Below, piece by piece: positions 1 to 64,000 of a DNA stretch of 64,000 bases. The DNA lies in contig CAMYMF010000002.1 in the NCBI GenBank assembly GCA_947259355.1, positions 62,001 to 126,000 on the forward strand. Direction: 5' to 3'. The stretch comes from an uncultured Nitrospirota bacterium. Lineage in GTDB: Bacteria > CG2-30-53-67. How positions within the stretch are numbered: the stretch's first letter is position 1; the number at the start of each line of letters is the position of its first letter. The translations under genes were made by a program, and so were the position numbers. Under the pieces are notes generated by a model. That model was not told the origin of the DNA. It worked only from the letters and a program-made list of their open reading frames with translations, and did not search any database.

Positions 1-2160
1 GATCGCCGTCAGGGCGCCGACATAACTCGCCGGGTTGGACCGTGTGGTCTTCCCGATGGGGGACTGATCGACCAGGACCACCTCTTCGATCTGTTCGTGG
101 CCCCCAATGGCCACGTGGCGGCCCGGGGGTTCCACGGCGTGGTGCTTGAGTTTGCGTAAACCCCGGTATAAGACATCTTCCACCAGGGTCGATTTTCCCG
201 ATCCACTGACCCCGGTGACGCAAACCAGCCGATTCAGCGGGATCCGCACGTCGATGGCCTTCAAGTTGTGCTCAGCGGCCTCGAGGATTTCCAGATACGT
301 CGGTGTGTCGCTTCTCCGTCTCCTGGCGTGGAGCGGGGCCCGCACTTTACGCCCTGTCAGGTACGCGGCCGTCAGGGAACGACGGGCCTTGGCCAAGGCC
401 TCAGGTTTCCCGGAAAAGACCACGCGGCCGCCCCGTTCGCCCGGTCCCGGTCCAAGGTCGAAGATACGATCGGCGGCGAGGATCACCTGTGGGTCGTGCT
501 CCACCACGATCAGCGAGTTGCCTTCGTCCCGCAGCCGTTTCAACACCCCGATGACCCGTGCCATGTCCCGTGCGTGCAGCCCGATGCTCGGCTCATCGAG
601 CACGAATAGGGTGTTCACCAAAGAAGTGCCGAGGGCAGTGGTTAAATTGATCCGCTGGACTTCACCGCCGCTGAGCGTTCGGGACTGACGGTCGAGGGTC
701 AGGTAGCCGAGCCCCACGTCGACCAGATAGCGAAGCCGCGAGCGAATTTCGCTCAGGAGCAAATCGGTGGCCTCGTCAAACGGTTTGGGCAGATGGAGCC
801 TTTCGAAGAACTCGCGGCAGCGTCCAATGGGAAGGAGCATGACGTCGTGAATCGTGAGCCCCGGAAGTGGCGTTGCCCGCGCTGCATGAGCAGATTGTTC
901 GGCCGGTTGAAAACGTTTCCTCCGGGGCAGGACACCGTCCGCATCGGCCGCAGTGCCGAGACGCCACGCCAGCGCTTCAGGCTTCAGCCTTGCCCCAAGA
1001 CAGACCGAGCAACACCGATACGTCCGGTATTTGGAAAGCAGGACCCGAATATGCATCTTGTAGCTCTTTGTTTCCAGCCACTCAAAGAATCGCTGGACAC
1101 CGTACCAGACCCCCTCATCCCAGTCTCCTTCGCCGGCGATCACCCAGCGGCGTTGTTCGTCGTTCAACTCAATCCAGGGTCGATCGCTGGGGATGCCCCG
1201 CCGCTCGGCATGCCGGAGAAGGTCCTCCTCACACTCCCGGTAGCTCTCCGTCTGCCATGGTTTTACGGCGCCGTTCGCCAGGCTCTTACGCACATCGGGG
1301 ATGACCAGATCGTAGTCGATACCCATGGTGCGGCCGAATCCGCGGCAGGTTTCGCAGGCGCCCATGGGGGAATTGAAGGAGAAGAGGTTGGGCGCCGGGT
1401 CCTGGTAGTGGATGTCGCAATCGGGGCAATGGAGGTCGGCGGAGAAGTAAAACGGCGCACGGCGCTCGCCGGTGGCGTCCAGGGGATAAACCGTGACCCG
1501 GCCCGAGCCGTACTTGAGCGCGGCCTCCAGGTCTTCGATCAAGCGCGCTCGTTTGCGTGTCTCCACCGAGAGCCTGTCCTGCACGACCTCCAGTGCTCGG
1601 TCCTCCATCAGTTGCATCCGGGTGTAGCCCTGCTTGACCAGGAGCCCCCGGATTTCCGCCTCGTCGAAGTTTTGCGGGATGGTTACGGGGAAGGTCACGA
1701 GCACGGGTCCGTCCGCCACGGCCCCTTGCGCGAGAAGATCAGCCGCGATCGCTTCGGGGGTGTCCCGACGCACGGCCTTCCCGCAGCCGCTGCAGAAGAG
1801 GCGGGACGCGCGGGCGAAAAGGAGCTTGAGGTGATCATTCAGCTCGGTCATGGTGCCCACCGTGGAGCGCGAGGTGCGCACCGGGTTGGTCTGGTCGATG
1901 GCGATGGCCGGCGGGATGCCCTCGATGCGGTCCACCTGTGGTTTGTCCATCCGGTCCAGAAACTGGCGGGCATAGGGGGAGAAGGTCTCGACGTAGCGCC
2001 GCTGACCCTCCGCGTAAATTGTGTCGAAGGCCAAAGACGATTTGCCCGACCCGCTCACGCCGGTAATCACAATCAGTTCGCGGAGGGGGAGCTTTAGATT
2101 GAGATCCTTCAAGTTGTTTTGTCGGGCGCCTTTGATCCTGATGCACTCGTGCGATGACAT
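1..2160 (-). CDS. uvrA: Excinuclease ABC subunit A, atypical branch (5' part, cut by window edge)
   Basis: This is the damage-recognition ATPase of nucleotide excision repair. About 720 codons are present and the 3' end lies off the left edge. The start is ATG at 2160 behind AGGGGA. Visible in order: first Walker A (GVSGSGKSSLAFDT), UvrB-binding-type region, zinc-binding Cys pairs around HCPDCDIHY and GACETCRGFG, an ABC signature LSGGE followed by LDEPSIGLH, and a second Walker A (GVSGSGKSTLVED) close to the edge. The stretch after the first Walker A reads IDQTNPVRTSRSTVGTMTEL rather than the SIEQKxxSHNPRSTVGT form usual in housekeeping UvrA. This points to the paralogous branch that includes unusually long UvrA proteins. 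The family is certain; the subgroup is an inference. Confidence 0.95.
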   Translation of the reverse strand, partial: MSSHECIRIKGARQNNLKDLNLKLPLRELIVITGVSGSGKSSLAFDTIYAEGQRRYVETFSPYARQFLDRMDKPQVDRIEGIPPAIAIDQTNPVRTSRSTVGTMTELNDHLKLLFARASRLFCSGCGKAVRRDTPEAIAADLLAQGAVADGPVLVTFPVTIPQNFDEAEIRGLLVKQGYTRMQLMEDRALEVVQDRLSVETRKRARLIEDLEAALKYGSGRVTVYPLDATGERRAPFYFSADLHCPDCDIHYQDPAPNLFSFNSPMGACETCRGFGRTMGIDYDLVIPDVRKSLANGAVKPWQTESYRECEEDLLRHAERRGIPSDRPWIELNDEQRRWVIAGEGDWDEGVWYGVQRFFEWLETKSYKMHIRVLLSKYRTYRCCSVCLGARLKPEALAWRLGTAADADGVLPRRKRFQPAEQSAHAARATPLPGLTIHDVMLLPIGRCREFFERLHLPKPFDEATDLLLSEIRSRLRYLVDVGLGYLTLDRQSRTLSGGEVQRINLTTALGTSLVNTLFVLDEPSIGLHARDMARVIGVLKRLRDEGNSLIVVEHDPQVILAADRIFDLGPGPGERGGRVVFSGKPEALAKARRSLTAAYLTGRKVRAPLHARRRRSDTPTYLEILEAAEHNLKAIDVRIPLNRLVCVTGVSGSGKSTLVEDVLYRGLRKLKHHAVEPPGRHVAIGGHEQIEEVVLVDQSPIGKTTRSNPASYVGALTAI

Positions 2161-2324
2161 CCGCGGTCCCCTGCCGGGCTGTACGGTTCTAGGAAAGCCC
2201 CTCTTTGTTGCGCTTTCTCTTCCAGCGTCTCTCTCGGCTCCTATCATATACGAGAGCCCTCCCGAGGGAAAGCCGCCGCCCAGGCCGATGGCAGGTGGCA
2301 CAACCCGTCGCGCATCAAAAGAAA

Positions 2325-2353
2325 TTGACGGCGGAAACGATCCCTGATATGTT
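2325..2353 (+). promoter_or_regulatory. Candidate sigma70-like promoter for the subtilase gene
   Basis: TTGACG and TATGTT are separated by 17 bases, ending about 60 bases before the subtilase start. The -35 box is near consensus and the -10 box is weaker. Confidence 0.45.
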
Positions 2354-2412
2354 GCTCTCCATCTTTGCCCGGTATCATGAAGCGGGAAAACCCCAATTCC
2401 GGAGGTTTTCGT

Positions 2413-4578
2413 ATGCTGCGTCACCTGATCTCCACTCTGCTTGCTCTTTTTGCTTCCTTCTTTATTCATTTCTACACGGCCCGGGCGGCGGCAAACGTCG
2501 ACCTGATCGTCCGCTTCCGGGCGGGCCTTTCGGAAAGCGCCATTGACAATTTTCTGCGGGATCAGAACGCGCAGCGGGTCGGAGAACCAACCTCGCTAAA
2601 CATCATCTTCGTCGATCTGCCCGCGGGCACGACGCCCGCTGCGGGACAAGCGGCCTTCAGCAAAGACTCGGATGTAATCTACGCGGAATTGAATCCCGAT
2701 GTTACGGCCCTGCAGGTGCCGCAGAGGTTCCCCAACGACGATAACGTGGCGTTCGACCTGCAGTGGGGGCTGCATCAGGATGCGGGCAACCGTGTCGGAA
2801 TCGAGGACGCCGACATCGACGCGCCCGAAGCCTGGACGGTGACGATCGGCAGTGCGAGTACGGTCATCGCCGTGTTGGATACCGGCGTGGATGTGGAGCA
2901 TGAAGATCTCGTCGGGCGGCTCTGGGAAAATCCCGATGAGATCGAAAACAACAACCAGGACGATGATGGCAACGAACTGGAGGATGATTTCAACGGATGG
3001 AATTTCGTGGACGACACCGAGGAACTCGACGTGGAGGGGGCTGCCAAATCGGATGCATTCGCCAGCCACGGGACGCATATTGCCGGCATCATCGGCGCTG
3101 AGACCGACAACAACACGGGCGTGGCCGGTGTCGACTGGAATGCCCCGTTGATGATTCTCAAGGTGCTCGATGAGAACGGCAGCGGCAAGGCCGACAATGT
3201 CATCCGGGCCATCGACTATGCGCTCGACAAGGGGGCTGGGATCATTCAGGCGGGCTGGGGACTGACGGATTACAGTCAGGCTCTGTATGACACCATCGAG
3301 GACGCCGGCGCCGAGGGGGTCCTGCTGGTGGCCGCGGCCGGTAACAGCAGCTCGGTGCGCTATCCGGCCCGCTTCAATCTGGAGAACATCCTCTCCGTTA
3401 CCGCGACCGATGCGACAGACGCTCTGACCAATGTGGGTGGTGTGGGCAATGCGGCCACCGGGTCGGAGGACGTCGATCTCGGCGCGCCGGGTCTCGGCAT
3501 CCACAGCACGGTCATCGACGACGCCTATGGCTCCCGCAGCGGGACCTCCCAGGCGGCGGCTTTCGTGACCGGCGCCGTGGCCCTTCTTCTGTCCGAGGAG
3601 CCGTCCCTGTCTTTGGTGGAGCTCAAGGCGCGCCTGCTGAGCAGCGTAGACAACGGGGACGACGATGTGGTCGGACTGACAGGCGTTACCGTCAGCGGCG
3701 GGCGGCTCAATGCGTACAATGCCCTGGTGCCGCCCGAGGATCGTTCGGTATACATCGTTCCCTTCGGGACCGCAATTCATGCCGAAGATGCGTCGGAGGA
3801 GCCCACGGAAGTGCAGTTCACGCTCGTCGGCGACGCAGTCACGCGCTGGGAAGCCGACTGCACGGCGGGGGCCGGGAGTATCGACCACGTGACAGGCCTT
3901 TTCACGGCGGATGGTGCGGGCAGCTGCACGATTTCGGCCACCGGGTCCAGCACCCCGTCGTCGGACATCCGGGAGGTGACGATTTTCATCAAGCAGATCG
4001 TCGTATCGGCTTCACAGAGCAGCGTGGCCCTGGGGGCGAGCATCACCCTCACCGCCAGCGGCGGCACCGCCCCTTATACCTGGATCAGCAACAACCCGGA
4101 GGTGCTGGCGGTGAGCAGCAGCTCCGGCTCGACCGTCACCGTGTCCGGTACCACAGCGGGGAGCGCCACGGTCCTGGCTACCGACGCCAAGGGCTTCTTC
4201 GTAGAATCCGAAGAACTTTCGGTCCTCCGGGGGAAAAAGAGCGGCCACTGCGTCATCTCGACGGCGCTGTTTGGCTCTCCCTGGGACCGCCACCTGCAGA
4301 CGTTGCGGGCCTTTCGGGACCGGTACTTACGGACAAACAGCATTGGCCGCAAACTGGTACGCTTCTATGAGCGGTACAGTCCGGCCCTGGCCGAGCAAAT
4401 CGAGCGGAAACCTCCGCTCAAGCATGCTGTGCGGCTCATGATCATCCCCTTCGTCGCCCTGGCGTGGTTCATGCTCCACACAGGCCTCTCCTGGGGAACA
4501 TTTGGCACGGCGACGCTTCTTGGCACAGCCGCTGCCGGTGTGTTGGCGCGGCCCCTCAGGCGGCGCGCTCTGCCGTGA
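2413..4578 (+). CDS. Secreted S8 (subtilisin-like) serine protease with CFI-box-like C terminus
   Basis: Predicted exported endopeptidase of 721 residues. The start at 2413 is chosen because GGAGG lies 7 bases upstream and the N terminus is then a signal peptide (hydrophobic run ending near TARAA). The catalytic triad is intact: D156 in VLDTGVD, H219 in SHGTH, S379 in SGTSQAAA. After the protease domain come immunoglobulin-like Big-type repeats (about residues 450-600, containing SGGTAPYTW and VSGTTAGSATV). The C terminus starts at C613 (CVISTALFGSPWD) and continues with FRDRYLRTNSIGRKLVRFYERYSP and a membrane segment. This matches the CFI-box C-terminal sorting-type region, usually CFIATAAYGS, in a degenerate form. 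Substrate unknown. The gene stands alone, convergent with the next gene. Confidence 0.9.
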   Translation: MLRHLISTLLALFASFFIHFYTARAAANVDLIVRFRAGLSESAIDNFLRDQNAQRVGEPTSLNIIFVDLPAGTTPAAGQAAFSKDSDVIYAELNPDVTALQVPQRFPNDDNVAFDLQWGLHQDAGNRVGIEDADIDAPEAWTVTIGSASTVIAVLDTGVDVEHEDLVGRLWENPDEIENNNQDDDGNELEDDFNGWNFVDDTEELDVEGAAKSDAFASHGTHIAGIIGAETDNNTGVAGVDWNAPLMILKVLDENGSGKADNVIRAIDYALDKGAGIIQAGWGLTDYSQALYDTIEDAGAEGVLLVAAAGNSSSVRYPARFNLENILSVTATDATDALTNVGGVGNAATGSEDVDLGAPGLGIHSTVIDDAYGSRSGTSQAAAFVTGAVALLLSEEPSLSLVELKARLLSSVDNGDDDVVGLTGVTVSGGRLNAYNALVPPEDRSVYIVPFGTAIHAEDASEEPTEVQFTLVGDAVTRWEADCTAGAGSIDHVTGLFTADGAGSCTISATGSSTPSSDIREVTIFIKQIVVSASQSSVALGASITLTASGGTAPYTWISNNPEVLAVSSSSGSTVTVSGTTAGSATVLATDAKGFFVESEELSVLRGKKSGHCVISTALFGSPWDRHLQTLRAFRDRYLRTNSIGRKLVRFYERYSPALAEQIERKPPLKHAVRLMIIPFVALAWFMLHTGLSWGTFGTATLLGTAAAGVLARPLRRRALP

Positions 4579-4657
4579 GAGGCATCCAGACCCAACTCCC
4601 CATTGATTTGCGATCACCGTGGCACCCAGTTGGGGGGCTCGGCCATCATCAGCCGGG

Positions 4658-5581
4658 CTAATCAAGGCGGGTCAGGCCGGCCTCCCGTGCTGCTTTGACG
4701 GCGCGACGGTATTCCTCACGGGTCAGGCGCCGATCAAGTGGTGGGTGCTCGCTGGCCTGATAGCAGGGATAATACTGCTCCATGATATTGGTGTAGGTGT
4801 CGGGCGAGATCTCCTTCGCGAGAAAAGCGACGATCTCCTTCGTGCCGGCAAGACCTTCCGGCAGGACGAGGTGGCGTACCAGGAGGCCCCGCTGGGCGAT
4901 CCCCCGGAAATCAAGTACCAGATCGCCCACCTGCCGGTGCATTTCCTTGACGGCTGCCCGGGCCACGGCAGGGTAGTCCGCCGCTTTGGCACACTGCTCG
5001 GCCACGTCGGGATTGGCAAACTTGAAATCGGGCATGTAGATGTCAATGACGCCCTCGAGCAACTGAAGGGTTTCCAACGCTTCGTAGCCTCCGCAGTTGT
5101 AGACCAGGGGGGCGGAGAGGCCGCCTGCGACAGCCAGGTCCAAGGCCTTCAGTATGGCATAGACCTGATGGGTGGGGGTGACGAAGTTAATGTTATGACA
5201 GCCGTGGCGCTGTTGCAAGACGAGCATGATCTTGGCCAGCGATTCACAGGAGATGAGCCCCCCCTGGTCGGTGTGGCTGATGGTCCAGTTCTGACAGAAG
5301 AGGCAGCCCAGATTGCAGTGGGAGAAGAAGATGGTGCCCGAGCCGCTCTGTCCCACGAGGGGGGATTCCTCCCCGAAATGGGGGTTCCAGCTCGCCACAT
5401 AGGGCTGATCGCCTGTTCGGCAGAAGCCCATTTCCCCCGCTGTTCGGTCCACCCGACAGTTGCGAGGGCAGAGGGTACAACTCTTGAGAACCTCTCCCGC
5501 GCACTCGATCTTTTCCTCCAAAACCTTGCGTGTCAACTGCAAATAGGCCGGGACGAAAGGTTTGTTGATCTTCTCTTTCAT
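4658..5581 (-). CDS. Radical SAM protein, pyruvate formate-lyase activating enzyme-like
   Basis: Predicted cytoplasmic radical SAM enzyme of 307 residues. The cluster-binding motif is C89-NLG-C93-LF-C96 (CxxxCxxC), followed by QNWTISH. An additional cysteine set near the N terminus (CTLCPRNCRVDR) is typical of the PflX-like / PflA-related subgroup, whose exact reaction is unknown. Residues such as VYNCGGYE and YMPDFKF also fit this subgroup. The start is ATG at 5581; no strong ribosome binding site is visible. The neighbours (subtilase, zinc ribbon) give no clear glycyl radical enzyme partner, so activation of a glycyl radical enzyme is not supported here. Family call is firm, substrate unknown. 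Confidence 0.88.
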   Translation of the reverse strand: MKEKINKPFVPAYLQLTRKVLEEKIECAGEVLKSCTLCPRNCRVDRTAGEMGFCRTGDQPYVASWNPHFGEESPLVGQSGSGTIFFSHCNLGCLFCQNWTISHTDQGGLISCESLAKIMLVLQQRHGCHNINFVTPTHQVYAILKALDLAVAGGLSAPLVYNCGGYEALETLQLLEGVIDIYMPDFKFANPDVAEQCAKAADYPAVARAAVKEMHRQVGDLVLDFRGIAQRGLLVRHLVLPEGLAGTKEIVAFLAKEISPDTYTNIMEQYYPCYQASEHPPLDRRLTREEYRRAVKAAREAGLTRLD

Positions 5582-5799
5582 CTATTGGATATCCGCGGAA
5601 ATAAAACAAAAATAGCCAAATAATTCAGTTAAATCACCGTAAGTCAACTAAAAGAGCCTCCTTTTCCCCTGATTTACGGAGTGAATAGGCATCGCCCATT
5701 GGGCATACGTCCCCACCCCCCTTCGAGATGGCGGTGAGCCGCAGATCGTGGAAGGAGCGGGTGCTGCGCAGCCGCGCGGGGGTGCCCGTCTGGCTTTCT

Positions 5800-5964
5800 T
5801 CAGCTCTTGCGGCTGGTCTGTGCGGTGAAGACGGAAAGGAGCTGAACGACCTTGTTGCTCTTGCACTCGGGGCACCTCTGTGCTTCCCGATCGTGCTCGT
5901 CGATGCTCAGGATCGCCGAAAACTCCTTCCCGCAGCCTTCACAGCGGTACTCATAGGTCGGCAT
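5800..5964 (-). CDS. FmdB-type zinc ribbon protein, 54 aa
   Basis: Short gene beginning MPTYEYRCEGCGKEF and carrying a second pair CPEC about 17 residues later, the typical CxxC...CxxC layout of FmdB-family zinc ribbon proteins. A strong site GGGGAGG lies 9 bases before the ATG at 5964, and the frame stops with TGA at 5800. FmdB proteins were named as putative regulators next to formamidase/amidase genes, but their function is mostly unknown. No amidase gene is adjacent here. The family match and the ribosome binding site make it a confident small gene. Confidence 0.82.
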   Translation of the reverse strand: MPTYEYRCEGCGKEFSAILSIDEHDREAQRCPECKSNKVVQLLSVFTAQTSRKS

Positions 5965-6070
5965 GACTCACAACCTCCCCGGGGACAGCGATGCGTTGGT
6001 TGTTCCCACCTGTCCCAATCTACATCGGCCGGCGCCGACTGGCAAGTGTCTGACTCCCGCCGCGATTCGT

Positions 6071-6099
6071 TTGACAAGGGCATCATCCATTGGTAGACT
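6071..6099 (+). promoter_or_regulatory. Candidate sigma70-like promoter for the outer-membrane protein gene
   Basis: Consensus TTGACA, a 17-base spacer, then TAGACT. It lies about 140 bases before the start at 6240, leaving a long untranslated leader. Confidence 0.55.
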
Positions 6100-6239
6100 C
6101 TGGTCGCTTTCCAAAGGAATTCAGGATTCACCAGCTGTTCCAGGGAGCGTGACAAACGCAGCCATCGACGCCGAGGGCGTCCATTTTCGCGTCAGATCCG
6201 TCCAAGGAAATGTATCAAGACATGAAGGAGGATAGAAGT

Positions 6240-7040
6240 ATGAAGAGAACCATTGCAGGTCTATTGATGATAAAGGCGGTGCTGTTCACGGCTTGGGCCG
6301 TGCCTTCGGCCGAGGCGCAGCAGGTCAAGCACACCCACACGGGTATGTATCTGATGACATCCCATCCCATCAGGATCGAGCCGGCATCGCTCTTGCCGGA
6401 GGGGATGGTCGCCTTGGATGCGGGGCTGTCCTTTGAATTCGACCGGGAGTTGCGGCGCCGGAAGTACGACAACTTTCGTCTCGCGCCGGTCGGTCTGCGT
6501 TACGGGGTGAAGCCCTACTTTGAACTGGGCGCGCGCTTCGGGTATACCATCAATGACGAGGATGATCGGCTGGCACCGGATGAGTCGGGCTTCGAGGGTT
6601 TTTCTCTTTTCGGAAAACTGGAACTCAACAAGTATGCCTCCCTGAAGGTCGGTGTGACCTTTGCTGGGGACGATGACATTGCGCCCTATCCCAGCGATGA
6701 GCTCGACCTTTTCGGCAATCTGGCGCTGCACCGCCGGATGGGTCAGGGGCTTCTCTACGGTGAATTCGGCTACACCACTCAGGGGGGAGACCTGGACAAC
6801 AGTGAATATTTCAACTACGGCATCGGCTACAGCCATCCCGTGGCCCATGCGGTCAGCGTGAATGCCGAGTTGGTGGGTGAGGAAGAGCATGCAGGAACAT
6901 CGGCCAATACGCTCGATCTGGTTCTTGGGGTCAACGTGCTGGCCATGAATCATCTCCGTCTGGCACCCTTCGTGACGTTTGGTGTAAACGACGCCAGTCC
7001 CGATTTCTCCTTCGGAAGCTTCCTGGAAATGCGATTCTAA
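6240..7040 (+). CDS. Outer-membrane beta-barrel protein, function unknown
   Basis: 266 residues with a clear signal peptide: positive MKR, hydrophobic core, and cleavage site AEA followed by QQ near residue 27. The body shows alternating polar/aromatic strands (YFELGARFGYTI, SLKVGVTFAG, LLYGEFGYTT, YFNYGIGYSH) and ends in a terminal phenylalanine (EMRF), the usual signal for barrel assembly by BamA. Length suits an 8-12 strand barrel. The start at 6240 has GGAGG 8 bases upstream. It is monocistronic, with its own promoter candidate upstream and a hairpin downstream. No named porin family is recognised. Confidence 0.8.
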   Translation: MKRTIAGLLMIKAVLFTAWAVPSAEAQQVKHTHTGMYLMTSHPIRIEPASLLPEGMVALDAGLSFEFDRELRRRKYDNFRLAPVGLRYGVKPYFELGARFGYTINDEDDRLAPDESGFEGFSLFGKLELNKYASLKVGVTFAGDDDIAPYPSDELDLFGNLALHRRMGQGLLYGEFGYTTQGGDLDNSEYFNYGIGYSHPVAHAVSVNAELVGEEEHAGTSANTLDLVLGVNVLAMNHLRLAPFVTFGVNDASPDFSFGSFLEMRF

Positions 7041-7051
7041 TCAGTTCTTGT

Positions 7052-7093
7052 CCCCCGGTCCGGTTGGATATCCTCATCTGCACGGGCCGGGGG
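7052..7093 (+). terminator. Possible transcription terminator hairpin
   Basis: CCCCCGGTCC at 7052-7061 pairs with GGGCCGGGGG at 7084-7093 (9 of 10 pairs plus one G-T wobble) around a 22-base loop, just after the barrel protein stop. The following T-run is poor, so factor-independent termination is uncertain. Confidence 0.4.
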
Positions 7094-7229
7094 AGCGGTT
7101 TCATCCCGTAGACGTCCTGAGGGCCGGGAGTGCAATGACAAAATGACAAGCGGACAAAACCGGTGTTTGAAAGACGCTTTGCCGCCGCCGATCTACCTTG
7201 TCTGCGAACGGCGGGCCGGCAGAGCGCAG

Positions 7230-7358
7230 ATGAAACAGCTTTCCGTCTGTCATCGATGCGAGCGCAGGGGCCGGTGTGGCGCCTATCGGGCCTATCTGCA
7301 GCCGGACCTCTGGGGGGATCAGCCGCTGGACCGGCCGCGACGGCTTTCAGCGAAATAG
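7230..7358 (+). CDS. Possible small cysteine-rich protein, 42 aa
   Basis: From ATG at 7230 the frame reads MKQLSVCHRCERRGRCGAY and ends after QPDLW and a basic tail. The spacing CxxCxxxxxC followed by tyrosines and QPxLW looks like a small metal-binding motif rather than random sequence. A longer version from ATG at 7143 is also open. No good ribosome binding site is seen for either start. It precedes the 86-residue gene by 32 bases. Unrecognised; may be spurious. Confidence 0.3.
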   Translation: MKQLSVCHRCERRGRCGAYRAYLQPDLWGDQPLDRPRRLSAK

Positions 7359-7390
7359 CGCTCGTGTGCAGCTCGAAGGGGATGAGAGTC

Positions 7391-7651
7391 ATGGCCGAGC
7401 CTTGGTCGGGAATTGAGATACGGGTTGAATGCTACGCAGGCCATCGCGGTGAGGAGACGCCCCGCCGATTCCATCTCAAGAGCCGGCCCATCACCGTGGA
7501 TGAGATTCTGGACCGCTGGCTGGCGCCCGATCATCGCTATTTCAAAGTGCGCGGCGACGATGGCGCCACCTATATCATCCGGCAGGACGTCACCGCTCAG
7601 CGCTGGGAATTAACCCTCTTCGAAACCGGGCAGGAAAGCGAAACGGTGTGA
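7391..7651 (+). CDS. Conserved hypothetical protein, 86 aa
   Basis: Small soluble protein beginning MAEPWSGIEIRVECYAGHRG and containing RRFHLKSRPITVDEILDRW, DHRYFKVRGDDGATYIIR and QRWELTLFE. This resembles short conserved proteins of the layout 'EVxCYSGY...RPxxFxxxGxxxxVxEIxDxW...FKVxxDDGxxYxLxxxxxxDxWxL' found in diverse bacteria and without known function. The start at 7391 follows AAGGGG at 9 bases; GTG/ATG choices a few codons upstream are possible. Its stop is followed after about 100 bases by the DsrE gene. Confidence 0.65.
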   Translation: MAEPWSGIEIRVECYAGHRGEETPRRFHLKSRPITVDEILDRWLAPDHRYFKVRGDDGATYIIRQDVTAQRWELTLFETGQESETV

Positions 7652-7758
7652 CCGACGGGATTGTTTTGCACACCCTGCGCGCCGTGCAATCTCTGGGAAC
7701 ATCGCTCGGTGTACAGGCGAATTCGACGTTATGCACCATAACACCAGGAGGAGGCGTC

Positions 7759-8181
7759 GTGAAGAAGAAGGTTCTGCTGATCATCACCCATTCCACGGAC
7801 GATCCCGACAGGGCGAATGCCGCCATGGCACTGGCCGCCTCGCTCATCGGTGAAGAGGCGGACCTGGCCCTCTTCTTTATTTTCGAAGGGGTCAAAATGG
7901 TTCGCCGAGGGGTGGCCGAGACGATTGAAGGGCGAAATCTCACGCCGGTCCGGGAGCTGTTTCCGATGGTTCTGGAGGCGGGGATTCCCATCTATGCCTG
8001 CTCCGCCTGTCTCAAGACCCATGAGATTCGGGAGACGGAATTGCTGACGGGCGTACAGATTGTTGCGGCGCCGACCCTTGCGGCCGAGATCCTGCAGCGG
8101 GAAACGGTAACGTGCAGCGCTCAATCTCGGCCCGGTCGGGCCTGGGGTATCTCTTCATGGATGTGGGTCTCCCCCCGGTAG
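7759..8181 (+). CDS. DsrE-family protein, 140 aa
   Basis: Small cytoplasmic protein of the DsrE/DsrF-like fold, a family linked to sulfur relay or thiol chemistry. The GTG start at 7759 follows AGGAGGAGG. The N-terminal strand KKKVLLIITHSTDDPDRANAAM is typical, and the conserved cysteine motif YACSACLKTHEIRE lies near residue 80. Two cysteines three residues apart fit a redox or sulfur-carrying site. The last 20 residues (after QRETVT) look unlike the family and overlap the convergent transporter gene by 61 bases. No dsrAB or tus genes are present nearby, so a sulfite-reduction role is not supported. Confidence 0.8.
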   Translation: MKKKVLLIITHSTDDPDRANAAMALAASLIGEEADLALFFIFEGVKMVRRGVAETIEGRNLTPVRELFPMVLEAGIPIYACSACLKTHEIRETELLTGVQIVAAPTLAAEILQRETVTCSAQSRPGRAWGISSWMWVSPR

Positions 8182-9488
8182 AAGCGGACCACCAGGGTAA
8201 AGAGGAGCGCCGTGATCAGCATGGTGCCGGTGAAGAACCCGTAATAGGCGGCGCCCGCAAGGCTGCTGGTACCATCTTCGTTGAGGATAACGAAATTAAC
8301 AGCGCTGGTGAAGAGGTTCCCCGCGGCCACGGACATCATGAAGAAAGCCATGACAAAGGATTTCATGGTCCGGGGCGCCTGGGTGTAGGAAAACTCCAGG
8401 CAGGTAATGGAGACCATGACCTCCGCGGCGGTCAGCACGACGTAGGTTAGAAGCTGCCAGCCGATATGGGGTACGGCGCCCTGGTCGATGCGGAACTGCA
8501 GCCAGGTGGGAATGGCAAAGGCGCCCGCCGTCAGAAAGAGGCCGATGGCTATCTTGCGCAGTTCGTTCAACGGGAAGATCCGGTGAATGGCTGGATAAAT
8601 CCCGTAGGAGAAGGCCGGAATCAGGAGCATCACAAGCAGCGGGTTGGCCGCCTGTATCTGTGCCGGTAACACTTCGAACCCGAAGATTCTCCGATCCATC
8701 TGCTGCGCCTGGAGCACCCAGGCCGATCCGGTCTGGTCGAAGAGCGCCCAGAACATGGCCACGAAGAGATAAACGATGCAGAGTCTTCCCAGGGCTCGCA
8801 GGCCCGTGCCGCTGAGCGCTTCTCTTACGAACCGCACCCCGCCGGGGGGGATGTGGACGAATTTGTGACGACCCGCCCAGAAGATGAGCGTGGCGGCGCC
8901 CATCAGGACGCCGGGCACACCAAAGGCGACGGAAGCCCCCCGGTGTTCCATGAGCCAGGGGGTCGCCAGCATGGAAAAGAAGGCGCCCAGATTGATGGCA
9001 AAGTAGAACCAGCCGAAGATGCGCGACAGAAGGTGCTGGTTCGTCCGTCCAAACTGATCCCCCACATGGGCAGACACGCACGGTTTGATCCCTCCCGAGC
9101 CGAGCGCGATCAGGCCGAGCCCGATGGCCAGTCCGAGGCGCGTGTGATCCACTGCGAGGGTCAGATGCCCCAGACAGTAAACGAGAGAAAGGGTGATGAT
9201 GGTCCGGTATTTTCCTAGCAATCCATCGGAGATGAGCGCGCCCAGAAGCGGCGTGAAATAGACGGCCGATACAAAGAGGTGAAACCACCCCTTCGCTTCG
9301 GCGTCGCTCATGGGACCCAGGGTGCCCTCCCTGTTGAGCAGATGCTGCGTCATGAAGACTACCAGGATGGCGCGCATCCCGTAGAAGCTGAATCGCTCCG
9401 CACCCTCATTGCCGATGATATACGGGATCCCCGGTGGAACGTTGGGGGACGCGAGGGGTGCGCTTCGATACTCTCTCTTCCGGGCCAA
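8121..9488 (-). CDS. POT/PTR family proton-dependent peptide transporter
   Basis: 455-residue inner-membrane transporter of the major facilitator superfamily that imports di- and tripeptides with protons. The family signature is present: EGAERFSFYGMRA (ExxERFxxYG), then LGALISDGLLGKYRTI and later GIKPCVSAHVGDQF. About 12-14 hydrophobic segments are visible. The start is TTG at 9488 with GAGGGA 10 bases upstream; the family N terminus (PxGIPYIIGNEGAERFSFYG) begins about 17 residues in. It is convergent with the DsrE gene. Substrate may differ from peptides, as in some POT relatives. Confidence 0.9.
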   Translation of the reverse strand: MARKREYRSAPLASPNVPPGIPYIIGNEGAERFSFYGMRAILVVFMTQHLLNREGTLGPMSDAEAKGWFHLFVSAVYFTPLLGALISDGLLGKYRTIITLSLVYCLGHLTLAVDHTRLGLAIGLGLIALGSGGIKPCVSAHVGDQFGRTNQHLLSRIFGWFYFAINLGAFFSMLATPWLMEHRGASVAFGVPGVLMGAATLIFWAGRHKFVHIPPGGVRFVREALSGTGLRALGRLCIVYLFVAMFWALFDQTGSAWVLQAQQMDRRIFGFEVLPAQIQAANPLLVMLLIPAFSYGIYPAIHRIFPLNELRKIAIGLFLTAGAFAIPTWLQFRIDQGAVPHIGWQLLTYVVLTAAEVMVSITCLEFSYTQAPRTMKSFVMAFFMMSVAAGNLFTSAVNFVILNEDGTSSLAGAAYYGFFTGTMLITALLFTLVVRFYRGETHIHEEIPQARPGRD

Positions 9489-9635
9489 GGGCGACTTCCC
9501 TCTGAATGCCGTGGCGCAACAGGCGCCGACAGCCGGGGATCATCCATACCGATCTGTCCAGACTACGCCTCAGGCGTACGCGGGTAAAGAGATTTTTTAG
9601 AAATAGATCGACGTACTGGTGGATTCAAGAATCCG

Positions 9636-10067
9636 TTACAGAAGCTTGTCAAAATCGCCAAACCCTTCGCGCAGGAGCTTGACCAGCGTTTTTGCCACGT
9701 CGGTCCGCAGGGGAAGCCCGCTGAAGCGAAAGAAGTTCGGATCGTAGGGCATGAAGAAGGGGTTGTCCCGAAACCGGCTCAGCCGAAGCCGGTCAAGCAA
9801 TGCATTGTGTGCGCTCAGGCCGTGGGCATCGAGATAGTGCCGGCAGTTCGGCAGCTTGGCGGCAACGTGCAGAACGGGGTGGGTCCCGTTTGCCATGGCC
9901 ACGGGCGAGAGGCAGTGTCGCAACCACCGCCAAAGCGCCTCGGTCAGGGTCCACGAGCCGGCCCCCTCCCACGTTCCCTCGGGACTCAGCGAGAGCATCT
10001 TCGGCTCACGAAGAAGACGCGATAGCGCGTCGCCCAGGGCTTCAATTTTCGGTGGGGGACGACCCAT
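9636..10067 (-). CDS. Hypothetical protein, 143 aa
   Basis: Unrecognised soluble protein. It begins MGRPPPKIEALGDALSRLL and contains WTLTEALWRWLRHC, a Cys/His-bearing middle section (LPNCRHYLDAHGLSAHN), and PFFMPYDPNFFRFSGLPLRTDVAKTLVKLL. Composition and codon use look like a real protein. The start at 10067 has only a weak ribosome binding site, so an alternative start is possible. It lies 75 bases downstream of the DUF1805 gene on the same strand and is probably cotranscribed with it. Confidence 0.55.
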   Translation of the reverse strand: MGRPPPKIEALGDALSRLLREPKMLSLSPEGTWEGAGSWTLTEALWRWLRHCLSPVAMANGTHPVLHVAAKLPNCRHYLDAHGLSAHNALLDRLRLSRFRDNPFFMPYDPNFFRFSGLPLRTDVAKTLVKLLREGFGDFDKLL

Positions 10068-10142
10068 GGTCTCGTTGCTTTGCTGCTGAGCCCCAATATC
10101 GCGCCTGCGCAGGCGTCAGGCCATCGCGAGGCTCCGTGCGGC

Positions 10143-10406
10143 TCAGCGAAGAAGCGCAAGGGCGTCTCGCCCGGACATTCCCGTGCGCAGGCCGAGCGCC
10201 TTGGCCGCCTCGGAGACGGCGTGCAGTGGTGCGGCAAGCATCTCGTCGTGATTCCTGACCCCGGTCACGATTGCGCAGGCCTCGCCGGTTCTGTTGCAAG
10301 TTTCGACATCAATATAGCCACAGGCGAGGAAGCCCTTCGGGGCCTTGACAATGAGCAGGGGCAGCTTCAGGTCGATCCATTCTCTGGCCAGCCCGGACCA
10401 ATCCAT
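10143..10406 (-). CDS. DUF1805 (YunC-like) protein, 87 aa
   Basis: Short conserved protein with the DUF1805 pattern: LPLLIVKAPKGFLACGYIDV, then GEACAIVTGVRNHDEMLAAP, and GMSGRDALALL at the end. ATG at 10406 is preceded by GGGGGGAGGAAAG, an excellent ribosome binding site, which fixes the start. A longer upstream extension of the frame is poor protein-like sequence and overlaps the ferritin gene. Function of the family is unknown. It lies 35 bases after ferritin and likely shares its transcript. Confidence 0.8.
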   Translation of the reverse strand: MDWSGLAREWIDLKLPLLIVKAPKGFLACGYIDVETCNRTGEACAIVTGVRNHDEMLAAPLHAVSEAAKALGLRTGMSGRDALALLR

Positions 10407-10441
10407 CTTTCCTCCCCCCGCGGCCGCGTCGCGTCCCATGT

Positions 10442-10957
10442 TTAGACGGAGATATCCGGCGGTACCGTAAAGGCCCGCGCAGCGAGCTCTTTGTCGATCA
10501 GATAGAGCCCGCTGGGAGCATCCTGATTGAGCTTCAGGTTCTGGATGATCTCGTCCGTCGATGCCTCCTCTTCCACCTGCTCGTCGATGAACCATTTGAG
10601 CAGGCTGCCGGTGGCATGGTCCTTCAATTCCACGGCAAGATCGGCGAGGTGATGGATCCGGCGGGTCACTTCCTGTTCATGTTTCAGCACATCCTCGAAG
10701 GCGTCCAGCGGGGACTTCCATTCGGACGGCGGGGCCTTGATCTGCGACAGGACGACCCGTCCACCGCGGGCCGTGAGGAAGTCATAGAACCGCTTGAAGT
10801 GGGTGATCTCCTCCATCGTCTGGACACGCATCCAGTGGGCAAAGCCCCTGAGGTTGACCTGTTCGAAATGGGCCGACATGGCCAGATAGATGTAGGAGGA
10901 GTAGAGCTCCCAATTCATCTGTTCGTTCAGAGCTTTTGACATTTTGTCGTGCAGCAT
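10442..10957 (-). CDS. ftnA: Non-heme ferritin
   Basis: 171-residue iron-storage protein that oxidises Fe(II) and stores it in a 24-mer shell. The ferritin helices and ferroxidase residues are visible: LNEQMNWELYSSYIYLAM (first Glu), EEITHFKRFYDFL (ExxH pair), and later EQVEEEASTDEI. GGAGGG lies 5 bases before ATG at 10957. A near-consensus promoter is at 11009-11037. The symbol ftnA is given by family; bacterioferritin is excluded by sequence. It heads a small group with DUF1805 and an unknown gene. Confidence 0.93.
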   Translation of the reverse strand: MLHDKMSKALNEQMNWELYSSYIYLAMSAHFEQVNLRGFAHWMRVQTMEEITHFKRFYDFLTARGGRVVLSQIKAPPSEWKSPLDAFEDVLKHEQEVTRRIHHLADLAVELKDHATGSLLKWFIDEQVEEEASTDEIIQNLKLNQDAPSGLYLIDKELAARAFTVPPDISV

Positions 10958-11008
10958 GGTTACCCTCCTTGTGGGGTTTGTCCTTGGCAATATTTGTATC
11001 GCCCTCGG

Positions 11009-11037
11009 ATTATATCGATCGATCCTTGCTTTGACAA
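11009..11037 (-). promoter_or_regulatory. Ferritin promoter
   Basis: On the minus strand TTGTCA (11032-11037), a 17-base spacer, and TATAAT (11009-11014). It lies about 50 bases before the ferritin start. The spacer contains the alternating ATCGATCGAT. Confidence 0.7.
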
Positions 11038-11117
11038 TCGCACCTGCCACTTCCATCCTGGCGCCGCGCTAGACAGCCCCGGATCCTGGGCGGGCGATGC
11101 CCATTGGGGGATGGCGT

Positions 11118-11151
11118 GACGATTGAATCGCCGCGCAATGTCTCAATCGTC
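11118..11151. terminator. Hairpin at the end of the MazG-like gene
   Basis: GACGATTGA (11118-11126) and TCAATCGTC (11143-11151) form a perfect 9-bp stem around a 16-base loop, overlapping the stop codon of the MazG-like gene. There is no T-run, so it may be an mRNA-stabilising or weak terminating structure. Confidence 0.35.
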
Positions 11152-11496
11152 GGTGTACTTGGTCGCACTCCCCCGGACTTTGGCGGCGGGATATTTGGAC
11201 TCATTGTCGGCGATCTTGTGGTGTGCCGCGGCTGCCAGATCGACACCGAGCTTGTCCGCCAAGCGGATCAGGTAGATGAGGATATCGGCCAGCTCCGTCT
11301 CCACCTCCCGGAGCTTTCGATCGGGAAGTGCCGAGCTCTCCCGTTCAGTCAGCCATTGAAAGTGTTCAACCAGCTCAGCGGCTTCCGCAATCAGTGCCAT
11401 GGAGAGGTTCTTGGGGGAATGAAACCGGTCCCACTCCCGCTCCCGGGCGAACCGTCGCAACCGCTCTCTTAATGTGAGCAAAGAATCTTCGTGCAC
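11143..11496 (-). CDS. MazG-like nucleotide pyrophosphohydrolase
   Basis: 117-residue all-alpha NTP pyrophosphatase of the MazG/dCTPase (RS21-C6-like) type, which removes pyrophosphate from non-canonical or excess nucleotides. The metal-binding pattern is intact: EAAELVEHFQW (ExxE) and EVETELADILIYLIRLAD (ExxxE, xxD). The start is GTG at 11496 with AGGAGAGGA upstream. Likely house-cleaning function; the exact nucleotide cannot be told from sequence. It sits between ferritin and dodecin on the same strand. Confidence 0.88.
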   Translation of the reverse strand: MHEDSLLTLRERLRRFAREREWDRFHSPKNLSMALIAEAAELVEHFQWLTERESSALPDRKLREVETELADILIYLIRLADKLGVDLAAAAHHKIADNESKYPAAKVRGSATKYTDD

Positions 11497-11573
11497 ACCC
11501 TAGTCCTCTCCTGGTGCAGGCGCATCTAGGCTCTTGCCCCCGATCATGTGGAATCCTCTCTGATCGTTTTCGA

Positions 11574-11777
11574 TCACCTCTTGAGGATGAATGTGACTTT
11601 CATCCTGACACGGTATTCGGTGATCTTGCCCTTGCTCACCCGCACCTCGTGATCGTGGATCCAGGCACCGGTCACATTTTCCAGGGTCTTGCTGGCCCGC
11701 TTGACTCCGATGCTGACGGCGTCATTGAAGCTTTTCGGGGAGGCCGCTGTAATCTCGGTGACTTTTGCAACAGACAT
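11574..11777 (-). CDS. Dodecin (flavin-binding)
   Basis: 67-residue protein forming a hollow dodecamer that binds flavins. Family features: SVAKVTEITAASPKSFNDAV at the start, ENVTGAWIHDHEVRVSKGKI with the conserved Trp that stacks on the flavin, and YRVRMKVTFIL at the end. AAAGGAG lies 6 bases before ATG at 11777. Proposed roles are flavin storage and protection from photoreduction. Standalone small gene. Confidence 0.93.
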   Translation of the reverse strand: MSVAKVTEITAASPKSFNDAVSIGVKRASKTLENVTGAWIHDHEVRVSKGKITEYRVRMKVTFILKR

Positions 11778-11976
11778 GGGGGTCTCCTTTCTATGAGGGT
11801 TGCTGTATATGTCGCCGGCGCCTTTCGCCGGGCCATTCTCCGATACTAGCTAAGCCGTGATCGGTGGCTCCCTGCCGACCGCATAGGGTGAAAACGCTCA
11901 GATGAACCGCTTCGCATACCCTCACATTTCTGAGAATCATCGTGCCATAGTGGAAATTTGCCAGTGAGGTTGAAAG

Positions 11977-13827
11977 CTAGCCTGTGGCGTCCAGTGTCTT
12001 TGCATGGCCCGTGTGCTGCGGCACCTGAAAGGACCTCAGCTCTTCTTCCGATAGGGTCTCCTTCTCTAGGAGAAGACGGGCCGCCTCTTCTAGCGTGCTT
12101 TGCCGCTCCCGCAGGATCCCCTCGGCCGTCGCAAAGGCCTCGCCAACAATGTCGCGCACGGCGCAATCGATCTCCCGCGCCGTCTCTTCGCTGTACTCCC
12201 GTTCCCGAGGCATGGCCGCGGCGGGGCCGCCCAGGAAGGTGGTCTTTTCCGATTCCAGAGCGGCGTGACCGAGTTTTTCGTACATGCCATACCGGGTCAC
12301 CATGTTTCGTGCAATATCGGTCGCCTTGGCCAAGTCGTCTGCCGCGCCGGTGGAGAGATGGCCGAAGATGATGTGCTCCGCCACGCGGCCGCCCAACAGG
12401 ACGGCCATCTTCTTCTTCAGCTCCTGCCGGGTCATGAGGAAGCGGTCTTCCGTGGGCCGCTGGATCGTGTAGCCCAACGCCCCGATACCGCGGGGGATGA
12501 TGGAGACCTTGTGCACGGGGTCGGTGCCGGGGAGCGACATGGCCACCAAGGCGTGACCCATTTCGTGAGAGGCGACGATCTCCCGTTCCTTCGGATTGAG
12601 CAGACGGTTCTTTTTCTCGAGTCCCGCCACAATCCGCTCCACACCCCCGGTGAAATCATCCAGGGTGACCGCATCCGAGCCTCGCCGCGTCGCCAGGAGG
12701 GCCGCCTCGTTGACGAGATTGGCCAGATCCGCGCCCGAGAAGCCCGGCGTGAGGGCTGCAATCTTTTCGGGGTCCACATCGGGGGCGGCCTTGATTTTCT
12801 TGAGGTGCACCTTGAGAATCTCGATTCGTCCCAGCTTGTCGGGCCGATCGACCAGCACCTGCCGGTCGAAGCGGCCCGCACGGAGCAGCGCCGGGTCGAG
12901 AATCTCCGGCCGGTTCGTGGCGGCCAGCAGTACCAGGCCGGTGGTGGGATCAAAACCGTCCAACTCCACCAGGAGCTGGTTCAGCGTCTGTTCCTTCTCA
13001 TCATGCCCCCCGCCGCCGGGAAAGGCGCCGCGCGCACGACCTAGAGCATCGAGTTCATCGATGAAAATGATGGCCGGCGCCTTCTGTCGGGCCTGTTCGA
13101 AAAGGTCCCGCACACGCGCGGCCCCCACGCCGACGAACATCTCGACGAACTCGGAACCGCTGATGGAGAAGAAAGGAACACTGGCTTCGCCGGCTACAGC
13201 CCGGGCGAGCAAGGTCTTCCCTGTTCCCGGCGGGCCGACCAGGAGAATCCCCTTGGGCAGACGGCCGCCGAGTCGGCCGTGCTGACCGGGTTCCTTGAGA
13301 AACCCGATAACTTCTTTCAGCTCCTCCTTGGCTTCATCGACGCCGGCCACATCCTCGAAGGTTACCTTCGTGTCCTTCTCCATGTAGATCTTGGCTTTGC
13401 TCTTGCCGATGGCAAGAAACCCGCCGCCCATCCCCTGCTTTTCCGCCATCCGGCGGATGAGAAACATCCAGATCGCAACAAACAAGAGAATCGGCAGCAC
13501 CCACGACAGGATGTCCCGAAAGAGGGTGTTCTCCACGACGCCCTTAAACTTGACGTCGTATTTCTCAAGATCTTTGGCAAGATCGGGCTCGACCCGGGTG
13601 GTGATAAAACGGGTCCGTCCGTCGGGAAGTTTTTCCTTGAAGGATCCCGAGATATGGTTGCTGGTGACCGAAATGTCCTCGATCTTGCCCTGCTCCAGGT
13701 AAGACTGGAATTCACTGTAGGCAATGGGCTCCACCTGCCGATACTCCACCCACATCTGTTGGACCCAGAGCACGCCGAATACGGCCAGTACGGCGTACCA
13801 CAGGTGGATCTGATGTTTCTTGTCCAC
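11977..13827 (-). CDS. ftsH: ATP-dependent zinc metalloprotease FtsH
   Basis: 616-residue membrane-anchored AAA+ protease degrading unassembled membrane proteins and regulators. Layout: N-terminal membrane segment ([16 protein letters not shown]), extracytoplasmic domain, second membrane segment ([16 protein letters not shown]), AAA domain with Walker A GPPGTGKT near residue 200 and [13 protein letters not shown] region, and zinc site H421-EMG-H425. The start is GTG at 13827, behind GAGGAG at 7 bases; an upstream TTG in frame lies in the promoter region and is disfavoured. The usual length of FtsH is about 610-650. Confidence 0.96.
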
Positions 13828-14151
13828 GGCAGATCTCCTCAAGGTATGGGCAATCAATAGCAGGGAGGCGGGCGTCTGTCAAACCACGGCGGCCCTGACC
13901 GCCCCAAATGCCGCGATGCTGAAATCGCTTTCGAGAGGCTCCCCTGACGGGGAGCGGGGAAACCAGGCGTTCAGCGGACAGCTCGTTCCGGCAAGGGTGC
14001 TTCCCTGATGGGCGGAAGGCAGGTGGGCCAAAGGCTCCCCGGCCGGGCATACGGGACACGTACCCGTTTCGGACCCCTCGCAAAATTCCTTGACTAAAGG
14101 AGAGGGCTTGGATTACTTATGACTGAGTGTAATCGATTTGTTGGGGGTGCT
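13828..14151. other. Intergenic region between ftsH and the molybdoenzyme gene
   Basis: About 320 bases between divergent genes. It contains the ftsH promoter, a perfect hairpin at 13938-13955 (7-bp stem GCTCCCC/GGGGAGC with a 4-base loop), and a second copy of GGCTCCCC about 90 bases later that could pair with the same strand. This leaves room for alternative folds in a leader of the molybdoenzyme gene. I do not recognise a known riboswitch. Confidence 0.35.
13854..13882 (-). promoter_or_regulatory. Candidate ftsH promoter
   Basis: On the minus strand TTGACA (13877-13882), a 17-base spacer and TATTGA (13854-13859), ending 26 bases before the GTG start. The -35 box is perfect and the -10 box is weak. 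Confidence 0.5.
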
Positions 14152-15195
14152 ATGGAAAAGCCGATGCGGATCATGACGGAAAAACCGTTGAACGCCGAAA
14201 CGCCGCGAGAGCACTTGCGTTCCTGGATCACGGCGAATGCCGTTTTCTTCGACCGGAACCAGGGGGAGATTCCGGACAAACCGATCGACTTGAACGGGTG
14301 GCGGCTCTCGGTGGCGGGGGAAGTGAAGAAGCCGCTCCTGCTCGGTTTCGATCAGATCCTCGGCATGCCGAAAGATATCGTCTCCAATACCCTGGAGTGT
14401 TCCGGCAACGGCCGCTCGCTGCTCAAGGAGAAAGCGTCGGGGAATCCCTGGACCATCGGTGGGGTGGGCAACGCGGTCTGGGGCGGTGTCTGGCTGAAAG
14501 ATGTGCTGAACCTTAGCGGCGTGAAAAAACGCGGGCGCCACGTGGCCTTTGAAGGGATGGACAAACCGCTGGGGTCGTCCGGGATAAAATTCATCCGGAG
14601 CATTCCCATTGAAAAAGCCTTGAGCTCCACCCTCCTGGGCTATGAGATGAACGGGGAACCGCTGCCCCTCAAGCACGGGTATCCTCTCCGGGCGCTGGCC
14701 CTGGGGTGGACTGGCGCCAATTGCGTCAAATGGCTGCACAGAATCACCTTGCTCGAAAAACCCTTTGAGGGGTTCTTCATGGACAAAGTCTACCGGGTAT
14801 TTCAAAAAGGCGAGGATCCCAAGAGTGGCTCCGTCGTCACGGGACTGCACCTGAAATCGATCATCACCCAACCGGTGCCGAAGGAAACCGTGCCGGCCGG
14901 GCAAATCACGGTCCTCGGGGCGGCCTATGCAGGCGAGGGTCGCGTCCGGCACGTTGAGGTTTCATGGGATGACGCCAAGAGCTGGCATCGGGCATCCTTC
15001 ATCGGTCCCGACGAGCCCTATGCGTGGCGCCAGTGGCAGTATACCTGGAAGGTCAAGAAAAAGGGTGCCTACCGTCTGATGACCCGCGCCACGGATCGCA
15101 GGGGACGCCGGCAGCCGATGCATGCCGCGTGGAATGTGCTCGGCTACGGGAACAACGGTGTCCAAGAACACGCCGTGACAGTGAACATCGCCTGA
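14152..15195 (+). CDS. Molybdopterin-dependent oxidoreductase, sulfite oxidase fold
   Basis: 347-residue enzyme with the sulfite oxidase molybdopterin domain followed by a Mo-co dimerisation domain. The molybdenum-ligating cysteine is C83 in TLECSGNGR. Other family features are GNAVWGGVWLKDVL, GYPLRALALGWTGANCVKWLHRI, and a C-terminal Ig-like region (VRHVEVSWDDAKSWHRA, then RATDRRGRRQPM). No haem domain and no signal peptide are seen, so it is probably cytoplasmic. The start at 14152 follows TTGGGGG; ATG at 14119 is an alternative. Substrate is not evident; sulfite, nitrate or another oxyanion are possible. Confidence 0.88.
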   Translation: MEKPMRIMTEKPLNAETPREHLRSWITANAVFFDRNQGEIPDKPIDLNGWRLSVAGEVKKPLLLGFDQILGMPKDIVSNTLECSGNGRSLLKEKASGNPWTIGGVGNAVWGGVWLKDVLNLSGVKKRGRHVAFEGMDKPLGSSGIKFIRSIPIEKALSSTLLGYEMNGEPLPLKHGYPLRALALGWTGANCVKWLHRITLLEKPFEGFFMDKVYRVFQKGEDPKSGSVVTGLHLKSIITQPVPKETVPAGQITVLGAAYAGEGRVRHVEVSWDDAKSWHRASFIGPDEPYAWRQWQYTWKVKKKGAYRLMTRATDRRGRRQPMHAAWNVLGYGNNGVQEHAVTVNIA

Positions 15196-15503
15196 TAGCC
15201 GATATTCATTTCCGCTTCAGATGCCTTTTCTGGGGTTGAACCAAGCCAACATCAAGCCAACATATTAATGCGGCGGATAGATTTCTCCGAAACGGGCTGA
15301 TTTCTCTGCCTTGATTTCGGTTCAATACCTTCGCCATGACCCGTCGATACCGGCCACAACCTTCCCATCGGTTTTCCCGGCAAGAAGACGGCACGTGTGA
15401 AAGCCGATGTCCCATTTGACGGCCCAGGGACCTGCGATTATCCTTATGATAGGTTTGCCGTTGGATCAGCGATTTCGTATGCCGGCGGCAGAAGGAGACT
15501 GCG

Positions 15504-15749
15504 ATGTTGAAGAAAAGTAGGACCATGACCGATCCGAAGAGCCTTTTCAAGGAACCTCGGTACGTTGTGGCGAATCAAGAACTCTCGGATCAGGAGAAGA
15601 TCACCATACTGGAGAATTGGAAGCTCGATCTCATAGAGCTTCAGAAAGCCACCGAGGAGAATATGCCTGGGACAGGCACGGAAACGGACGCGGTTGGCGA
15701 CGATCTACGCGCGGTGATTGAGGCCCTGAGAATGATCCAGCCGGAGTGA
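15504..15749 (+). CDS. Conserved hypothetical protein, 81 aa
   Basis: Small acidic helical protein: LFKEPRYVVANQELSDQEKITILENWKLD, then ELQKATEENMPGTG and LRAVIEALRMI. The pattern 'VxAxxxLSxxEKxxILxxWxxDxxxLxxAxEExM' recurs in small proteins of unknown function in Proteobacteria. AAGGAG lies 6 bases before ATG at 15504, and a terminator hairpin follows 10 bases after the stop, so it looks like a complete one-gene transcript. Confidence 0.72.
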   Translation: MLKKSRTMTDPKSLFKEPRYVVANQELSDQEKITILENWKLDLIELQKATEENMPGTGTETDAVGDDLRAVIEALRMIQPE

Positions 15750-15758
15750 AGGGTGCGT

Positions 15759-15785
15759 GAAGGCAGGGGAAAAGCTGCCTTCTTT
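15759..15785 (+). terminator. Factor-independent terminator
   Basis: Perfect 8-bp stem GAAGGCAG / CTGCCTTC around an 8-base loop, followed by TTTA, immediately downstream of the 81-residue gene. Confidence 0.7.
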
Positions 15786-15820
15786 AGATAGAAACAAACG
15801 TGGATAGAAAAAGAGTTTGC

Positions 15821-15853
15821 GCCGACAGAGAGTCTGCGGTTCTATCGGCTTTT
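15821..15853 (+). terminator. Second terminator-like hairpin
   Basis: GCCGACAGA pairs with TCTATCGGC with one mismatch, then TTTT. It may back up the preceding terminator. Confidence 0.35.
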
Positions 15854-16098
15854 GCAGCTTTGCCTTCATGCTCTGCCCCATGAGTGGCTGCCGTGTCTAC
15901 GATCTCGGCTAAACTATATGCGGGATGGCTCTGATTCAGAAAAGTGAAAACCGGTGACGCTGGATTCTTCGCTTCGCTACAGTCTCAGACAAAGCCCGTC
16001 AGTGTCTTGCGCTCAATGCTCAACAAAAATGCCGAATGCATCGACCTACACGCGGCTGTTCTGTCTGTGCGTCTGATGCCATGGTCGAAGGGCACGGC

Positions 16099-18225
16099 TT
16101 ACGTAGAGACCATCACCTTGTTCTTGCCGTCTGATTTGGCATTGTACATCGCCCTGTCTGCTTTTTGAAGGAGCTCATTCTCATTCTCAATGTCATCATC
16201 GGGATAAGTGGCAACACCGACGCTGACGGTAATTTCCCCCCCCGCCCAGGGATAATGTGCGTTCGCCACGGCACTTCTGATTGATTCAGCCTTCTGCAAT
16301 GCTTCAACACAGTCCATATTGGCAAAAAGGGCGACAAACTCTTCGCCCCCAAAACGTGCTACCACATCTTCTTTTCGGGCGATGCTCTTCAGGATGTTTG
16401 CCACCGTCTTCAATACTTCGTCACCCTTTTCATGCCCGTAGGTATCGTTGACGCGCTTGAAGTCATCGATGTCTGCCAGTATCACCGAGAGCGGCGCATT
16501 CTTTCGAGTGCACCGGGCCCATTCTTCTTCAAGCCTCATCGAGAGGTACCGTCTGTTGAAAAGACCGGTCAGGCAGTCACTGATGGATAGCTCGTGTATT
16601 CTCCGGTGAACGATTGAGTTGTCCAAGGCAATGGATATCTGGTTGCCCAAGTAGTTGAAGAGTTCTCTTTCATCGCTGCTGTAGCTTTTCATACGGCCGA
16701 TGACCAGCACGCCCAGCCGGCTCTCCTTGTAAGTGAGAGGGATGTAAGCAATATCTTCGGGCTGAAAACTGACGAAGCCCAGGTCGATCATTTTGTCCTT
16801 CTCTCTATGGGGCGGGCTTATAATGATACACTTCCTTTCGGCAAGCGCACGGCCGGGAAGCCCTGCAGTCGCCTTTATGGCCGGCACGTTTGGCCGGCAT
16901 CCCTGCAGTGCTACGGGTTCAAGTTTTTGCCCCTTTCTTGTGCAAAGATACAGAATTCCCATCTGGGATTCCGTGACCTCGAGGGCAACACTGAGAATCC
17001 TGCTGTTGAGTTCTTTGAAGTCAATGGTGGACATAAGCAGCTTGGCCACCTGGTTGTGCGTCTTGAGCCGGTCTTCCCGTTTTTTGACGCTTGCTGCCAT
17101 GGCGTTAAAACAATCCGCAAGCTTTTCGAACTCATCTCCTGTCTTGATCCTGACGGTGGTGTCACGGGCCCCCTGTTCGAAGCTCTGCATCCCATTCAGC
17201 AGGGTATTCAGCGGGCGTGTAATATCAAAATAGATTAACGCCGTGATACCCAGAGCTATCAGAAGAGCTCCCGATGCAACAATGACAAGAACTTTGCCGA
17301 TGGCCGTTATTACAATGCGCATGATATTCTTTGCAGGCCTGCTGACACCCATGGCTCCGATAATCCTGCTCCGGCTGTCCCGGATGGGTTCAAAGGCCGT
17401 AATATAGTGCTGCCCGTCAATTTCAAGATCTCCGTAAAAGGGCTTCCCCAGAGATATTTCGTTTTTCACTCGGGAAGGAACGGACTGCCCGACAATCCAG
17501 GTGTTGCGTGGGAGCGATGCCGTGGAGTGAAGGTAAAACGATTCGACGGTTTCACCGGCAAAAAGGGCCATCTCGGTGCCGAACTGATTGTGGATGCTGT
17601 TGCCGAGCCAAGACTCGCCGGAAAGAAGAATACCGGCGATAATGGCTCCCTTGATTTCCTCCCCCATGCGGACCGGTGAGATGACAAATTGGGCAATGCC
17701 GGTCTCTTTCGATCTGCTGGCAAGGCCTTCTTCTTCCAGGGAAAGGAACTCTTGCGACACGAGCTCTGTGGTGATGGCCGATTCTCCGGTCATCAGGGCC
17801 CGTGAGAGGGCATCTCCGAGAATGACGATGTCGTCTGCTCGTGCATTCCGTCGGGTGAGGACTTTCTGTTTTTCATTGACGGCAATCAGAATCTCTGCGT
17901 GGGTGTTCTTCTTTCCCAAGTCCAGCAGGAGCTCTCGGATCCTGCCGCTGTCCTTTCTAAAGAAAGAGTCTTTCACTTCTTTCTGCGACGTGATATGTTG
18001 AAGGACAGTTTGCAGGTTCTTTGCCCTTTCACCATAAATAATCTGGGCTCCTTGGAGGTTTGTCTTGACCGTGTCAAGCCCTTCCTCAAATAATCTGTTG
18101 TTGAATGAGAAATAGAGCCCTCCTATCAATGCAATCACTGGAACCCAAAAGACAAGGGTAAAGGCCATCAGGGTCTTTATTCCTACACTCAGTTTCGGTC
18201 TTAACAGGGTCAACTTAGCCTCCAT
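16099..18225 (-). CDS. Membrane diguanylate cyclase: Cache sensor, HAMP, GAF, GGDEF
   Basis: 708-residue signalling enzyme making cyclic di-GMP from two GTP. Order: N-terminal membrane segment (residues about 15-37), periplasmic Cache-like sensor (about 40-300), second membrane segment, HAMP (ITRPLNTLLNGMQ), GAF-like domain, and a C-terminal GGDEF domain with active motif FGGEEF and SDCLTGLFNRRYL at its start. The usual product-inhibition site RxxD before GGEEF is not evident (SIARKEDVVARFGGEEF). It lies downstream of the hybrid kinase on the same strand, with a 370-base gap. Confidence 0.93.
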   Translation of the reverse strand: MEAKLTLLRPKLSVGIKTLMAFTLVFWVPVIALIGGLYFSFNNRLFEEGLDTVKTNLQGAQIIYGERAKNLQTVLQHITSQKEVKDSFFRKDSGRIRELLLDLGKKNTHAEILIAVNEKQKVLTRRNARADDIVILGDALSRALMTGESAITTELVSQEFLSLEEEGLASRSKETGIAQFVISPVRMGEEIKGAIIAGILLSGESWLGNSIHNQFGTEMALFAGETVESFYLHSTASLPRNTWIVGQSVPSRVKNEISLGKPFYGDLEIDGQHYITAFEPIRDSRSRIIGAMGVSRPAKNIMRIVITAIGKVLVIVASGALLIALGITALIYFDITRPLNTLLNGMQSFEQGARDTTVRIKTGDEFEKLADCFNAMAASVKKREDRLKTHNQVAKLLMSTIDFKELNSRILSVALEVTESQMGILYLCTRKGQKLEPVALQGCRPNVPAIKATAGLPGRALAERKCIIISPPHREKDKMIDLGFVSFQPEDIAYIPLTYKESRLGVLVIGRMKSYSSDERELFNYLGNQISIALDNSIVHRRIHELSISDCLTGLFNRRYLSMRLEEEWARCTRKNAPLSVILADIDDFKRVNDTYGHEKGDEVLKTVANILKSIARKEDVVARFGGEEFVALFANMDCVEALQKAESIRSAVANAHYPWAGGEITVSVGVATYPDDDIENENELLQKADRAMYNAKSDGKNKVMVST

Positions 18226-18594
18226 TTTACAGTTTGGTCTCCCCGTGCTGCATGCTTGACGCGCTGGGTTTTCTTTTAATTATACACTACTTATCGGCAC
18301 GAGAGACAAAAAGGTGAAGTGCTTAATGGCGAAAAAAATCGACCGGGCTTCGTTGCACTGTGGGGGGCGGCGGCTTCGCTGCGAGGTTTCCCGCAGGATG
18401 CGGTCCAAAGGGCTGGGATTGTATCTTGTTATAATTTCTGCAGCGTTACGTTCTTCTGGTGGGGCGGTTCGTTACCGTTTTCCTCCATTCAGGACAAGTT
18501 ATGCCATCCGATCAAGAGCACTGGAGCAACCTTTCGACGGCTACGCTGCCTCGGATGCTTCTTGCGACACCGGGGGGGCTGATATGTTTCCGGC
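18226..18594. other. Intergenic stretch with candidate promoter for the diguanylate cyclase
   Basis: About 370 bases. On the minus strand there is a perfect TATAAT at 18279-18284 with TTGTCT 19 bases upstream, a suboptimal spacing, about 55 bases before the cyclase start. The rest is G-rich without recognisable coding potential or a known cyclic di-GMP riboswitch core. Confidence 0.35.
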
Positions 18595-20496
18595 TTACAT
18601 TTTGGCCACACGATTCACTTCTTCGCTTAGCTTTTCTACATTATAAGGCTTGACGACAACGCCCCTGAAGCCATATCTGCCATAGTCCGACATCACGGGG
18701 TCCGTCGAGTAACCGCTCGATACAATCGCCTTCGCGTCAGGGTCTATCTCAAGTATTCTTTTCATCGCCTCCTCACCGCCCATCCCTCCCGGGACAGTCA
18801 AATCCATGATCAAGACATCAAACGGATCGGACGATTCTCGCGCCATTCGAAAGAGCTCGACTGCTTCACCACCATTCTCTGCAAACTGGACATCATAGCC
18901 AACATTCTTCAAGGCTTTACCTGCAATATCCCTCACCCCTGCATCGTCGTCCATGACGAGGATCTTGCCGCTGCCGCGAATCGCTCTTTTTTCCGGTGTC
19001 CGCCGGGGGGGAAGTTCTCTGTCAGAAGCAGGGAGAAAGATGTTGAATGTGGTGCCGATGCCCGTCTGGGACTGCACGGTGAAAAGACCGCCATGTCTTT
19101 GAACGATGGAATAGGCCGTTGCAAGGCCGAGCCCGCTCCCCTTGTGCTTCGTTGTGTAATAGGGATCGAAGATCTTCGATAGATGATCCTCCGGTATTCC
19201 GACGCCCTCATCGGTGACGGACAATTTCACATACCGACCTGCATGCAGCTGTCGGTCTTCTCCTGCACGCACGGTGACGTTCATACAGCGCATTTTAACG
19301 GTCCCACCTCTCGGCATGGCCTGGTCGGCATTGATGACGATATTGTTTATGGCCTGGCTTATCTGCCCCTCATCTACTTCGACCGGCCAGAGGTCATGGG
19401 CAATGTCCATCTCCGGTATGACATTGGAACCTCTCAGGGCGAAACCGGACATCTCTCTGATGATATCCCCAATGGAAAGGGTCCGCTTGATCGGCGCGCC
19501 CCCTTTGGAGAAAGTGAGCAATTGCTGCGTCAAATCCCGGGCCCGTGCGGCAGCCTTTTCGGCATCCTCCAGGAGGTCGTATGTTTTGCCCCCGGCAGGA
19601 CCTCCATGCATCCTTGCCAGACTGATGTTGCCCATGATGGCTGTCAGGATGTTATTGAAATCATGGGCCAGGCCGCCGGCAAGAACGCCGAGAGATTCGA
19701 GCCGCTGTGCCTTGATGAGCTCCCGTTCCATGTTCTTGCGCTCCGTCTCGTCAGTTATGGAGATGATGGCTCGCGCATATGTCTTCTCATGCCCGCGCAG
19801 GACAGACCATCTGACGGTGGTCTCCAGCGGTTGCCCCGTTAAGGTTTGCGTCACGGCTTCGTGCTCAATACTCGCTCTGCCCTCGGCGATGGCGACCAGC
19901 CCTTTCCGGAACGCACGCCGGGAAGCGTCATTCATGGTCTGCCCGATACCGGCCAACAGTGCTTCTTTGCTGGTTGCACCATAGAGTTTTAGGGTGGCCG
20001 CATTGACATCTATGACCTTTACCATGGAGACACATTTGGCGGCGTCCTCCGGGTGTGTCTCGAAATGCGCTTCAAAATCAGTGACGCCCTTTTGTTTCAG
20101 CCCGTCAATGTATGTCTTGATTTCTGATAAATCTTCAACCCACAGGGAAATGGGAGAGTCCTGAAACAGACTTCTGTAGCGCTCCTCACTCTCGCGACAG
20201 CTCTCCTCCGACCGTGAGATGGACAGGAAAAGCGGACCGATGGAAGCGATCCCGGTCAGCATCAGGACTGAAATGAAGAGGGCGACCAATTCTGCGGATA
20301 AGTCCGGGGGGTAAGATAGGTCGCCGGACATTAAGCGATAAAACGTAATGCTCCGGCGTACGGCCATGAGAAAGACAGCCGTGGCAATCAGTCCCCACGC
20401 GAGTTTCCGGCCCGTGATCCTGATGAGTCTCAATGCCAGGAAGGCTGCGATGAACTGCAGGAGCAGCGAGGCACCTAGAACGACGGCCACATTCAT
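18595..20496 (-). CDS. Hybrid sensor histidine kinase with C-terminal receiver
   Basis: 633-residue membrane kinase. Order: three hydrophobic segments (about residues 1-95, probably a small membrane sensor), PAS domain (ERYRSLFQDSPISLWVEDL...), HisKA with phosphorylation site GLAHDFNNIL, HATPase with NNIVINADQAM, DEGVGIP and KGSGLGLA, then a receiver domain (VMDDDAGVRD, phospho-acceptor in LIMDLTVPGGMGG, K in VVKPYN). The start at 20496 has GGGGGAA 7 bases upstream. No DNA-binding output domain, so phosphotransfer to a partner is expected; the partner is not evident here. Confidence 0.94.
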   Translation of the reverse strand: MNVAVVLGASLLLQFIAAFLALRLIRITGRKLAWGLIATAVFLMAVRRSITFYRLMSGDLSYPPDLSAELVALFISVLMLTGIASIGPLFLSISRSEESCRESEERYRSLFQDSPISLWVEDLSEIKTYIDGLKQKGVTDFEAHFETHPEDAAKCVSMVKVIDVNAATLKLYGATSKEALLAGIGQTMNDASRRAFRKGLVAIAEGRASIEHEAVTQTLTGQPLETTVRWSVLRGHEKTYARAIISITDETERKNMERELIKAQRLESLGVLAGGLAHDFNNILTAIMGNISLARMHGGPAGGKTYDLLEDAEKAAARARDLTQQLLTFSKGGAPIKRTLSIGDIIREMSGFALRGSNVIPEMDIAHDLWPVEVDEGQISQAINNIVINADQAMPRGGTVKMRCMNVTVRAGEDRQLHAGRYVKLSVTDEGVGIPEDHLSKIFDPYYTTKHKGSGLGLATAYSIVQRHGGLFTVQSQTGIGTTFNIFLPASDRELPPRRTPEKRAIRGSGKILVMDDDAGVRDIAGKALKNVGYDVQFAENGGEAVELFRMARESSDPFDVLIMDLTVPGGMGGEEAMKRILEIDPDAKAIVSSGYSTDPVMSDYGRYGFRGVVVKPYNVEKLSEEVNRVAKM

Positions 20497-20568
20497 GCAA
20501 TGCTTCCCCCTGTGAAGCCGAAATCGGCAGATTCCCGTTGGCTCTTGGCTCCAAACCAATGGCTCTTT

Positions 20569-20597
20569 ATCATAGTGAAGAGCGTTCTCTGAATCAA
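20569..20597 (-). promoter_or_regulatory. Candidate promoter for the hybrid histidine kinase
   Basis: On the minus strand TTGATT (20592-20597), a 17-base spacer and TATGAT (20569-20574), about 70 bases before the start. Confidence 0.5.
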
Positions 20598-20707
20598 GGC
20601 GGAAGGGCCATCCTCTACTGTTTCATGAACGGCCTCCTGTCCAGGGGCGGGCCCGCCTCCTAGCCCGAATGTGTGGGCGCGTCGAAGCGCAGCCCCTCTA
20701 GAGGGAG

Positions 20708-21126
20708 ATGGCATGGGGCATCCGGCCCGGCAATTTGATTGTGAAGAATAGCACGCATAGATTTGCCTTTGCCGGCGGAAGACTTTTCCCCATCACCATC
20801 TTGTGCATAGCAATCTGGACATTTTTGGGCCCTGAATCTCTTCGTGTTCTTTATGCAGTCGTTCACACGCCTGGTTTGCGCGCGCTGTGGGGGCTCATCG
20901 TGACGGGCATATCGGTCACTGCCATCTACATTTTATGGAAAATGGTCAAATGGGAACCTATGGATACCTCGGCAGCTATCTGCTCGACACGGCGGCTCTT
21001 TTTCTGTTCCCCCACACGGCGCTGCCGCGCGCGCAACCCTGGCGGGTCTTTCTGGTGCCTGCCATTTGCTGTGTTGTCGTCTTCAACAACTGGGCACGCA
21101 TGCTTGCAAGCTATCGGGCCCCATGA
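20708..21126 (+). pseudogene. Small membrane protein, apparently frameshifted
   Basis: One frame gives two hydrophobic segments (LFPITILCIAIWTFLG and LWGLIVTGISVTAIYILW) and then turns into Arg/Cys/Ser-rich nonsense after about 20950. In the next frame, from the same point, two further hydrophobic segments appear (GYLGSYLLDTAALFLFP and VFLVPAICCVVVFNNW). Joined at about 20940-20960 they make a plausible four-helix protein of about 135 residues. Either the gene is broken, the sequence has an indel, or two short overlapping genes exist. The start is unclear: ATG 20708 or GTG 20741, both without a good ribosome binding site. No family recognised. Confidence 0.35.
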
Positions 21127-21394
21127 ACCCAAATGAAGGCGACAAGCTACACGAATCGTGTCAGCCTAGTGGAACGGGTGCGGATTCCCTCTGGGATCTT
21201 AGCGGGCTTCAAGTCTGGCCAAGCCATCCTTTACCTTGTCGCTGGATTCCCTTTTTCATGGCACCGAGAAATGATGGCCTGAGCGCCTTCGTCATTCTTT
21301 ACAAAAAAGCCCACTAAATTCGATCTATCAGGGATCTGTTCCGTTAGGCTCGTCGCGCTCGACCGGTGCCTGAATTCCTTCGCCCCCCCGCTGA

Positions 21395-22390
21395 TCACCC
21401 CATCCGCTTCTCCATCACCTGAGGCCCATAGGCCTTCTGCATCCCCTCGATATCCTTCCGGATCTCCTCGATCAGTGCCTTCGGGGCAAGGACCTCGGCC
21501 TGGCTGCCAAAGCTTAAGATCCACCGCTTGATCTCCAGGGTGCCGCCGACGGTGAGTTCCATAAGGAGCGAGCCGTTCTTGTATTTCCGGGTCTTCTGGC
21601 TGGGATGCCACTCCCGCTCTTCGACATAGCGTGCGATCTCCGGGTTGAAGCGGATCTTGACATGCACGGGATCTTCGATCATGACGCCGAAGGCGTTCTC
21701 AATGTATTCCTCGAAATCGAAACCCCGGGGGGTGAGAAAATAGTGGTCCGTGAAATCGACGAGGGTGATGCGATCGACGGCAAAGACCCGAATGTCCTTC
21801 CGCAGGTGACAAAAACCGACCAGATAGATAGTCCCTTCCCGGTACCAGAGTTTATAGGGATCGACGGAGCGGCGCTGGGCGCGCGTGTCCTTGAGACCCC
21901 GGTAGCCAAGCTCCACGCGACGCTGCTCAGCCGCGGCGGTGAAGAGCCGGCTCAGAAATTCCCTCTGCCGCGAATAATCCTTGGCCCCGCTGAGATTGAC
22001 GGTGAAAATCTTGCGCAGATTCTCCAAGGACTCCACCTTGCTGGTATTGTAGGTGGCCTTGATCTTGTGGCTGATCGACTCGAGGGTGGGTCGCAGAAAG
22101 GGCTCGCCCACCGATTTGAGAAAGCGCGTCCCCTCCTGAATGGCATACAATTCGGTGGGGCAGAAGATGATGGGCGGGACGTTCTTAAAGCCGTCCACCA
22201 TGGACCAGACCTTGTGCCGGCCGTCCATATGATCGACGAGGGGAAAGACCCGTGAAAGCTTGTTCAGGTCCCGCCGGATGGTCCGCTCGCTGACATGATA
22301 CTCCGCCGCCAGTTCATCGGCCGTCGTTCTCTGGCGGCGACACAGGGTATTGATGATGCTCCACTGTCGTTCCAGCTGGTCGAGTGCCAT
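21395..22390 (-). CDS. WYL-domain transcriptional regulator
   Basis: 331-residue predicted DNA-binding regulator. The N-terminal DeoR-type helix-turn-helix reads RTTADELAAEYHVSERTIRRDLNKLS. The central WYL domain contains RSVDPYKLWYREGTIYLVGFC and RVFAVDRI, and a C-terminal WCX-like extension follows (RWILSFGSQAEVLAP). WYL regulators sense ligands or nucleic acids and often control DNA damage or defence genes; the target here is unknown. The start at 22390 follows GGAG at 5 bases; an ATG 5 codons upstream is less well placed. Confidence 0.9.
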   Translation of the reverse strand: MALDQLERQWSIINTLCRRQRTTADELAAEYHVSERTIRRDLNKLSRVFPLVDHMDGRHKVWSMVDGFKNVPPIIFCPTELYAIQEGTRFLKSVGEPFLRPTLESISHKIKATYNTSKVESLENLRKIFTVNLSGAKDYSRQREFLSRLFTAAAEQRRVELGYRGLKDTRAQRRSVDPYKLWYREGTIYLVGFCHLRKDIRVFAVDRITLVDFTDHYFLTPRGFDFEEYIENAFGVMIEDPVHVKIRFNPEIARYVEEREWHPSQKTRKYKNGSLLMELTVGGTLEIKRWILSFGSQAEVLAPKALIEEIRKDIEGMQKAYGPQVMEKRMG

Positions 22391-22633
22391 AGGTGCTCCG
22401 CACATGAGGGAATGGCAAGTGGAAAATAGAAAGTGGTGAAACAGGTTCTAGGCTGAAGGTTTCGTGCTTATCACAGCAATGCTTTGCTCGGCGACCTCGG
22501 CAGTAAATGCTTTGATCGTCTTACACGCAGATGAAATATTTGCGGGATATTCACGGACCATCCTTGATGAACACTCTCGCAAATACTCGAGATGCAACAC
22601 CCGGGAACTTCGACATTAGATGGACTCAAGATA
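22391..22633. other. Non-coding stretch next to repeat copy A
   Basis: About 240 bases between the WYL regulator and repeat copy A. I see no gene or clear promoter in it. Together with the repeat it makes a gap of about 360 bases. Confidence 0.4.
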
Positions 22634-22749
22634 GCGTTGCAAATGCCCATCTGCGGCGTTAATCGATCCTTTCGTCACTGCAGCGTACACATCTCGTACG
22701 CCTCATTTCTCAAGAATCTCGTGTCTTGCATCTGGGGCATTTGCAACGC
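22634..22749. repeat. Palindromic repeat, copy A (downstream of glmS)
   Basis: 116-base element bounded by a perfect 15-bp inverted repeat (GCGTTGCAAATGCCC at 22634-22648 and its complement at 22735-22749). Inside is a second palindrome, GCGTAC...GTACGC with a 7-base loop (22683-22701), and CTTGCATC near the right end. It ends 5 bases before the glmS stop codon. The internal order of motifs matches copy B. Confidence 0.75.
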
Positions 22750-22754
22750 CATCC

Positions 22755-24587
22755 TCACTCCACCGTGACACTTTTCGCCAGATTCCTCGGCTGATCCACG
22801 TCCGTCCCCCTCAGTATGGCGATATGATAGGCCAGCAGTTGCAGCGGAATGGTCATCAGGATGGGGGTGAGGTAGTGATTGGAGTTGGGAATCTGGATCG
22901 TGTGGTCGGCCTTGGCTTCAATCTCGGGTTCCTTGCCGGTCACGAGAGCAATGACGATTCCGTTTCGGGCCTTGACTTCTTCGACATTGCCGCGGGCCTT
23001 TTCAAAAACCTTGTCCCGAGGGAGCAGCGCAACAACGGGCATCCTCTCATCGATGAGGGCAATGGGGCCATGTTTCATCTCGCCCGAGGGGTACCCCTCG
23101 GCGTGAATGTACGAAATCTCCTTGAGCTTCAGTGCGCCTTCGAGGGCGATGGGGTAGTGAATGCCGCGGCCAAGATAAAGAAAATCGGAGCGGTCGGCGT
23201 AGAGTGGCGCGATCTTCTGGATCATTTCTTCCGCTTCGAGGATTGCCTCCACCTGCTGGGGCAACCGCGCCAGGTCCTCCATCAGGGCGACGGCGTCTTC
23301 GGTCGAGAGCCGTCCGAGACTCCGGGAGAGATGGATCGCAAACAAATAGAGTGCCACCAGTTGTGTTGTGAACGCCTTGGTCGAGGCGACGCCGATTTCG
23401 GGGCCTGCGTGGGTATAAATGACCCCGTCGGCATCGCGGGTGATAGAGCTTCCCAGCACATTGCAGATACCCAGGGTTCGGGCGCCTTTGCTCTTGGCTT
23501 CGCGCAGTGCCGCCAGAGTGTCCGCCGTTTCCCCTGACTGGGAGATGCAGACGAGCAGGGTTCGCCCATCGACAAGGGGATCGCGATACCGGAACTCCGA
23601 AGCGATGTCGACCTCCACGGGGATGCGCGCCATCTCCTCTACGATGAATTTTCCGACCAGTGCCGCGTGGTAGGAGGTGCCGCAGGCGATCATGACGATC
23701 TTGTCGATCCCTTTCGCTTCCTCGGGACTCAACGCAAACTGCTCAAAGAAGGCATCTCCCGATTCCCGGGAGATCCGTCCCCGGAAGGTGTCGAGAATGG
23801 CCCGGGGCTGCTCGAAGATCTCCTTCAGCATGAAGTGCTTGTAGCCGCCCTTTTCGGCCATGACCGGGCTCCACGTGATATGCTGAACCTCCTTGTCCAC
23901 GGGCTCGCCCGCGAGGGTCGTCACGGTGACGCCATCGCGGCTCAAGACCGCCATCTCTCCGTCGTCCAGAAAAATGACCTTGCGGGTGTGGTTGAGAATG
24001 GCGGGGATGTCGGACGCGAGGAAGTTTTCACCGTTGCCGAGCCCGAGAACCAGAGGACTTGCCATCTTGGCGGCCACGATACGGTCGGGCTCCTTCAAAT
24101 TCATCACCCCGAGCGCGAAGGCCCCCTCCACCTCCTGCAACGCGGCCCGGACCGCCTCCGGCAGATCCGCCGGTGTTTTCCGGAGGTACTTCACGATGAG
24201 GTGCGCGATTACTTCAGTGTCGGTCTCGGACGTGAAGACGAACCCCTCCTCCATGAGCGCCTTCTTGAGCTGCAGATAGTTTTCGATGATCCCGTTGTGC
24301 ACCAGGACTGTGTCACCCGAGCGGTGAGGATGGGCATTTTCCTCGGAGGGGCGTCCGTGGGTGGCCCATCGGGTATGGCCGAGCCCCAGGCCTGTTCGCG
24401 CGGTCTCACCCCGCAGCAAATCCTCCAGATTGCGGATCTTTCCTTCACACCGCTTGATGGTGATTTCACCGTTTTTCACATAGGCAATTCCGGCGCTGTC
24501 ATAGCCCCGGTACTCGAGCCGTTTGAGACCATCCATGATAACCGGGACAACGTCCTGTTGTCCGATGTAGCCTACGATGCCGCACAT
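22755..24587 (-). CDS. glmS: Glutamine--fructose-6-phosphate aminotransferase
   Basis: 610-residue enzyme making glucosamine-6-phosphate from fructose-6-phosphate and glutamine, the first step to UDP-GlcNAc. The protein starts [10 protein letters not shown], so catalytic Cys becomes the N terminus after Met removal. The GATase domain ([17 protein letters not shown]) is followed by two SIS sugar-isomerase domains ([28 protein letters not shown]) and the C-terminal [26 protein letters not shown] lies directly before ATG at 24587. It is third in the DUF502-glmU-glmS operon, separated from glmU by repeats. I see no glmS ribozyme core upstream. Confidence 0.97.
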
Positions 24588-24607
24588 CCTCTTCCTCCTC
24601 CGGCTTC

Positions 24608-24715
24608 GCAAACGGGCTGTCTGCTGCGTTATGCTTCGTCCTCAGTCACTGCGGCGTACGAAACAGTACGCCTCATTCCCTCGGACTCGCAAGCCTTGCA
24701 TCCAATCCCGTTTGC
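24608..24715. repeat. Palindromic repeat, copy B (between glmU and glmS)
   Basis: 108-base element bounded by GCAAACGGG (24608-24616) and its exact complement CCCGTTTGC (24707-24715). The core palindrome GGCGTAC-gaaaca-GTACGCC is at 24653-24672, and CTTGCATCC is near the right end. The same motif order is seen in copy A. It occupies the untranslated gap of the glmU-glmS operon, so it would be transcribed. Confidence 0.75.
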
Positions 24716-24751
24716 TGTGCCGGCATGCTGTATATTTCCGTTCGACCTACC

Positions 24752-24780
24752 GCTTCGCAAACGGGCTGTCTGCTGCGTTA
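24752..24780. repeat. Partial repeat, copy C (half element)
   Basis: 29 bases identical to 24603-24631 of copy B and in the same orientation, so direct copies 149 bases apart. They include GCAAACGGGCTGTCTGCTGC. The core palindrome and the right arm are not recognisable after it, so this is a truncated or decayed copy. Confidence 0.65.
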
Positions 24781-24845
24781 CGCTTGTCCCCGCCTTTGCT
24801 TCGCTCCAGCGGGCCGCATGCCCCGCTTCTCACATCTATGCTGCC

Positions 24846-26252
24846 TTATTTCGTCTTCCTGCGCAGGCGTTCAAAGAGCTTTGCCGCACCCCCTTCGACG
24901 GTCTTCTGTTGCGCGCGGCTCAGTGCCAGCGAGTCCGCGGGCACATCCCGTGTGATGGTGGAGCCGGCGCCGATAAGCGAGCGGTCGCCGATCCGGACGG
25001 GTGCGACGAACTGGGTGTCGCTGCCGACAAAGACCCTGTTTCCGATCAGGGTCTTATGCTTGCGCACCCCGTCGTAATTGCAGGTGATGGTGCCGGCGCC
25101 GATGTTGACGCCTTCTCCCATCTCGGTGTCGCCGATGTAGGCGAGATGGTTGACCTTGCTGCGGGCACCCACCAGCGATTGCTTGATTTCTACGAAGTTG
25201 CCGATGCGGGCCGCGCTTCGGATGTCCGCCCCCGGCCGAAGGTGGCAGAATGGCCCGAGGATCACGTCGTCTTCGACCGTCGCTTCCGTGAGCACACAGA
25301 AGCCTCGAAACTCAACATTGTTTCCGATTTCGCTGTTGACGATCCGTGTGTTCGGTCCGATGATGCATCCCGATCCAATCTGCGTAATGCCTTCCAGGTA
25401 ACAATCGGGGTAGACCGTGGTGTCGGCGCCGATGTCCACGTCCATGCCGATATAGGTACGCGGCGGGTCGATCAGGGTGACACCGGCCTGCATGTGTCGC
25501 TGATTCACCTGTTCTCTGAGGGTCGCCTCGGCTTTGGCCAGCTGGTCCCGCGCGTTGATTCCCATCACCTCCAGGGCGTCGCGGCAGATGAGCCCGGCGA
25601 CCCGTTTCTGCTCTGCCTGTGCCAGTTCGACCAGATCAGTCAGGTAGTACTCCCGCTGGGCGTTCCGGGAGGAGAGGGAGTGAATCGATTCGCGAAGGTA
25701 ACGGGCCTCGACACAATAGATGCCCGTATTGACCTCGCCGATCTCCCTTTCTTCCTCGTTCGCGTCTTTCTCTTCGACGATCTTGAGAATGTTTCCCGAC
25801 GGGGACCGGACGATCCGGCCATAGCCCTCGGGGAAGGCCAGCTGTGTGGTCAGCACCGTCAGGGCAGCTCCACTCTCGCGGTGATGGGCCAGCAGGCGGC
25901 GCAGCGTCTCCGGGCGCAGCAGAGGAACATCGCCGCAGAGAATCAGCACGGGCCCGTCATGCGCTTTGAGGTGCGGCATGGCCTGCTGCACTGCGTGGCC
26001 CGTGCCGAGCTGTTCGTCCTGCATGGCGTAATCGACCGCGACCCCTTCCAGCGCGCTGCGGACGGCCTCCGCCTGGTGTCCAACGACCAGAATGCTCTGG
26101 ACTGCCTCCAGGGTCTGCGCCAGACCAACGGTGTACGCGATAAGCGGCCGTCCGAGGAGGGGATGCAATACCTTGGCACACTGGGACTTCATTCGCGTAC
26201 CGAGTCCGGCTGCCAGAATGATGACGGAACAATGCTGGTGGTTGTCTTTCAC
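24846..26252 (-). CDS. glmU: Bifunctional GlcNAc-1-P uridyltransferase / GlcN-1-P acetyltransferase
   Basis: 468-residue enzyme acetylating glucosamine-1-phosphate and then making UDP-GlcNAc for peptidoglycan and lipid A. N-terminal pyrophosphorylase: IILAAGLGTRMKS, CGDVPLL, NTGIYC. C-terminal left-handed beta-helix with hexapeptide repeats and the acetyl-transfer region (NFVEIKQSLVGARSKVNHLAYIGD, NYDGVRKHKT). The start is GTG at 26252, overlapping the DUF502 stop as GTGA, with GAGG upstream. The usual length is about 455. Confidence 0.96.
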   Translation of the reverse strand: MKDNHQHCSVIILAAGLGTRMKSQCAKVLHPLLGRPLIAYTVGLAQTLEAVQSILVVGHQAEAVRSALEGVAVDYAMQDEQLGTGHAVQQAMPHLKAHDGPVLILCGDVPLLRPETLRRLLAHHRESGAALTVLTTQLAFPEGYGRIVRSPSGNILKIVEEKDANEEEREIGEVNTGIYCVEARYLRESIHSLSSRNAQREYYLTDLVELAQAEQKRVAGLICRDALEVMGINARDQLAKAEATLREQVNQRHMQAGVTLIDPPRTYIGMDVDIGADTTVYPDCYLEGITQIGSGCIIGPNTRIVNSEIGNNVEFRGFCVLTEATVEDDVILGPFCHLRPGADIRSAARIGNFVEIKQSLVGARSKVNHLAYIGDTEMGEGVNIGAGTITCNYDGVRKHKTLIGNRVFVGSDTQFVAPVRIGDRSLIGAGSTITRDVPADSLALSRAQQKTVEGGAAKLFERLRRKTK

Positions 26253-26899
26253 ACGACGCCTCGCTGATTCTCTTCTTTCACTTTCGTCCGCAGAGGCACC
26301 GTTGGCTCGGGGGAGACCATGCCCGCCGAGATGATGATTTTGGCGCCTTCTTCGATCGACAGATCCAGAAAGGTGACATCCTCTTTCGGGAAGATGAGGT
26401 AAAAGCCGGAGGTTGGATTCGGCGTGGTCGGAAGGAAGACATTGACCATGTCGAGATCGGTGACCTCTTTGACCACGCCGCGCACCTCGCTCGTCACGAA
26501 ACCAATGGAATAGATGCCGCGGCGCGGGTATTCGACCAAGACCACCCCTTTGAAATTCTGCTGGCCCTGCATGAAAATGGTGTTGACCAGGTGCTTCACA
26601 AAGCGGTAGACGGGGCGTACCAGGGGGATCTTGTCGAGAAGCCTCTCTCCCAGGTTGCCCAGTTTCCGCCCGATCAGGTTCCTGGCGAAGATCCCGATCA
26701 ACAGGATCAGACAGACGAGCAGAATGATCCCCATGCCCGGGATATAGATTTCAAAATAGCGCTGAATCGGGTTGCCGATCAGGCGCTCCATGGACTGGAG
26801 GAGCACCTTTAGGATCCAGTAAGTCAGCCCCAGCGGCAGGGTGACCAGAAGCCCGGTGATGAAATAGGTTCTGAAGAAATGGCTGATGCGTTTGAACAT
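26249..26899 (-). CDS. DUF502 family inner-membrane protein
   Basis: 216-residue protein with two membrane segments (FITGLLVTLPLGLTYWILKVLL and GIILLVCLILLIGIFARN) and the conserved DUF502 core: GERLLDKIPLVRPVYRFVK, VVLVEYPRRGIYSIGFVT, VFLPTTPNPTSGFYLIFP. Function unknown. It is the first gene of the operon with glmU and glmS, with translational coupling to glmU (4-base overlap). This suggests a cell-envelope role by context only. The ribosome binding site at 26899 is weak. Confidence 0.9.
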   Translation of the reverse strand: MFKRISHFFRTYFITGLLVTLPLGLTYWILKVLLQSMERLIGNPIQRYFEIYIPGMGIILLVCLILLIGIFARNLIGRKLGNLGERLLDKIPLVRPVYRFVKHLVNTIFMQGQQNFKGVVLVEYPRRGIYSIGFVTSEVRGVVKEVTDLDMVNVFLPTTPNPTSGFYLIFPKEDVTFLDLSIEEGAKIIISAGMVSPEPTVPLRTKVKEENQRGVV

Positions 26900-26937
26900 G
26901 CAGGGGTCCCAAACACCTGATTCTTATAAGAGAACCA

Positions 26938-26967
26938 ATTATAGGCTTCACCGGGGGGGCATTGCAA
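26938..26967 (-). promoter_or_regulatory. Candidate promoter for DUF502-glmU-glmS
   Basis: On the minus strand TTGCAA (26962-26967), an 18-base G/C-rich spacer and a perfect TATAAT (26938-26943), about 40 bases before the DUF502 start. It is divergent from the tmk promoter. Confidence 0.5.
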
Positions 26968-27020
26968 GTCTTTTCGCCCCCCTTCGCCCGTCCGCCGGCG
27001 TCTGCAAGGGAGCATTTTTC

Positions 27021-27049
27021 TTGAAATAATGGACACTTTCCCTTATACT
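27021..27049 (+). promoter_or_regulatory. Promoter of the tmk-holB-ricT operon
   Basis: TTGAAA (27021-27026), a 17-base spacer and TATACT (27044-27049). An upstream in-frame ATG at 27029 falls inside this promoter, which supports the tmk start at 27083. Confidence 0.65.
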
Positions 27050-27082
27050 CGCTCTTATTTAGAGGTGGTTTGCCGGATACCT

Positions 27083-27733
27083 ATGAGAGGATCGGGAAAA
27101 CTGATTACCTTTGAGGGGATCGAAGGATGTGGCAAGACGACGCAGGTCGAACTTGCCTGCCGTATGATGGCAGCCAGGGGTGTGGCGCATCTTCGAACCC
27201 GTGAGCCCGGCGGCACCCGGATCGGGGTAGAAATCCGGAAGATTCTGCTCGACCCGAAGAACGGTCACCTTTCGGCTGCTGCGGAGTTGCTCCTTTACGC
27301 CGCGGACCGCGCACAACACGTGCAGGAGACAATTGTTCCGGCCCTGGAGGACGGTACGGTGGTGCTTTGCGACCGTTTTACCGATGCCACCCTGGCCTAT
27401 CAGGGGTATGGACGCGGCCTTGATCGCTTGATGATTCAATCGCTGAATCAGATGGCCACCGGCGGAATCCGTCCGGCGCTGACGCTTTTCATCGACGTGC
27501 CAGTGACGGTGGGACTGGCACGGGCGGTTCAGCGAAACCATCAGGAGGGTGTGGCGGAAACGGCAGGGCGGTTTGAAAAGGAAGCCGTGTCGTTCCACAC
27601 CCGTGTAAGGGAAGGCTATCTCGCGCTCACCGTATCGGAACCGGACCGGGTCAAACGGGTCGACGGGAACCGGAGTCCGGAAGAGACTCACCAGCAGGTC
27701 CTCTCATTCATCGAATCGCTTCTGGCAAACTGA
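27083..27733 (+). CDS. tmk: Thymidylate kinase
   Basis: 216-residue enzyme phosphorylating dTMP to dTDP. P-loop FEGIEGCGKTTQVELA near the N terminus, the DR(Y/F) motif LCDRFTDATLAYQGYGRG, and the conserved REPGGT are present. A LID region with Arg pairs follows (RFEKEAVSFHTRVREGYL). The start at 27083 is chosen because the promoter covers the earlier ATG; the ribosome binding site is weak (GAGGTGG, 14 bases). The tmk-holB-ricT order is common in Deltaproteobacteria and Firmicutes. Confidence 0.95.
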   Translation: MRGSGKLITFEGIEGCGKTTQVELACRMMAARGVAHLRTREPGGTRIGVEIRKILLDPKNGHLSAAAELLLYAADRAQHVQETIVPALEDGTVVLCDRFTDATLAYQGYGRGLDRLMIQSLNQMATGGIRPALTLFIDVPVTVGLARAVQRNHQEGVAETAGRFEKEAVSFHTRVREGYLALTVSEPDRVKRVDGNRSPEETHQQVLSFIESLLAN

Positions 27734-27753
27734 CCATCCAGAGGAGAACCCAG

Positions 27754-28755
27754 GTGCCTTTCGCAGAGATCGTCGGACAGGCGCGAGCGGTTGAAATCCT
27801 CCAGCGGGAACGAAGAACAGGCCGCGTGCCGCATGCCTATCTCTTCCATGGTCCCGAAAGCATCGGCAAGAAGCGAACGGCGCTTGCGTTGGCCATGGCC
27901 CTGCAGTGCCGGGCCGCGGACGAGGACGCTTGTGGCGCCTGTTCCGACTGCCGAAACATCGCTGCAGGGTATCACCCCGATGTGCGGGTGACGACGCCGG
28001 AGGCGAAGACCCGGGGCGCTGCGGAGAAAATTTATATCGAGCAGATCCGCTCGCTCCAGCAGGAAATTGCGCTCCGTCCGATGGCTGGGCGACAGAAGAT
28101 CTTTGTGGTTGACGACGCCCATCGTCTCGTGGAGCAGGCGGCCAATGCCTTTCTCAAGACCCTGGAGGAGCCGCCCGATGCATCGGTGCTGATTCTGGTG
28201 ACGGCCTTCCCGGATCGGCTGTTGGCGACCATCCGATCCCGCTGCAGGCCGGTTCGGTTTCAGCCGCTGTCACCGGAGTCGGTGGCCGCCATCGTCTCCC
28301 GGGAAAAGGGCACGGGGGCCGAGGAAGCGACCCGTCTGGCACGTTTCGCCTACGGGAGTGTGGCCCGGGTCCTGGCCGCGGACTACGAAGCCATGACGAA
28401 GCGGCGAGCGCAGTTTCTGGAAGAACGGCGGCGGCTCACCGAGGGGGGGCCGGCGGCGCTCTTCAGTGTTTCCGAGTCCTTTACGCGAAACAGCGTCGAG
28501 GCGACCGAATTCCTGGAGTTCCTGATAAGCTGGGAGCGGGATCTGATGGCGCTGACACTTCAGGGGCCTGCGGCGGCGCTGGTGCATGGGGACTGTGCCG
28601 AGGCGTTGACCCGGGAGGCCGAAAGCCGGCGGGTGGCGGATTTGCTCGGGAGGCTGGAGCTGTTGGTGCAATCGCTACGATGGCTCCAGAGCAACGTCAA
28701 TGCCCGCTTGGTGATCGAGGCCGCCCTCATGCCCCTTGGGGGAGAGACAAATTGA
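27754..28755 (+). CDS. holB: DNA polymerase III subunit delta'
   Basis: 333-residue clamp-loader subunit. AAA+ fold: HAYLFHGPESIGKKRTALALA (degenerate P-loop, as usual in delta'), four-cysteine zinc module CRAADEDACGACSDCRNI, KIFVVDDAHRLVEQAANAFLKTLEEPP, and sensor-type SRCRPVRFQPL. The start is GTG at 27754 with GAGGAG 7 bases upstream. The stop overlaps the TTG start of the next gene (TTGA), implying coupling. Confidence 0.93.
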   Translation: MPFAEIVGQARAVEILQRERRTGRVPHAYLFHGPESIGKKRTALALAMALQCRAADEDACGACSDCRNIAAGYHPDVRVTTPEAKTRGAAEKIYIEQIRSLQQEIALRPMAGRQKIFVVDDAHRLVEQAANAFLKTLEEPPDASVLILVTAFPDRLLATIRSRCRPVRFQPLSPESVAAIVSREKGTGAEEATRLARFAYGSVARVLAADYEAMTKRRAQFLEERRRLTEGGPAALFSVSESFTRNSVEATEFLEFLISWERDLMALTLQGPAAALVHGDCAEALTREAESRRVADLLGRLELLVQSLRWLQSNVNARLVIEAALMPLGGETN

Positions 28756-29948
28756 ATGATTCAAACACCGGTAGTATGACCCGTATCGTGGGCATCTCCT
28801 TTCGAAACAGCAAGAAGCTCTACAACTTCGACCCTGGTGAGCTCGACTTGCACGACGGAGACCAGGTGATCGTTGAAACGGAGAACGGGCTGGCCTGTGG
28901 GACGGTTTCCGGCGGACTGCAGCAGGTCAGTTCGGACTACCTCAAGAAGCCCCTCAAGCGGGTCGTGCGCAAGGTAACCGAAGAGGACGCGATCCTGCTG
29001 CGGGGGCATCGCGAGCTAGAAGCGAAGGCAGCTCGCTATTGCATCGAGCGGGTGGAAGCGCGCAAGCTTCAGATGAAACTGGTCGATGTGGAGTATCTCT
29101 TCGGCGGTTCGAAGGTAATCTTCTACTTCACCGCGGACGGTCGGATCGATTTTCGGGAACTGGTCAAAGACCTGGCCACCCGCCTGCGAACCCGCATCGA
29201 AATGCGCCAGATCGGCGTGCGGGATGAGGCCAAGATGCTCGGCGGTTATGGCACCTGCGGGCGGGAATTCTGCTGCTGCAGCTATATCCAGGAGTTTGTA
29301 CCTGTCTCCATCAAAATGGCCAAGCAGCAGGATTTGACCCTGAATCCCTCCAAGATCTCCGGTGTCTGCGGGCGACTGATGTGTTGTCTGAGCTATGAAA
29401 ACAGCACCTATGAGTGTTTCAAGAAGGGGTTGCCCAAGCCGGGCAAGTCGATCATGACGCCCGAGGGGCCCGTCAAAGTCTTTTCTCATAACGTCATGCG
29501 GGGCACCGTGACGGTTCATCTGCCCCGCGGCAAGAATGTTGAGCTCTCGGAGTCAGAGATGTCTCGGTTGCGCAAAGGGCTTCCCCTGGAATCGATGCCC
29601 GGCCGGGAGGAGCGTCCGCCCGAGACGGCTCCGGTAGCGCGGACGGAAGACGCCCGTTCGGACGGCCCACCGGGGGCCGGGCCCGGCCCCAAACCCCGTC
29701 GCAAACCGGGAGGCCCCCCGAAGCCGGCGCGCCCGCCCGAGGCGGCTGCGGCGGAGGAGCCGGACCGGGGGGGCAAACAAAAACGGGGCGTAGAAAAGGA
29801 AGGGCTTGTCAGTCGAATCAAGAAGATCGCGGGGGGGGAGCAGGAACCGGAGGCACCGGAGGCGGCGAAGAGGCGGCGAAGGCGAAGACGCCGCCGTCGC
29901 GGTGCCAGGGGCAAGCCCTCCGAGACGAAGGGCAAACAGAGCGATTAG
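28752..29948 (+). CDS. ricT: PSP1-domain protein (RicT/YaaT-like) with long basic tail
   Basis: 398 residues from TTG at 28752 (GGGGGAG upstream, overlapping the holB stop); ATG at 28776 is an alternative. The PSP1 core holds the cysteines that bind an iron-sulfur cluster in the Bacillus Ric complex: GTCGREFCCCSYIQ and SGVCGRLMCCLSYE. In Bacillus subtilis RicT works with RicA and RicF in RNA processing; no such partners are visible here. From about residue 280 the protein becomes Pro/Gly/Glu/Arg-rich low complexity, including a run of ten arginines close to the end. This extension is longer than the usual 270-300 residue proteins and looks RNA-binding. Confidence 0.88.
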   Translation: MNDSNTGSMTRIVGISFRNSKKLYNFDPGELDLHDGDQVIVETENGLACGTVSGGLQQVSSDYLKKPLKRVVRKVTEEDAILLRGHRELEAKAARYCIERVEARKLQMKLVDVEYLFGGSKVIFYFTADGRIDFRELVKDLATRLRTRIEMRQIGVRDEAKMLGGYGTCGREFCCCSYIQEFVPVSIKMAKQQDLTLNPSKISGVCGRLMCCLSYENSTYECFKKGLPKPGKSIMTPEGPVKVFSHNVMRGTVTVHLPRGKNVELSESEMSRLRKGLPLESMPGREERPPETAPVARTEDARSDGPPGAGPGPKPRRKPGGPPKPARPPEAAAAEEPDRGGKQKRGVEKEGLVSRIKKIAGGEQEPEAPEAAKRRRRRRRRRRGARGKPSETKGKQSD

Positions 29949-30015
29949 CCCGTATTTTGTATGAGGGATCGTCATGAGAGGCCCCAGAGGTCCTGGATGC
30001 GCCAGAGCCGATGCG

Positions 30016-30077
30016 CAGAAGATTTACTGGCTGAAGGCATATTGATATAAAATAGTTCGAAGTCAGAAAATCTTCTG
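30016..30077. repeat. Inverted repeat upstream of metG
   Basis: CAGAAGATTT (30016-30025) and AAATCTTCTG (30068-30077) are exact complements separated by 42 A/T-rich bases, in the gap before metG. It could be an operator, a terminator-like fold for the ricT transcript, or chance. A weak promoter (TTGACT, 16 bases, TAGAAA) follows at about 30118. Confidence 0.35.
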
Positions 30078-30172
30078 TAAAGCCGCATGTGGCAGACTAC
30101 CCAGCCTCGTAATAGATTGACTCGTGCTATATGCGGGCTAGAAATCAGACCTGCGAGGAGAAGGTGCGGCCC

Positions 30173-32065
30173 ATGTCCGATCCGTTCTACATCACCACAC
30201 CCATCTATTATGTCAACGATGTGCCCCACATCGGCCACGCCTACACGACGGTGGCGGCCGATGCTGCCGCGCGCTACCGTCGAATGATGGGCTCGGCGGT
30301 TTTTTTCCTGACCGGCACGGACGAACACGGTCAGAAAGTGGAGAAGAGCGCTGCGCAGCAGGGCGTCTCACCCAAGGCCTTGGCTGATCGTGTGGTGACC
30401 CGTTTCCAAAAGCTCTGGAAAGTGCTGAACATCTCCCACGATGATTTCATTCGGACCACCGAGGCACGACACCAGGAAGCCGTGCAGACCCTGTGGCGAA
30501 CCGTGGCGGCCAAGGGAGACATCTATCTGGGTGAATACGAGGACTGGTACTGCACGCCGTGCGAGACCTTTCTGACGGCCCTTCAGCTGCAGGAGGGGAA
30601 GTGCCCCGATTGTGGACGGGAACCGGAGCAGCTCAAGGAGGAGAGCTACTTTTTCAGAATGTCTCGCTATGAGGAGCGGCTGCTGGCCCATCTCGAAGCG
30701 CATCCCGAATTCATTCAGCCTGAGAGCCGCCGGAATGAGATCATTCAGTTCGTCCGGGGGGGTCTCAAGGATCTGAGCATCAGCCGCACGACTTTTTCCT
30801 GGGGGATTCCTGTGCCGGGAAATGACCGCCATGTGATCTATGTCTGGTTCGATGCGTTGACGAACTATCTCTCCGCCTTGGGCTATCCCGACCGTACGGA
30901 GCACTTCGGGACGTTCTGGCCTGCCGATGTACATGTCATCGGCAAGGACATTCTGCGCTTTCACACCGTCTACTGGCCCACATTCCTGATGGCAGCAGAC
31001 CTGCCGCTGCCCCGGCAGGTCTTCAGCCACGGCTGGTGGACGGTGGACGGCGAGAAGATGTCCAAGTCCAAGGGGAACGTCGTCGATCCGGGTGAGATGG
31101 TACAGCGCTATGGTGCGGACCCGTTCCGCTATTTCTTGCTGCGGGAAGTGCCCTTCGGTCTCGACGGGGATTTCTCGGAGAAGGCCATGGTGGGCCGCTT
31201 CAACGCGGATCTTGCTAACGATCTGGGCAACCTGTTCAGCCGGGTGACCACCATGCTGGGCAAGTACTGCGACGGCACTGTTCCGCGAACCGACACGTCG
31301 GGGCAGCTCTCAGCGCAGGTGGAGCGGGCGGTGCAACGGGTGGACGAGGAGATGGCGCGGCTCGCGTTTCACAAAGCGCTGCAGGAGATCTGGGCGCTGA
31401 TCAACGGGATCAATCGCCACGTGGATCAGACGGCGCCGTGGGCGCTGGCCCGGCAGGCCTCGCGGCGGACGGAGTTGGACCGGGTCATGGCGGAGCTGAT
31501 GGAAGCTCTGCGGGTGGTGACGCTGCTGATCTCGCCTTTTATGCCGCAAACGGCAGCGGAAGCGGCGTCGGTACTGGGCCTGGAGGCGGGGTGGTCCACC
31601 AGGGCGGGGCTGCAGTGGGGCACATCGCTCGCGAGTGCTAAGATTGCCAAGGCGAAACCGCTCTTCCCGCGTATCGAGGCAGACGAACGCCCCCGTCCGG
31701 CGCCGAAACAGCCTAACGCCGCCGGGGCGAAACAGGTGGCGCAGATCAACCTGCAGGAGTTCCAACGTTTGGATCTGCGCACCGGTGTCATCCGCGAGGC
31801 CGAAGCCGTGGCCAAATCGGAGCGCCTCCTGAAACTGCGGGTCGATCTCGGGGAGGCAGGGCGCCGCCAAGTGGTTGCTGGTATCGCGGCCGTCTATCGG
31901 CCGTCGGATCTGATTGGAAAGAGCGTGGTGGTGCTCTGCAATCTCAAGCCCGCGAAGCTCATGGGAATCGAATCGCAGGGGATGGTTCTCGCGGTGGAAG
32001 GGGATGACGGACTGTCTTTGTTGGGGCTGGACCGGCCCGTGCCGCCGGGGCGGAAGATTCATTAA
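30173..32065 (+). CDS. metG: Methionine--tRNA ligase
   Basis: 630-residue enzyme charging initiator and elongator tRNA-Met. Class I signatures: HIGHAY near residue 20 and K295-MSKS. Zinc-binding knuckle cysteines (CTPCETF...CPDC) lie in the connective domain, followed by the anticodon-binding helix bundle and a C-terminal tRNA-binding (EMAPII/OB) domain (LQEFQRLDLRTGVIREAE ... GMVLAVEG). The start at 30173 with GAGGAG 12 bases upstream matches the family N terminus DPFYITTPIYYVN. Confidence 0.96.
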   Translation: MSDPFYITTPIYYVNDVPHIGHAYTTVAADAAARYRRMMGSAVFFLTGTDEHGQKVEKSAAQQGVSPKALADRVVTRFQKLWKVLNISHDDFIRTTEARHQEAVQTLWRTVAAKGDIYLGEYEDWYCTPCETFLTALQLQEGKCPDCGREPEQLKEESYFFRMSRYEERLLAHLEAHPEFIQPESRRNEIIQFVRGGLKDLSISRTTFSWGIPVPGNDRHVIYVWFDALTNYLSALGYPDRTEHFGTFWPADVHVIGKDILRFHTVYWPTFLMAADLPLPRQVFSHGWWTVDGEKMSKSKGNVVDPGEMVQRYGADPFRYFLLREVPFGLDGDFSEKAMVGRFNADLANDLGNLFSRVTTMLGKYCDGTVPRTDTSGQLSAQVERAVQRVDEEMARLAFHKALQEIWALINGINRHVDQTAPWALARQASRRTELDRVMAELMEALRVVTLLISPFMPQTAAEAASVLGLEAGWSTRAGLQWGTSLASAKIAKAKPLFPRIEADERPRPAPKQPNAAGAKQVAQINLQEFQRLDLRTGVIREAEAVAKSERLLKLRVDLGEAGRRQVVAGIAAVYRPSDLIGKSVVVLCNLKPAKLMGIESQGMVLAVEGDDGLSLLGLDRPVPPGRKIH

Positions 32066-32067
32066 TC

Positions 32068-33444
32068 ATGCTGATAGATTCCCATGCACACCTCACCATG
32101 TCCCGCTTCGATGCGGACCGGGAGGACGTTCTGTCCCGTGCTCGGGAAGCGGGGGTGGCCCACGTGTTAACCGTGGGGGCGGAGCCGGGGGACTGGCCCC
32201 GGGTCGTGGCACTGGCCAGGGCGCACGAGGCCTGGGGTCTCTATGGGGCCATCGGCCTGCACCCTCACGAGGCCTCGTCCCTGACGGAAGAAATCTGCCG
32301 TGAGCTGATGGCCTGGGCCGCCGATCCGCAGGTGGTGGCCCTGGGCGAAACGGGGTTCGATTTCCACTACAGCCATTCGCCGCCGGCCGCGCAGGAGGCC
32401 GCCTTTCGGCGGCAGATCGGCATTGCCCGGGAAATGGGCCTGCCCCTCGTGGTGCACTCCCGGGAAGCGGAAGCGGAGACGATGCGGATGCTCCGACAGG
32501 AGCGGGCTTCAGACGTGGGAGGGGTTCTGCACTGCTTCTCGGGGAGCCTGGAGATGGCCCGGGCCGCGCTCGATCTCGGCTTCTTCATTTCCTTTTCCGG
32601 ATCGCTGACGTTCAAGAATGCCGACACCCTGCGGGAGGTGGCCGCCGCCCTTCCCATGGAGCGGCTTCTGATCGAAACGGATTGCCCCTATCTGGCGCCC
32701 CAAGCGGTGCGGGGCAAGCGCAATGAACCGGCCTACGTCGGGTATGTGGCGGAAGCACTGGGTGCCCTGCAGGGTCTGACGCCAAAGGACATCGGACGGA
32801 TAACGAGTCACAATGCCATGCAGCTCTTTTCCATCGGCTCCATGGAGAGCGATGGGAAGATTGCCTACCGTATTCGGGACGCGCTTTACCTAAACGTCAC
32901 CAACCGCTGCAGCAACGCCTGCGGTTTCTGTGTCCGCAACTACAGCGATTTCGTCAAGGGGCATCAGCTGCGTTTGGCGGAAGAGCCTTCGGCCGAGGCG
33001 GTCATCCAGGCCGTGGGCGATCCCACGGCATGCCGGGAGGTGGTTTTCTGCGGCTACGGGGAGCCCCTGCTGCGGTTCGATCTGGTGAAGAACGTGTCGG
33101 CCTGGGTCAAGCAGCGGGGCGGACGGGTGCGGGTGAACACCAACGGACAGGGCAACCTGATCCACGGCCGGGACATCCTTCCCGAGCTTGCAGGGCTGGT
33201 CGATGCCTACTCGGTCAGCCTGAATGCCGAGAACGAAGCCCAGTATCTGGAAATCTGCCGGCCCAACTCGGGGCCCGGGACGTATGAGGCTGTCAAGGCG
33301 TTTATCCGGGAGGCCCGGCGCTACGCGGATGTCAGCGTAACCGTTGTCAACCTGCCGGGTGTGGACGTGGAACGTTGCCGCCGGATCGCCGAGGAGGAGT
33401 TGCAGGTAGGCTTTCGGCTGCGTTATTATGATGAAGTGGGTTGA
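32068..33444 (+). CDS. TatD family deoxyribonuclease fused to a radical SAM domain
   Basis: 458-residue two-domain protein. Residues about 1-257 are a complete TatD metal-dependent hydrolase (IDSHAHLT, GLHPHEAS, ALGETGFDFHY, LVVHSREAE, VLHCFSGS, ETDCPYLAP). Residues about 265-458 are a radical SAM domain with cluster motif C281-SNA-C285-GF-C288, GYGEPLLRFDLV and RVNTNGQGNL. This second part matches the 'TatD-linked radical SAM protein' family, usually a separate gene beside tatD. The reading frame is continuous through the junction. It starts 2 bases after the metG stop. Substrate of the radical SAM part is unknown. Confidence 0.93.
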   Translation: MLIDSHAHLTMSRFDADREDVLSRAREAGVAHVLTVGAEPGDWPRVVALARAHEAWGLYGAIGLHPHEASSLTEEICRELMAWAADPQVVALGETGFDFHYSHSPPAAQEAAFRRQIGIAREMGLPLVVHSREAEAETMRMLRQERASDVGGVLHCFSGSLEMARAALDLGFFISFSGSLTFKNADTLREVAAALPMERLLIETDCPYLAPQAVRGKRNEPAYVGYVAEALGALQGLTPKDIGRITSHNAMQLFSIGSMESDGKIAYRIRDALYLNVTNRCSNACGFCVRNYSDFVKGHQLRLAEEPSAEAVIQAVGDPTACREVVFCGYGEPLLRFDLVKNVSAWVKQRGGRVRVNTNGQGNLIHGRDILPELAGLVDAYSVSLNAENEAQYLEICRPNSGPGTYEAVKAFIREARRYADVSVTVVNLPGVDVERCRRIAEEELQVGFRLRYYDEVG

Positions 33445-33544
33445 TGGGTCGAGAAAGGGCGGGGAAGTCAGGATAACCTAAGACTTTCAAGGAGTTTGTC
33501 ATCAACCGTCTGCCCGGACCGAAAGAGCGAAGAGGCAGGAGGTC

Positions 33545-35557
33545 ATGAAACGGAAGAAGGCCAACGAGAATTGGACCATTTATGATCTCGATGTCCAGGC
33601 CTTCGAGAGGATCCTGAAGAAGGCCTCCCTCGGGCTGGGCCAATCTCTCTTTCTCCTCGACACCGAGGGCTTCTTCCTGACGGCCCCGCCGCAGGAGCGT
33701 CCTCCCTTCTGCCGATATGTTCTGGATCATCCCGATGGATGCCGCCGCTGCCGTGAAAGCCTCATGAAGGGCCACAAGCGGGTCATGCAGGAGGGCAAGT
33801 CTTCCATCTTCTCCTGTCATGCGGGGATGGTCAAAGTGACGGCGCCGGTCTGGGTGGACAGCAAGATAGTGGCCGTGCTCAACGGCTGCACCAGCCTGCT
33901 CTTTGATGACGGCAGTCCCTTTCCCCGGGACAAGTTTGGCCGGGCCATCGGGGAGCTGGGCGTGCCGGAGGAGATCGTGAAGACCCTGGAAACGGCGCCC
34001 AAACAGAAAGTCACGCAGACCCTCGATCTGCTGGTGGCCATGGCCAATCTCATTGCCGAGACCTCGGCGGAGAATCTGCGAACCCTGCAGCAGGTGGACG
34101 AGGCGACAAAACATATCCGGCGCCAGAATGAAAAGCTCATTGCTCTTTACGAGCTGAACCAGATTCTTCAGAGCCCCCTGTCGCTAAACGAAAAGCTTCT
34201 GGTCATCCTCTCATCGCTGACGTCCACCGAAGGGTTCGGATTCAGCCGGGCCATGCTCCTGCTTCTCAACGACAATATGACACGGCTCGAAGGCCGGATG
34301 GGTGTCGGGCCCAACTCCCAGAAGGAGGCCAGGTCTGCCCGGGCCAAAGGGCGGCCGGTGCTGGCTGCCAAGCACCTCTATGAGCGGATCCGCCGGCATG
34401 AAGCGGTGTTGGAGCGCGATGTGACCTCCTTTGACGACCAGGTCCGTACGCTCTCCTTCTCGACGCGGGAGAAGGAACGCTACCCGGTGGCGACGCTCTT
34501 TGAAAAGGGGCCCGTCATTGTTCAAAGCGGCGCGGAAAATCGGGCCCGCATCGATCCCCAACTGGCCAAAGTGATCGGACACGTTGGACGGTTTGTGGCG
34601 ATTCCACTGAACGAGAACGAGACCCCCATCGGCGTGATTATTGCGGACAACCGGTTTTCCCGGCAGAAAATGGAAAAGGATACGCTGCAAATCTTGAGCG
34701 TCTTTGCCAACCAGGCAGCCACGGCCATTTCCAACTCCAAGCTCTATTCGATCCTTCAGGAAAAGATATTTCAGCTGGCCGAATCGAACCGCAATCTGCA
34801 CAAGACCCACGCGCGGATGCTGCAGATGGAGCGCTTTTCAATCATGGGGTCCGTGGCCGCAGGAGTGGCCCATGAGATTAAGAACCCCCTCAATGCCATT
34901 GTCATCTACCTCGAACTGCTCAAGAAAGAGATCCAGAAAGAGAAACCGGAAAAGCGGAAGATCGCCAAGAAGCTGAACGTGGTGGAGGAAGAGATCGAAC
35001 GTCTTTCGGACATGGCCACGGAGTTTTTGTCATACAGCAATGTGGGTCCCCTGGAGACCAGCCCCATCGATATCCGGATCCTGCTGGATCAGGTCGTTCG
35101 TTTTCTCGGGTATCAGGCCAAAGAGCATCGGATCAAGATCCGCAAGCGCTACGCCGACCGGCTTCCGGAAATCTCTGTGAATCACAAGCAGATCAAGCAG
35201 GTCTTCATCAATATTATCCTGAACGCGCTGCAGGCGATGCCCAATGGTGGAACCCTCACCGTTTCGGTGGGTGAGGTTGCGGCGATGCCGGACTGCCTGC
35301 AAGTGACCTTCGACGACACGGGGGCGGGGATCCCGGAGGACGTCCTGGGGCACATATTTGAGCCGTTTTACACGACCCGACAGGGTGGAACGGGGTTGGG
35401 GCTCTCCTTTGTGGAAAAAGTGGTTCGGGATCACGGCGGCCTGGTGACGATCCGCAGCGAGACAGATCGGGGCACCTGCGTGGAGTTGCGGCTTCCCTAT
35501 ACCGCCAAAGGCTTGGAAACAGTCGATCTGGCGGACAAGACTGGCATGAATCGCTGA
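33545..35557 (+). CDS. Sensor histidine kinase with PocR and GAF domains
   Basis: 670-residue cytoplasmic kinase, no membrane segments. N-terminal PocR-type ligand-binding domain with its cysteine pattern (FCRYVLDHPDGCRRCRESL, FSCHAGMVKVTAPV, NGCTS), then a coiled linker, a GAF domain (about 200-410), HisKA with phospho-site AAGVAHEIKNPLNA, and HATPase (NIILNALQAMPNGG, DTGAGIPEDVL, QGGTGLGLS). AGGAGGTC lies directly before ATG at 33545. The PocR cysteines suggest sensing of small hydrocarbon derivatives or a metal/redox cue. It lies upstream of the exopolysaccharide operon, facing the same way; no response regulator is attached. Confidence 0.92.
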   Translation: MKRKKANENWTIYDLDVQAFERILKKASLGLGQSLFLLDTEGFFLTAPPQERPPFCRYVLDHPDGCRRCRESLMKGHKRVMQEGKSSIFSCHAGMVKVTAPVWVDSKIVAVLNGCTSLLFDDGSPFPRDKFGRAIGELGVPEEIVKTLETAPKQKVTQTLDLLVAMANLIAETSAENLRTLQQVDEATKHIRRQNEKLIALYELNQILQSPLSLNEKLLVILSSLTSTEGFGFSRAMLLLLNDNMTRLEGRMGVGPNSQKEARSARAKGRPVLAAKHLYERIRRHEAVLERDVTSFDDQVRTLSFSTREKERYPVATLFEKGPVIVQSGAENRARIDPQLAKVIGHVGRFVAIPLNENETPIGVIIADNRFSRQKMEKDTLQILSVFANQAATAISNSKLYSILQEKIFQLAESNRNLHKTHARMLQMERFSIMGSVAAGVAHEIKNPLNAIVIYLELLKKEIQKEKPEKRKIAKKLNVVEEEIERLSDMATEFLSYSNVGPLETSPIDIRILLDQVVRFLGYQAKEHRIKIRKRYADRLPEISVNHKQIKQVFINIILNALQAMPNGGTLTVSVGEVAAMPDCLQVTFDDTGAGIPEDVLGHIFEPFYTTRQGGTGLGLSFVEKVVRDHGGLVTIRSETDRGTCVELRLPYTAKGLETVDLADKTGMNR

Positions 35558-35597
35558 AGCCATCCTTTCAGACGGCATCCTGCACACGGATTCTCTG

Positions 35598-35626
35598 TTG
35601 TGATTCGATTTCCAGTCCTCTATAAT
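35598..35626 (+). promoter_or_regulatory. Promoter of the exopolysaccharide operon
   Basis: TTGTGA (35598-35603), a 17-base spacer and a perfect TATAAT (35621-35626), giving a leader of about 125 bases before the Wzz-type gene. Confidence 0.65.
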
Positions 35627-35756
35627 AAATGAGTCAGTTGCCGCCGAAGGAGAGCAGGCACGCGCTGTTCCATCGGCACCACATGGGCGTTGCCTCCCGA
35701 GAATCAGCAGGCAGGTATGCGCTCACGAATCGATCCGAGACGGCTGAAGAGGGACG

Positions 35757-37286
35757 ATGATGTTTGACGACGCAGGAATCAGTCTGAAAGAATACTATCG
35801 GCTCCTTCTGCGAAACAAAATGTTCTTTTTTGTACCGTTTATCGTCGTTTTCTGCCTCGTCGCTTTGAGCAGCCTCTTTTTCCCCAAGATCTACGAATCG
35901 ACGACGGTCATTCAGGTGCAGGAGCAGCAGCCCAATCCCCTTGGCACCGAGCGGCTGGTCCGGGAGGACCTCCAGGAACGGCTCAAGACGTTGACGGAGG
36001 TGGTGTTGAGTCGGCCCCACCTCCTCGAGACCATCCGAAAACTCAATCTCGATGCGGGGATCGAATCGGATCTGGAGCGGGAGGGACTGATTGGTGCGAT
36101 CCGCAAGAGCGTTTCTGTCCGCCGCAGGGGAAGTGATCTTTTCGAGATCGCCGCAGAAGACCGGGATCCCATGCTGGCCATGAAGCTGACCAGCACCATC
36201 GTGAATCTATTCATGGACGAAAACCTGTCGATGAAACGAACCCAGGCCTATGCCTCGGTGGAGTTCATCGAGGATCAGCTCAAGCTCTACAAGGAGAAAC
36301 TGGAGGCTTCGGAAGCAGCCCTGAGCGAATTCAAGCAAGCCCATATCGGGGAGATGCCGGGGGAACAGAACAGCAACCTGATCCAGCTGGAGCGCCTGCG
36401 CGACTCCCTGGCGCAGGTCAATATGGAGTTGCAGGAAGCGGTCTCCAAGAAGCGTTACGTGGAAGCCCGCCTGGCAGCGGAAAAGCCGATGGTGGTCACC
36501 ATGACGACAGGCGAGGCGGCCTCGGTGGAAGACAAGATCGCGATCCTGCAGTTCGAGCTGAGCCAGCTGCTGGCCAACTATACCGAAAAACATCCCGACA
36601 TCATTCGGATCCGGGCCGAAATTGAGAAGCTGCAGAAGCAGGCCATGGGACCGGGCGATAGCGCGCCGCCCCTGGTGGGGAGCGGCAATCTGAGTACCCT
36701 CAATCCGATTCATCAGAATCTGAAAGAGGAACTGAACACTATCAACATCACCCTTGGGACCCTGCAGACCAAGCGGGCCGTCCTGACCCGGCGGATCGCG
36801 GAGTATGAAGAGAAAGTGGTGAGCATCCCCCGGCAGGAGAAGGAGCTCGCGGCTCTGGAGCGCGACTACAGTGTCAACGCGAAGATCTATGACATGCTCC
36901 TCATGAAGTATGAGGAAGCCCGCATTTCAAAACAGCTGGAGTTCACGCAGGGGGGAACCCGCTTTCAGGTGATTGAGCCGGCCATCGTTCCGCCCGCACC
37001 GATTAAGCCGAACCGCCTTATGTTTCTGGGGGCGGCCCTGGCGCTCGGCTGCGCGGCCGGGGCGGGGACCGTCTACGGCAAGGAGTACCTCGATACGTCC
37101 ACGCGGGGGGTCGAGGAGGCCGAATCGGTCTACCAGGTTCCGGTGCTGGCGGCCATCCCGGAGATCGTGACGAAAGTGGAGCTGGCCCGCAAGCGAAAAC
37201 TTCGGCGCCGGTGGGTCGCCTTTTCGGTTCTTTTTACGGCGGCGCTGATCAGCGCCCTTGTGGTTGCCGTCTATCGCGGCCTTTGA
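35757..37286 (+). CDS. Polysaccharide chain length determinant (Wzz/GNVR, XrtA-type)
   Basis: 509-residue inner-membrane protein controlling polymer length in exopolysaccharide export. N-terminal membrane segment (MFFFVPFIVVFCLVALSSLFF), a large periplasmic coiled-coil region with Wzz and GNVR features (VEFIEDQLKLYKEKLEASEAAL, RQEKELAALERDYSVNAKIYDMLLMKYEEA), proline-rich P(A/P)xPxxPN before the second membrane segment (FLGAALALGCAAGAGTVYG), and an unusual third hydrophobic segment at the C terminus (WVAFSVLFTAALISALVVAVY). This matches the XrtA-system chain length protein family. ATG-ATG start; either codon possible. First gene of a five-gene run. Confidence 0.9.
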   Translation: MMFDDAGISLKEYYRLLLRNKMFFFVPFIVVFCLVALSSLFFPKIYESTTVIQVQEQQPNPLGTERLVREDLQERLKTLTEVVLSRPHLLETIRKLNLDAGIESDLEREGLIGAIRKSVSVRRRGSDLFEIAAEDRDPMLAMKLTSTIVNLFMDENLSMKRTQAYASVEFIEDQLKLYKEKLEASEAALSEFKQAHIGEMPGEQNSNLIQLERLRDSLAQVNMELQEAVSKKRYVEARLAAEKPMVVTMTTGEAASVEDKIAILQFELSQLLANYTEKHPDIIRIRAEIEKLQKQAMGPGDSAPPLVGSGNLSTLNPIHQNLKEELNTINITLGTLQTKRAVLTRRIAEYEEKVVSIPRQEKELAALERDYSVNAKIYDMLLMKYEEARISKQLEFTQGGTRFQVIEPAIVPPAPIKPNRLMFLGAALALGCAAGAGTVYGKEYLDTSTRGVEEAESVYQVPVLAAIPEIVTKVELARKRKLRRRWVAFSVLFTAALISALVVAVYRGL

Positions 37287-37323
37287 GCGCTCCGGCAGCG
37301 GGCGCGGGACCATAGTTTATCCC

Positions 37324-39366
37324 ATGTACACACAATTCTTCGGATTCAAGGAAAAGCCCTTCAAGCTGGTGCCCGACCCCAGGTTTCTCTACCTCAGTGA
37401 GGCCCACCGGGCGGCGCTCAATCATCTGCAGTACGGGCTGGAGGACCGGAACGGTTTTGTGGTCATCACCGGGGAGGTCGGCTCGGGCAAGACCCTGCTC
37501 CTGCGGGTCCTCATGAACTCCCTTCCCCGGACCACCCGCATTGCGCGCGTGATCAATACGAATTTCAATGCCCACGAGCTGCTCGAGCATGTGCTCAATG
37601 AGTTTGGTCTCGAAACGGGGGAGGAGACCAAACCGAAGCTCCTCTCCATGCTGACCCAGTATCTGCTGCAAGCCTTTGCCGAGCGCAAGGAGGCGCTTCT
37701 CATCATCGATGAAGCCCAGAATCTCAGCCTGGACGCGCTGGAAGAGCTCCGTATGATCTCCAATCTCGAAACCAATACGGAGAAACTGATACAGATCGTC
37801 ATGGTGGGGCAGCCGCAATTGCGTTACAAGCTCAACCTGCCTGACCTGGAACAGCTGAAACAGCGTATTACCGTGCAGTATCATCTTCCCGCGTTGAGTG
37901 AAACCGATACCTATGGCTATGTGGCACACCGCCTCCATATCTCACGGGGCGAGGGCGAGGAGCCCCTTACCCCCCAAGCGCTTCGGGGCATCTACGAATA
38001 CTCCCACGGGATTCCGAGGTTGATCAACGTGATTGCCGATGCGGCGCTGCGTCTCGGCTACGCAGAAGAAAAATCGGTGGTCGATGAAGCGCTGGTGCAG
38101 GAAGTGAGCCAGGAACTGGAAGAACTGGGGGGCACCGACGGGCAGAGCCCCCTGCCGGGGCCGGCGAGCAGCGCGGGCGTGGACCAGAGCATCATCGAGT
38201 TGAATCGGAAGTTCCAGAGCCTTTACGATCAGATGCAGGAGATCTACATCCACAAGGGTGAAGAGAATCGGCTGGCCTACGAACGGTTTCTCAACAGGGG
38301 ACAGGAGCAGGAAACCCAGGAGAGTCTCCAGAACCTTCAGGAACGGGAGCGGCTGATTCTGGAGAAGGAGCGGGAAATACACGAAAAGCTCTTCGAAGTG
38401 TCGCGCCGTCTCGATGAACTAAACAGCTTTCGGGAAAGCCTGGAAGAGAAGAAGGTGGAATTCCACGAGAAGGTGCGGGAGCTCGATCTGCGGCTGGAAG
38501 CGCTGAAGGAGCCCGACGGCCAACACCGGGAGGACGAATCCAAGGCCGGCACGCCCAGTTCCGATGAGCCTCTGATGCGGCGGATGAAGCAGCTCGAGGG
38601 GGTACAGCAGCGGCTCCAGGCGCGGGAAGAAGAGCTCAGTGCCCGCATGGGCGAGCTCAAGTTAGTTTTGCGTGATCTGGAAGAGAAAAAGGAGATGCTC
38701 CACTCCCTGGAGCAGGACAAGTCCGTCGCTGTACGGTTGCGGGAACTGGAGGAGCAGCAGCGATCGGTCCGCAAGAAGGAAGAGGACTTGGTAGGGAAAC
38801 TGGCGTTGTTGGAGAAACAGATCCAGCAGAAGGCCGTTGCCCCGGCGCCGGCAGCGCCCAACGCGCCGGAAAGCTCGCCCGACAAGAAGTTTCTCGTCGA
38901 TCTGATCGTTCGTGTCGACCGGTTGCTGTCCGAGATGGACGCCATGGAGTCTCAGAAACAACTGTTGCGAAGCTGGGATGGTACGGAAGACGGCTTCGAG
39001 ACGAGGCGGCGGCAGATTGAGCAGAACTTTGCCATTCTCCAGGAGCGAGAAGAGGAGTTGCTCGAGCGGATTGACCAGATCAAGAACAGCCTGCAGGGCT
39101 TTGAGGACAAGACGGCCGCCCTCGATGTCATCGCAGAGGGGTTTGTCCAAAAGGAGCAGGTTCTCGATCGTAAACTGGACGAGCTGAGCCGCTTGATACT
39201 CGGGATGGAGCAGCGCCGAAACGCCTCCGAGCGTGAGCGAAGTGCGGCGACGGCACCGGTCCGGCAGGGGCCTGCGGCGCCTGCGGCCCCGGAGTCGTCG
39301 GACGAGTTGTCCGAGGGCGGCCGGCGTTTCAACATGCTTGTTCGAAAGATCCTCAGCGGATTATGA
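37324..39366 (+). CDS. ExeA/XrtA-type AAA ATPase with long C-terminal coiled coil
   Basis: 680 residues. Residues 1-270 are an ExeA/GspA-like ATPase: FGFKEKPFKLVPDPRFLYLS, Walker A GEVGSGKTLL, Walker B LLIIDEAQNLS, and SHGIPRLINVIADAALRLGY. This matches the ATPase found beside chain-length proteins in XrtA/PEP-CTERM exopolysaccharide loci. From about residue 300 a long Glu/Arg/Leu-rich coiled coil follows (LQERERLILEKEREIHEKLFEVSRRLDEL...), over 330 residues, not present in the usual 270-340 residue homologues. The start at 37324 matches the family but has a poor ribosome binding site. Confidence 0.9.
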   Translation: MYTQFFGFKEKPFKLVPDPRFLYLSEAHRAALNHLQYGLEDRNGFVVITGEVGSGKTLLLRVLMNSLPRTTRIARVINTNFNAHELLEHVLNEFGLETGEETKPKLLSMLTQYLLQAFAERKEALLIIDEAQNLSLDALEELRMISNLETNTEKLIQIVMVGQPQLRYKLNLPDLEQLKQRITVQYHLPALSETDTYGYVAHRLHISRGEGEEPLTPQALRGIYEYSHGIPRLINVIADAALRLGYAEEKSVVDEALVQEVSQELEELGGTDGQSPLPGPASSAGVDQSIIELNRKFQSLYDQMQEIYIHKGEENRLAYERFLNRGQEQETQESLQNLQERERLILEKEREIHEKLFEVSRRLDELNSFRESLEEKKVEFHEKVRELDLRLEALKEPDGQHREDESKAGTPSSDEPLMRRMKQLEGVQQRLQAREEELSARMGELKLVLRDLEEKKEMLHSLEQDKSVAVRLRELEEQQRSVRKKEEDLVGKLALLEKQIQQKAVAPAPAAPNAPESSPDKKFLVDLIVRVDRLLSEMDAMESQKQLLRSWDGTEDGFETRRRQIEQNFAILQEREEELLERIDQIKNSLQGFEDKTAALDVIAEGFVQKEQVLDRKLDELSRLILGMEQRRNASERERSAATAPVRQGPAAPAAPESSDELSEGGRRFNMLVRKILSGL

Positions 39367-39453
39367 GCAGGTAGCGAACCGGCCGGTGGACGCTGCTGTG
39401 CTTGCGGGTCGGTCTTAAGGGTTTACCCATGAGAGATAAACGGTGTCGGTGTA

Positions 39454-41079
39454 ATGGAGATTAGAGGTTGCATACAGGACGTTCCCGTCCGCGAGCTTCT
39501 GGAAGCCGCGGAAGCGGAAGAGCAAACAGGTGTGCTCTTCTTGAAAAGCGCGGTCGGCATCGGTGAGATTGCCTTTGACAACGGGAAGATCTACGCGGCC
39601 GAGTCGCCCTTCGTGCGGGAGAAACTTGGGCACCGGCTGGTGGAAGAGGGGACCATCCACGCGTCCGATCTTTACCGGTCTCTTCGCCAGCAGAACGGTC
39701 AAGAGGACCTTTTGCTGGGACAGATTCTGGCGCGGGAGAAGCTGCTGGCTCCGGAAGCGGTAGCGCGGATTGTCGTGCGCCAGATCGAGGAAGCCGTCCT
39801 ACATCTTCTCCTCTGGACAAAGGGGCAATTCACTTTCGAGCCCACGGGACCCGAGCGCCCCCCCGAGGTGCGCGTTGCGCCGGCCGGCTTGATCAGCAAG
39901 AGAAGCGAGACGCCGTCGCCAAAATACCGCGGAGCGGACGGGGTCCTGCGGCTGATTGAAGATCATCCCGATCCCCTCATTCACCGCAGACTCCAGGGGG
40001 AGCTGCAGCGCAAGATCAGTCGGACAGAGGTGTTCGAGCCCCAGATTGTGGTGGTACTAGTCGAAGGCGATTCCAGAATGCGCATGATGGTGCACGACGA
40101 ACTGGTCAAGCAGAATTTCAACGTCAAGGGGGTCAATCATCCGGACAAGGCCCTGTTCGTGATTCGACAGCTTCTGGAGAATGGATACAGTCCCATCGTG
40201 GTGACGGACGTCGATTATCCGCAGGAGAAGACGCAGCTCGCGGGGTTGACTTTCATGGAATCCCTCCATCAGGACTATCCCGACGTCCCCGTCTTGGTCT
40301 CTACGGCTTATCCCATCTCGAATCTGCGTCGGCGCATTCTTTATCTCGGCGGCATCTTCTGTCTGGTCAAGCCGGACCTGACGCTTGTGGCCCCAAAGAA
40401 TTTCGAACAGACCTTTCAGGCCTTTGTGCATGAATTGACCTATTGCTTGGACAGGAGCATTCAGCACTATTATCATGATTACTATCAAGAACGCTCCGAT
40501 CTCATCAAGGCCGATCTCATCGAAGACCTCTACAACACCCGCCGGGAACTGACCCGTTTCGGTGACCAGCTGGTGGAGGATGGCGCCTCCCTGGAGCATT
40601 TGTACCGCATCAGCGACATGCTGGTCCGTCACGGGAATATGGACGGTGCTATTGCGGCTGTCCTCGATTTCATGGTGCGTCGTTACGACCACGTGGCGCT
40701 TTTTCTCTGGGACAAGAAGTATCTCAATGGCTATCTGGGCCGCTCCCGTCTGCGGGCAGACTTCACGGACCGGATTCAGCGGGTGTCCATCGAATACGAC
40801 CGGATCCCCTTTCTGAAACGGCTGCGCGAAGCGAAGAAACCGGTCACCGGCCTTCCTCAGGAGAAGGTGCTGCAGGAGGATTTCCTCGGGCGGTTTCTGG
40901 CCGCCGAGCCGGTGTGGCAGCTGTTTTATCCCGTGGAAGTACTCGGAAAGGTTGTCGCCCTCTGGTATGCTGACACCGTGAAGGCATCGGGTCGCCCCCA
41001 GAACCCCCGGGCCCTGCTCACATTTCTGAATCTCATCGTGCTGGCCCTGAAGATGGACGTGGAACAGAATGGGCGGTGA
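39454..41079 (+). CDS. DUF4388 / receiver-like / GAF-like protein
   Basis: 541-residue cytoplasmic protein. The N-terminal about 150 residues are DUF4388-like (MEIRGCIQDVPVRELLEAA, GIGEIAFDNGKIYAAES, WTKGQFTFEPTGPERP). The middle (about 200-330) looks like a receiver domain (IVVVLVEGDSRMRMMVHDEL, possible acceptor Asp in VVTDVDYP, K in LVKPDL), and the C-terminal about 180 residues look GAF-like (SLEHLYRISDMLVRHGNMDGAIAAVL...). Such proteins are known mainly from gliding/motile deltaproteobacteria as signalling adaptors. Four bases overlap with an early start of the next gene. The start at 39454 has a weak ribosome binding site. Confidence 0.78.
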   Translation: MEIRGCIQDVPVRELLEAAEAEEQTGVLFLKSAVGIGEIAFDNGKIYAAESPFVREKLGHRLVEEGTIHASDLYRSLRQQNGQEDLLLGQILAREKLLAPEAVARIVVRQIEEAVLHLLLWTKGQFTFEPTGPERPPEVRVAPAGLISKRSETPSPKYRGADGVLRLIEDHPDPLIHRRLQGELQRKISRTEVFEPQIVVVLVEGDSRMRMMVHDELVKQNFNVKGVNHPDKALFVIRQLLENGYSPIVVTDVDYPQEKTQLAGLTFMESLHQDYPDVPVLVSTAYPISNLRRRILYLGGIFCLVKPDLTLVAPKNFEQTFQAFVHELTYCLDRSIQHYYHDYYQERSDLIKADLIEDLYNTRRELTRFGDQLVEDGASLEHLYRISDMLVRHGNMDGAIAAVLDFMVRRYDHVALFLWDKKYLNGYLGRSRLRADFTDRIQRVSIEYDRIPFLKRLREAKKPVTGLPQEKVLQEDFLGRFLAAEPVWQLFYPVEVLGKVVALWYADTVKASGRPQNPRALLTFLNLIVLALKMDVEQNGR

Positions 41080-41141
41080 CAGTCGAGTGGGCTGTTCCGG
41101 AATCCGACAGGGCCGCGGCAGACACGGAAGGAGAGTCGAAC

Positions 41142-42893
41142 GTGCCGGATGACGATCCGAAACAAAAGATCGGTCAGCTCCTCAAAGAGCTGAACGTCGT
41201 GGACGATCAACAGCTGGACCTTGCCCTGGACGAGCAAAAACGGACTCGGGAGCGGTTGGGATCGGTCCTGATCAAGATGGGTTTTCTCACGTCGGAAGAC
41301 CTGGACTACCTTCTGGCCCGTCAGTACAATGTGCCCTTCATCAGTCTGGAGCAGTATCGCCTCGACCCCAAGGTGGTCCGGCTCATTCCCGAGAAGTACT
41401 GTCGCCAACACAAAGTCATTGCCGTGCAGCGTCAAGACAACCTGCTCACGGTGGCCATGGCGAACCCCCACGACTTCGTGGTGGTCAATGAACTCTCCTT
41501 CATCGTGGGCATGAAGGTCGCCCCCGTCGTGAGTGCAGAGATTTCCATCCTCAAGGCCCTGGATGCCATGATGCAGGCCGAAGAGGAGGGGGAAGCGGAG
41601 GCGCCGGATTGGGAGGCGGAGCTGCTCAGCACGGAAGAGGTCGATATCGAGATTATTCAGAGCGATGAGGAGCCGTCGGATATCGAGGACATCATCGCCT
41701 CGTCGCAGGACGCACCGATCGTGCGTCTGGTGAACATGATCCTTTTGGCGGCCCTCGACAAACAGGCCACCCATGTGCACATTGAACCGCTCATGGAGAA
41801 GCTGCGGATTCGGCTGCGCATCGACGGGATCCTGGCCGAACTGGCCACCCCCCCGAAAAGATACCACGTAAACATCGTCAATCGCTTGAAAATCCTGAGC
41901 TCCCTGGATATTACGAAGCACAACATCCCGCAGGAGAACTATTTCCAGGTGCGCTCCCGGGGGCGGTTCGTGGACGTCAAGGTGGCCGCCTTCCCAACGC
42001 GATATGGGGAAAGCGTGGTACTCAGCCTACACACACAATTCCAGAAAACGCTGGCCCTCGACTCCCTCGGCATGCGCACCGAGGTGCTTCAGGAACTGAA
42101 GCGTCTCATCAGTCGAAAACGGGGGTTTCTCCTGGTCGTCGGTCCCAACAATAGCGGAAAGACGTCGACCATCTATGCCGCGCTGAGTTATCTGAATTCG
42201 CCGGAGAGAAGCCTCTACACTCTGGAAAACCCTATCAAGAATCTCATCGAAGGGATTTTCCAGGGACAGCCCGACGAGAAGGTGGGGCTGTCGTACCCGG
42301 AGGGCGTCCGGGCGGTGCTGGTGCAAGATCCCGATGTCCTCATGCTCGGCGACATGAACTTCGAGAAGGCCATCGGGCATGCCCTGCAGGCCTCGTTGTC
42401 GAACACCATGGTTTTGGGTCGCCTGAATTACAACGATTCCGCCGGGGCTATTCTCCACCTGCTCGACATGGGACTCCCGCCCTTTCTGATCTCCCAAGCC
42501 ATCACGGCGGTTTTGAGCCAGCGCCTCGTCCGCCGAATCTGCCCGAGCTGTTCGGAGAGCTATATTCCCCCCAAGAAGATCATCGAGGAGGCGCGAAAGT
42601 TCGTGGACGCGGAAGAAATCACTTTCCATCGCGGCGGCGGTTGTCGGGACTGCGGACTCACCGGTTATCTTGGATATGTCGGCATTTTTGAGTTGGCGCT
42701 TCTCAATGAGGAGATCCGTCACCGGATCCTGGAGCGGGCCTCGCGCAAAGCCCTTTCGGAGGCCATCCGCCGCAAGGGAACCATCATGCTCTATCAGGAC
42801 GCCCTCGACAAGGTCATCCGGGGGGTGACCACCTATGAAGAGATTCTCAGTATTGCCGATCTGGAGGCCGTACGAAATCCGCAGCAATCATAA
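41142..42893 (+). CDS. GspE/PilB-like secretion ATPase with altered catalytic boxes
   Basis: 583 residues from GTG at 41142, chosen for AAGGAG 8 bases upstream; a frame extension to 41076 is possible. Domains: T2SSE N-terminal domain (SVLIKMGFLTSEDLDYLLARQYNVPF), then the hexameric ATPase (APIVRLVNMIL...HVHIEP, C-terminal zinc cysteines CPSC and CRDC). Walker A is GPNNSGKT (K340) instead of GPTGSGKT. The Asp box is LENPIK (N363) instead of IEDPVE. Walker B reads LMLGDMNF with D404 where Glu is usual, and the His box is GRLNYND with N429 where HTND is usual. No pilus or type II secretion genes are adjacent. A structural or regulatory role in the exopolysaccharide operon is an inference. Confidence 0.88.
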   Translation: MPDDDPKQKIGQLLKELNVVDDQQLDLALDEQKRTRERLGSVLIKMGFLTSEDLDYLLARQYNVPFISLEQYRLDPKVVRLIPEKYCRQHKVIAVQRQDNLLTVAMANPHDFVVVNELSFIVGMKVAPVVSAEISILKALDAMMQAEEEGEAEAPDWEAELLSTEEVDIEIIQSDEEPSDIEDIIASSQDAPIVRLVNMILLAALDKQATHVHIEPLMEKLRIRLRIDGILAELATPPKRYHVNIVNRLKILSSLDITKHNIPQENYFQVRSRGRFVDVKVAAFPTRYGESVVLSLHTQFQKTLALDSLGMRTEVLQELKRLISRKRGFLLVVGPNNSGKTSTIYAALSYLNSPERSLYTLENPIKNLIEGIFQGQPDEKVGLSYPEGVRAVLVQDPDVLMLGDMNFEKAIGHALQASLSNTMVLGRLNYNDSAGAILHLLDMGLPPFLISQAITAVLSQRLVRRICPSCSESYIPPKKIIEEARKFVDAEEITFHRGGGCRDCGLTGYLGYVGIFELALLNEEIRHRILERASRKALSEAIRRKGTIMLYQDALDKVIRGVTTYEEILSIADLEAVRNPQQS

Positions 42894-42910
42894 GACGGCA
42901 GGAAGAAACT

Positions 42911-43717
42911 ATGCGAAGCATTGAGAAGGGACTGGAAAAGGCCATTCGGGAACGGGAGAACCGGCGGCGCAGGGAGGTCCGTGAACATCGTGACCAATGG
43001 GGGCTGAAGCCTCCGGACATGTCAAGGTTGAGCGCCTATCTGGTCTCGCTGCTGGAGCCGCGATCCCTGGCCGCGGAGCAGTTCAAACGACTGCGCACCA
43101 AGATCCTGCAGCAGATGAAGACCCGCATGGAGAGTCTGATCCTCGTCACGAGTGCCATTCAGGGTGAGGGCAAGACGACGACCGCGCTCAATCTGGCGAT
43201 CACCATCGCCCAAGGGATGAGTGAGTCGGTGTTGCTGGTGGATACGGATGTGCGCAAACCGGGTCTGCACACCCATCTCGGTATCGAAGCCAAGCAGGGG
43301 CTCGTCGATTACCTGCAGGGAGAGCAGGCCCTCTCGGAAATTCTAATGCCGACGGAAATCCCGAAGCTGACGCTCCTGCCCTCGGGGAAGCCGCCGGAGA
43401 ACCCCTCCGAGCTGCTGGCTTCCGACCGGATGAGCGATCTGCTCCATGAGATAAAGACCCGTTATGAGAACCGTTACGTGGTCATCGATTCTTCGCCCAT
43501 CAATGTCTTTACCGATACGGCCATCCTCGCTCCCCAGGTGGATGGGGTGCTGCTCGTGGTCCAGGACGGTGCCACACCTCGCGATTATGTCGTAAGAGCC
43601 CTGTCGCAGATCAATCATGAGAATCTGCTCGGTATCTGCCTCAATCAGATCTCGGCGCCGGAGTCGCTACAGGACAGCTACTACTACTATTCCAATTACG
43701 CCAACTACGGGAAGTAG
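42911..43717 (+). CDS. Tyrosine autokinase-type ATPase (CpsD/CapB family)
   Basis: 268-residue cytoplasmic P-loop ATPase that partners with Wzz-type membrane proteins. Walker A SAIQGEGKTTTALNLA, Walker A' VLLVDTDVRKPGLH, and Walker B YVVIDSSP are intact. A tyrosine-rich tail (YYYYSNYANYGK) is the typical autophosphorylation cluster. A basic N-terminal extension (RERENRRRREVREHRD) is present. AGGAAG lies 5 bases before ATG at 42911. Last gene of the operon; cycles of phosphorylation are expected to control polymer synthesis. Confidence 0.92.
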   Translation: MRSIEKGLEKAIRERENRRRREVREHRDQWGLKPPDMSRLSAYLVSLLEPRSLAAEQFKRLRTKILQQMKTRMESLILVTSAIQGEGKTTTALNLAITIAQGMSESVLLVDTDVRKPGLHTHLGIEAKQGLVDYLQGEQALSEILMPTEIPKLTLLPSGKPPENPSELLASDRMSDLLHEIKTRYENRYVVIDSSPINVFTDTAILAPQVDGVLLVVQDGATPRDYVVRALSQINHENLLGICLNQISAPESLQDSYYYYSNYANYGK

Positions 43718-43749
43718 GGCTGCGGCGAATGGGCTGCGACGGCGGATGC

Positions 43750-44103
43750 CTATGGCTCGAGGACGTCGCGGATTTTCTGCTTCAGCTCGGTGAACTCGGA
43801 GCTTTTCACGACATAATGGTCGGCAGCCACGGCAGAGAAGTCCGTCTGGTAGGTGCTGTAGGCGGAGCAGAGAATGACCGGTAGGTCGTAGGAACGCTCC
43901 CGGATCTTGCGCAGAGCCATCAGGCCGTCTTCGCCCGGCATCTTGATGTCCAGGGTCACCAGATCGGGGCGAGCGCTCTCGATCAGCTGTAGTGCGGTTG
44001 CGGCGTTTTCGGCAGTGATCACCTCATAGCCTTCGTCTTCGAGTTCCTCCTTCAGAAGAAGCCGAATATTTTCCTCATCATCTACGACGAGAATCTTTTT
44101 CAT
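43750..44103 (-). CDS. Single-domain response regulator (CheY-like)
   Basis: 117-residue receiver domain without output domain. Acidic pair LVVDDEEN, phospho-acceptor Asp in LVTLDIKMPG (about residue 52), signalling Ser in ILCSAYST, Lys in VVKSSEF. Its ATG overlaps the stop of the upstream glycosyltransferase gene (ATGA), so it is translated with the glycosyltransferase cluster. Its kinase is not next to it; the PocR kinase and the hybrid kinase in this window are possible partners by inference only. Confidence 0.93.
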   Translation of the reverse strand: MKKILVVDDEENIRLLLKEELEDEGYEVITAENAATALQLIESARPDLVTLDIKMPGEDGLMALRKIRERSYDLPVILCSAYSTYQTDFSAVAADHYVVKSSEFTELKQKIRDVLEP

Positions 44104-45395
44104 GATGCTCCCCTCCGTGCCGGCGGCGTCGGCCAGCGTGCAATCAGGTAGGGCTTCAGTTTTTCAAAGGTTTCGCACACATCGTTCACCTGGGCTTCCG
44201 CCATGCGGGAGTCCATCTGGCGCGTCTTTTCGACGAAGGTGGCGACGGCCGCGAAGTAGATGGGCACCAGTGCCTGCAGCAACGAATCCGGCGCGGCGGT
44301 CCCGCCGTGAAAGGCCGCAGCAAAATCATAGACCGACCGGACCCACACGTCCGTCGGCAGTTCGAAGTGGCGGCCCCGCCCCCGGGCGACTTCCATGACT
44401 TTGTAGTAGTTGGACCGCTCCAGGATTTGCTTCCAGCGCTCGCGATGCTCCCGAGCGCCGCGTTCAAACAGGTGTACGAGATTGTCCAGATCCACGGAGA
44501 CGGGCCTGGGAGTCACCTCCGTTTCGAAACCGAAAATGGCTGTCGGTCGGCTCCCCTTCTGGTCCCGCCAGGTCGGTTCATACATGCCCATGAGCGTGAA
44601 GAGGGTGCCCACGACCTGGGCAAACATCGCCGCGAGGTGCCTGCCCGGATCCTTGTCTTCATGGATTTTCGCGCCCAGGAAGGATTGACAGATCTTGAAC
44701 TTCTCCTGCATGGCCACCGTGGTCATCCAGATGTCGATACCGAACCGAGCGATGTCGCTGTCCCACACGTCCCGGGAAAGCAAGGTGTCTGCCAGTCGCG
44801 GGGAGAAACCGAAATCCCCGCCGATGGGTTGGCGCACGCGCCGGCCGTAGAGGGCGCGAGTCAGCGGGTAGGCGATGAGGTTGGTGATGGTGCCGTCGTA
44901 TTTGTGCCGAGCGTAGTAGGGTGTGACGAAGCCAAACCCTTTCTTGAGAATGGGGGTGATCAACAGCTCCATCCATTCCGGCGAGATGCTCCGAAGGTCT
45001 GAATCGACCACCGCGCAGGCCTGCACGTTCAAGACGCCCGCCGCTTCGAGAATGGCCTTGATGGCCGTGCCCTTGCCGGAATGTCCCAGATAGTCAGTGG
45101 CGACGACGTCCGTAGGCTTTTCGGGTGGGGAGAGCAGGCTCTGCTCCAAGAGTTGTGCCATGGGGAGTGCCGCGATGGCCTTACGGACAGCGTCGGCCTC
45201 ACCGCCCTCGGCGATGAATACCACTCCTTTGCGCTCGGGGAAATACTTGGCCAGTCCCAGAAGGCAGGCTTTGACAACCTGTCCGATGGAGTGCACGCTT
45301 TGAAAGCTTGGAATGCCAATGAGGATCTCCGCCTGACCGATACGGTGCAGATCGGTCCTTGCCTTCGGATCGAGTGCGGATTCAGCGCGCGCCAT
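44100..45395 (-). CDS. Glycosyltransferase, mannosylglycerate synthase-like (paralog 2)
   Basis: 431-residue GT-A fold enzyme. N-terminal ILIGIPSFQSVHSIGQVVKA, donor/metal motif VVDSDLRSISPEWM, then YDGTITNLIAYPLTRALYGRRVRQPIGGDFGFSP and FGIDIWMTT, followed by an acceptor region with IHEDKDPGRHLAAMFAQVVGTLFTL. The order IEQPLGGE, DWGIDT, H, DDL in mannosylglycerate synthase of Rhodothermus (GT78) is closely paralleled. It shares these motifs with the product at 46327-47607. The start is ATG at 45395 with GGAAAG upstream. Precise sugar and acceptor unknown. Confidence 0.82.
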   Translation of the reverse strand: MARAESALDPKARTDLHRIGQAEILIGIPSFQSVHSIGQVVKACLLGLAKYFPERKGVVFIAEGGEADAVRKAIAALPMAQLLEQSLLSPPEKPTDVVATDYLGHSGKGTAIKAILEAAGVLNVQACAVVDSDLRSISPEWMELLITPILKKGFGFVTPYYARHKYDGTITNLIAYPLTRALYGRRVRQPIGGDFGFSPRLADTLLSRDVWDSDIARFGIDIWMTTVAMQEKFKICQSFLGAKIHEDKDPGRHLAAMFAQVVGTLFTLMGMYEPTWRDQKGSRPTAIFGFETEVTPRPVSVDLDNLVHLFERGAREHRERWKQILERSNYYKVMEVARGRGRHFELPTDVWVRSVYDFAAAFHGGTAAPDSLLQALVPIYFAAVATFVEKTRQMDSRMAEAQVNDVCETFEKLKPYLIARWPTPPARRGAS

Positions 45396-45500
45396 GGTGT
45401 TTTCTTTCCACCGCGAAGGGACCGGGACCCCTGTGGGCCTCCGCCCGGTCTGTTGCCTGCGGATCGCCTCGTGAACCGTACAAAAGATCCGACCCTTCTG

Positions 45501-46301
45501 TCAAGGGCGTTCGCGAAAAATGTGCACCGCCTGCGCGAACCCTTCGGGCCCAATACCGTCTGTGCAGACCACGCCTTCGAAGCAGGCCGCTTGGTCATGA
45601 GTGCCGTCCGGCCTGCGGACCAAATAGGGGCAATCCACGGCGCGCAGCATGGAGAGATCGTTGCCGGCGTCGCCCACCGCTGCAAAGAGTGTATCAGCCT
45701 GGCGCTGCCGGTAGAGGGTCATGAGGCGCGCGACGGCCCGACCCTTGTCGCAGTCGCCCAGGATATGATAAAAGCGTCCTCCTCGGGTGAGGGTCAGGCC
45801 GGCCGCAGCAACGCTGTCCTCCAGGCAGCGGAGCAGGGGGGGCGCTTCATTTTCGATGCGAAAGGGCTCATCATATTCACGCATGCGGGCCAGACGGGCA
45901 TCCGGCTCTGAAAGCCCGGTCCAGCGTATGATCTCGGCCAGCGACATGGAGGAGAAGCCGCGGACCGTCGCGCCGCAGCGGGCCGCTGCGCGCTGCAGGA
46001 CGGTAACCAGGGTCGGGTGGGGTGTGCCCATGGCCAGAATCCAGAAGGGACCGTCCCCGTGAAAGCCCGGCGGCTTCTGCCACGCCTCCTGGGGGAGAAA
46101 GATGGCGCCGCCGTTTTCGGAAACAAAGGGCCCGCGATGCTCGAGGCGGCTGCGCAGTGCCACCATCTCAGCCCGGGTCTTGCTGGAAACGAAGACAACC
46201 GGAATGTCGGCCTGCCGACAGACCTGCAGCGCTGTCGCTGCGGCGCCCAACTCATAGGTGTCGGCCGAGAGAAGGGTGCCGTCGAGGTCGGTGAAGATCA
46301 C
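45501..46301 (-). CDS. HAD phosphatase, mannosyl-3-phosphoglycerate phosphatase family
   Basis: 266-residue HAD-IIB enzyme. Motif I is VIFTDLDGTLL at the very N terminus, motif II PVVFVSSKTRAEM, the cap has FVSENGGAIFLP, and motif III/IV are GDCDKGRAVARL and FAAVGDAGNDLSML. MpgP/GpgP enzymes dephosphorylate mannosyl- or glucosyl-3-phosphoglycerate to the free glycerate glycoside. The start is GTG at 46301, 25 bases after the upstream glycosyltransferase stop; no clear ribosome binding site, so coupling is likely. Context with a GpgS-like enzyme supports the role. Confidence 0.85.
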   Translation of the reverse strand: MIFTDLDGTLLSADTYELGAAATALQVCRQADIPVVFVSSKTRAEMVALRSRLEHRGPFVSENGGAIFLPQEAWQKPPGFHGDGPFWILAMGTPHPTLVTVLQRAAARCGATVRGFSSMSLAEIIRWTGLSEPDARLARMREYDEPFRIENEAPPLLRCLEDSVAAAGLTLTRGGRFYHILGDCDKGRAVARLMTLYRQRQADTLFAAVGDAGNDLSMLRAVDCPYLVRRPDGTHDQAACFEGVVCTDGIGPEGFAQAVHIFRERP

Positions 46302-46326
46302 GCGGGACGGCCGTGGCGGCCCCCCT

Positions 46327-47607
46327 TCAGACCTGCTGGAGATGATCGTTGACGGCTTCGTCTTCTTCAAAGGGGGTGTCCCAGAGTCGGCGAAGATAAT
46401 CCTTGTTCTCCTCGAACTTGCGGGCCTGTTCTTCCACCACCTGCTCGGCCTCATCCGAATCCATGTCGCGGGTGCGGTTGATGAAGGATGCGACCCGCCC
46501 GAAGTAGAGGGGAATGGCCAGTTCCAGGAGCCGATGCCGGTTGTTCCGCCATTTGTGATAAGTCGAGGCGAGTTCGTAGAGAATTCGGATCCAGCTGTCC
46601 GTCTCGAAGATAAACCTGCTCGGCGCAAGGCGCGCTGCTTTGTTTATCATTCCGTAGGACTCGGGCGAGAAGATCTTTTCATACAACACCCCGAAATTCC
46701 GGTGCCCCGCTTTGAAGCGCGAGACGAGCAGTTCCTGATTGACGGGGATGGCCTCGGGGATCACGGTGCCGGGGATGCCGAAGATCTCCGTCGGGCTGGA
46801 TCCCTCCACACCCTTCCAGAACCCTTCATTGGCCTCCATCAGGTCAAAGAGTGTTCCGATGACCTGCCGGAACATGGCCGCCAGGTGCGAGGCCGGGTCT
46901 TTCGCGTCGTGCACCTTGACGCCCAAGTGGGACTGGCAGATCTTGAAGTCGTTGATGATGGCACTGGTTGTCATCCAGATGTCGATCCCGAAGCGGGCCA
47001 CGTCGGTGCCCCAGACGTTCTGGGCTAGGAAATGGCGGATACAGTCGGGTGAAAAGGCGAAGTCGCCCCCGATGGGTTGGCGGATCCGCTTGCCGTAGAG
47101 GGCCCGCGTCAAGTTGTACGTGATGTTGTTGGTGATGGTGCCGTCGTATTTGTAGCGTGTATAGATGGGAGTGACGAAGTCGAAGCCGCGCGCCAAAACA
47201 GGTTCCAGAAGATAGTGGACCCAGTCGGCGGTGATACTGCGCAGATCCGAATCGACGACCATGCATGTCTTGACGTCAAGACGATGGGCCGCCTCCAGGA
47301 TGGATCGCAGGGCAGTCCCCTTGCCGGGCTCACCGCGATAGATGCTGACGATTTTTTCCTGCCAGGGTTTGATCTCAAACTCTTTGGCCATGTCGCGGCT
47401 GTCATCGGTGGAGCCGCCGTCGGCCACCATGATAACGGCGCGGCGGTCGCCGTAGAAGTCTTTCAGCCCGTGGGACACCATCTGGATGACATGGGCAATG
47501 GTGGCGTCGGTGTTGTAGCAGGGGATGCCGACCAGGATGTCGGCATGGTCGATTTCTTCCACCCGTTTGGTGGTGTAGGGCCTCAAGGATGTGTCATAGT
47601 TTCGCAC
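46327..47607 (-). CDS. Glycosyltransferase, mannosylglycerate synthase-like (paralog 1)
   Basis: 426-residue enzyme from GTG at 47607 (GGGGGAAGG upstream). ILVGIPCYNTDATIAHVIQM, VADGGSTDDSRDMA, MVVDSDLRSITADWV, YKYDGTITNNITYNLTRALYG, RQPIGGDFAFSP and FGIDIWMTTS are visible, then a conserved His in VKVHDAKDPASHLAAMF. Clearly a paralog of the product at 44100-45395, with the phosphatase gene between them. Probably transfers mannose or glucose from an NDP-sugar to glycerate or glucosylglycerate (inference from similarity to GT78 mannosylglycerate synthase). Confidence 0.82.
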   Translation of the reverse strand: MRNYDTSLRPYTTKRVEEIDHADILVGIPCYNTDATIAHVIQMVSHGLKDFYGDRRAVIMVADGGSTDDSRDMAKEFEIKPWQEKIVSIYRGEPGKGTALRSILEAAHRLDVKTCMVVDSDLRSITADWVHYLLEPVLARGFDFVTPIYTRYKYDGTITNNITYNLTRALYGKRIRQPIGGDFAFSPDCIRHFLAQNVWGTDVARFGIDIWMTTSAIINDFKICQSHLGVKVHDAKDPASHLAAMFRQVIGTLFDLMEANEGFWKGVEGSSPTEIFGIPGTVIPEAIPVNQELLVSRFKAGHRNFGVLYEKIFSPESYGMINKAARLAPSRFIFETDSWIRILYELASTYHKWRNNRHRLLELAIPLYFGRVASFINRTRDMDSDEAEQVVEEQARKFEENKDYLRRLWDTPFEEDEAVNDHLQQV

Positions 47608-47699
47608 GGTCCTTCCCCCTGGTGTTGCGTCCCCCTTGGCGAATACGAGACGATTCTCACCCGCCTTCAATACGGCGCCATCGGGGTGAATGAGACCCG

Positions 47700-48908
47700 T
47701 TAGCCGTTGTCCCGCCGCACGACCTCCAGCAGCTTCTCGGCGAAGTTTGGGATCGCTGCAAAGACCCGGTTCCATGCCGGGATTTCCGGTGGCCCCAAGG
47801 GGTCCTCGGTGATGATTCGTCCCGCCCGGTCGATGGCCTCGATGAAGACTTCTACGGCGATGCCTTCCTCATGCCGGTCGTAGATCAGTCCGTTGATAAT
47901 GGCATCGCCGTGGTAGCGGGCGATGGTGTCCTGTGCGATGCGCAGATAGGCTGCGCGCAGGGTGTTGAAGAATCCCGGAGAGAAGACAATCCCTTCGCTG
48001 GCCAGCGTTCGGAAGATACTCTTGGCGATGTCCGTGGCCATCCGGTTCAGTCCCGAATGGGGGTCGTCCCGTGAGAGGTCCTGGTGTTTGTGCTCGTAAT
48101 TGTCGCACAGCTCCACTTGGCAGATCCGTTTGACCGAGCTGTTGCGATAAACTTCGGCGAGAACGCCCACTTCCAGACCCCAGTCTGCGGGAATCCGATT
48201 GAAGCGGGCCAGATCGGTGAGCATGGAAAACTCGCCGGCCAAGGGGTAGCGGAAACTGTCGTAGTAGTCCAGAATATCGAGATGCCCGATGGTCTTGATC
48301 AGAGCCCGGATCAGCGGCGTAACGAAGAGGCGGGTCACCCGCCCGTGCATCTTGTTTGTGACGCGGCTGTAGTAGCCCTTACAGAATTCAAAGTCTAGGT
48401 TGGTGGACAGAACGGGAAAGATGAGCCGTCCGAGCAGTTCCCGAGAGTAGGTGACAATGTCGCAGTCGTGCAGGGCAATGACCTGGCTGCCTCCCTCAGC
48501 AAGAATATACCCGTAAGCCATCCACGCGCTGCGTCCCTTGCCGTCGGGTCCTGGATCCAGGCCGAACTCCTTCATGAGCTGATAGAGAGACTCAATGCCG
48601 GGCCCGCTGTTCCACAGAATCGTCGTCGGCTGCGGCAGGACCGAGAAGAACTCTCGGGCTCTGGCAAACTCGTCCACGTTGGTCGGCCCCAGGGTGACCA
48701 CGATTTCGCGGATGTAGCGGACCTGACTCAGCTCCTTGACGATCCCGCCCAAAGCCGGCCCCGCCAATTCCGAAAAGAGCGACGGCAGCACCAGAGTTAC
48801 CCCGCGCATTCGCGAAAAGGCCAGCAGGCTTTCTTCGAGTCTTTCGACATCGGGCGTACCTAAACGATGCAGGGTCGCCACCATGCCGGTCTGGTAGAAA
48901 TCACTCAT
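47700..48908 (-). CDS. gpgS: Glucosyl-3-phosphoglycerate synthase-like glycosyltransferase (GT81-like)
   Basis: 402-residue GT-A enzyme. VTLVLPSLFSEL, GKGRSAWMAYGYILAEG, the metal-binding HDCDIVTY, FEFCKGYYSRV, HGRVTRLFVTPLIRAL, YPLAGEFSML and WGLEVGVLAEVYR align in order with GpgS proteins. GpgS joins glucose from NDP-glucose to 3-phosphoglycerate, the first step to glucosylglycerate. It is the first gene of the glycosyltransferase cluster. The downstream HAD phosphatase fits the second step. The ATG at 48908 has GGAG in GGGGGAGCGGAGGG upstream. Confidence 0.82.
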   Translation of the reverse strand: MSDFYQTGMVATLHRLGTPDVERLEESLLAFSRMRGVTLVLPSLFSELAGPALGGIVKELSQVRYIREIVVTLGPTNVDEFARAREFFSVLPQPTTILWNSGPGIESLYQLMKEFGLDPGPDGKGRSAWMAYGYILAEGGSQVIALHDCDIVTYSRELLGRLIFPVLSTNLDFEFCKGYYSRVTNKMHGRVTRLFVTPLIRALIKTIGHLDILDYYDSFRYPLAGEFSMLTDLARFNRIPADWGLEVGVLAEVYRNSSVKRICQVELCDNYEHKHQDLSRDDPHSGLNRMATDIAKSIFRTLASEGIVFSPGFFNTLRAAYLRIAQDTIARYHGDAIINGLIYDRHEEGIAVEVFIEAIDRAGRIITEDPLGPPEIPAWNRVFAAIPNFAEKLLEVVRRDNG

Positions 48909-49032
48909 GGGGCCCTCCGCTCCCCCGAGTTTTCACGGCGGCTCTCAGGTTTCGTCATCCACGGAGTTATCGCCGAGGGAATCGGCCATCTGTTCGATCA
49001 ATGAAGCCAGCTTTCTCCGGTTGGCAGCGCTG

Positions 49033-49278
49033 CTACAGACCGAGTTTCTCCTTCTTGGTCTTCAGCTGTTCCTGGCTTTCCTCATGATCTGGATCCGGAA
49101 CGCAGGCGTCGACCGGACAGACCTCGGCGCACTGGGACTCGTCATGAAAGCCGACGCATTCCACGCAGCGGGCCGCCTCGATCACGTAGAGGGGATCTCC
49201 CTCTGAGATCGCCTGGGTCGGGCAAACCGCCTCACACTCTCCGCATGCAACGCATTCATCATTGATCATCAAGGCCAT
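49033..49278 (-). CDS. 2[4Fe-4S] ferredoxin, Alvin type
   Basis: 81-residue electron carrier. The first cluster motif is CVACGECEAVCP. The second is CVEC followed by an eight-residue insert and CAEVCP, the pattern of Allochromatium-type ferredoxins with low-potential clusters. A charged C-terminal tail (EESQEQLKTKKEKLGL) follows. AGGAGG lies 8 bases before ATG at 49278. Standing alone upstream of the glycosyltransferase cluster; the redox partner is unknown. Confidence 0.95.
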   Translation of the reverse strand: MALMINDECVACGECEAVCPTQAISEGDPLYVIEAARCVECVGFHDESQCAEVCPVDACVPDPDHEESQEQLKTKKEKLGL

Positions 49279-49367
49279 GGTCCGATCCTCCTGATGGGTT
49301 CTGGGCAGATAAGATCCCGCGAGCGCTACCCCGGGATTTTAATGAATGACAGAGTTTTGAGCGGCTG

Positions 49368-49877
49368 TCAAGTTCCGGGCCGCTCCCGCGGCCCGGAACG
49401 GACCAGTTGATGGAAAAGGCTCGATTCCCGTTTGAAGAATCCCTCTGTGTGAAAGGTATCGGCCAGCCCCAGATACTCATAATCCAGATGATGGCAAAGC
49501 TCGTGCAGGAGGGTGCGGAGAAAGGTTCTGAAGGCCACCACCTGTCGGCGTTGCGCCGTGCGCATCCAGACGGTGATACGATCCGGGTTGCCCGGCTCGT
49601 AGAGCCCCTGGAGTTCCCCCCAGTTGCGGGCAGGCCGCTTTTCGAGAACTTTCAGCCGAACGGGTTTCGTCCCCAGCGCCTGCAGGACAGCCGTGAGGAG
49701 CTTCTGGGCTGCCGCCTCTGTCGCACGGCGTTCGCCCGAAGCCAGCGCGCTCTCCAGAGTCTCTGTCAGGGCCTGCAGGGTCTCACTCCTGGGGAGCACA
49801 ATCGATGGGATTGCGTCGCTTCTTCGGTACGTGCGCTGCTGGGCTGCGGACAGGCGTTTGTAGTAGTTGAAGGGCAA
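49368..49877 (-). CDS. SprT-like metalloprotease-fold protein
   Basis: 169-residue protein with the zinc motif HELCHHLDYE (HExxH) near residue 125 after RTFLRTLLHE, and WGELQGLYEPGNPDRITVWM upstream, as in SprT-like domains that resemble the protease SPRTN. The C-terminal zinc ribbon of SprT is not seen. The start is TTG at 49877 with GAGGGGG 10 bases upstream. Substrate unknown; may be a DNA-protein crosslink or other protease. Confidence 0.78.
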   Translation of the reverse strand: MPFNYYKRLSAAQQRTYRRSDAIPSIVLPRSETLQALTETLESALASGERRATEAAAQKLLTAVLQALGTKPVRLKVLEKRPARNWGELQGLYEPGNPDRITVWMRTAQRRQVVAFRTFLRTLLHELCHHLDYEYLGLADTFHTEGFFKRESSLFHQLVRSGPRERPGT

Positions 49878-49905
49878 AAGCGATTTTCCCCCTCATGAGC
49901 CCGGT

Positions 49906-50175
49906 TTAGGCTGCCCGATGCTGCGTTGCAAGCAATTTCCACAGGCGGAAATATTGGACCATATCCTTCAGCCGGAGAATTCCATGCAACGTCTCTGCTG
50001 CGGTACCGGTCTGCTCGAGACCTCGCATGACGATCTCTCCTGCAGCCTGCGGGCTGGCAATGGCGAGAGAATAGCAAAATCCGACTTGCCCGGCAAGACG
50101 GCCGACGCATTGAATAATTGCCGGTTCTCTTCGTTGTATGAGAGTAGGTGGAGTGCCAATTATTCTTTGGGTCAA
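49906..50175 (-). CDS. Doubtful hypothetical protein, up to 89 aa
   Basis: Open frame 28 bases upstream of the SprT-like gene on the same strand. Its second half reads like a helical protein (AAGEIVMRGLEQTGTAAETLHGILRLKDMVQYFRLWKLL), while the first 20 residues look poor. It has no ribosome binding site and its upstream end overlaps the region just before the DUF1573 promoter. A shorter start inside is possible. Not recognised. Confidence 0.3.
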   Translation of the reverse strand: MTQRIIGTPPTLIQRREPAIIQCVGRLAGQVGFCYSLAIASPQAAGEIVMRGLEQTGTAAETLHGILRLKDMVQYFRLWKLLATQHRAA

Positions 50176-50186
50176 TAACTCGGGAG

Positions 50187-50215
50187 TTGACAGCGGGACT
50201 GCCAGGTTTTATACT
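50187..50215 (+). promoter_or_regulatory. Strong sigma70-like promoter for the DUF1573 gene
   Basis: Perfect TTGACA (50187-50192), a 17-base spacer, then TATACT (50210-50215), about 60 bases before the start at 50275. The best promoter match in the window. Confidence 0.8.
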
Positions 50216-50274
50216 AACAAAATGTCGTCAGCGCTGGTTGGCGGCGAACGAACAATCAAGGGGAGAACGAGAGC

Positions 50275-51027
50275 ATGCGCACGGTATTGTCGGTTCTTAT
50301 CCTGTTTGGACTTCTTTCTGTGATGACGGGCCATCCAGTTTTTGCCTCGGGCCCGAAGATCCAGATAGAGGAGAGCGAATACGATTTCGGAACCATCAAG
50401 GCGGGGGAGGCTATCGCCCATGAATTCAACTTCTTGAATGCGGGGACGGCGGATCTGATCATTACGGATGTGAAGACCTCCTGCGGCTGTACCGCTGCTG
50501 TGACCTCCGCCAAGACGATCGCTCCCGGCGAGGCGGGAAGTCTGAAGGTTACGTTCAACTCGGCCGGCCGTAAGGGCCGTCAGAACAAGACGGCCACCAT
50601 CTTCTCCAATGACCCCGAACAACCCAAGATCGCCGTTCGGATGAGGGGGCATGTGGACCCCGGAGAGCAGCCGGAGATTGCCGTCGCGCCGCTCAGCCTG
50701 GATATTGGGGTGGTGGAACCCGGTGGCAAAACGGTCCGGGAAATCACCATTACCAACCGGGGCGCGGCCGATCTGCACCTAGAGGGTATGGTGGGGCGCA
50801 ACAACGTCTCAGTCTTGGGCGTCGATCCCAATCAGCCCAGACGCACCCTCAAACCTAAGGAATCGGCCCAGTTCAGGGTGGAAGCGGCCCCGGGAATACA
50901 GAGCGGCATTTACCAAGGGTATCTGCAGATCCGGAGCAACTCGGCTCAACGCACGGTCACGGTACCGGTGTACGGCTACATCAGTGACCGCTATATGCTG
51001 AAACCGGAATACCGCGTGACCCCCTAG
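50275..51027 (+). CDS. Exported DUF1573 protein with two Ig-like domains
   Basis: 250-residue secreted protein with a signal peptide (cleavage after PVFASG). The first half is DUF1573: YDFGTIKAGEAIAHEFNFLNAGTADLIITDVKTSCGCT, including the conserved CGC motif. The second half is a similar Ig-like repeat (LDIGVVEPGGKTVREITITNRGAADLHLEG). The family is common in Bacteroidota and Deltaproteobacteria; function unknown. AAGGGGAG lies before ATG at 50275 and a strong promoter precedes it. Confidence 0.88.
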   Translation: MRTVLSVLILFGLLSVMTGHPVFASGPKIQIEESEYDFGTIKAGEAIAHEFNFLNAGTADLIITDVKTSCGCTAAVTSAKTIAPGEAGSLKVTFNSAGRKGRQNKTATIFSNDPEQPKIAVRMRGHVDPGEQPEIAVAPLSLDIGVVEPGGKTVREITITNRGAADLHLEGMVGRNNVSVLGVDPNQPRRTLKPKESAQFRVEAAPGIQSGIYQGYLQIRSNSAQRTVTVPVYGYISDRYMLKPEYRVTP

Positions 51028-51385
51028 GCCTAAGGTGGCGTGCGTCGGGGCTATCCCCGGGGCAGGCTGGTCGGCTCACCGGGCGACGCCGAGCCGTAAG
51101 AAGTTTACACCCGTTCCCCCCTAGGCTTACGCCAAAGGCGCATCAGTTATCTATCTTGTCCATCTGAGCTGCACTGCCCTGCCTCACCCGCCCCATGTCG
51201 AGCATCAGCGGGTGAAGAGCGAAGAGCCGGACTAGAATTCTCACAAACTTGATCTGTGCTCACGCTTTGACGTGACCCATTCTGCCAGCCATTTCCCGAT
51301 AAATTCCAAAAACCCACTTGTCTGGTGCGCCAAAACATGAAATAATAACGCCAGCATTTAACTCTATGAAAACAAAGAGGGATTT
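51028..51385. other. Intergenic stretch, about 360 bases
   Basis: Contains a small hairpin (CGGGG-ctat-CCCCG near 51048) shortly after the DUF1573 stop and another weak one (GCC-aaa-GGC near 51134). No T-run, gene or convincing promoter is seen. Possible -10-like TAATAA lies about 40 bases before the next gene. Confidence 0.35.
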
Positions 51386-51892
51386 GTGAGAAACGGGACC
51401 ACCATCGCCTTGATGACGGTTGTGCTCCTCCTCGGTTTGCTCTTTTTCTGGGATGGCGCCATGCGCAGGGAGTTGATCGTCCTGCGGGAGCAGATTCAAA
51501 ACGAAGAGACGGCTCGGGCAGAGGCCGATGGCCGCGTTGTCCGGCGTGTCGATGAGTCGGCCGACCATCTCGCCCTGCAGATGAGTACCATGGAACAGCA
51601 GCTCGAAAAGAGCACGGGCGAACAGGATCTGCGAAAAGATCTTCCCGTAGATTATGTCGAGGCGGTGGAGAACTATATTGCCGAGCAGATCGAGGTGCTT
51701 GTGGGCCAGCGCCCGGTTTTTTCGTTAGCATGGGACGTCGTCTCGGTGCGATTCTGGACCCCCAACGTGGTCGCCGTTCGATGCCGCGACGGTGAGGTCG
51801 CGGGCGAGCTGCTGCTGGTCATCTATCCCCGGGGCGGGCAGGCTTACGCTGCGGAGGTTCTGTACAGCACCGTCAGGCCCTGGGCGGGATAG
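51386..51892 (+). CDS. Membrane-anchored hypothetical protein, 168 aa
   Basis: One N-terminal membrane segment (TTIALMTVVLLLGLLFFW), then a coiled-coil-like stretch (ELIVLREQIQNEETARAEADGRVV) and a mixed alpha/beta C-terminal domain (VFSLAWDVVSVRFWTPNVVAVRCRDGEVAGELLLVIYP). GTG start at 51386 with GAGGG 4 bases upstream. No family recognised. Ends 4 bases before the hydrolase gene and is probably cotranscribed with it. Confidence 0.6.
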   Translation: MRNGTTIALMTVVLLLGLLFFWDGAMRRELIVLREQIQNEETARAEADGRVVRRVDESADHLALQMSTMEQQLEKSTGEQDLRKDLPVDYVEAVENYIAEQIEVLVGQRPVFSLAWDVVSVRFWTPNVVAVRCRDGEVAGELLLVIYPRGGQAYAAEVLYSTVRPWAG

Positions 51893-51896
51893 GACA

Positions 51897-52682
51897 GTGC
51901 CGTTACTTACGCTCCCCTCAGGGCATGATGTTCATTATCAGGATCAGGGCCACGGTGATGTCGTGCTGCTTCTTCACGGCTTGGCGGGGGCGTCCAACTT
52001 CTGGCGGGGGACACTGGAGGCCCTTTCGCCGAAGCATCGCTGCATTGCGCCGGACTTGCTCGGCTTCGGCGACTCCGACAAGCCCCGGGGATGCTACACC
52101 ATTGCCGAGCACGCCGAGATGGTGGTCCGGCTCATGGAAGATCTGGATCTCGGCCGTGTGCATCTCATCGCCCATTCCATGGGGGGGATGGTGGCCATCG
52201 ATTATGTGCTGCGCTTTCCCGAGCGGGTGAAAGGGCTGGTCCTCATCAATGTTCCCGTGTCCGGAGGGCGGTCTCTCCACGGGCGGGGCCGCATCGGTGC
52301 CACCGGGCTCGGTCTTCTGGCCGTGAAGGTGGGGCTTCAGATCCCGCCGGTTCTCTGGGCCCTTCGACAGCTGCCGCGATACTACTTTGTGCTCGATCCG
52401 CGTTACACGGAAGATGCAAAAAAGGCCCCCCTGCACAGCCTGAAGGGAAACGCGGATGCGCTGCGTTGCACGGATCTCTCGGCCCGGCTCCGGGAGATTG
52501 CCGTTCCGACCCTGGTCATCGGAACCGGTCACGACGGCATCGTACGGGCATCCGATTTCGCACTGGCGGCTCGGGAAATACCTGGAGCACGGCATGTGGG
52601 GATCACCGACGCTGGCCACTGCCCCACACTGGAACGGCCGAAGCAGACCCATGCCGCAATTCTTACGTTCCTTGCAGGATGA
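51897..52682 (+). CDS. Alpha/beta hydrolase
   Basis: 261-residue hydrolase of the haloperoxidase/BioH type. Oxyanion region LLLHGLAGASNFW, nucleophile Ser in LIAHSMGGMVA, acid in IGTGHDGIV and catalytic His in DAGHCPTLERP are visible. GTG start at 51897, 4 bases after the preceding stop; AGGA is very close, so coupling is likely. The substrate, probably an ester, is unknown. It is followed by gpsA after 56 bases. Confidence 0.88.
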   Translation: MPLLTLPSGHDVHYQDQGHGDVVLLLHGLAGASNFWRGTLEALSPKHRCIAPDLLGFGDSDKPRGCYTIAEHAEMVVRLMEDLDLGRVHLIAHSMGGMVAIDYVLRFPERVKGLVLINVPVSGGRSLHGRGRIGATGLGLLAVKVGLQIPPVLWALRQLPRYYFVLDPRYTEDAKKAPLHSLKGNADALRCTDLSARLREIAVPTLVIGTGHDGIVRASDFALAAREIPGARHVGITDAGHCPTLERPKQTHAAILTFLAG

Positions 52683-52741
52683 GAGGCGGTGGTGATGGAT
52701 GGGTCCCGAACGTCCAGGATGAACGAGAGGGAGGGGGCATG

Positions 52742-53782
52742 ATGGAAAGGGTTGCGGTCATTGGGGCCGGCGCGTGGGGCACGACCCTCGCGAATCTGCT
52801 GGCTAAGAAAGGGATTTCTGTAACGCTCTGGGTCTACGAGCGGGAGTTGGTGCAGAGCATCCGGCAAAGTCGCGAAAACAAAACGTACCTGCCCGGTGTC
52901 ACGCTGTCGCAGGACCTGCAGGTCAGTGCATCGCCCGAAGAGGTCACTGCCGACGCCGAAATCTTCCTCGTGGTGAGCCCCTCCCATGTTACCCGCGTCG
53001 TTGTGGAGCGATTCCGCCCCTGCATTCCGCAGACGGCGTTGGTCATCAGTGCAACCAAAGGGGTCGAAAATGAAACCCTCCTGACCATGTCGGAGGTGTT
53101 GCCGCAGGTGCTCAGGGCGGTGCCGCCGGAGCAGTTTGCATACCTCTCGGGGCCGAGTTTTGCCCGGGAGGTCTCGCAGGAACTTCCCACGGCCGTGTCG
53201 GTAGCTTCGCGCAGTCGGGAGGTGGCCGAACGGGTGCAGGCTCTCTTCACCATGCCCTACTTCCGGGTCTACACCACGCCCGATGTGGTCGGTGTTGAAC
53301 TGGGCGGTGCCGTCAAGAATGTTCTGGCCATTGCCGCCGGTCTCAGTGACGGTCTCGGTTTCGGTTACGACGCCCGGGCTGCGCTCATCACGCGGGGGTT
53401 GAGCGAGATGTCCCGGCTTGGTACCGCCATGGGGGCGCTGCCGATCACTTTCATGGGACTGGCCGGTCTGGGCGATCTGGTGCTGACCTGTACGGGTGAT
53501 CTCAGCCGGAACCGGAATGTGGGGCTCCAATTGGCCCGGGGGCGCACGCGGGACGACCTGCTGCGGAAGGAGAAAGCCGTGGCCGAAGGGATTCGGACCA
53601 CCCGGTCCGTCCATGAGCTGGCCCAACGACACGGCGTGGAGATGCCGATCACCCGACAGGTTTATCGGATTCTCTATGAAGGGCTGGCCCCCGCCGAGGC
53701 GGTGCGAGAGCTGATGAGCCGGGATCCCCGGGAGGAGCTGGAGGAGCTTGAAGCGAGGCGCCGGATGGGTTGGCGTGTATGA
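52742..53782 (+). CDS. gpsA: NAD(P)-dependent glycerol-3-phosphate dehydrogenase
   Basis: 346-residue enzyme reducing dihydroxyacetone phosphate to glycerol-3-phosphate for phospholipids. Rossmann motif VAVIGAGAWGTTLANLLA, substrate lysine in SATKGVENETLL, catalytic Lys in ELGGAVKNVLAIAAGLSDG, and GDLVLTCTGDLSRNR are all present. ATG at 52739 or 52742 (paired ATGATG), behind GAGGGAGGGGGC. Overlaps the next gene by 4 bases (ATGA). Confidence 0.96.
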   Translation: MERVAVIGAGAWGTTLANLLAKKGISVTLWVYERELVQSIRQSRENKTYLPGVTLSQDLQVSASPEEVTADAEIFLVVSPSHVTRVVVERFRPCIPQTALVISATKGVENETLLTMSEVLPQVLRAVPPEQFAYLSGPSFAREVSQELPTAVSVASRSREVAERVQALFTMPYFRVYTTPDVVGVELGGAVKNVLAIAAGLSDGLGFGYDARAALITRGLSEMSRLGTAMGALPITFMGLAGLGDLVLTCTGDLSRNRNVGLQLARGRTRDDLLRKEKAVAEGIRTTRSVHELAQRHGVEMPITRQVYRILYEGLAPAEAVRELMSRDPREELEELEARRRMGWRV

Positions 53783-55416
53783 CACCGCTCGCACTGTTTC
53801 GGATCGCCGTGGGGCTCTTCGGCGGTGTCGGACTTTTCGTCTACGGCATGAAGGTGGCCGGCGGCGGGCTGCAGAAGGTGGCCGGCAGGCGGCTGCGCAA
53901 TGTTCTCGACACGCTGACGAGCACGCCCCTTCGCGGGACCCTCATCGGCGCGCTCATGGCCGCGACCATACAGTCTTCCAGCGCCACCACGGTGATGCTG
54001 GTGGGATTTGTCAACGCCTCCCTCATAACCCTGACACAAGCCATCGGTCTGGTCTATGGCGCCAATATCGGCACGACCCTCACGGTTCAGCTGATCGCTT
54101 TTCGGCTTGCCGATTACTCGTTGCTCTTCGTCGGGACGGGGGTCTTCTTCTCGCTCATGAAACGCAACCGGGTGGTCCAGTATGTGGGCCAGTCTTGCCT
54201 CGGTTTCGGCCTGATCTTTCTTGGGCTTAAGATTCTGAGCGAGACGACGGAGCCCCTTCGTGCCGTTCCAGTCTTCGTCGACACCCTGCTGGCCATGGGG
54301 ACCTATCCGCTGCTGGGCATTGCCGTTTCGGCAGTCTTCACCGGGATCATCCAGAGCAGTGCGGCCACCATCGGGATTGCCATGGTGCTGGCCGGTCAGG
54401 GGCTCCTCGATTTGGCGGCGGTGATCCCGATCATCCTCGGTGCAGATATCGGCACCTGCAGCACCGCCCTGCTTTCCAGTATCGGCTCGTCCCGGGAGGG
54501 CAAACGGGTCGCCTTCGCCCATCTTCTCTATAACGTGATCGGTACAGCCCTGGTCTATCCGGTGATGCATCTTTTTCGCGATCTGATCTTGCTCGTGAGC
54601 GACCCCTTTACCTCGAGTATTTCCAGGCAGATTGCCAATGGGCACATGCTATTCAAGTTGCTCAACACCTTGGTGCTGCTGCCCTTGACGGTCCCTTTCC
54701 GCAAGCTGGTCATCTTGATGATTCCCATTATGCCCGAACTGGAGCGAATCTTCGAGGTGCGCTACCTGGATCGTCAAATGCTCGGCACCCCAGAAATTGC
54801 CCTGGGCGAAGCCTATCGCGAGGCGGAGCGGATGGGGCATCGGGTGCTGCAGATGCTCCGGCAGTCCATGCGGGTCTTCCGGGACAGTGATGATCTGCTG
54901 CGGGAGAAGATCAAGACCATGGACAACGAAGTCGATTTCCTGGATGATGCCATCACGCGCTATCTGACGGCCCTCGCCCAGTCGGACCTGACCCCAGAGC
55001 AATCGGAGCGGGAGGTCTCCCTGCTCTACATCGTGGACGATCTGGAGCACATCGGGGATCTCATCGACAAGAGTCTCATGGAACTGGCCAGAAAGAAGAT
55101 GGATCTGGGGTTGCGCTTCTCGGCGGAAGGGGAGGAGGAGATCCGGCTCATGCACGGAAAGGTCTGCGACAATTTACACCTTGCGGTGCAATCCTTTGCC
55201 GGATGGGATGCAGCCAAAGGCAGGCGTGTTCTGGCGGCCTTGCCGCACATTGACAAGCTCGAAGCCGATCTGAGATTTGCACACATCGGCCGGCTCCACG
55301 AGGGCCTCCAGGAGTCCCTCGACACCAGTGCCATCCATCTGGATGTCATCAGTACACTCAAACAGATCAACTCCCACGCGGCCGGCATCGCGCAGGTGGT
55401 CACGGGACGGCTCTGA
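53779..55416 (+). CDS. Na/Pi cotransporter family protein with PhoU-like domain
   Basis: 545-residue inner-membrane protein. The NptA-type transport core has two inverted repeats, each with the QSSSAT motif (MAATIQSSSATTVMLVGF and VFTGIIQSSAATIGIAMVL). The C-terminal about 200 residues are a PhoU-like helical bundle (LYIVDDLEHIGDLIDKSL, LRFAHIGRLHEGL). It imports phosphate with Na+ or another counter-ion. Starts with an ATGA overlap of gpsA, so coupled. Confidence 0.92.
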   Translation: MTPLALFRIAVGLFGGVGLFVYGMKVAGGGLQKVAGRRLRNVLDTLTSTPLRGTLIGALMAATIQSSSATTVMLVGFVNASLITLTQAIGLVYGANIGTTLTVQLIAFRLADYSLLFVGTGVFFSLMKRNRVVQYVGQSCLGFGLIFLGLKILSETTEPLRAVPVFVDTLLAMGTYPLLGIAVSAVFTGIIQSSAATIGIAMVLAGQGLLDLAAVIPIILGADIGTCSTALLSSIGSSREGKRVAFAHLLYNVIGTALVYPVMHLFRDLILLVSDPFTSSISRQIANGHMLFKLLNTLVLLPLTVPFRKLVILMIPIMPELERIFEVRYLDRQMLGTPEIALGEAYREAERMGHRVLQMLRQSMRVFRDSDDLLREKIKTMDNEVDFLDDAITRYLTALAQSDLTPEQSEREVSLLYIVDDLEHIGDLIDKSLMELARKKMDLGLRFSAEGEEEIRLMHGKVCDNLHLAVQSFAGWDAAKGRRVLAALPHIDKLEADLRFAHIGRLHEGLQESLDTSAIHLDVISTLKQINSHAAGIAQVVTGRL

Positions 55417-55447
55417 GACGAAAGCGCCACAGAGAAGGGGGAATGCC

Positions 55448-56227
55448 ATGAATCAGAAGGATTTGAAGGCTTTGCTGAAAGGGCTCCAGGAGGGCGATGT
55501 CTCCGTCGCGCACGCCATGCGTCGGTTACGGCATCTACCCTACGAGGGGGTCGGCTTTGCGCACATCGACCACCACCGCAGCTTGCGTCAGGGCGGTCCC
55601 GAGGTCATCTTCTGTGAAGGCAAGACGGATCACCAGGTCCTGAAAATCATTGAACGGATGCGGGCTGGAGGGCACGACGTCCTGGCCACCCGGGTCTCCC
55701 GGCAGACCTATGCCAAGGTGCGCAAGATCCACAAAGAGGCCATGTATCATGATCAGTCCCGGACCCTGGTCATTCAACCGAAGAAGAAAAGACGCACCCG
55801 GGGAACGGTACTGGTTGTCTCGGCGGGCACGTCGGACATCCCGGTGGCGGAGGAGGCTTCGGTGACGGCGGCCACCCTCGGCAGTCGGGTGGACACGCTC
55901 TATGACGTCGGGGTGGCGGGGATTCACCGCCTCTTGGATCAGAAGGAGCGGATCATCTCCGCCCGGGTACTCGTCGTAGTTGCGGGCATGGAGGGCGCCC
56001 TGGCCAGTGTGGTGGCCGGGCTGGTAGACAAGCCGGTGATTGCCGTCCCGACGAGCGTTGGCTACGGTGCGAGTTTCGGTGGCGTGGCCGCGCTGCTCAG
56101 CATGCTCAACTCCTGTGCTTCCGGCGTGGCCACCGTCAACATCGACAACGGTTTTGCTGCCGGCACCATGGCCCACCGGATCAATACCCTGGGCGAAGCG
56201 TCCCCATCAAAGCAAAAGGAGGCATGA
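55448..56227 (+). CDS. larB: Nickel pincer cofactor biosynthesis protein LarB
   Basis: 259-residue carboxylase that acts on nicotinic acid adenine dinucleotide, the first step toward the nickel-pincer cofactor of lactate racemase. Family motifs: GFAHIDHHRSLRQGGPEVIFCEGKT, SAGTSDIPVAEEA, YDVGVAGIHRLL, and the AIR-carboxylase-like segment VPTSVGYGASFGGVAALL with NIDNGFAAG. GGGGGAATGCC upstream of ATG at 55448. Neither larC nor larE nor larA is visible in this window. Confidence 0.9.
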   Translation: MNQKDLKALLKGLQEGDVSVAHAMRRLRHLPYEGVGFAHIDHHRSLRQGGPEVIFCEGKTDHQVLKIIERMRAGGHDVLATRVSRQTYAKVRKIHKEAMYHDQSRTLVIQPKKKRRTRGTVLVVSAGTSDIPVAEEASVTAATLGSRVDTLYDVGVAGIHRLLDQKERIISARVLVVVAGMEGALASVVAGLVDKPVIAVPTSVGYGASFGGVAALLSMLNSCASGVATVNIDNGFAAGTMAHRINTLGEASPSKQKEA

Positions 56228-56233
56228 CAGCGG

Positions 56234-56992
56234 ATGGGTCTCTCGAGAGCGCTGCGGATTCTAACGATTGCCGGTTCGGATCCCACGGGGGGCGCAGGCA
56301 TCCAGGCGGACCTTCGAACCTTTGACCGGCTCAGGGCGCAGGGCCGTTCCGTGATCACCGCGATTACCGTACAGGATCGTCGGGGGGTGCACGATTTCTT
56401 TCCGGTCTCCCCGGAGGTTTTGAAGCGGCAACTCGAAGCGGTGCTTCGGGACTCACCGCCCGATGCGGTCAAGACGGGCATGCTGGTCAACGGAGAAACG
56501 GTCCACGTCGTGGCGGGGCTGCTCCGCCGCTTTCCACCGCCGGTGCTCGTCGTGGATCCGGTGATCCGCTCCTCCGGTGGGGTGGCGCTTCTCAGCCCTG
56601 ACGGGGTGGCCGCCCTGCGTTCGATGCTGCTTCCCATGGCGACCGTAGTGACGCCCAATCTTCCCGAAGCGGAGGCCCTGGCCGGTCTGCGGCAGGCGCC
56701 GGGTGTTTCCACAGCGGCATTTGTGCAGTCCCTCTGTGAGAAGATCATTGCCCAGGGGCCCCGTTACGTCATCATCACTGGGGGGCACCGCTCGGGGGAC
56801 CCCGTCGATGTTCTCTGCGACAGGCAGGAGGTCCGCGCCTTTGGATCCCGTCGACTCGCAGGCGAGCTGCACGGCAGCGGTTGCATCTTTGCGTCGGCCC
56901 TTTCCGTCCACCTGGCGGCAGGACGCCCCGTCGAAGAGGCCCTGCGCCGGGCCAAGACCTACACGCGCGCGCGGCTTCGGGAGCAGCTCTGA
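56234..56992 (+). CDS. thiD: Hydroxymethylpyrimidine/phosphomethylpyrimidine kinase
   Basis: 252-residue kinase of the thiamine pyrimidine branch. ILTIAGSDPTGGAGIQADL near the N terminus, VKTGMLVNGE, LVVDPVIRSSGGVALL, VTPNLPEAEAL, and the anion-hole GELHGSGCIFASAL are visible. Start at 56234; GGAGG lies 11 bases upstream. It stands 6 bases after larB, without other thi genes nearby. Confidence 0.93.
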   Translation: MGLSRALRILTIAGSDPTGGAGIQADLRTFDRLRAQGRSVITAITVQDRRGVHDFFPVSPEVLKRQLEAVLRDSPPDAVKTGMLVNGETVHVVAGLLRRFPPPVLVVDPVIRSSGGVALLSPDGVAALRSMLLPMATVVTPNLPEAEALAGLRQAPGVSTAAFVQSLCEKIIAQGPRYVIITGGHRSGDPVDVLCDRQEVRAFGSRRLAGELHGSGCIFASALSVHLAAGRPVEEALRRAKTYTRARLREQL

Positions 56993-57152
56993 GTTCTCCC
57001 CACATCGTACCACCGCTGAGTTCCCTCTTTTGCCTCTGCTTTCCTGCCCAAGCCCATCCGTCCATATCTGACCCATTCATGTCCCGCTGGCACAAGATAT
57101 TGGATCCGATCCGCGATAAATAGATGACGATTCGGCCCCTCGGCCAGCCGCG

Positions 57153-57159
57153 AAGTGGG
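57153..57159 (+). promoter_or_regulatory. Possible upstream MraZ box
   Basis: AAGTGGG lies exactly 80 bases before the first of the three clustered boxes, on the same helical face. It may be a distal MraZ site or coincidence. Confidence 0.3.
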
Positions 57160-57194
57160 AACCGTGCGCGCCAAGCGAAAATTCAATATTTTCC

Positions 57195-57224
57195 TTGACA
57201 TATCCGAAATCCCGCAGTTATACT
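57195..57224 (+). promoter_or_regulatory. Promoter of the dcw cluster (Pmra)
   Basis: Perfect TTGACA (57195-57200), an 18-base spacer, and TATACT (57219-57224). It lies 42 bases before the mraZ start, just upstream of the MraZ boxes. Confidence 0.8.
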
Positions 57225-57232
57225 TCGGGCCT

Positions 57233-57259
57233 GAGTGGAGCGAAGTGGGAGAAAGTGGG
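57233..57259 (+). promoter_or_regulatory. MraZ operator: three 10-bp spaced boxes
   Basis: GAGTGGA (57233), AAGTGGG (57243) and AAGTGGG (57253) recur every 10 bases between the -10 box and mraZ. They match the TGGGN/GTGG-type direct repeats bound by MraZ in other bacteria, so autorepression is expected. Confidence 0.75.
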
Positions 57260-57265
57260 GACTGC

Positions 57266-57700
57266 GTGTTCAGGGGCAAGTTTACGCACAACATCGACGC
57301 CAAAGGTCGCCTCAGCTTTCCCGCCAAATTCCGGGAAGTACTCTCCGGAAACTTCGAAGAAAAACTGATCGTCATCAAATACAATCGCTGTCTTCGCGCC
57401 TATCCGCTCTCCGAGTGGATCGCCTTTGAAAACGCGCGCAACAAGCAGTACCGTACGCCGGCGCAGGAGGAAACACTGCGAATGGTACTCGGCTCCCTGG
57501 GCGAGTGCGGTTTCGACAAACAGGGGCGCATCCTGATACCCCAGGACTTGCGGGACTACGCTGGACTGAACAAGGAAGTCGTCCTGGTGGGGGTTTTCAA
57601 CAAGATTGAAATCTGGGCCAGTCAGCGCTGGGACGAGGAAGTGCTGCGCGTGCAGGAATCCCAGGATCTACCGGAGGCATTGGCCCAGCTCGGCCTGTAA
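57266..57700 (+). CDS. mraZ: Transcriptional regulator MraZ
   Basis: 144-residue AbrB-like DNA-binding protein that controls the dcw operon. FRGKFTHNIDAKGRLSFPAKFRE at the start and LGECGFDKQGRILIPQDLRDYAGL in the second repeat carry the two DxxGR motifs. GTG start at 57266. The N-terminal frame extends upstream but would cover the promoter. The MraZ boxes lie directly upstream. Confidence 0.95.
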   Translation: MFRGKFTHNIDAKGRLSFPAKFREVLSGNFEEKLIVIKYNRCLRAYPLSEWIAFENARNKQYRTPAQEETLRMVLGSLGECGFDKQGRILIPQDLRDYAGLNKEVVLVGVFNKIEIWASQRWDEEVLRVQESQDLPEALAQLGL

Positions 57701-57752
57701 GGGGGGCTTCGCGGACACATTGGCAACCCTTGCGGCCACGGGGGAGGGGCGG

Positions 57753-58154
57753 ATGGGAGGTTGTGGGGATCAAAAGCTCAAGGTCATGGTGCTCAGACTC
57801 GACCGGGACATTGATGTACGGGACATGGAGCGGATTTGCGAGGTGGTCGATGCCTATCGGGCTCGGGGCTTTTCGTTCTCCATTCTCGATCTGGGCGGCG
57901 TGCATCACGTCAACGGTGTCGGTCTGAGACATTTGTCCAAAACGGCCGTGCAGCTGCGCGCGTCGGGCGGCGCGCTCACCATATCGGGGATGAGCGGTTC
58001 CCTGAAGAGCATCTTCGAAACTGTCGGCGTCTACAATGATTTCGAGTACGTTATCAGCTCGACGCGAGCGATCGAGGCAATCAAGGAAGCGCGCGGCGCC
58101 CGGGATCTCGACCTCGCCGTCATCCGCGGTCGGGGTTTGCAGGGGATCCATTGA
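57753..58154 (+). CDS. STAS-domain protein lacking the usual phospho-serine
   Basis: 133-residue anti-sigma factor antagonist-like domain. LKVMVLRLDRDIDVRDMERI, FSILDLGGVHHVNGVGLRHLSKT and GALTISGMSGSLKSIFETVGVYNDF fit the STAS fold. In SpoIIAA-type antagonists the helix starts with D-S-S/T-G-L; here the position reads N-G-V-G-L, so the phospho-acceptor serine is absent. ATG at 57753 has GGGAGGGGCGG upstream. It is inserted between mraZ and rsmH in the dcw operon, where normally no such gene is found. Confidence 0.82.
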   Translation: MGGCGDQKLKVMVLRLDRDIDVRDMERICEVVDAYRARGFSFSILDLGGVHHVNGVGLRHLSKTAVQLRASGGALTISGMSGSLKSIFETVGVYNDFEYVISSTRAIEAIKEARGARDLDLAVIRGRGLQGIH

Positions 58155-58212
58155 CGGCCGGCGAGTCGGGCAAGCGCGCAGGGCCGATGCGGCCCGTGGG
58201 GTGGCCTGTCCG

Positions 58213-59154
58213 TTGACTGTCAGACACGAACCGGTCCTGTTGCAGCAGAGTCTTGAAGCGCTGCAGATTCGCGCCGCCGGCATCTATGTCGATTGCACCC
58301 TCGGCGGCGGCGGGCATGCTGAGCCGATCGTGCAAAGGCTCTCGGGGGACGGCCTGCTCATTGGCCTCGATCAGGACGCCGAAGCCATTGCCCGTGCCAC
58401 CCGGCGGCTCGCTCCCTTTGGGTCCCGGGTGAGGATATTGCAGGGGAACTTCCGCCACGTGGCGGCTCTGCTCCATGCGGCAGAGGTCGACCGGGTTGAT
58501 GGGATCCTGATGGATCTCGGCCTGTCGCGCGATCAGTTGGAGGCCACCTTGGGAGGGTTCAGTTTTCTGAGGGACGCCCCGCTGGATATGCGGATGAATC
58601 GTGACGCGTCCATTCCGACGGCGGGCGATATCCTCAACGGGGCCGACCCGAAAACACTGGGGAAGATGCTTTTAGAATACGGCGAAGAGAAGCGATGGCG
58701 GACCATCGTGAGGGCTGTTGTCAAAGCTCGTGAAGCGGCGCCCATTCGAACCACGCGACAGTTGGCCGATTTGGTCACGCGGGCCTTGCCGGGGGCACGG
58801 CGTTACAAGATTCATCCCGCGACGCGCACGTTTCAGGCTTTGCGAATCGCCGTGAACGACGAGCTGAATGCACTCCGGGAAGGACTTCAAGGGGCCTTTC
58901 ATCGGCTCAGGCCGGGCGGTCGACTCTGTGTGATCTCCTTTCATTCGCTGGAAGACCGGATCGTGAAGCACTTTTTTCAAGCTCTGGAGAAGGGGTGTGT
59001 CTGTCCACCGGCCCTGCCGGTCTGTGCGTGTGGCAAAACCCCCTCCCTGCGGCGTGTCCATCGCCGGCCCATTGTGCCGTCTGCCGCTGAGGTGAAGCGC
59101 AACCCAGCGGCCCGAAGCGCTCGGCTTCGGACCGGCGAAAAGTTGTCGGAGTAA
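58213..59154 (+). CDS. rsmH: 16S rRNA (cytosine(1402)-N4)-methyltransferase
   Basis: 313-residue methyltransferase (formerly MraW). SAM-binding motif YVDCTLGGGGHAEPI, then GILMDLGLSRDQLE, DMRMN, NDELNALREGL and VISFHSLEDRIVKHFF near the end. TTG at 58213 is chosen for the GGGGTGG 8 bases upstream and the family N terminus HEPVLLQQSLEAL; GTG at 58201 is possible. Second conserved dcw gene. Confidence 0.95.
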   Translation: MTVRHEPVLLQQSLEALQIRAAGIYVDCTLGGGGHAEPIVQRLSGDGLLIGLDQDAEAIARATRRLAPFGSRVRILQGNFRHVAALLHAAEVDRVDGILMDLGLSRDQLEATLGGFSFLRDAPLDMRMNRDASIPTAGDILNGADPKTLGKMLLEYGEEKRWRTIVRAVVKAREAAPIRTTRQLADLVTRALPGARRYKIHPATRTFQALRIAVNDELNALREGLQGAFHRLRPGGRLCVISFHSLEDRIVKHFFQALEKGCVCPPALPVCACGKTPSLRRVHRRPIVPSAAEVKRNPAARSARLRTGEKLSE

Positions 59155-59157
59155 ACC

Positions 59158-59493
59158 ATGCACCCTCAGACCCGGGCGCTTTCGGGCCCGCAGAAGATCA
59201 ATATTTTCTCCAAGAAGAACCCGGCGCGCGTCCGGCTCCGTCTGCCTTATCTGTTGGTGGTGCTCTTCGGTATCTTTGTCGGGATCTTCGCCGTCTGGGA
59301 ACGCATCCACTACGTCCGGCTCGGCTACGACATCGCTCTCTTGAAGCAGGAGAACGAAAAACTGGTCAAGGAGCATCGCACCCTGCTGCTCGAGTTGAAG
59401 ACGTCCATTTCTCTGGACAAGGTCGAAAAGCGTGCCCGGAAGACGCTGAAAATGGAAGTCCCCGAGCGGGGCCAGGTTCTCTACGTCAAGTAA
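59158..59493 (+). CDS. ftsL: Cell division protein FtsL-like
   Basis: 111-residue bitopic membrane protein. One membrane segment (LPYLLVVLFGIFVGIFAVW) precedes a leucine-zipper-like coiled coil (DIALLKQENEKLVKEHRTLLLELK). It pairs with FtsB/DivIC and activates FtsWI at the septum. The position between rsmH and ftsI is diagnostic, since sequence conservation is low. GGAG lies 6 bases before ATG at 59158. Confidence 0.85.
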   Translation: MHPQTRALSGPQKINIFSKKNPARVRLRLPYLLVVLFGIFVGIFAVWERIHYVRLGYDIALLKQENEKLVKEHRTLLLELKTSISLDKVEKRARKTLKMEVPERGQVLYVK

Positions 59494-59573
59494 CGGGGCC
59501 CCCGCATGGGGCGCGGGGTCAGCCAGACCCCTTGCCGGTGCGGCGGCAACGTCTCCTTTGGATGGGTGGTTTG

Positions 59574-61343
59574 ATGAAACGTTTTGCCCGTGATGGCTAT
59601 CCCTTCAAGATCTTTGTGCTGGTGCTTCTCTTTGCTGTGGGATACGGGCTCGTTATTTATCGCCTCTTTGTGCTGCAGGTGCGCGATCATGAGCGGCTTC
59701 GGGAGATGGCGAGACGCCAGCAGTCCCGTACGGTGAAGATTGTCCCCAGGCGGGGAACCATCTACGATCAGAAAGGGCGGGAGCTGGCCATCAGCGTCGA
59801 CACCATTTCGCTCTATGCCGTGCCGCCGCAAATCCACGACAAGCGGCGGACCGCAAAGATCCTCTCGAAGCTGACCGGTGAGAAGCAGCGAAAAATTCTG
59901 CGGGAACTTCTCAAGAAGAGGCAGTTCGTTTGGGTGGCTCGAAAACTCGACCCCAGCATTATGGACAAGCTGGCCCAGAAAGAGCTCGATGGGATCTATT
60001 CGCTCTATGAGAGCAAACGATTCTACCCGAACCGCTCCCTGGGGGCAGGATTCCTCGGTTTCGTCGGACTGGACAATCAGGGATTGGAGGGGGTGGAGTT
60101 TCAGTACGACGACGCCATTAAGGGCAAGCCCGGCTGGTTTGTGGCCGGTGTCGATGCCAAGCGTCGTCAGATCATGACACCCGAAGAAGGTTACCTGCAG
60201 CCTACGGGCGGCAACGACCTGGTACTCACAATGGACAATGTGATCCAGTACATCACCGAGGTGGAGCTCCGGCAGGCCTTCCGAGAGCATGGCGCGCGGG
60301 CCGGCATGGCCGTGATGATCCGTCCCGCCACCGGCGAGATCCTCTCCATGGCCAGCTATCCCACCTTCAACCCGAACGAATTTCAGTCGTACCGACCGCG
60401 GCTTCGCCGCAACCTCCCCATACTGGAAAACTTCGAGCCCGGTTCAACCTTCAAGCTGGTGACGCTTGCAACGGCCCTTGATCTGGGGATCGTGAAACCC
60501 CGAGATATCTTTTTCTGTGAGAATGGTGCGTATCGCTACCGCAGCACCGTCTACCACGACACCCATGAGTACGGCTGGCTCTCCGTCCGGCAGATCCTCC
60601 AGAAAAGCAGCAATATCGGCGCCATTAAGATCAGTGAACAGTTGGACCGCCAGGACTTCTACCGCTACATACAGGATTTCGGTTTCGGAGACAAGACGGG
60701 CGTGGCCCTGCCCGGCGAATCGACCGGTGTGCTCCGCTCACCCCGCAACTGGTCGGGGCTCTCCATGCCCTCGCTCTCCATGGGGCAGGAGCTGTCCGTG
60801 ACGGCGCTGCAGCTGCTCAGTGCAACGGCGGCCATTGCCAATGATGGGGTACGGATGCAGCCCTACACGGTGGCGCGCATTGTGACGCCCGACGGAAAGG
60901 TCTTGGTGGAAAACGGGCCGCGAGCTGTGAAGCAGGTCATCTTGCCGAAGACGGCGCAATATATGTTGCGCTGCATGGAATCGGTGGTCACGGAAGACGG
61001 CACGGCCCCGCAGGCGGCGGTGCCGGGTTTTCGGGTCGCAGGGAAAACCGGCACGGCCCAGAAGTATGACCGACAGCTCGGCAGCTATTCCCATAGCAAG
61101 TTCACGAGTTCCTTTGTCGGTGTGGTGCCTGCGGACAAACCGGAGATTGCGCTCATTGTCGTGTTGGATGAGCCACAGGGCAAGATCCGTTACGGGGGCA
61201 CCGTTGCCGGACCGGTCTTTCGGAGAATTGCGGAACGGACCCTACGCTACCTTCGGGTCGCACCGCCCCAAACGCCCGAGGTGGTCCTCTCTGCGTCCGA
61301 AGGGGAGGCGGTACCCCTCCAGGCCATCGGCGGGAGGAGCTGA
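59574..61343 (+). CDS. ftsI: Peptidoglycan transpeptidase FtsI (PBP3)
   Basis: 589-residue class B penicillin-binding protein crosslinking septal peptidoglycan. N-terminal membrane anchor (IFVLVLLFAVGYGLVIYRLFVL), PBP dimer domain (RRGTIYDQKGRELAIS), transpeptidase with S291-TFK, SSN in KSSNIGA and K491-TGT. No PASTA domains. ATG at 59574; two ATG codons within 14 bases upstream are alternatives. The stop TGA overlaps the murE ATG. Confidence 0.95.
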   Translation: MKRFARDGYPFKIFVLVLLFAVGYGLVIYRLFVLQVRDHERLREMARRQQSRTVKIVPRRGTIYDQKGRELAISVDTISLYAVPPQIHDKRRTAKILSKLTGEKQRKILRELLKKRQFVWVARKLDPSIMDKLAQKELDGIYSLYESKRFYPNRSLGAGFLGFVGLDNQGLEGVEFQYDDAIKGKPGWFVAGVDAKRRQIMTPEEGYLQPTGGNDLVLTMDNVIQYITEVELRQAFREHGARAGMAVMIRPATGEILSMASYPTFNPNEFQSYRPRLRRNLPILENFEPGSTFKLVTLATALDLGIVKPRDIFFCENGAYRYRSTVYHDTHEYGWLSVRQILQKSSNIGAIKISEQLDRQDFYRYIQDFGFGDKTGVALPGESTGVLRSPRNWSGLSMPSLSMGQELSVTALQLLSATAAIANDGVRMQPYTVARIVTPDGKVLVENGPRAVKQVILPKTAQYMLRCMESVVTEDGTAPQAAVPGFRVAGKTGTAQKYDRQLGSYSHSKFTSSFVGVVPADKPEIALIVVLDEPQGKIRYGGTVAGPVFRRIAERTLRYLRVAPPQTPEVVLSASEGEAVPLQAIGGRS

Positions 61344-62815
61344 TGCGGTTGGAGCAGCTCCTGCAGGTGCTACCGGATGCACAGGTTTTGGGGGATCCCG
61401 CCGGGATAGAGATACTGGACCTGGCAGATGATTCCAGAAAAGCTGCACCGGGGTGCTTGTTTGTCGCGATTCAGGGGGAACGAACAGACGGACATGACTA
61501 CATTGAAGAGGCGCTGGGGCGCGGCGCGCTGGCTGTGATCCTCGAGAAAGAACGAACAATCCCATCGGCCGTGGGCATCAAGGTGCGCGACAGCACCGAG
61601 GCCCTGGCTGCTGTGGCGGCGAAATTCTTCGACGATCCCTCGCAGCGCATGAAGGTGGTTGGCATTACGGGCACCAACGGAAAGACCACCACCTCCCTTC
61701 TCGTGCACCGCATCCTGCGGGAGGCAGGGTATCGCCCAGGGCTGATCGGTACCCTGCGCTACGAGGTCGGTCATGAGGTGACGGCGGCCCTGAACACCAC
61801 GCCCGGCTCCCTGGAGCTGCAGCGGCTCCTGCATCGGATGTGCGTTGCCGGGAACGATTCCTGTGTGATGGAGGTGTCGTCCCACGGTCTGGCCCTAGGT
61901 CGAGTACGAGGGTGTCGTTTCGACATGCGAGTCTTTATGAACTTGACTCGGGATCACCTCGATTTTCACGCCACCATGGATGCATACTTCGCTGCCAAAG
62001 AAAGCCTCTTTGAACCGTCCTTTGCCAAGGAGGGGGCCGTGTCCATTATCAATATCGACGATCCCTGGGGCCGGCGGCTGGCAGCAGGTTGCGCCGGGTC
62101 GGTGCGGACTTTCGGCCTTGGCAACGAGGCCGATTTGCAGGCCTCAGAGGTGGTGAATAGCATCGACGGGGTCTCCTTTTCCGTGGGGGACGCGGAGCAC
62201 CCTGTGCGGATCGTCTCGCCGCTGAGCGGGACCCATAATGTGGAGAACATCCTGGCAGCCCTCTCGGTGGGGTCGGTCCTGTGAGTCCCGCTGGCCGTGC
62301 AGGCACAGGCCGTGGCGGACGTGGTGTCCGTGCCGGGCCGCTTTGAAAAGATCCGGGGACCTGGTTTTTCGGTGATCGTCGACTATGCCCATACGGATGA
62401 CGCCCTACGCAACCTTCTGGAAAGCGCGCGGGAGGTCTGTCAGCAGAGGCTTATCACCGTTTTCGGATGCGGCGGCGATCGGGACCGTGGCAAGCGCCCC
62501 CTCATGGGACGTGTTGCGGCCACACTGTCCGATGTGGTCATCGTGACCTCAGACAATCCGCGCACCGAGGCACCGGACAAGATCATCGAAAATATTCTTG
62601 CGGGCCTGGACCCGTCCAGCAGAGGCGACGTCCAGGTCACCGTAGACAGGCGCGACGCCATCCGGATCGGCATTGCTCAGGCCCGGCCGGGGGACGTGGT
62701 CGTCGTGGCCGGCAAAGGACATGAGGATTACCAAATCCTCGGGGAAACGAGAATTCATTTTGACGACCGTGAAGAAGTGCGAAAGGTCCTCGGCCTGCAG
62801 CCGAGCGTGTCCTGA
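61343..62815 (+). pseudogene. murE: UDP-MurNAc-tripeptide synthetase, interrupted by in-frame TGA
   Basis: The frame encodes a full-length MurE (about 490 codons) adding meso-diaminopimelate to UDP-MurNAc-L-Ala-D-Glu. Visible: P-loop GITGTNGKTTTSLL, SSHGLALGR, LTRDHLDFH, GTHNVENILAAL, GRFEKI, and the meso-DAP-selecting DNPR motif in TSDNPRTEAPDK. One codon, TGA at 62282-62284, stops the frame inside the linker to the third domain, and the same frame continues on the other side without any shift. At this place MurE proteins have Gly (LG(V/I)P...), and GGA to TGA is a single base change. GGAGG lies 5 bases before the ATG overlapping ftsI. May be a sequencing error, an inactivated gene or a readthrough site. 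Confidence 0.85.
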
Positions 62816-62894
62816 TTCGTCCGCAGCCCGCGGGCTCCGATGGCAGCCGGCTGCCGAGACCCTGAGACCGAACGGTCCGGAGAGGGAGAGTTCG

Positions 62895-64000
62895 TTGCTG
62901 AGCACGGCCAATGTACTGCAAGCCACCGGTGGGGTGTTGCTGACGCCGAAGTGCGAGCACGTCTTCACCGCTGTCGGGATTGATTCCCGGACTGTGGCGC
63001 GAGGTGCCCTTTTTGTGGCGCTTCGGGGTGAGCGGTTTGATGGCCACGAGTTCCTGGGTCAAGCCATCAAGAAAGGCGCCGCCGGTCTCGTGGTACGACA
63101 GGATACGCCGGCCGCTCGTCGGTTTGCCACGGGAAAGGGGACCCGCAGCATCAGTGTCATTGCCGTGGCCGACACCCTCCGGGCCCTACAGGACCTGGCC
63201 GCCTTTTATCGCAGGGGGATGGAAATTCCGGTGGTGGGGGTGACCGGGACCAACGGCAAGACCACCACCAAAGAGATGCTCCATGCCATATTGGCCGTGG
63301 GACGGCGGGCCTACCGGTCCCCGGGGAATTTGAACAACCATATCGGCGTGCCCCTCAGCCTGCTCGGCATGCCCGAAGGGTCGGAGGCAGCTGTTCTCGA
63401 ATTCGGCATGAGCGCAGCCGGGGAGATTCGCAGATTGGTCGAGATCGCCCAGCCGACCGTGGCGGTCATCACCAATGTTTCCGAGGCGCACCTGACGACG
63501 CTCAGGAGTCTCGATGCGGTGGCCCGGGCAAAGGGAGAGATCCTGGAATTCCTCCCGGAGGCGGGCTGGGCCGTCTTGAATCGGGACGATCGGCGGGTGT
63601 GGGCACTTCGTAAAAAGGTGCGCGCCCAAGTACTGAGTTTTGGGTTGAGCCCAGGGTGCGAGGTGACGGCGGGCGACATCGCGTTCGGGGAAAACGGTGC
63701 CAGCACGTTTCGCCTCTTGTCGGCGGGTCCCTCGGCGCAGGTCTGTCTGCGGCGCCCCGGTCGGCATGAAGTGCTGAACGCTTTGGCCGCCGCCGCGGCA
63801 GCACAAGCTCTCGGGGTTTCGCCGGACGACATGGTGGCGGGACTGGCCGCGTGCGAGATACCGGGGATGCGCTGGGAAATGCAGATGTTGCCGAACGGGG
63901 CTCATCTGATTAACGACGCGTACAATGCCAACCCGGCCTCCGTGAAGGCCGCCATCCGGACCGTGACGGAGCTGGGCGCAGACCGACGAAACATTGCTGT
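62895..64000 (+). CDS. murF: UDP-MurNAc-tripeptide--D-Ala-D-Ala ligase (3' end off the edge)
   Basis: The last ligase of the cytoplasmic peptidoglycan precursor pathway, attaching D-Ala-D-Ala. About 368 codons are present before the right edge. TTG start at 62895 with GGGAG 6 bases upstream. P-loop GVTGTNGKTTTKEML, GNLNNHIGVPLSLL, EFGMSAAGEIRRL, TNVSEAHL and INDAYNANPASVKAAI are visible. Continues the dcw order murE-murF. Confidence 0.95.
   Translation, partial: MLSTANVLQATGGVLLTPKCEHVFTAVGIDSRTVARGALFVALRGERFDGHEFLGQAIKKGAAGLVVRQDTPAARRFATGKGTRSISVIAVADTLRALQDLAAFYRRGMEIPVVGVTGTNGKTTTKEMLHAILAVGRRAYRSPGNLNNHIGVPLSLLGMPEGSEAAVLEFGMSAAGEIRRLVEIAQPTVAVITNVSEAHLTTLRSLDAVARAKGEILEFLPEAGWAVLNRDDRRVWALRKKVRAQVLSFGLSPGCEVTAGDIAFGENGASTFRLLSAGPSAQVCLRRPGRHEVLNALAAAAAAQALGVSPDDMVAGLAACEIPGMRWEMQMLPNGAHLINDAYNANPASVKAAIRTVTELGADRRNIA

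Follow-up and report, generated by a model that had tools for sequence, protein, structure and literature searches.

Five adjacent and presumably co-transcribed genes on the minus strand of the window, the 64,000-nucleotide stretch of DNA analysed here, probably form an operon (estimated probability about 0.6) whose product would be an anionic compatible solute of the sugar-glycerate type. This is most likely glucosylglycerate, and it would be made by two routes, one phosphorylated and one direct. In the first route, a glucosyl-3-phosphoglycerate synthase (GpgS) would couple NDP-glucose to 3-phosphoglycerate, and a HAD phosphatase would then strip the phosphate. In the second, the enzyme designated GTa, and possibly its paralog GTb, would pass a sugar straight to D-glycerate, as Ggs does; this sugar would probably be glucose, probably from ADP-glucose. 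The reading draws on the identity and order of the genes, on motifs and predicted folds, and on neighbourhoods that are conserved.

Read along the minus strand, the cluster consists of gpgS (48908-47700, 402 aa, of the methanogen/Aquificota type), GTa (47607-46327, 426 aa with a GTG start, similar to the one-step sugar-glycerate synthases Ggs and Mgs), a HAD phosphatase of the MpgP/GpgP family (46301-45501, 266 aa on the assumption that it starts at the GTG at 46301), GTb (45395-44100, 431 aa) and a stand-alone receiver, that is, a response regulator without an output domain (44103-43750, 117 aa), whose gene overlaps the end of the GTb gene by 4 bp. The mechanically called open reading frame of GTa begins at 47775; the start was placed at the GTG at 47607 because this codon is preceded by a GGAAGG ribosome-binding site and yields a length that fits a 426-aa relative from the same genus. 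The GTG at 46301 is the probable start of the phosphatase, less surely than that of GTa. A scan for promoters and terminators gave signals no higher than chance level. The full order, from GpgS through GTa, the phosphatase and GTb to the receiver, was found again, with 76-93% identity, in one other genome from the genus, which indicates that it is not due to chance. Two genomes of the family had partial sets, GpgS-GTa-phosphatase in one and GpgS-phosphatase-GTb-receiver in the other, and neither genome carried a second synthase copy elsewhere. Thus, either kind of synthase alone accompanies GpgS and the phosphatase in those genomes, and the genus of the window has both.

The cluster adjoins genes at 37258-43717 that, from a reading of their sequences, encode an AAA/ExeA-like ATPase, a GspE/PilB-like ATPase and a CpsD-like kinase; these neighbors are found at the same position in L040 and L041, which represent two further genera of the family. 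Directly upstream of gpgS, at 49033-49278, is a small gene for a 4Fe-4S ferredoxin-like protein, as is also the case in L041.

The gene at 48908-47700 was confirmed by sequence comparison as GpgS (EC 2.4.1.266). Its product matched the NCBIfam profile GpgS_Meth (NF040724) over positions 2-398 of 402 with 365.5 bits (E 3e-109), and the motifs for the metal site and the acceptor (DxD, GRVT and PLxGE) were present as HDCDIV, HGRVTR and YPLAGEF in alignment with solved GpgS. The score is below the curated equivalog cut-off of 700 bits, as is that of GpgS from G144 (363 bits), an Aquificota genome that we take to be Persephonella marina and whose GpgS is 49% identical to that of the window. Because the GpgS of an Aquificota cluster falls short to the same degree, the cut-off looks narrow. 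The phosphatase scored 220 bits against TIGR01486 (cut-off 164.75; the G144 phosphatase, to which it is 32% identical, scores 252), contained the motifs FTDLDGT and GDAGND, and matched 3ztw, a solved mannosyl-3-phosphoglycerate phosphatase, with E 4e-41. Its assignment to the MpgP/GpgP type is therefore confirmed at the family level, and glucosyl-3-phosphoglycerate is its predicted substrate. The initial annotation had described a compact cluster with a GpgS-like transferase, an MpgP-family HAD phosphatase and a receiver protein, and all of these were upheld.

GTa and GTb were 44% identical to each other and gave only weak sequence matches to GpgS. AlphaFold models of both (pLDDT 93 for GTa and 90 for GTb) had the two-domain fold of mannosylglycerate synthase (Mgs), including its helical C-terminal domain. 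Against Mgs from Rhodothermus, the GTa model gave Z 35.6 over 355 residues and the GTb model Z 34.9 over about the same length, with rmsd of 3.1-3.2; GpgS was second, with Z of about 20 over about 225 residues. The earlier description of the two as mannosylglycerate-synthase-like enzymes was thus right at the level of the fold. Assignment to GT81 only was rejected, since sequence profiles ranked GpgS first, but the predicted folds ranked Mgs clearly first. The Pfam family MGS_GT was not matched by either window protein; an Aquificota homolog scored 37.3 bits (cut-off 27).

Mgs acts on D-glycerate in one step. In HMMER alignments, residues of the family to which GTa and GTb belong, here called GTx, aligned with R131 of Mgs, presumably a glycerate contact, and with D135, I138, T139, PLGGE and GID. 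The acceptor carboxylate is bound by I138/T139 in Mgs and by V186/T187 in GpgS (PMC2581804). The models and alignments support the view that both extra enzymes carry the fold and glycerate-site residues of one-step sugar-glycerate synthases. Within GTx, GTb fell in a separate deep clade, made up of sequences from the window, the same genus and one further genome, in which the DxD and acceptor motifs were kept and a DGGSTD motif was lost. This motif of the nucleotide-binding loop is retained in some form by nearly all other GTx members and is replaced by EGGEAD in GTb. In the best explanation, GTb would be a second synthase that has diverged and whose donor-binding loop has changed.

One species-level collection contained at least 580 GTx loci, and members of the family were present in about 25 Aquificota genomes. 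Ten Aquificota neighbourhoods were read, that of G144 among them. Their genes run phosphatase, glycerate kinase, GTx, gpgS, except that no phosphatase was detected in one of the ten. GpgS, GpgP and a one-step Ggs have been characterised in Persephonella marina, according to papers as they are cited in PMC3899277. From its position between the glycerate kinase and gpgS, we infer that the GTx protein of G144 is the assayed Ggs (EC 2.4.1.268); GTa and GTb were 48% and 41% identical to it. The glycerate kinases found beside GTx genes fell into two unrelated families (MOFRL and PF02595), MscS-type channels and trehalose-synthesis genes occurred near them in other genomes, and a glycogen synthase, a user of ADP-glucose, abutted GTx in seven loci. 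In one locus (L045:6438-8642), a GpgS of the mycobacterial type and a GTx synthase were fused into a single protein of 734 aa, and its gene was followed by one for a mechanosensitive channel. A GpgS homolog was present in 31 of the 34 genomes chosen for GTx. Among 60 genomes that formed a mixed set, strong matches showed GpgS in 10, GTx in 11 and both in 7, four of which belonged to one family.

The supply of NDP-sugars, which the initial annotation had named as bearing on the pathway, was present in the genome of the window: it encodes GalU and GlgC (593 bits), together with a ManC-like enzyme that scored 355 bits against TIGR01479 (cut-off 373). ADP-glucose and UDP-glucose, and probably GDP-mannose, would therefore be available. 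A glycosylglycerate pathway had been proposed at the outset, and it gained from the confirmed GpgS and MpgP-type phosphatase and from the one-step synthase fold and glycerate-site residues of the extra enzymes. Further support comes from the family scores of GpgS and the phosphatase, the Aquificota gene order, the genes near GTx for glycerate kinases, MscS-type channels, trehalose synthesis and glycogen synthase, the GpgS-GTx fusion, the co-occurrence with GpgS and the donor-supply genes. Against this reading, no GTx enzyme was matched by name to a characterised sequence. In addition, the Aquificota clusters have a glycerate kinase, whereas a search for the MOFRL type in the window's own genome, a draft of about 90% completeness, found only a C-terminal fragment of 73 residues (L173:1501-1710; G000 contig C18:17930-18139), which is perhaps a relic.

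That only a fragment of this kinase was found would suit a different order of events, in which GpgS acts first and GTa and/or GTb then attach another sugar, either to glucosyl-3-phosphoglycerate or to glucosylglycerate. The phosphatase would in this case free a glycerate that carries a disaccharide, for instance glucosyl-glucosylglycerate or mannosylglucosylglycerate. The rarity of GTx without GpgS, the fusion in L045 and the two paralogs within one cluster point the same way, but the Mgs fold with its conserved glycerate-site residues, the glycerate kinases among the GTx neighbors and the missing MggS family make the addition of a second sugar an unlikely, if tenable, explanation. The suggestion in the initial annotation that the extra enzymes might add mannose to give mannosylglucosylglycerate was not borne out. 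NF041101, the family of the mannosylglucosylglycerate synthase MggS, had no match among the window proteins (E <= 1) or in the genome, with a positive control in Thermotoga maritima, and GTa and GTb are not of this family. A related glycosyltransferase from L043, used as a query, also found no match in the window's own genome, and formation of mannosylglucosylglycerate by a mannosyltransferase of known type was rejected on these searches.

The identity of the sugar in the direct route bears on a further alternative, that GTa and/or GTb are mannosylglycerate synthases and that mannosylglycerate is made beside glucosylglycerate. A published structural argument holds that GpgS rejects GDP via Ser81 and mannose via Ser210. 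In our mapping, GTx has Gly at both positions, so these exclusions do not apply to it and neither mannose nor guanine is barred by motif. The PIGGD loop of GTx is also nearer to the PLGGE of the mannose-using Mgs than to the PLSGE of GpgS, and the fold nearest to Mgs and the ManC-like enzyme would fit a mannose donor as well. However, the 48%-identical Aquificota homolog has the same residues and lies in a cluster expected to make glucosylglycerate, and the ADP-glucose-using glycogen synthase is a direct neighbor of GTx in several genomes; mannosylglycerate is accordingly regarded as an improbable product. Least probable of all, and by our estimate very doubtful, is that the product primes an intracellular polysaccharide or serves the neighbouring envelope-polysaccharide genes: glucosylglycerate primes methylglucose lipopolysaccharide in mycobacteria (PMC4555173), glycogen synthase lies beside GTx, and the adjoining CpsD-like kinase and export-type ATPase genes are conserved in the family, but the cluster contains no methyl- or acyltransferase, GTx genes in other genomes repeatedly have MscS channels and trehalose genes nearby, and the HAD phosphatase stands beside the synthases.

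In the preferred reading, with glucosylglycerate as the most likely product, the receiver would regulate the synthases. It matched Response_reg with 95.9 bits (E 2e-27), and its phospho-acceptor Asp, in LDIKM, was conserved in 19 of 19 aligned receivers. In Desulfobacterota, receivers that are mostly 55-61% identical to it sit directly behind GTx genes. Taking as members of the subfamily those proteins that scored at least 150 bits against one of these receivers, 198 Desulfobacterota genomes, which were drawn evenly yet are not independent, contained 59 members. Of these, 37 come directly after a GTx gene, in most cases 11-81 nt away, and GTx is present in 54 of the 56 genomes with such a receiver. 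The GTx partner in these genomes mostly belongs to a third clade and not to that of GTb. Free-standing members also occur in Desulfobacterota (L227, L229, L230 and L231), near a 3-hydroxyacyl-CoA dehydrogenase-like gene; in other words, the receiver exists apart from the synthase as well. A literature search returned no paper linking a receiver to such a synthase. The receiver is probably a dedicated regulatory partner of the synthases that would act by protein contact once phosphorylated, the contact itself being a guess. More speculatively, and less probably, it might bind the synthase and control it directly, as a switch that depends on phosphorylation, so that a histidine kinase could set osmolyte synthesis without transcription, with GTb as the form matched to the switch.

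The initial annotation regarded the arrangement as undescribed, which holds only in part. The arrangement is largely known, as a variant of the Aquificota gene set in which a glycerate kinase gene and gpgS flank a member of the same synthase family; new are the second paralog, GTb, with its altered nucleotide-binding loop, and the receiver partner. These results place a large, largely unnamed glycosyltransferase family next to Mgs and Ggs, and extend the likely range of sugar-glycerate solute synthesis to Desulfobacterota, Aminicenantota, Planctomycetota, Aquificota and others. The conserved pairing of synthases with one receiver subfamily makes two-component signalling on an osmolyte enzyme directly testable.

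Among known systems, the GpgS/GpgP/Ggs set of Persephonella marina resembles the cluster in the side-by-side genes of G144, whose identity with that species is inferred, and in the similarity of the proteins (49% for GpgS, 32% for the phosphatase, 48% and 41% for GTa and GTb against its GTx). Unlike that set, the window cluster has no adjacent glycerate kinase, has two GTx genes rather than one, and has an added receiver. Mgs of Rhodothermus marinus (GT78) shares the whole fold of GTa and GTb (Z about 35), and its metal- and glycerate-site residues align with theirs, although identity is only about 16% and the Pfam family is matched by the Aquificota homolog and not by the window proteins. One of the routes to mannosylglucosylglycerate in Petrotoga reportedly starts with GpgS and ends with dephosphorylation. 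The MggA/MggB and MggS pathways of Petrotoga are comparable in this start and end in one route, but their mannosyltransferase family, NF041101, is absent from the genome of the window, and GTa and GTb belong to another family. In mycobacteria, the GpgS/GpgP steps that prime methylglucose lipopolysaccharide (MGLP) have the same chemistry as the first two steps proposed here (PMC4555173), whereas the window GpgS is of the methanogen/Aquificota type and MGLP genes are absent nearby.

Follow-up and report, generated by a model that had tools for sequence, protein, structure and literature searches.

What does an in-frame TGA mean when it interrupts an essential gene whose downstream part still reads as protein? 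The gene is murE, encoding UDP-N-acetylmuramoyl-L-alanyl-D-glutamate--2,6-diaminopimelate ligase, which is essential for peptidoglycan in bacteria that possess it. It lies near the end of the window, the whole 64,000-nucleotide stretch of uncultured Nitrospirota DNA analysed here, in the following setting:

59532..61343, forward strand: ftsI (penicillin-binding protein / peptidoglycan transpeptidase), intact, overlapping the murE start by one base
61343..62281, forward strand: 5' part of murE, 313 codons that encode Mur ligase domain 1 and the greater part of the central domain (NF001126 positions 1-309 of 486, 313.6 bits)
62282..62284, forward strand: in-frame TGA at residue 314 of murE (Gly in 83 of 110 homologues; GGG in G001, a genome of the same genus)
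62285..62815, forward strand: remainder of murE in the same frame, with the end of the central domain, GRFEKI, DNPR and the C-terminal domain (NF001126 positions 321-482 of 486, 232.8 bits for 62297-62812; omega 0.169 versus G001)
62297..62299, forward strand: weak candidate GTG restart (-2.2 kcal/mol against the anti-Shine-Dalgarno; GCT in G001)
62896..64000, forward strand: murF, uninterrupted within the window and continuing past its end

At ATG 61343, where the frame opens, a strong Shine-Dalgarno lies upstream (GGGAGGAG, -10.3 kcal/mol for pairing with the anti-Shine-Dalgarno); the frame runs for 313 codons to the TGA at 62282-62284, and continues for 176 sense codons to a second TGA at 62813-62815. 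The in-frame stop reported in a preliminary description is borne out by this frame, as is its count of 313 codons upstream; its 177 downstream codons are 176 sense codons and the final stop. In a profile search, residues 1-310 match positions 1-309 of NF001126, and the downstream match to positions 321-482 agrees with the earlier placement there of the essential third domain with GRFEKI and DNPR. TIGR01085 (cut-off 257.3 bits) reads through the stop, covering positions 3-471 of 472 at 516 bits with one TGA inside. The gene matches a MurE ligase over its full length, including the catalytic C-terminal domain, and departs from one in its interrupted reading frame. A downstream frame that carries the rest of MurE cannot be put down to chance, so this is one gene with an interruption, as opposed to two genes that happen to adjoin. 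Both flanking genes are intact, as had been described, murF over the part inside the window.

Comparison with relatives centres on G001. Of six matching pieces in the final 20 kb of the window, five have 79-86% DNA identity to it and the sixth, of 77 bases, has 75%; over the murE gene cluster the identity is 82%. The MurE of G001 aligns with that of the window over all 490 residues, free of gaps and stops, at 83.7% identity, and has GGG (Gly) at the TGA site. The earlier remark that TGA lies one base from GGA presupposes a GGA ancestor; the GGG of the nearest relative is two bases off, which counts against a one-base error. Glycine, described as conserved here, is the commonest residue without being invariant: the MAFFT column for 110 homologous stretches (one from contig C71 of the same assembly, 29 from a profile search of 98 genomes and 80 from a wider contig scan) holds G 83, D 11, K 7, N 7, Q 1 and E 1, with no Cys. 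The contig scan, which may leave out records of the window's own genome or of one very near it, gave only relatives at 40-50% identity. A pairwise tblastn version of the count, in which a few gaps are shifted, gives Gly in 78 of 110. None of these 110 stretches has a stop inside the gene; of three apparent stops that were discarded, one (L043) falls at the match edge before the gene proper, one (L119) is the natural end, and the third (L085) has no stop codon. In the 98 genomes, 91 of which have a TIGR01085 match over the cut-off, no such match besides the window copy contains a stop.

Selection on the gene is equally strong on both sides of the TGA. Counted with a simple Nei-Gojobori script, dN/dS against G001 is 0.170 for codons 1-313 and 0.169 from codon 315 onward, within the 0.05-0.24 that ten window genes give in their main matches (a range that leaves aside two secondary matches, that of ORF 52091-53782 and that of murF to murE). 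Because these values agree with each other and with other genes, murE shows no decay: selection is not relaxed and there are no gaps relative to G001, although a very recent loss would leave no trace of this kind. Separately, the first ~200 codons of ORF 52091-53782 (window 52091-52720, forward strand) look non-coding against G001, with two stops and dN > dS; the gene there probably starts later, or another feature occupies 52091-52720.

We think it likely that this is an ordinary functional murE whose TGA is a base-call or consensus error, or else a nonsense allele, minor or very recent, that is not fixed. The TGA would most likely not be fixed in the living population, being either a wrong base or an allele picked up by the assembler, and with a sense codon in its place the cell would produce MurE at full length. 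The reading frame and the family match across the stop identify the gene; its function, and the status of the TGA as something other than a fixed functional element, are argued from the uninterrupted same-genus gene, the equal purifying selection on both sides and the standard use of UGA in this genome. An error, minor variant or recent nonsense allele is thus the most likely reading, ahead of any new reading of the code. Cooley and Wright (2024, PMC11017572) report that where a bacterial assembly shows a pseudogene with an internal stop, the cause is frequently an assembly error, dependent on platform and coverage.

The quality of the assembly bears on this reading from both directions. The assembly comprises 94 contigs and 3.1 Mb, is 89.7% complete with 2.8% contamination, and has the look of a metagenome assembly; it also seems to include foreign DNA, in contig C71, a point in favour of an artefact. 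A sample made up of the window and 20 further stretches (464 kb, about 15% of the genome) was screened for same-frame stops flanked on either side by 50 or more open codons with the best coding score, a screen blind to frameshifts and to stops near gene ends. Thirty same-frame stops were found, and a protein family crosses only two of them, murE and the following:

L189:1725-1727, contig C15, forward strand: glutaredoxin-family gene with an in-frame TGA at the first Cys of W-C-P-x-C (W-UGA-P-A-C)

None of the other 28 candidates is crossed by a family; Pfam matches are one-sided or end short in 26 and absent in two, and these 28 are taken for gene junctions or left unassigned. One (L184:18433, reverse strand, contig C10) is a same-frame TGA after a methyltransferase-like stretch, with matches ending just before it and 56 more open codons beyond, possibly a junction or a shortened gene. 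With so few other lesions, the assembly is not generally poor. That murE and a probable selenocysteine codon are the only family-crossed stops among 30 counts against an error and leaves a little room for a UGA that is real and tolerated. For a random error to strike murE alone would be rare, though the gene was chosen by a scan that sought rare events.

A fixed TGA would make a notable case, since the supply of an essential enzyme would then rest on a UGA that is programmed or tolerated: the codon would be read through with no SECIS element, or the ligase would be split near a domain hinge into two cooperating polypeptides. We regard this as unlikely. Readthrough taken by itself, in which a real and fixed TGA is decoded often enough by a near-cognate tRNA or an unseen suppressor tRNA to supply sufficient MurE, is decidedly unlikely, even though selection persists downstream of the stop and the position tolerates residues other than Gly. 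A suppressor could sit in the tenth of the genome that the bin lacks: the 41 tRNA matches, all read by ARAGORN either directly or as part of neighbouring loci, include no tRNA-Ile, tRNA-Phe or tRNA-Asn, as expected of an incomplete bin, and so leave room for one. However, the sole UCA anticodon among the 41 belongs to tRNA-Sec (contig C58, 71.1 bits), and tRNA-Trp, with a 5-bp anticodon stem and C11-G24 (pairs read by eye), lacks the known UGA-reading changes. One such change lies in the D stem. Another is a 4-bp anticodon stem (PMC13092985). The release factor RF2 is intact (prfB uninterrupted, 530 bits), and apart from the glutaredoxin no other UGA in the 464 kb is crossed by a family. The preliminary description had listed readthrough among its options; no support for it was found, and literature searches listed nothing on point about murE nonsense mutation or readthrough, or about in-frame stops in essential MurE with suppressor tRNAs.

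A second murE could instead carry the essential function, leaving the window copy as a recent pseudogene. The assembly does contain an intact copy:

Contig C71 (L009), 6,428 bases: partial dcw cluster mraW-ftsL-ftsI-murE with part of murF; murE intact

Its mraW, ftsL and ftsI are named from order, similarity and translation. However, this cluster is only 64-73% identical in DNA to that of the window, versus 82% for the same-genus genome, and its MurE belongs to another lineage, with 56% amino acid identity to window MurE (versus 84% between the window and G001) and 62% to that of G005. In a MurE tree, C71 falls inside the family group (100/100) and outside the six other family sequences, the window's included, by a fork whose 83/90 support is not firm. 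The genomes G001-G005 have one murE each over the cut-off. To judge from these comparisons, C71 is probably a contaminant that strayed into the bin from a co-occurring member of the family, one of a different lineage, and the bin would then be impure; strictly speaking, it could also be a horizontally acquired second cluster. The second murE proposed earlier is therefore present in the assembly, and as a rescue copy it gives way to the likelier contaminant. That the cell lives on the C71 gene is improbable, ranking below readthrough.

Lower again we place a MurE made in two pieces, with one polypeptide ending at residue 313 and an internal GTG starting a second that supplies the C-terminal domain. 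GRFEKI lies ~18 residues beyond the break, which would put the TGA close to the hinge that joins the central and C-terminal domains in E. coli MurE structures. The restart suggested earlier near 62297 does not hold up: this GTG, the first in-frame start codon after the TGA, has almost no Shine-Dalgarno (-2.2 kcal/mol, versus -10.3 at the murE start), and the homologous codon in G001 is GCT, a non-start codon. Later GTGs range from -3.7 to -7.4 kcal/mol, within the range of 18 window ORF starts (0.4 to -10.3); the best, GTG 62330 (residue 330), reaches -7.4 kcal/mol, a pairing energy that takes no account of spacing. A restart, for example at 62330, is thus possible on paper, but the sequences of relatives, whose murE genes over the cut-off are uninterrupted, lend it no support, and the N-terminal polypeptide would miss the end of the central domain.

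Selenocysteine at the murE UGA is scarcely credible, even in a genome equipped to insert it. Alongside tRNA-Sec the genome has SelB (403.6 bits, contig C5), as do 7 of 7 relatives tested, over the cut-off in each, with a partial copy in G004. The glutaredoxin gene on C15 served as a control. Its UGA is followed after 21 nt by a SECIS-like hairpin with a 5-base loop, AGGUA, at -8.7 kcal/mol (6 of 100 shuffles fold as well), and from its sequence it is a probable selenoprotein in which UGA encodes selenocysteine. Selenoprotein glutaredoxins are already known (PMC1088965). A hairpin can also be drawn 36 nt downstream of the murE TGA, formally within loose bacterial SECIS limits; at -15.1 kcal/mol it is stronger than any hairpin that follows the 16 natural TGA stops compared in the window (0 to -12.6 kcal/mol). 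However, 24 of 100 shuffles fold as well, G001 folds better (-19.3 kcal/mol) with GGG in place of UGA, and plain folding downstream of the TGA is unexceptional (z -0.4 to 1.1). Judged by the shuffles and by G001, the excess over the natural stops would reflect local base composition. MurE has no redox chemistry, and Cys occupies the site in none of the 110 homologues. With no Cys counterpart, no clear SECIS signal above chance and no redox site, selenocysteine in MurE was rejected.

Least probable of all is a code in which UGA means glycine, as in SR1/Gracilibacteria: glycine is the usual residue at the site, but the reading is effectively refuted by the sequence data, since TGA is a working terminator, ending 110 of the 195 genes in the 464 kb that have 300 codons or more (TAA 46, TAG 39), while RF2 is intact, no tRNA-Gly(UCA) occurs among the 41 tRNA matches of this 89.7% complete genome, and the screen of the 464 kb found no further TGA crossed by a family at a Gly position, all in keeping with the earlier judgement that such a code was unlikely.

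The murE case likely shows how a metagenome assembly can mimic recoding through a single base that is wrong or minor. Apparent recoding can be weighed by looking at the closest relative, at selection before and after the stop, at how often the codon serves as terminator, at the tRNA set and at a control gene from the same genome with a probable selenocysteine.

Compared with the MurE family as represented by NF001126 and TIGR01085, the window gene is alike in its whole-length match, in the ftsI-murE-murF order, and in possessing GKTTT, DNPR and the C-terminal domain; it differs by a single in-frame TGA at residue 314. With bacterial selenoproteins it shares an in-frame UGA and an organism that has tRNA-Sec and SelB, whereas it has no Cys counterpart, no clear SECIS signal above chance and no redox site. 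It also resembles the spurious pseudogenes described in PMC11017572: murE is likewise a conserved gene with a single internal stop in a draft assembly, with intact relatives and no decay. In that study the artefact was proved by reassembly, whereas the murE case is known here from the consensus sequence.
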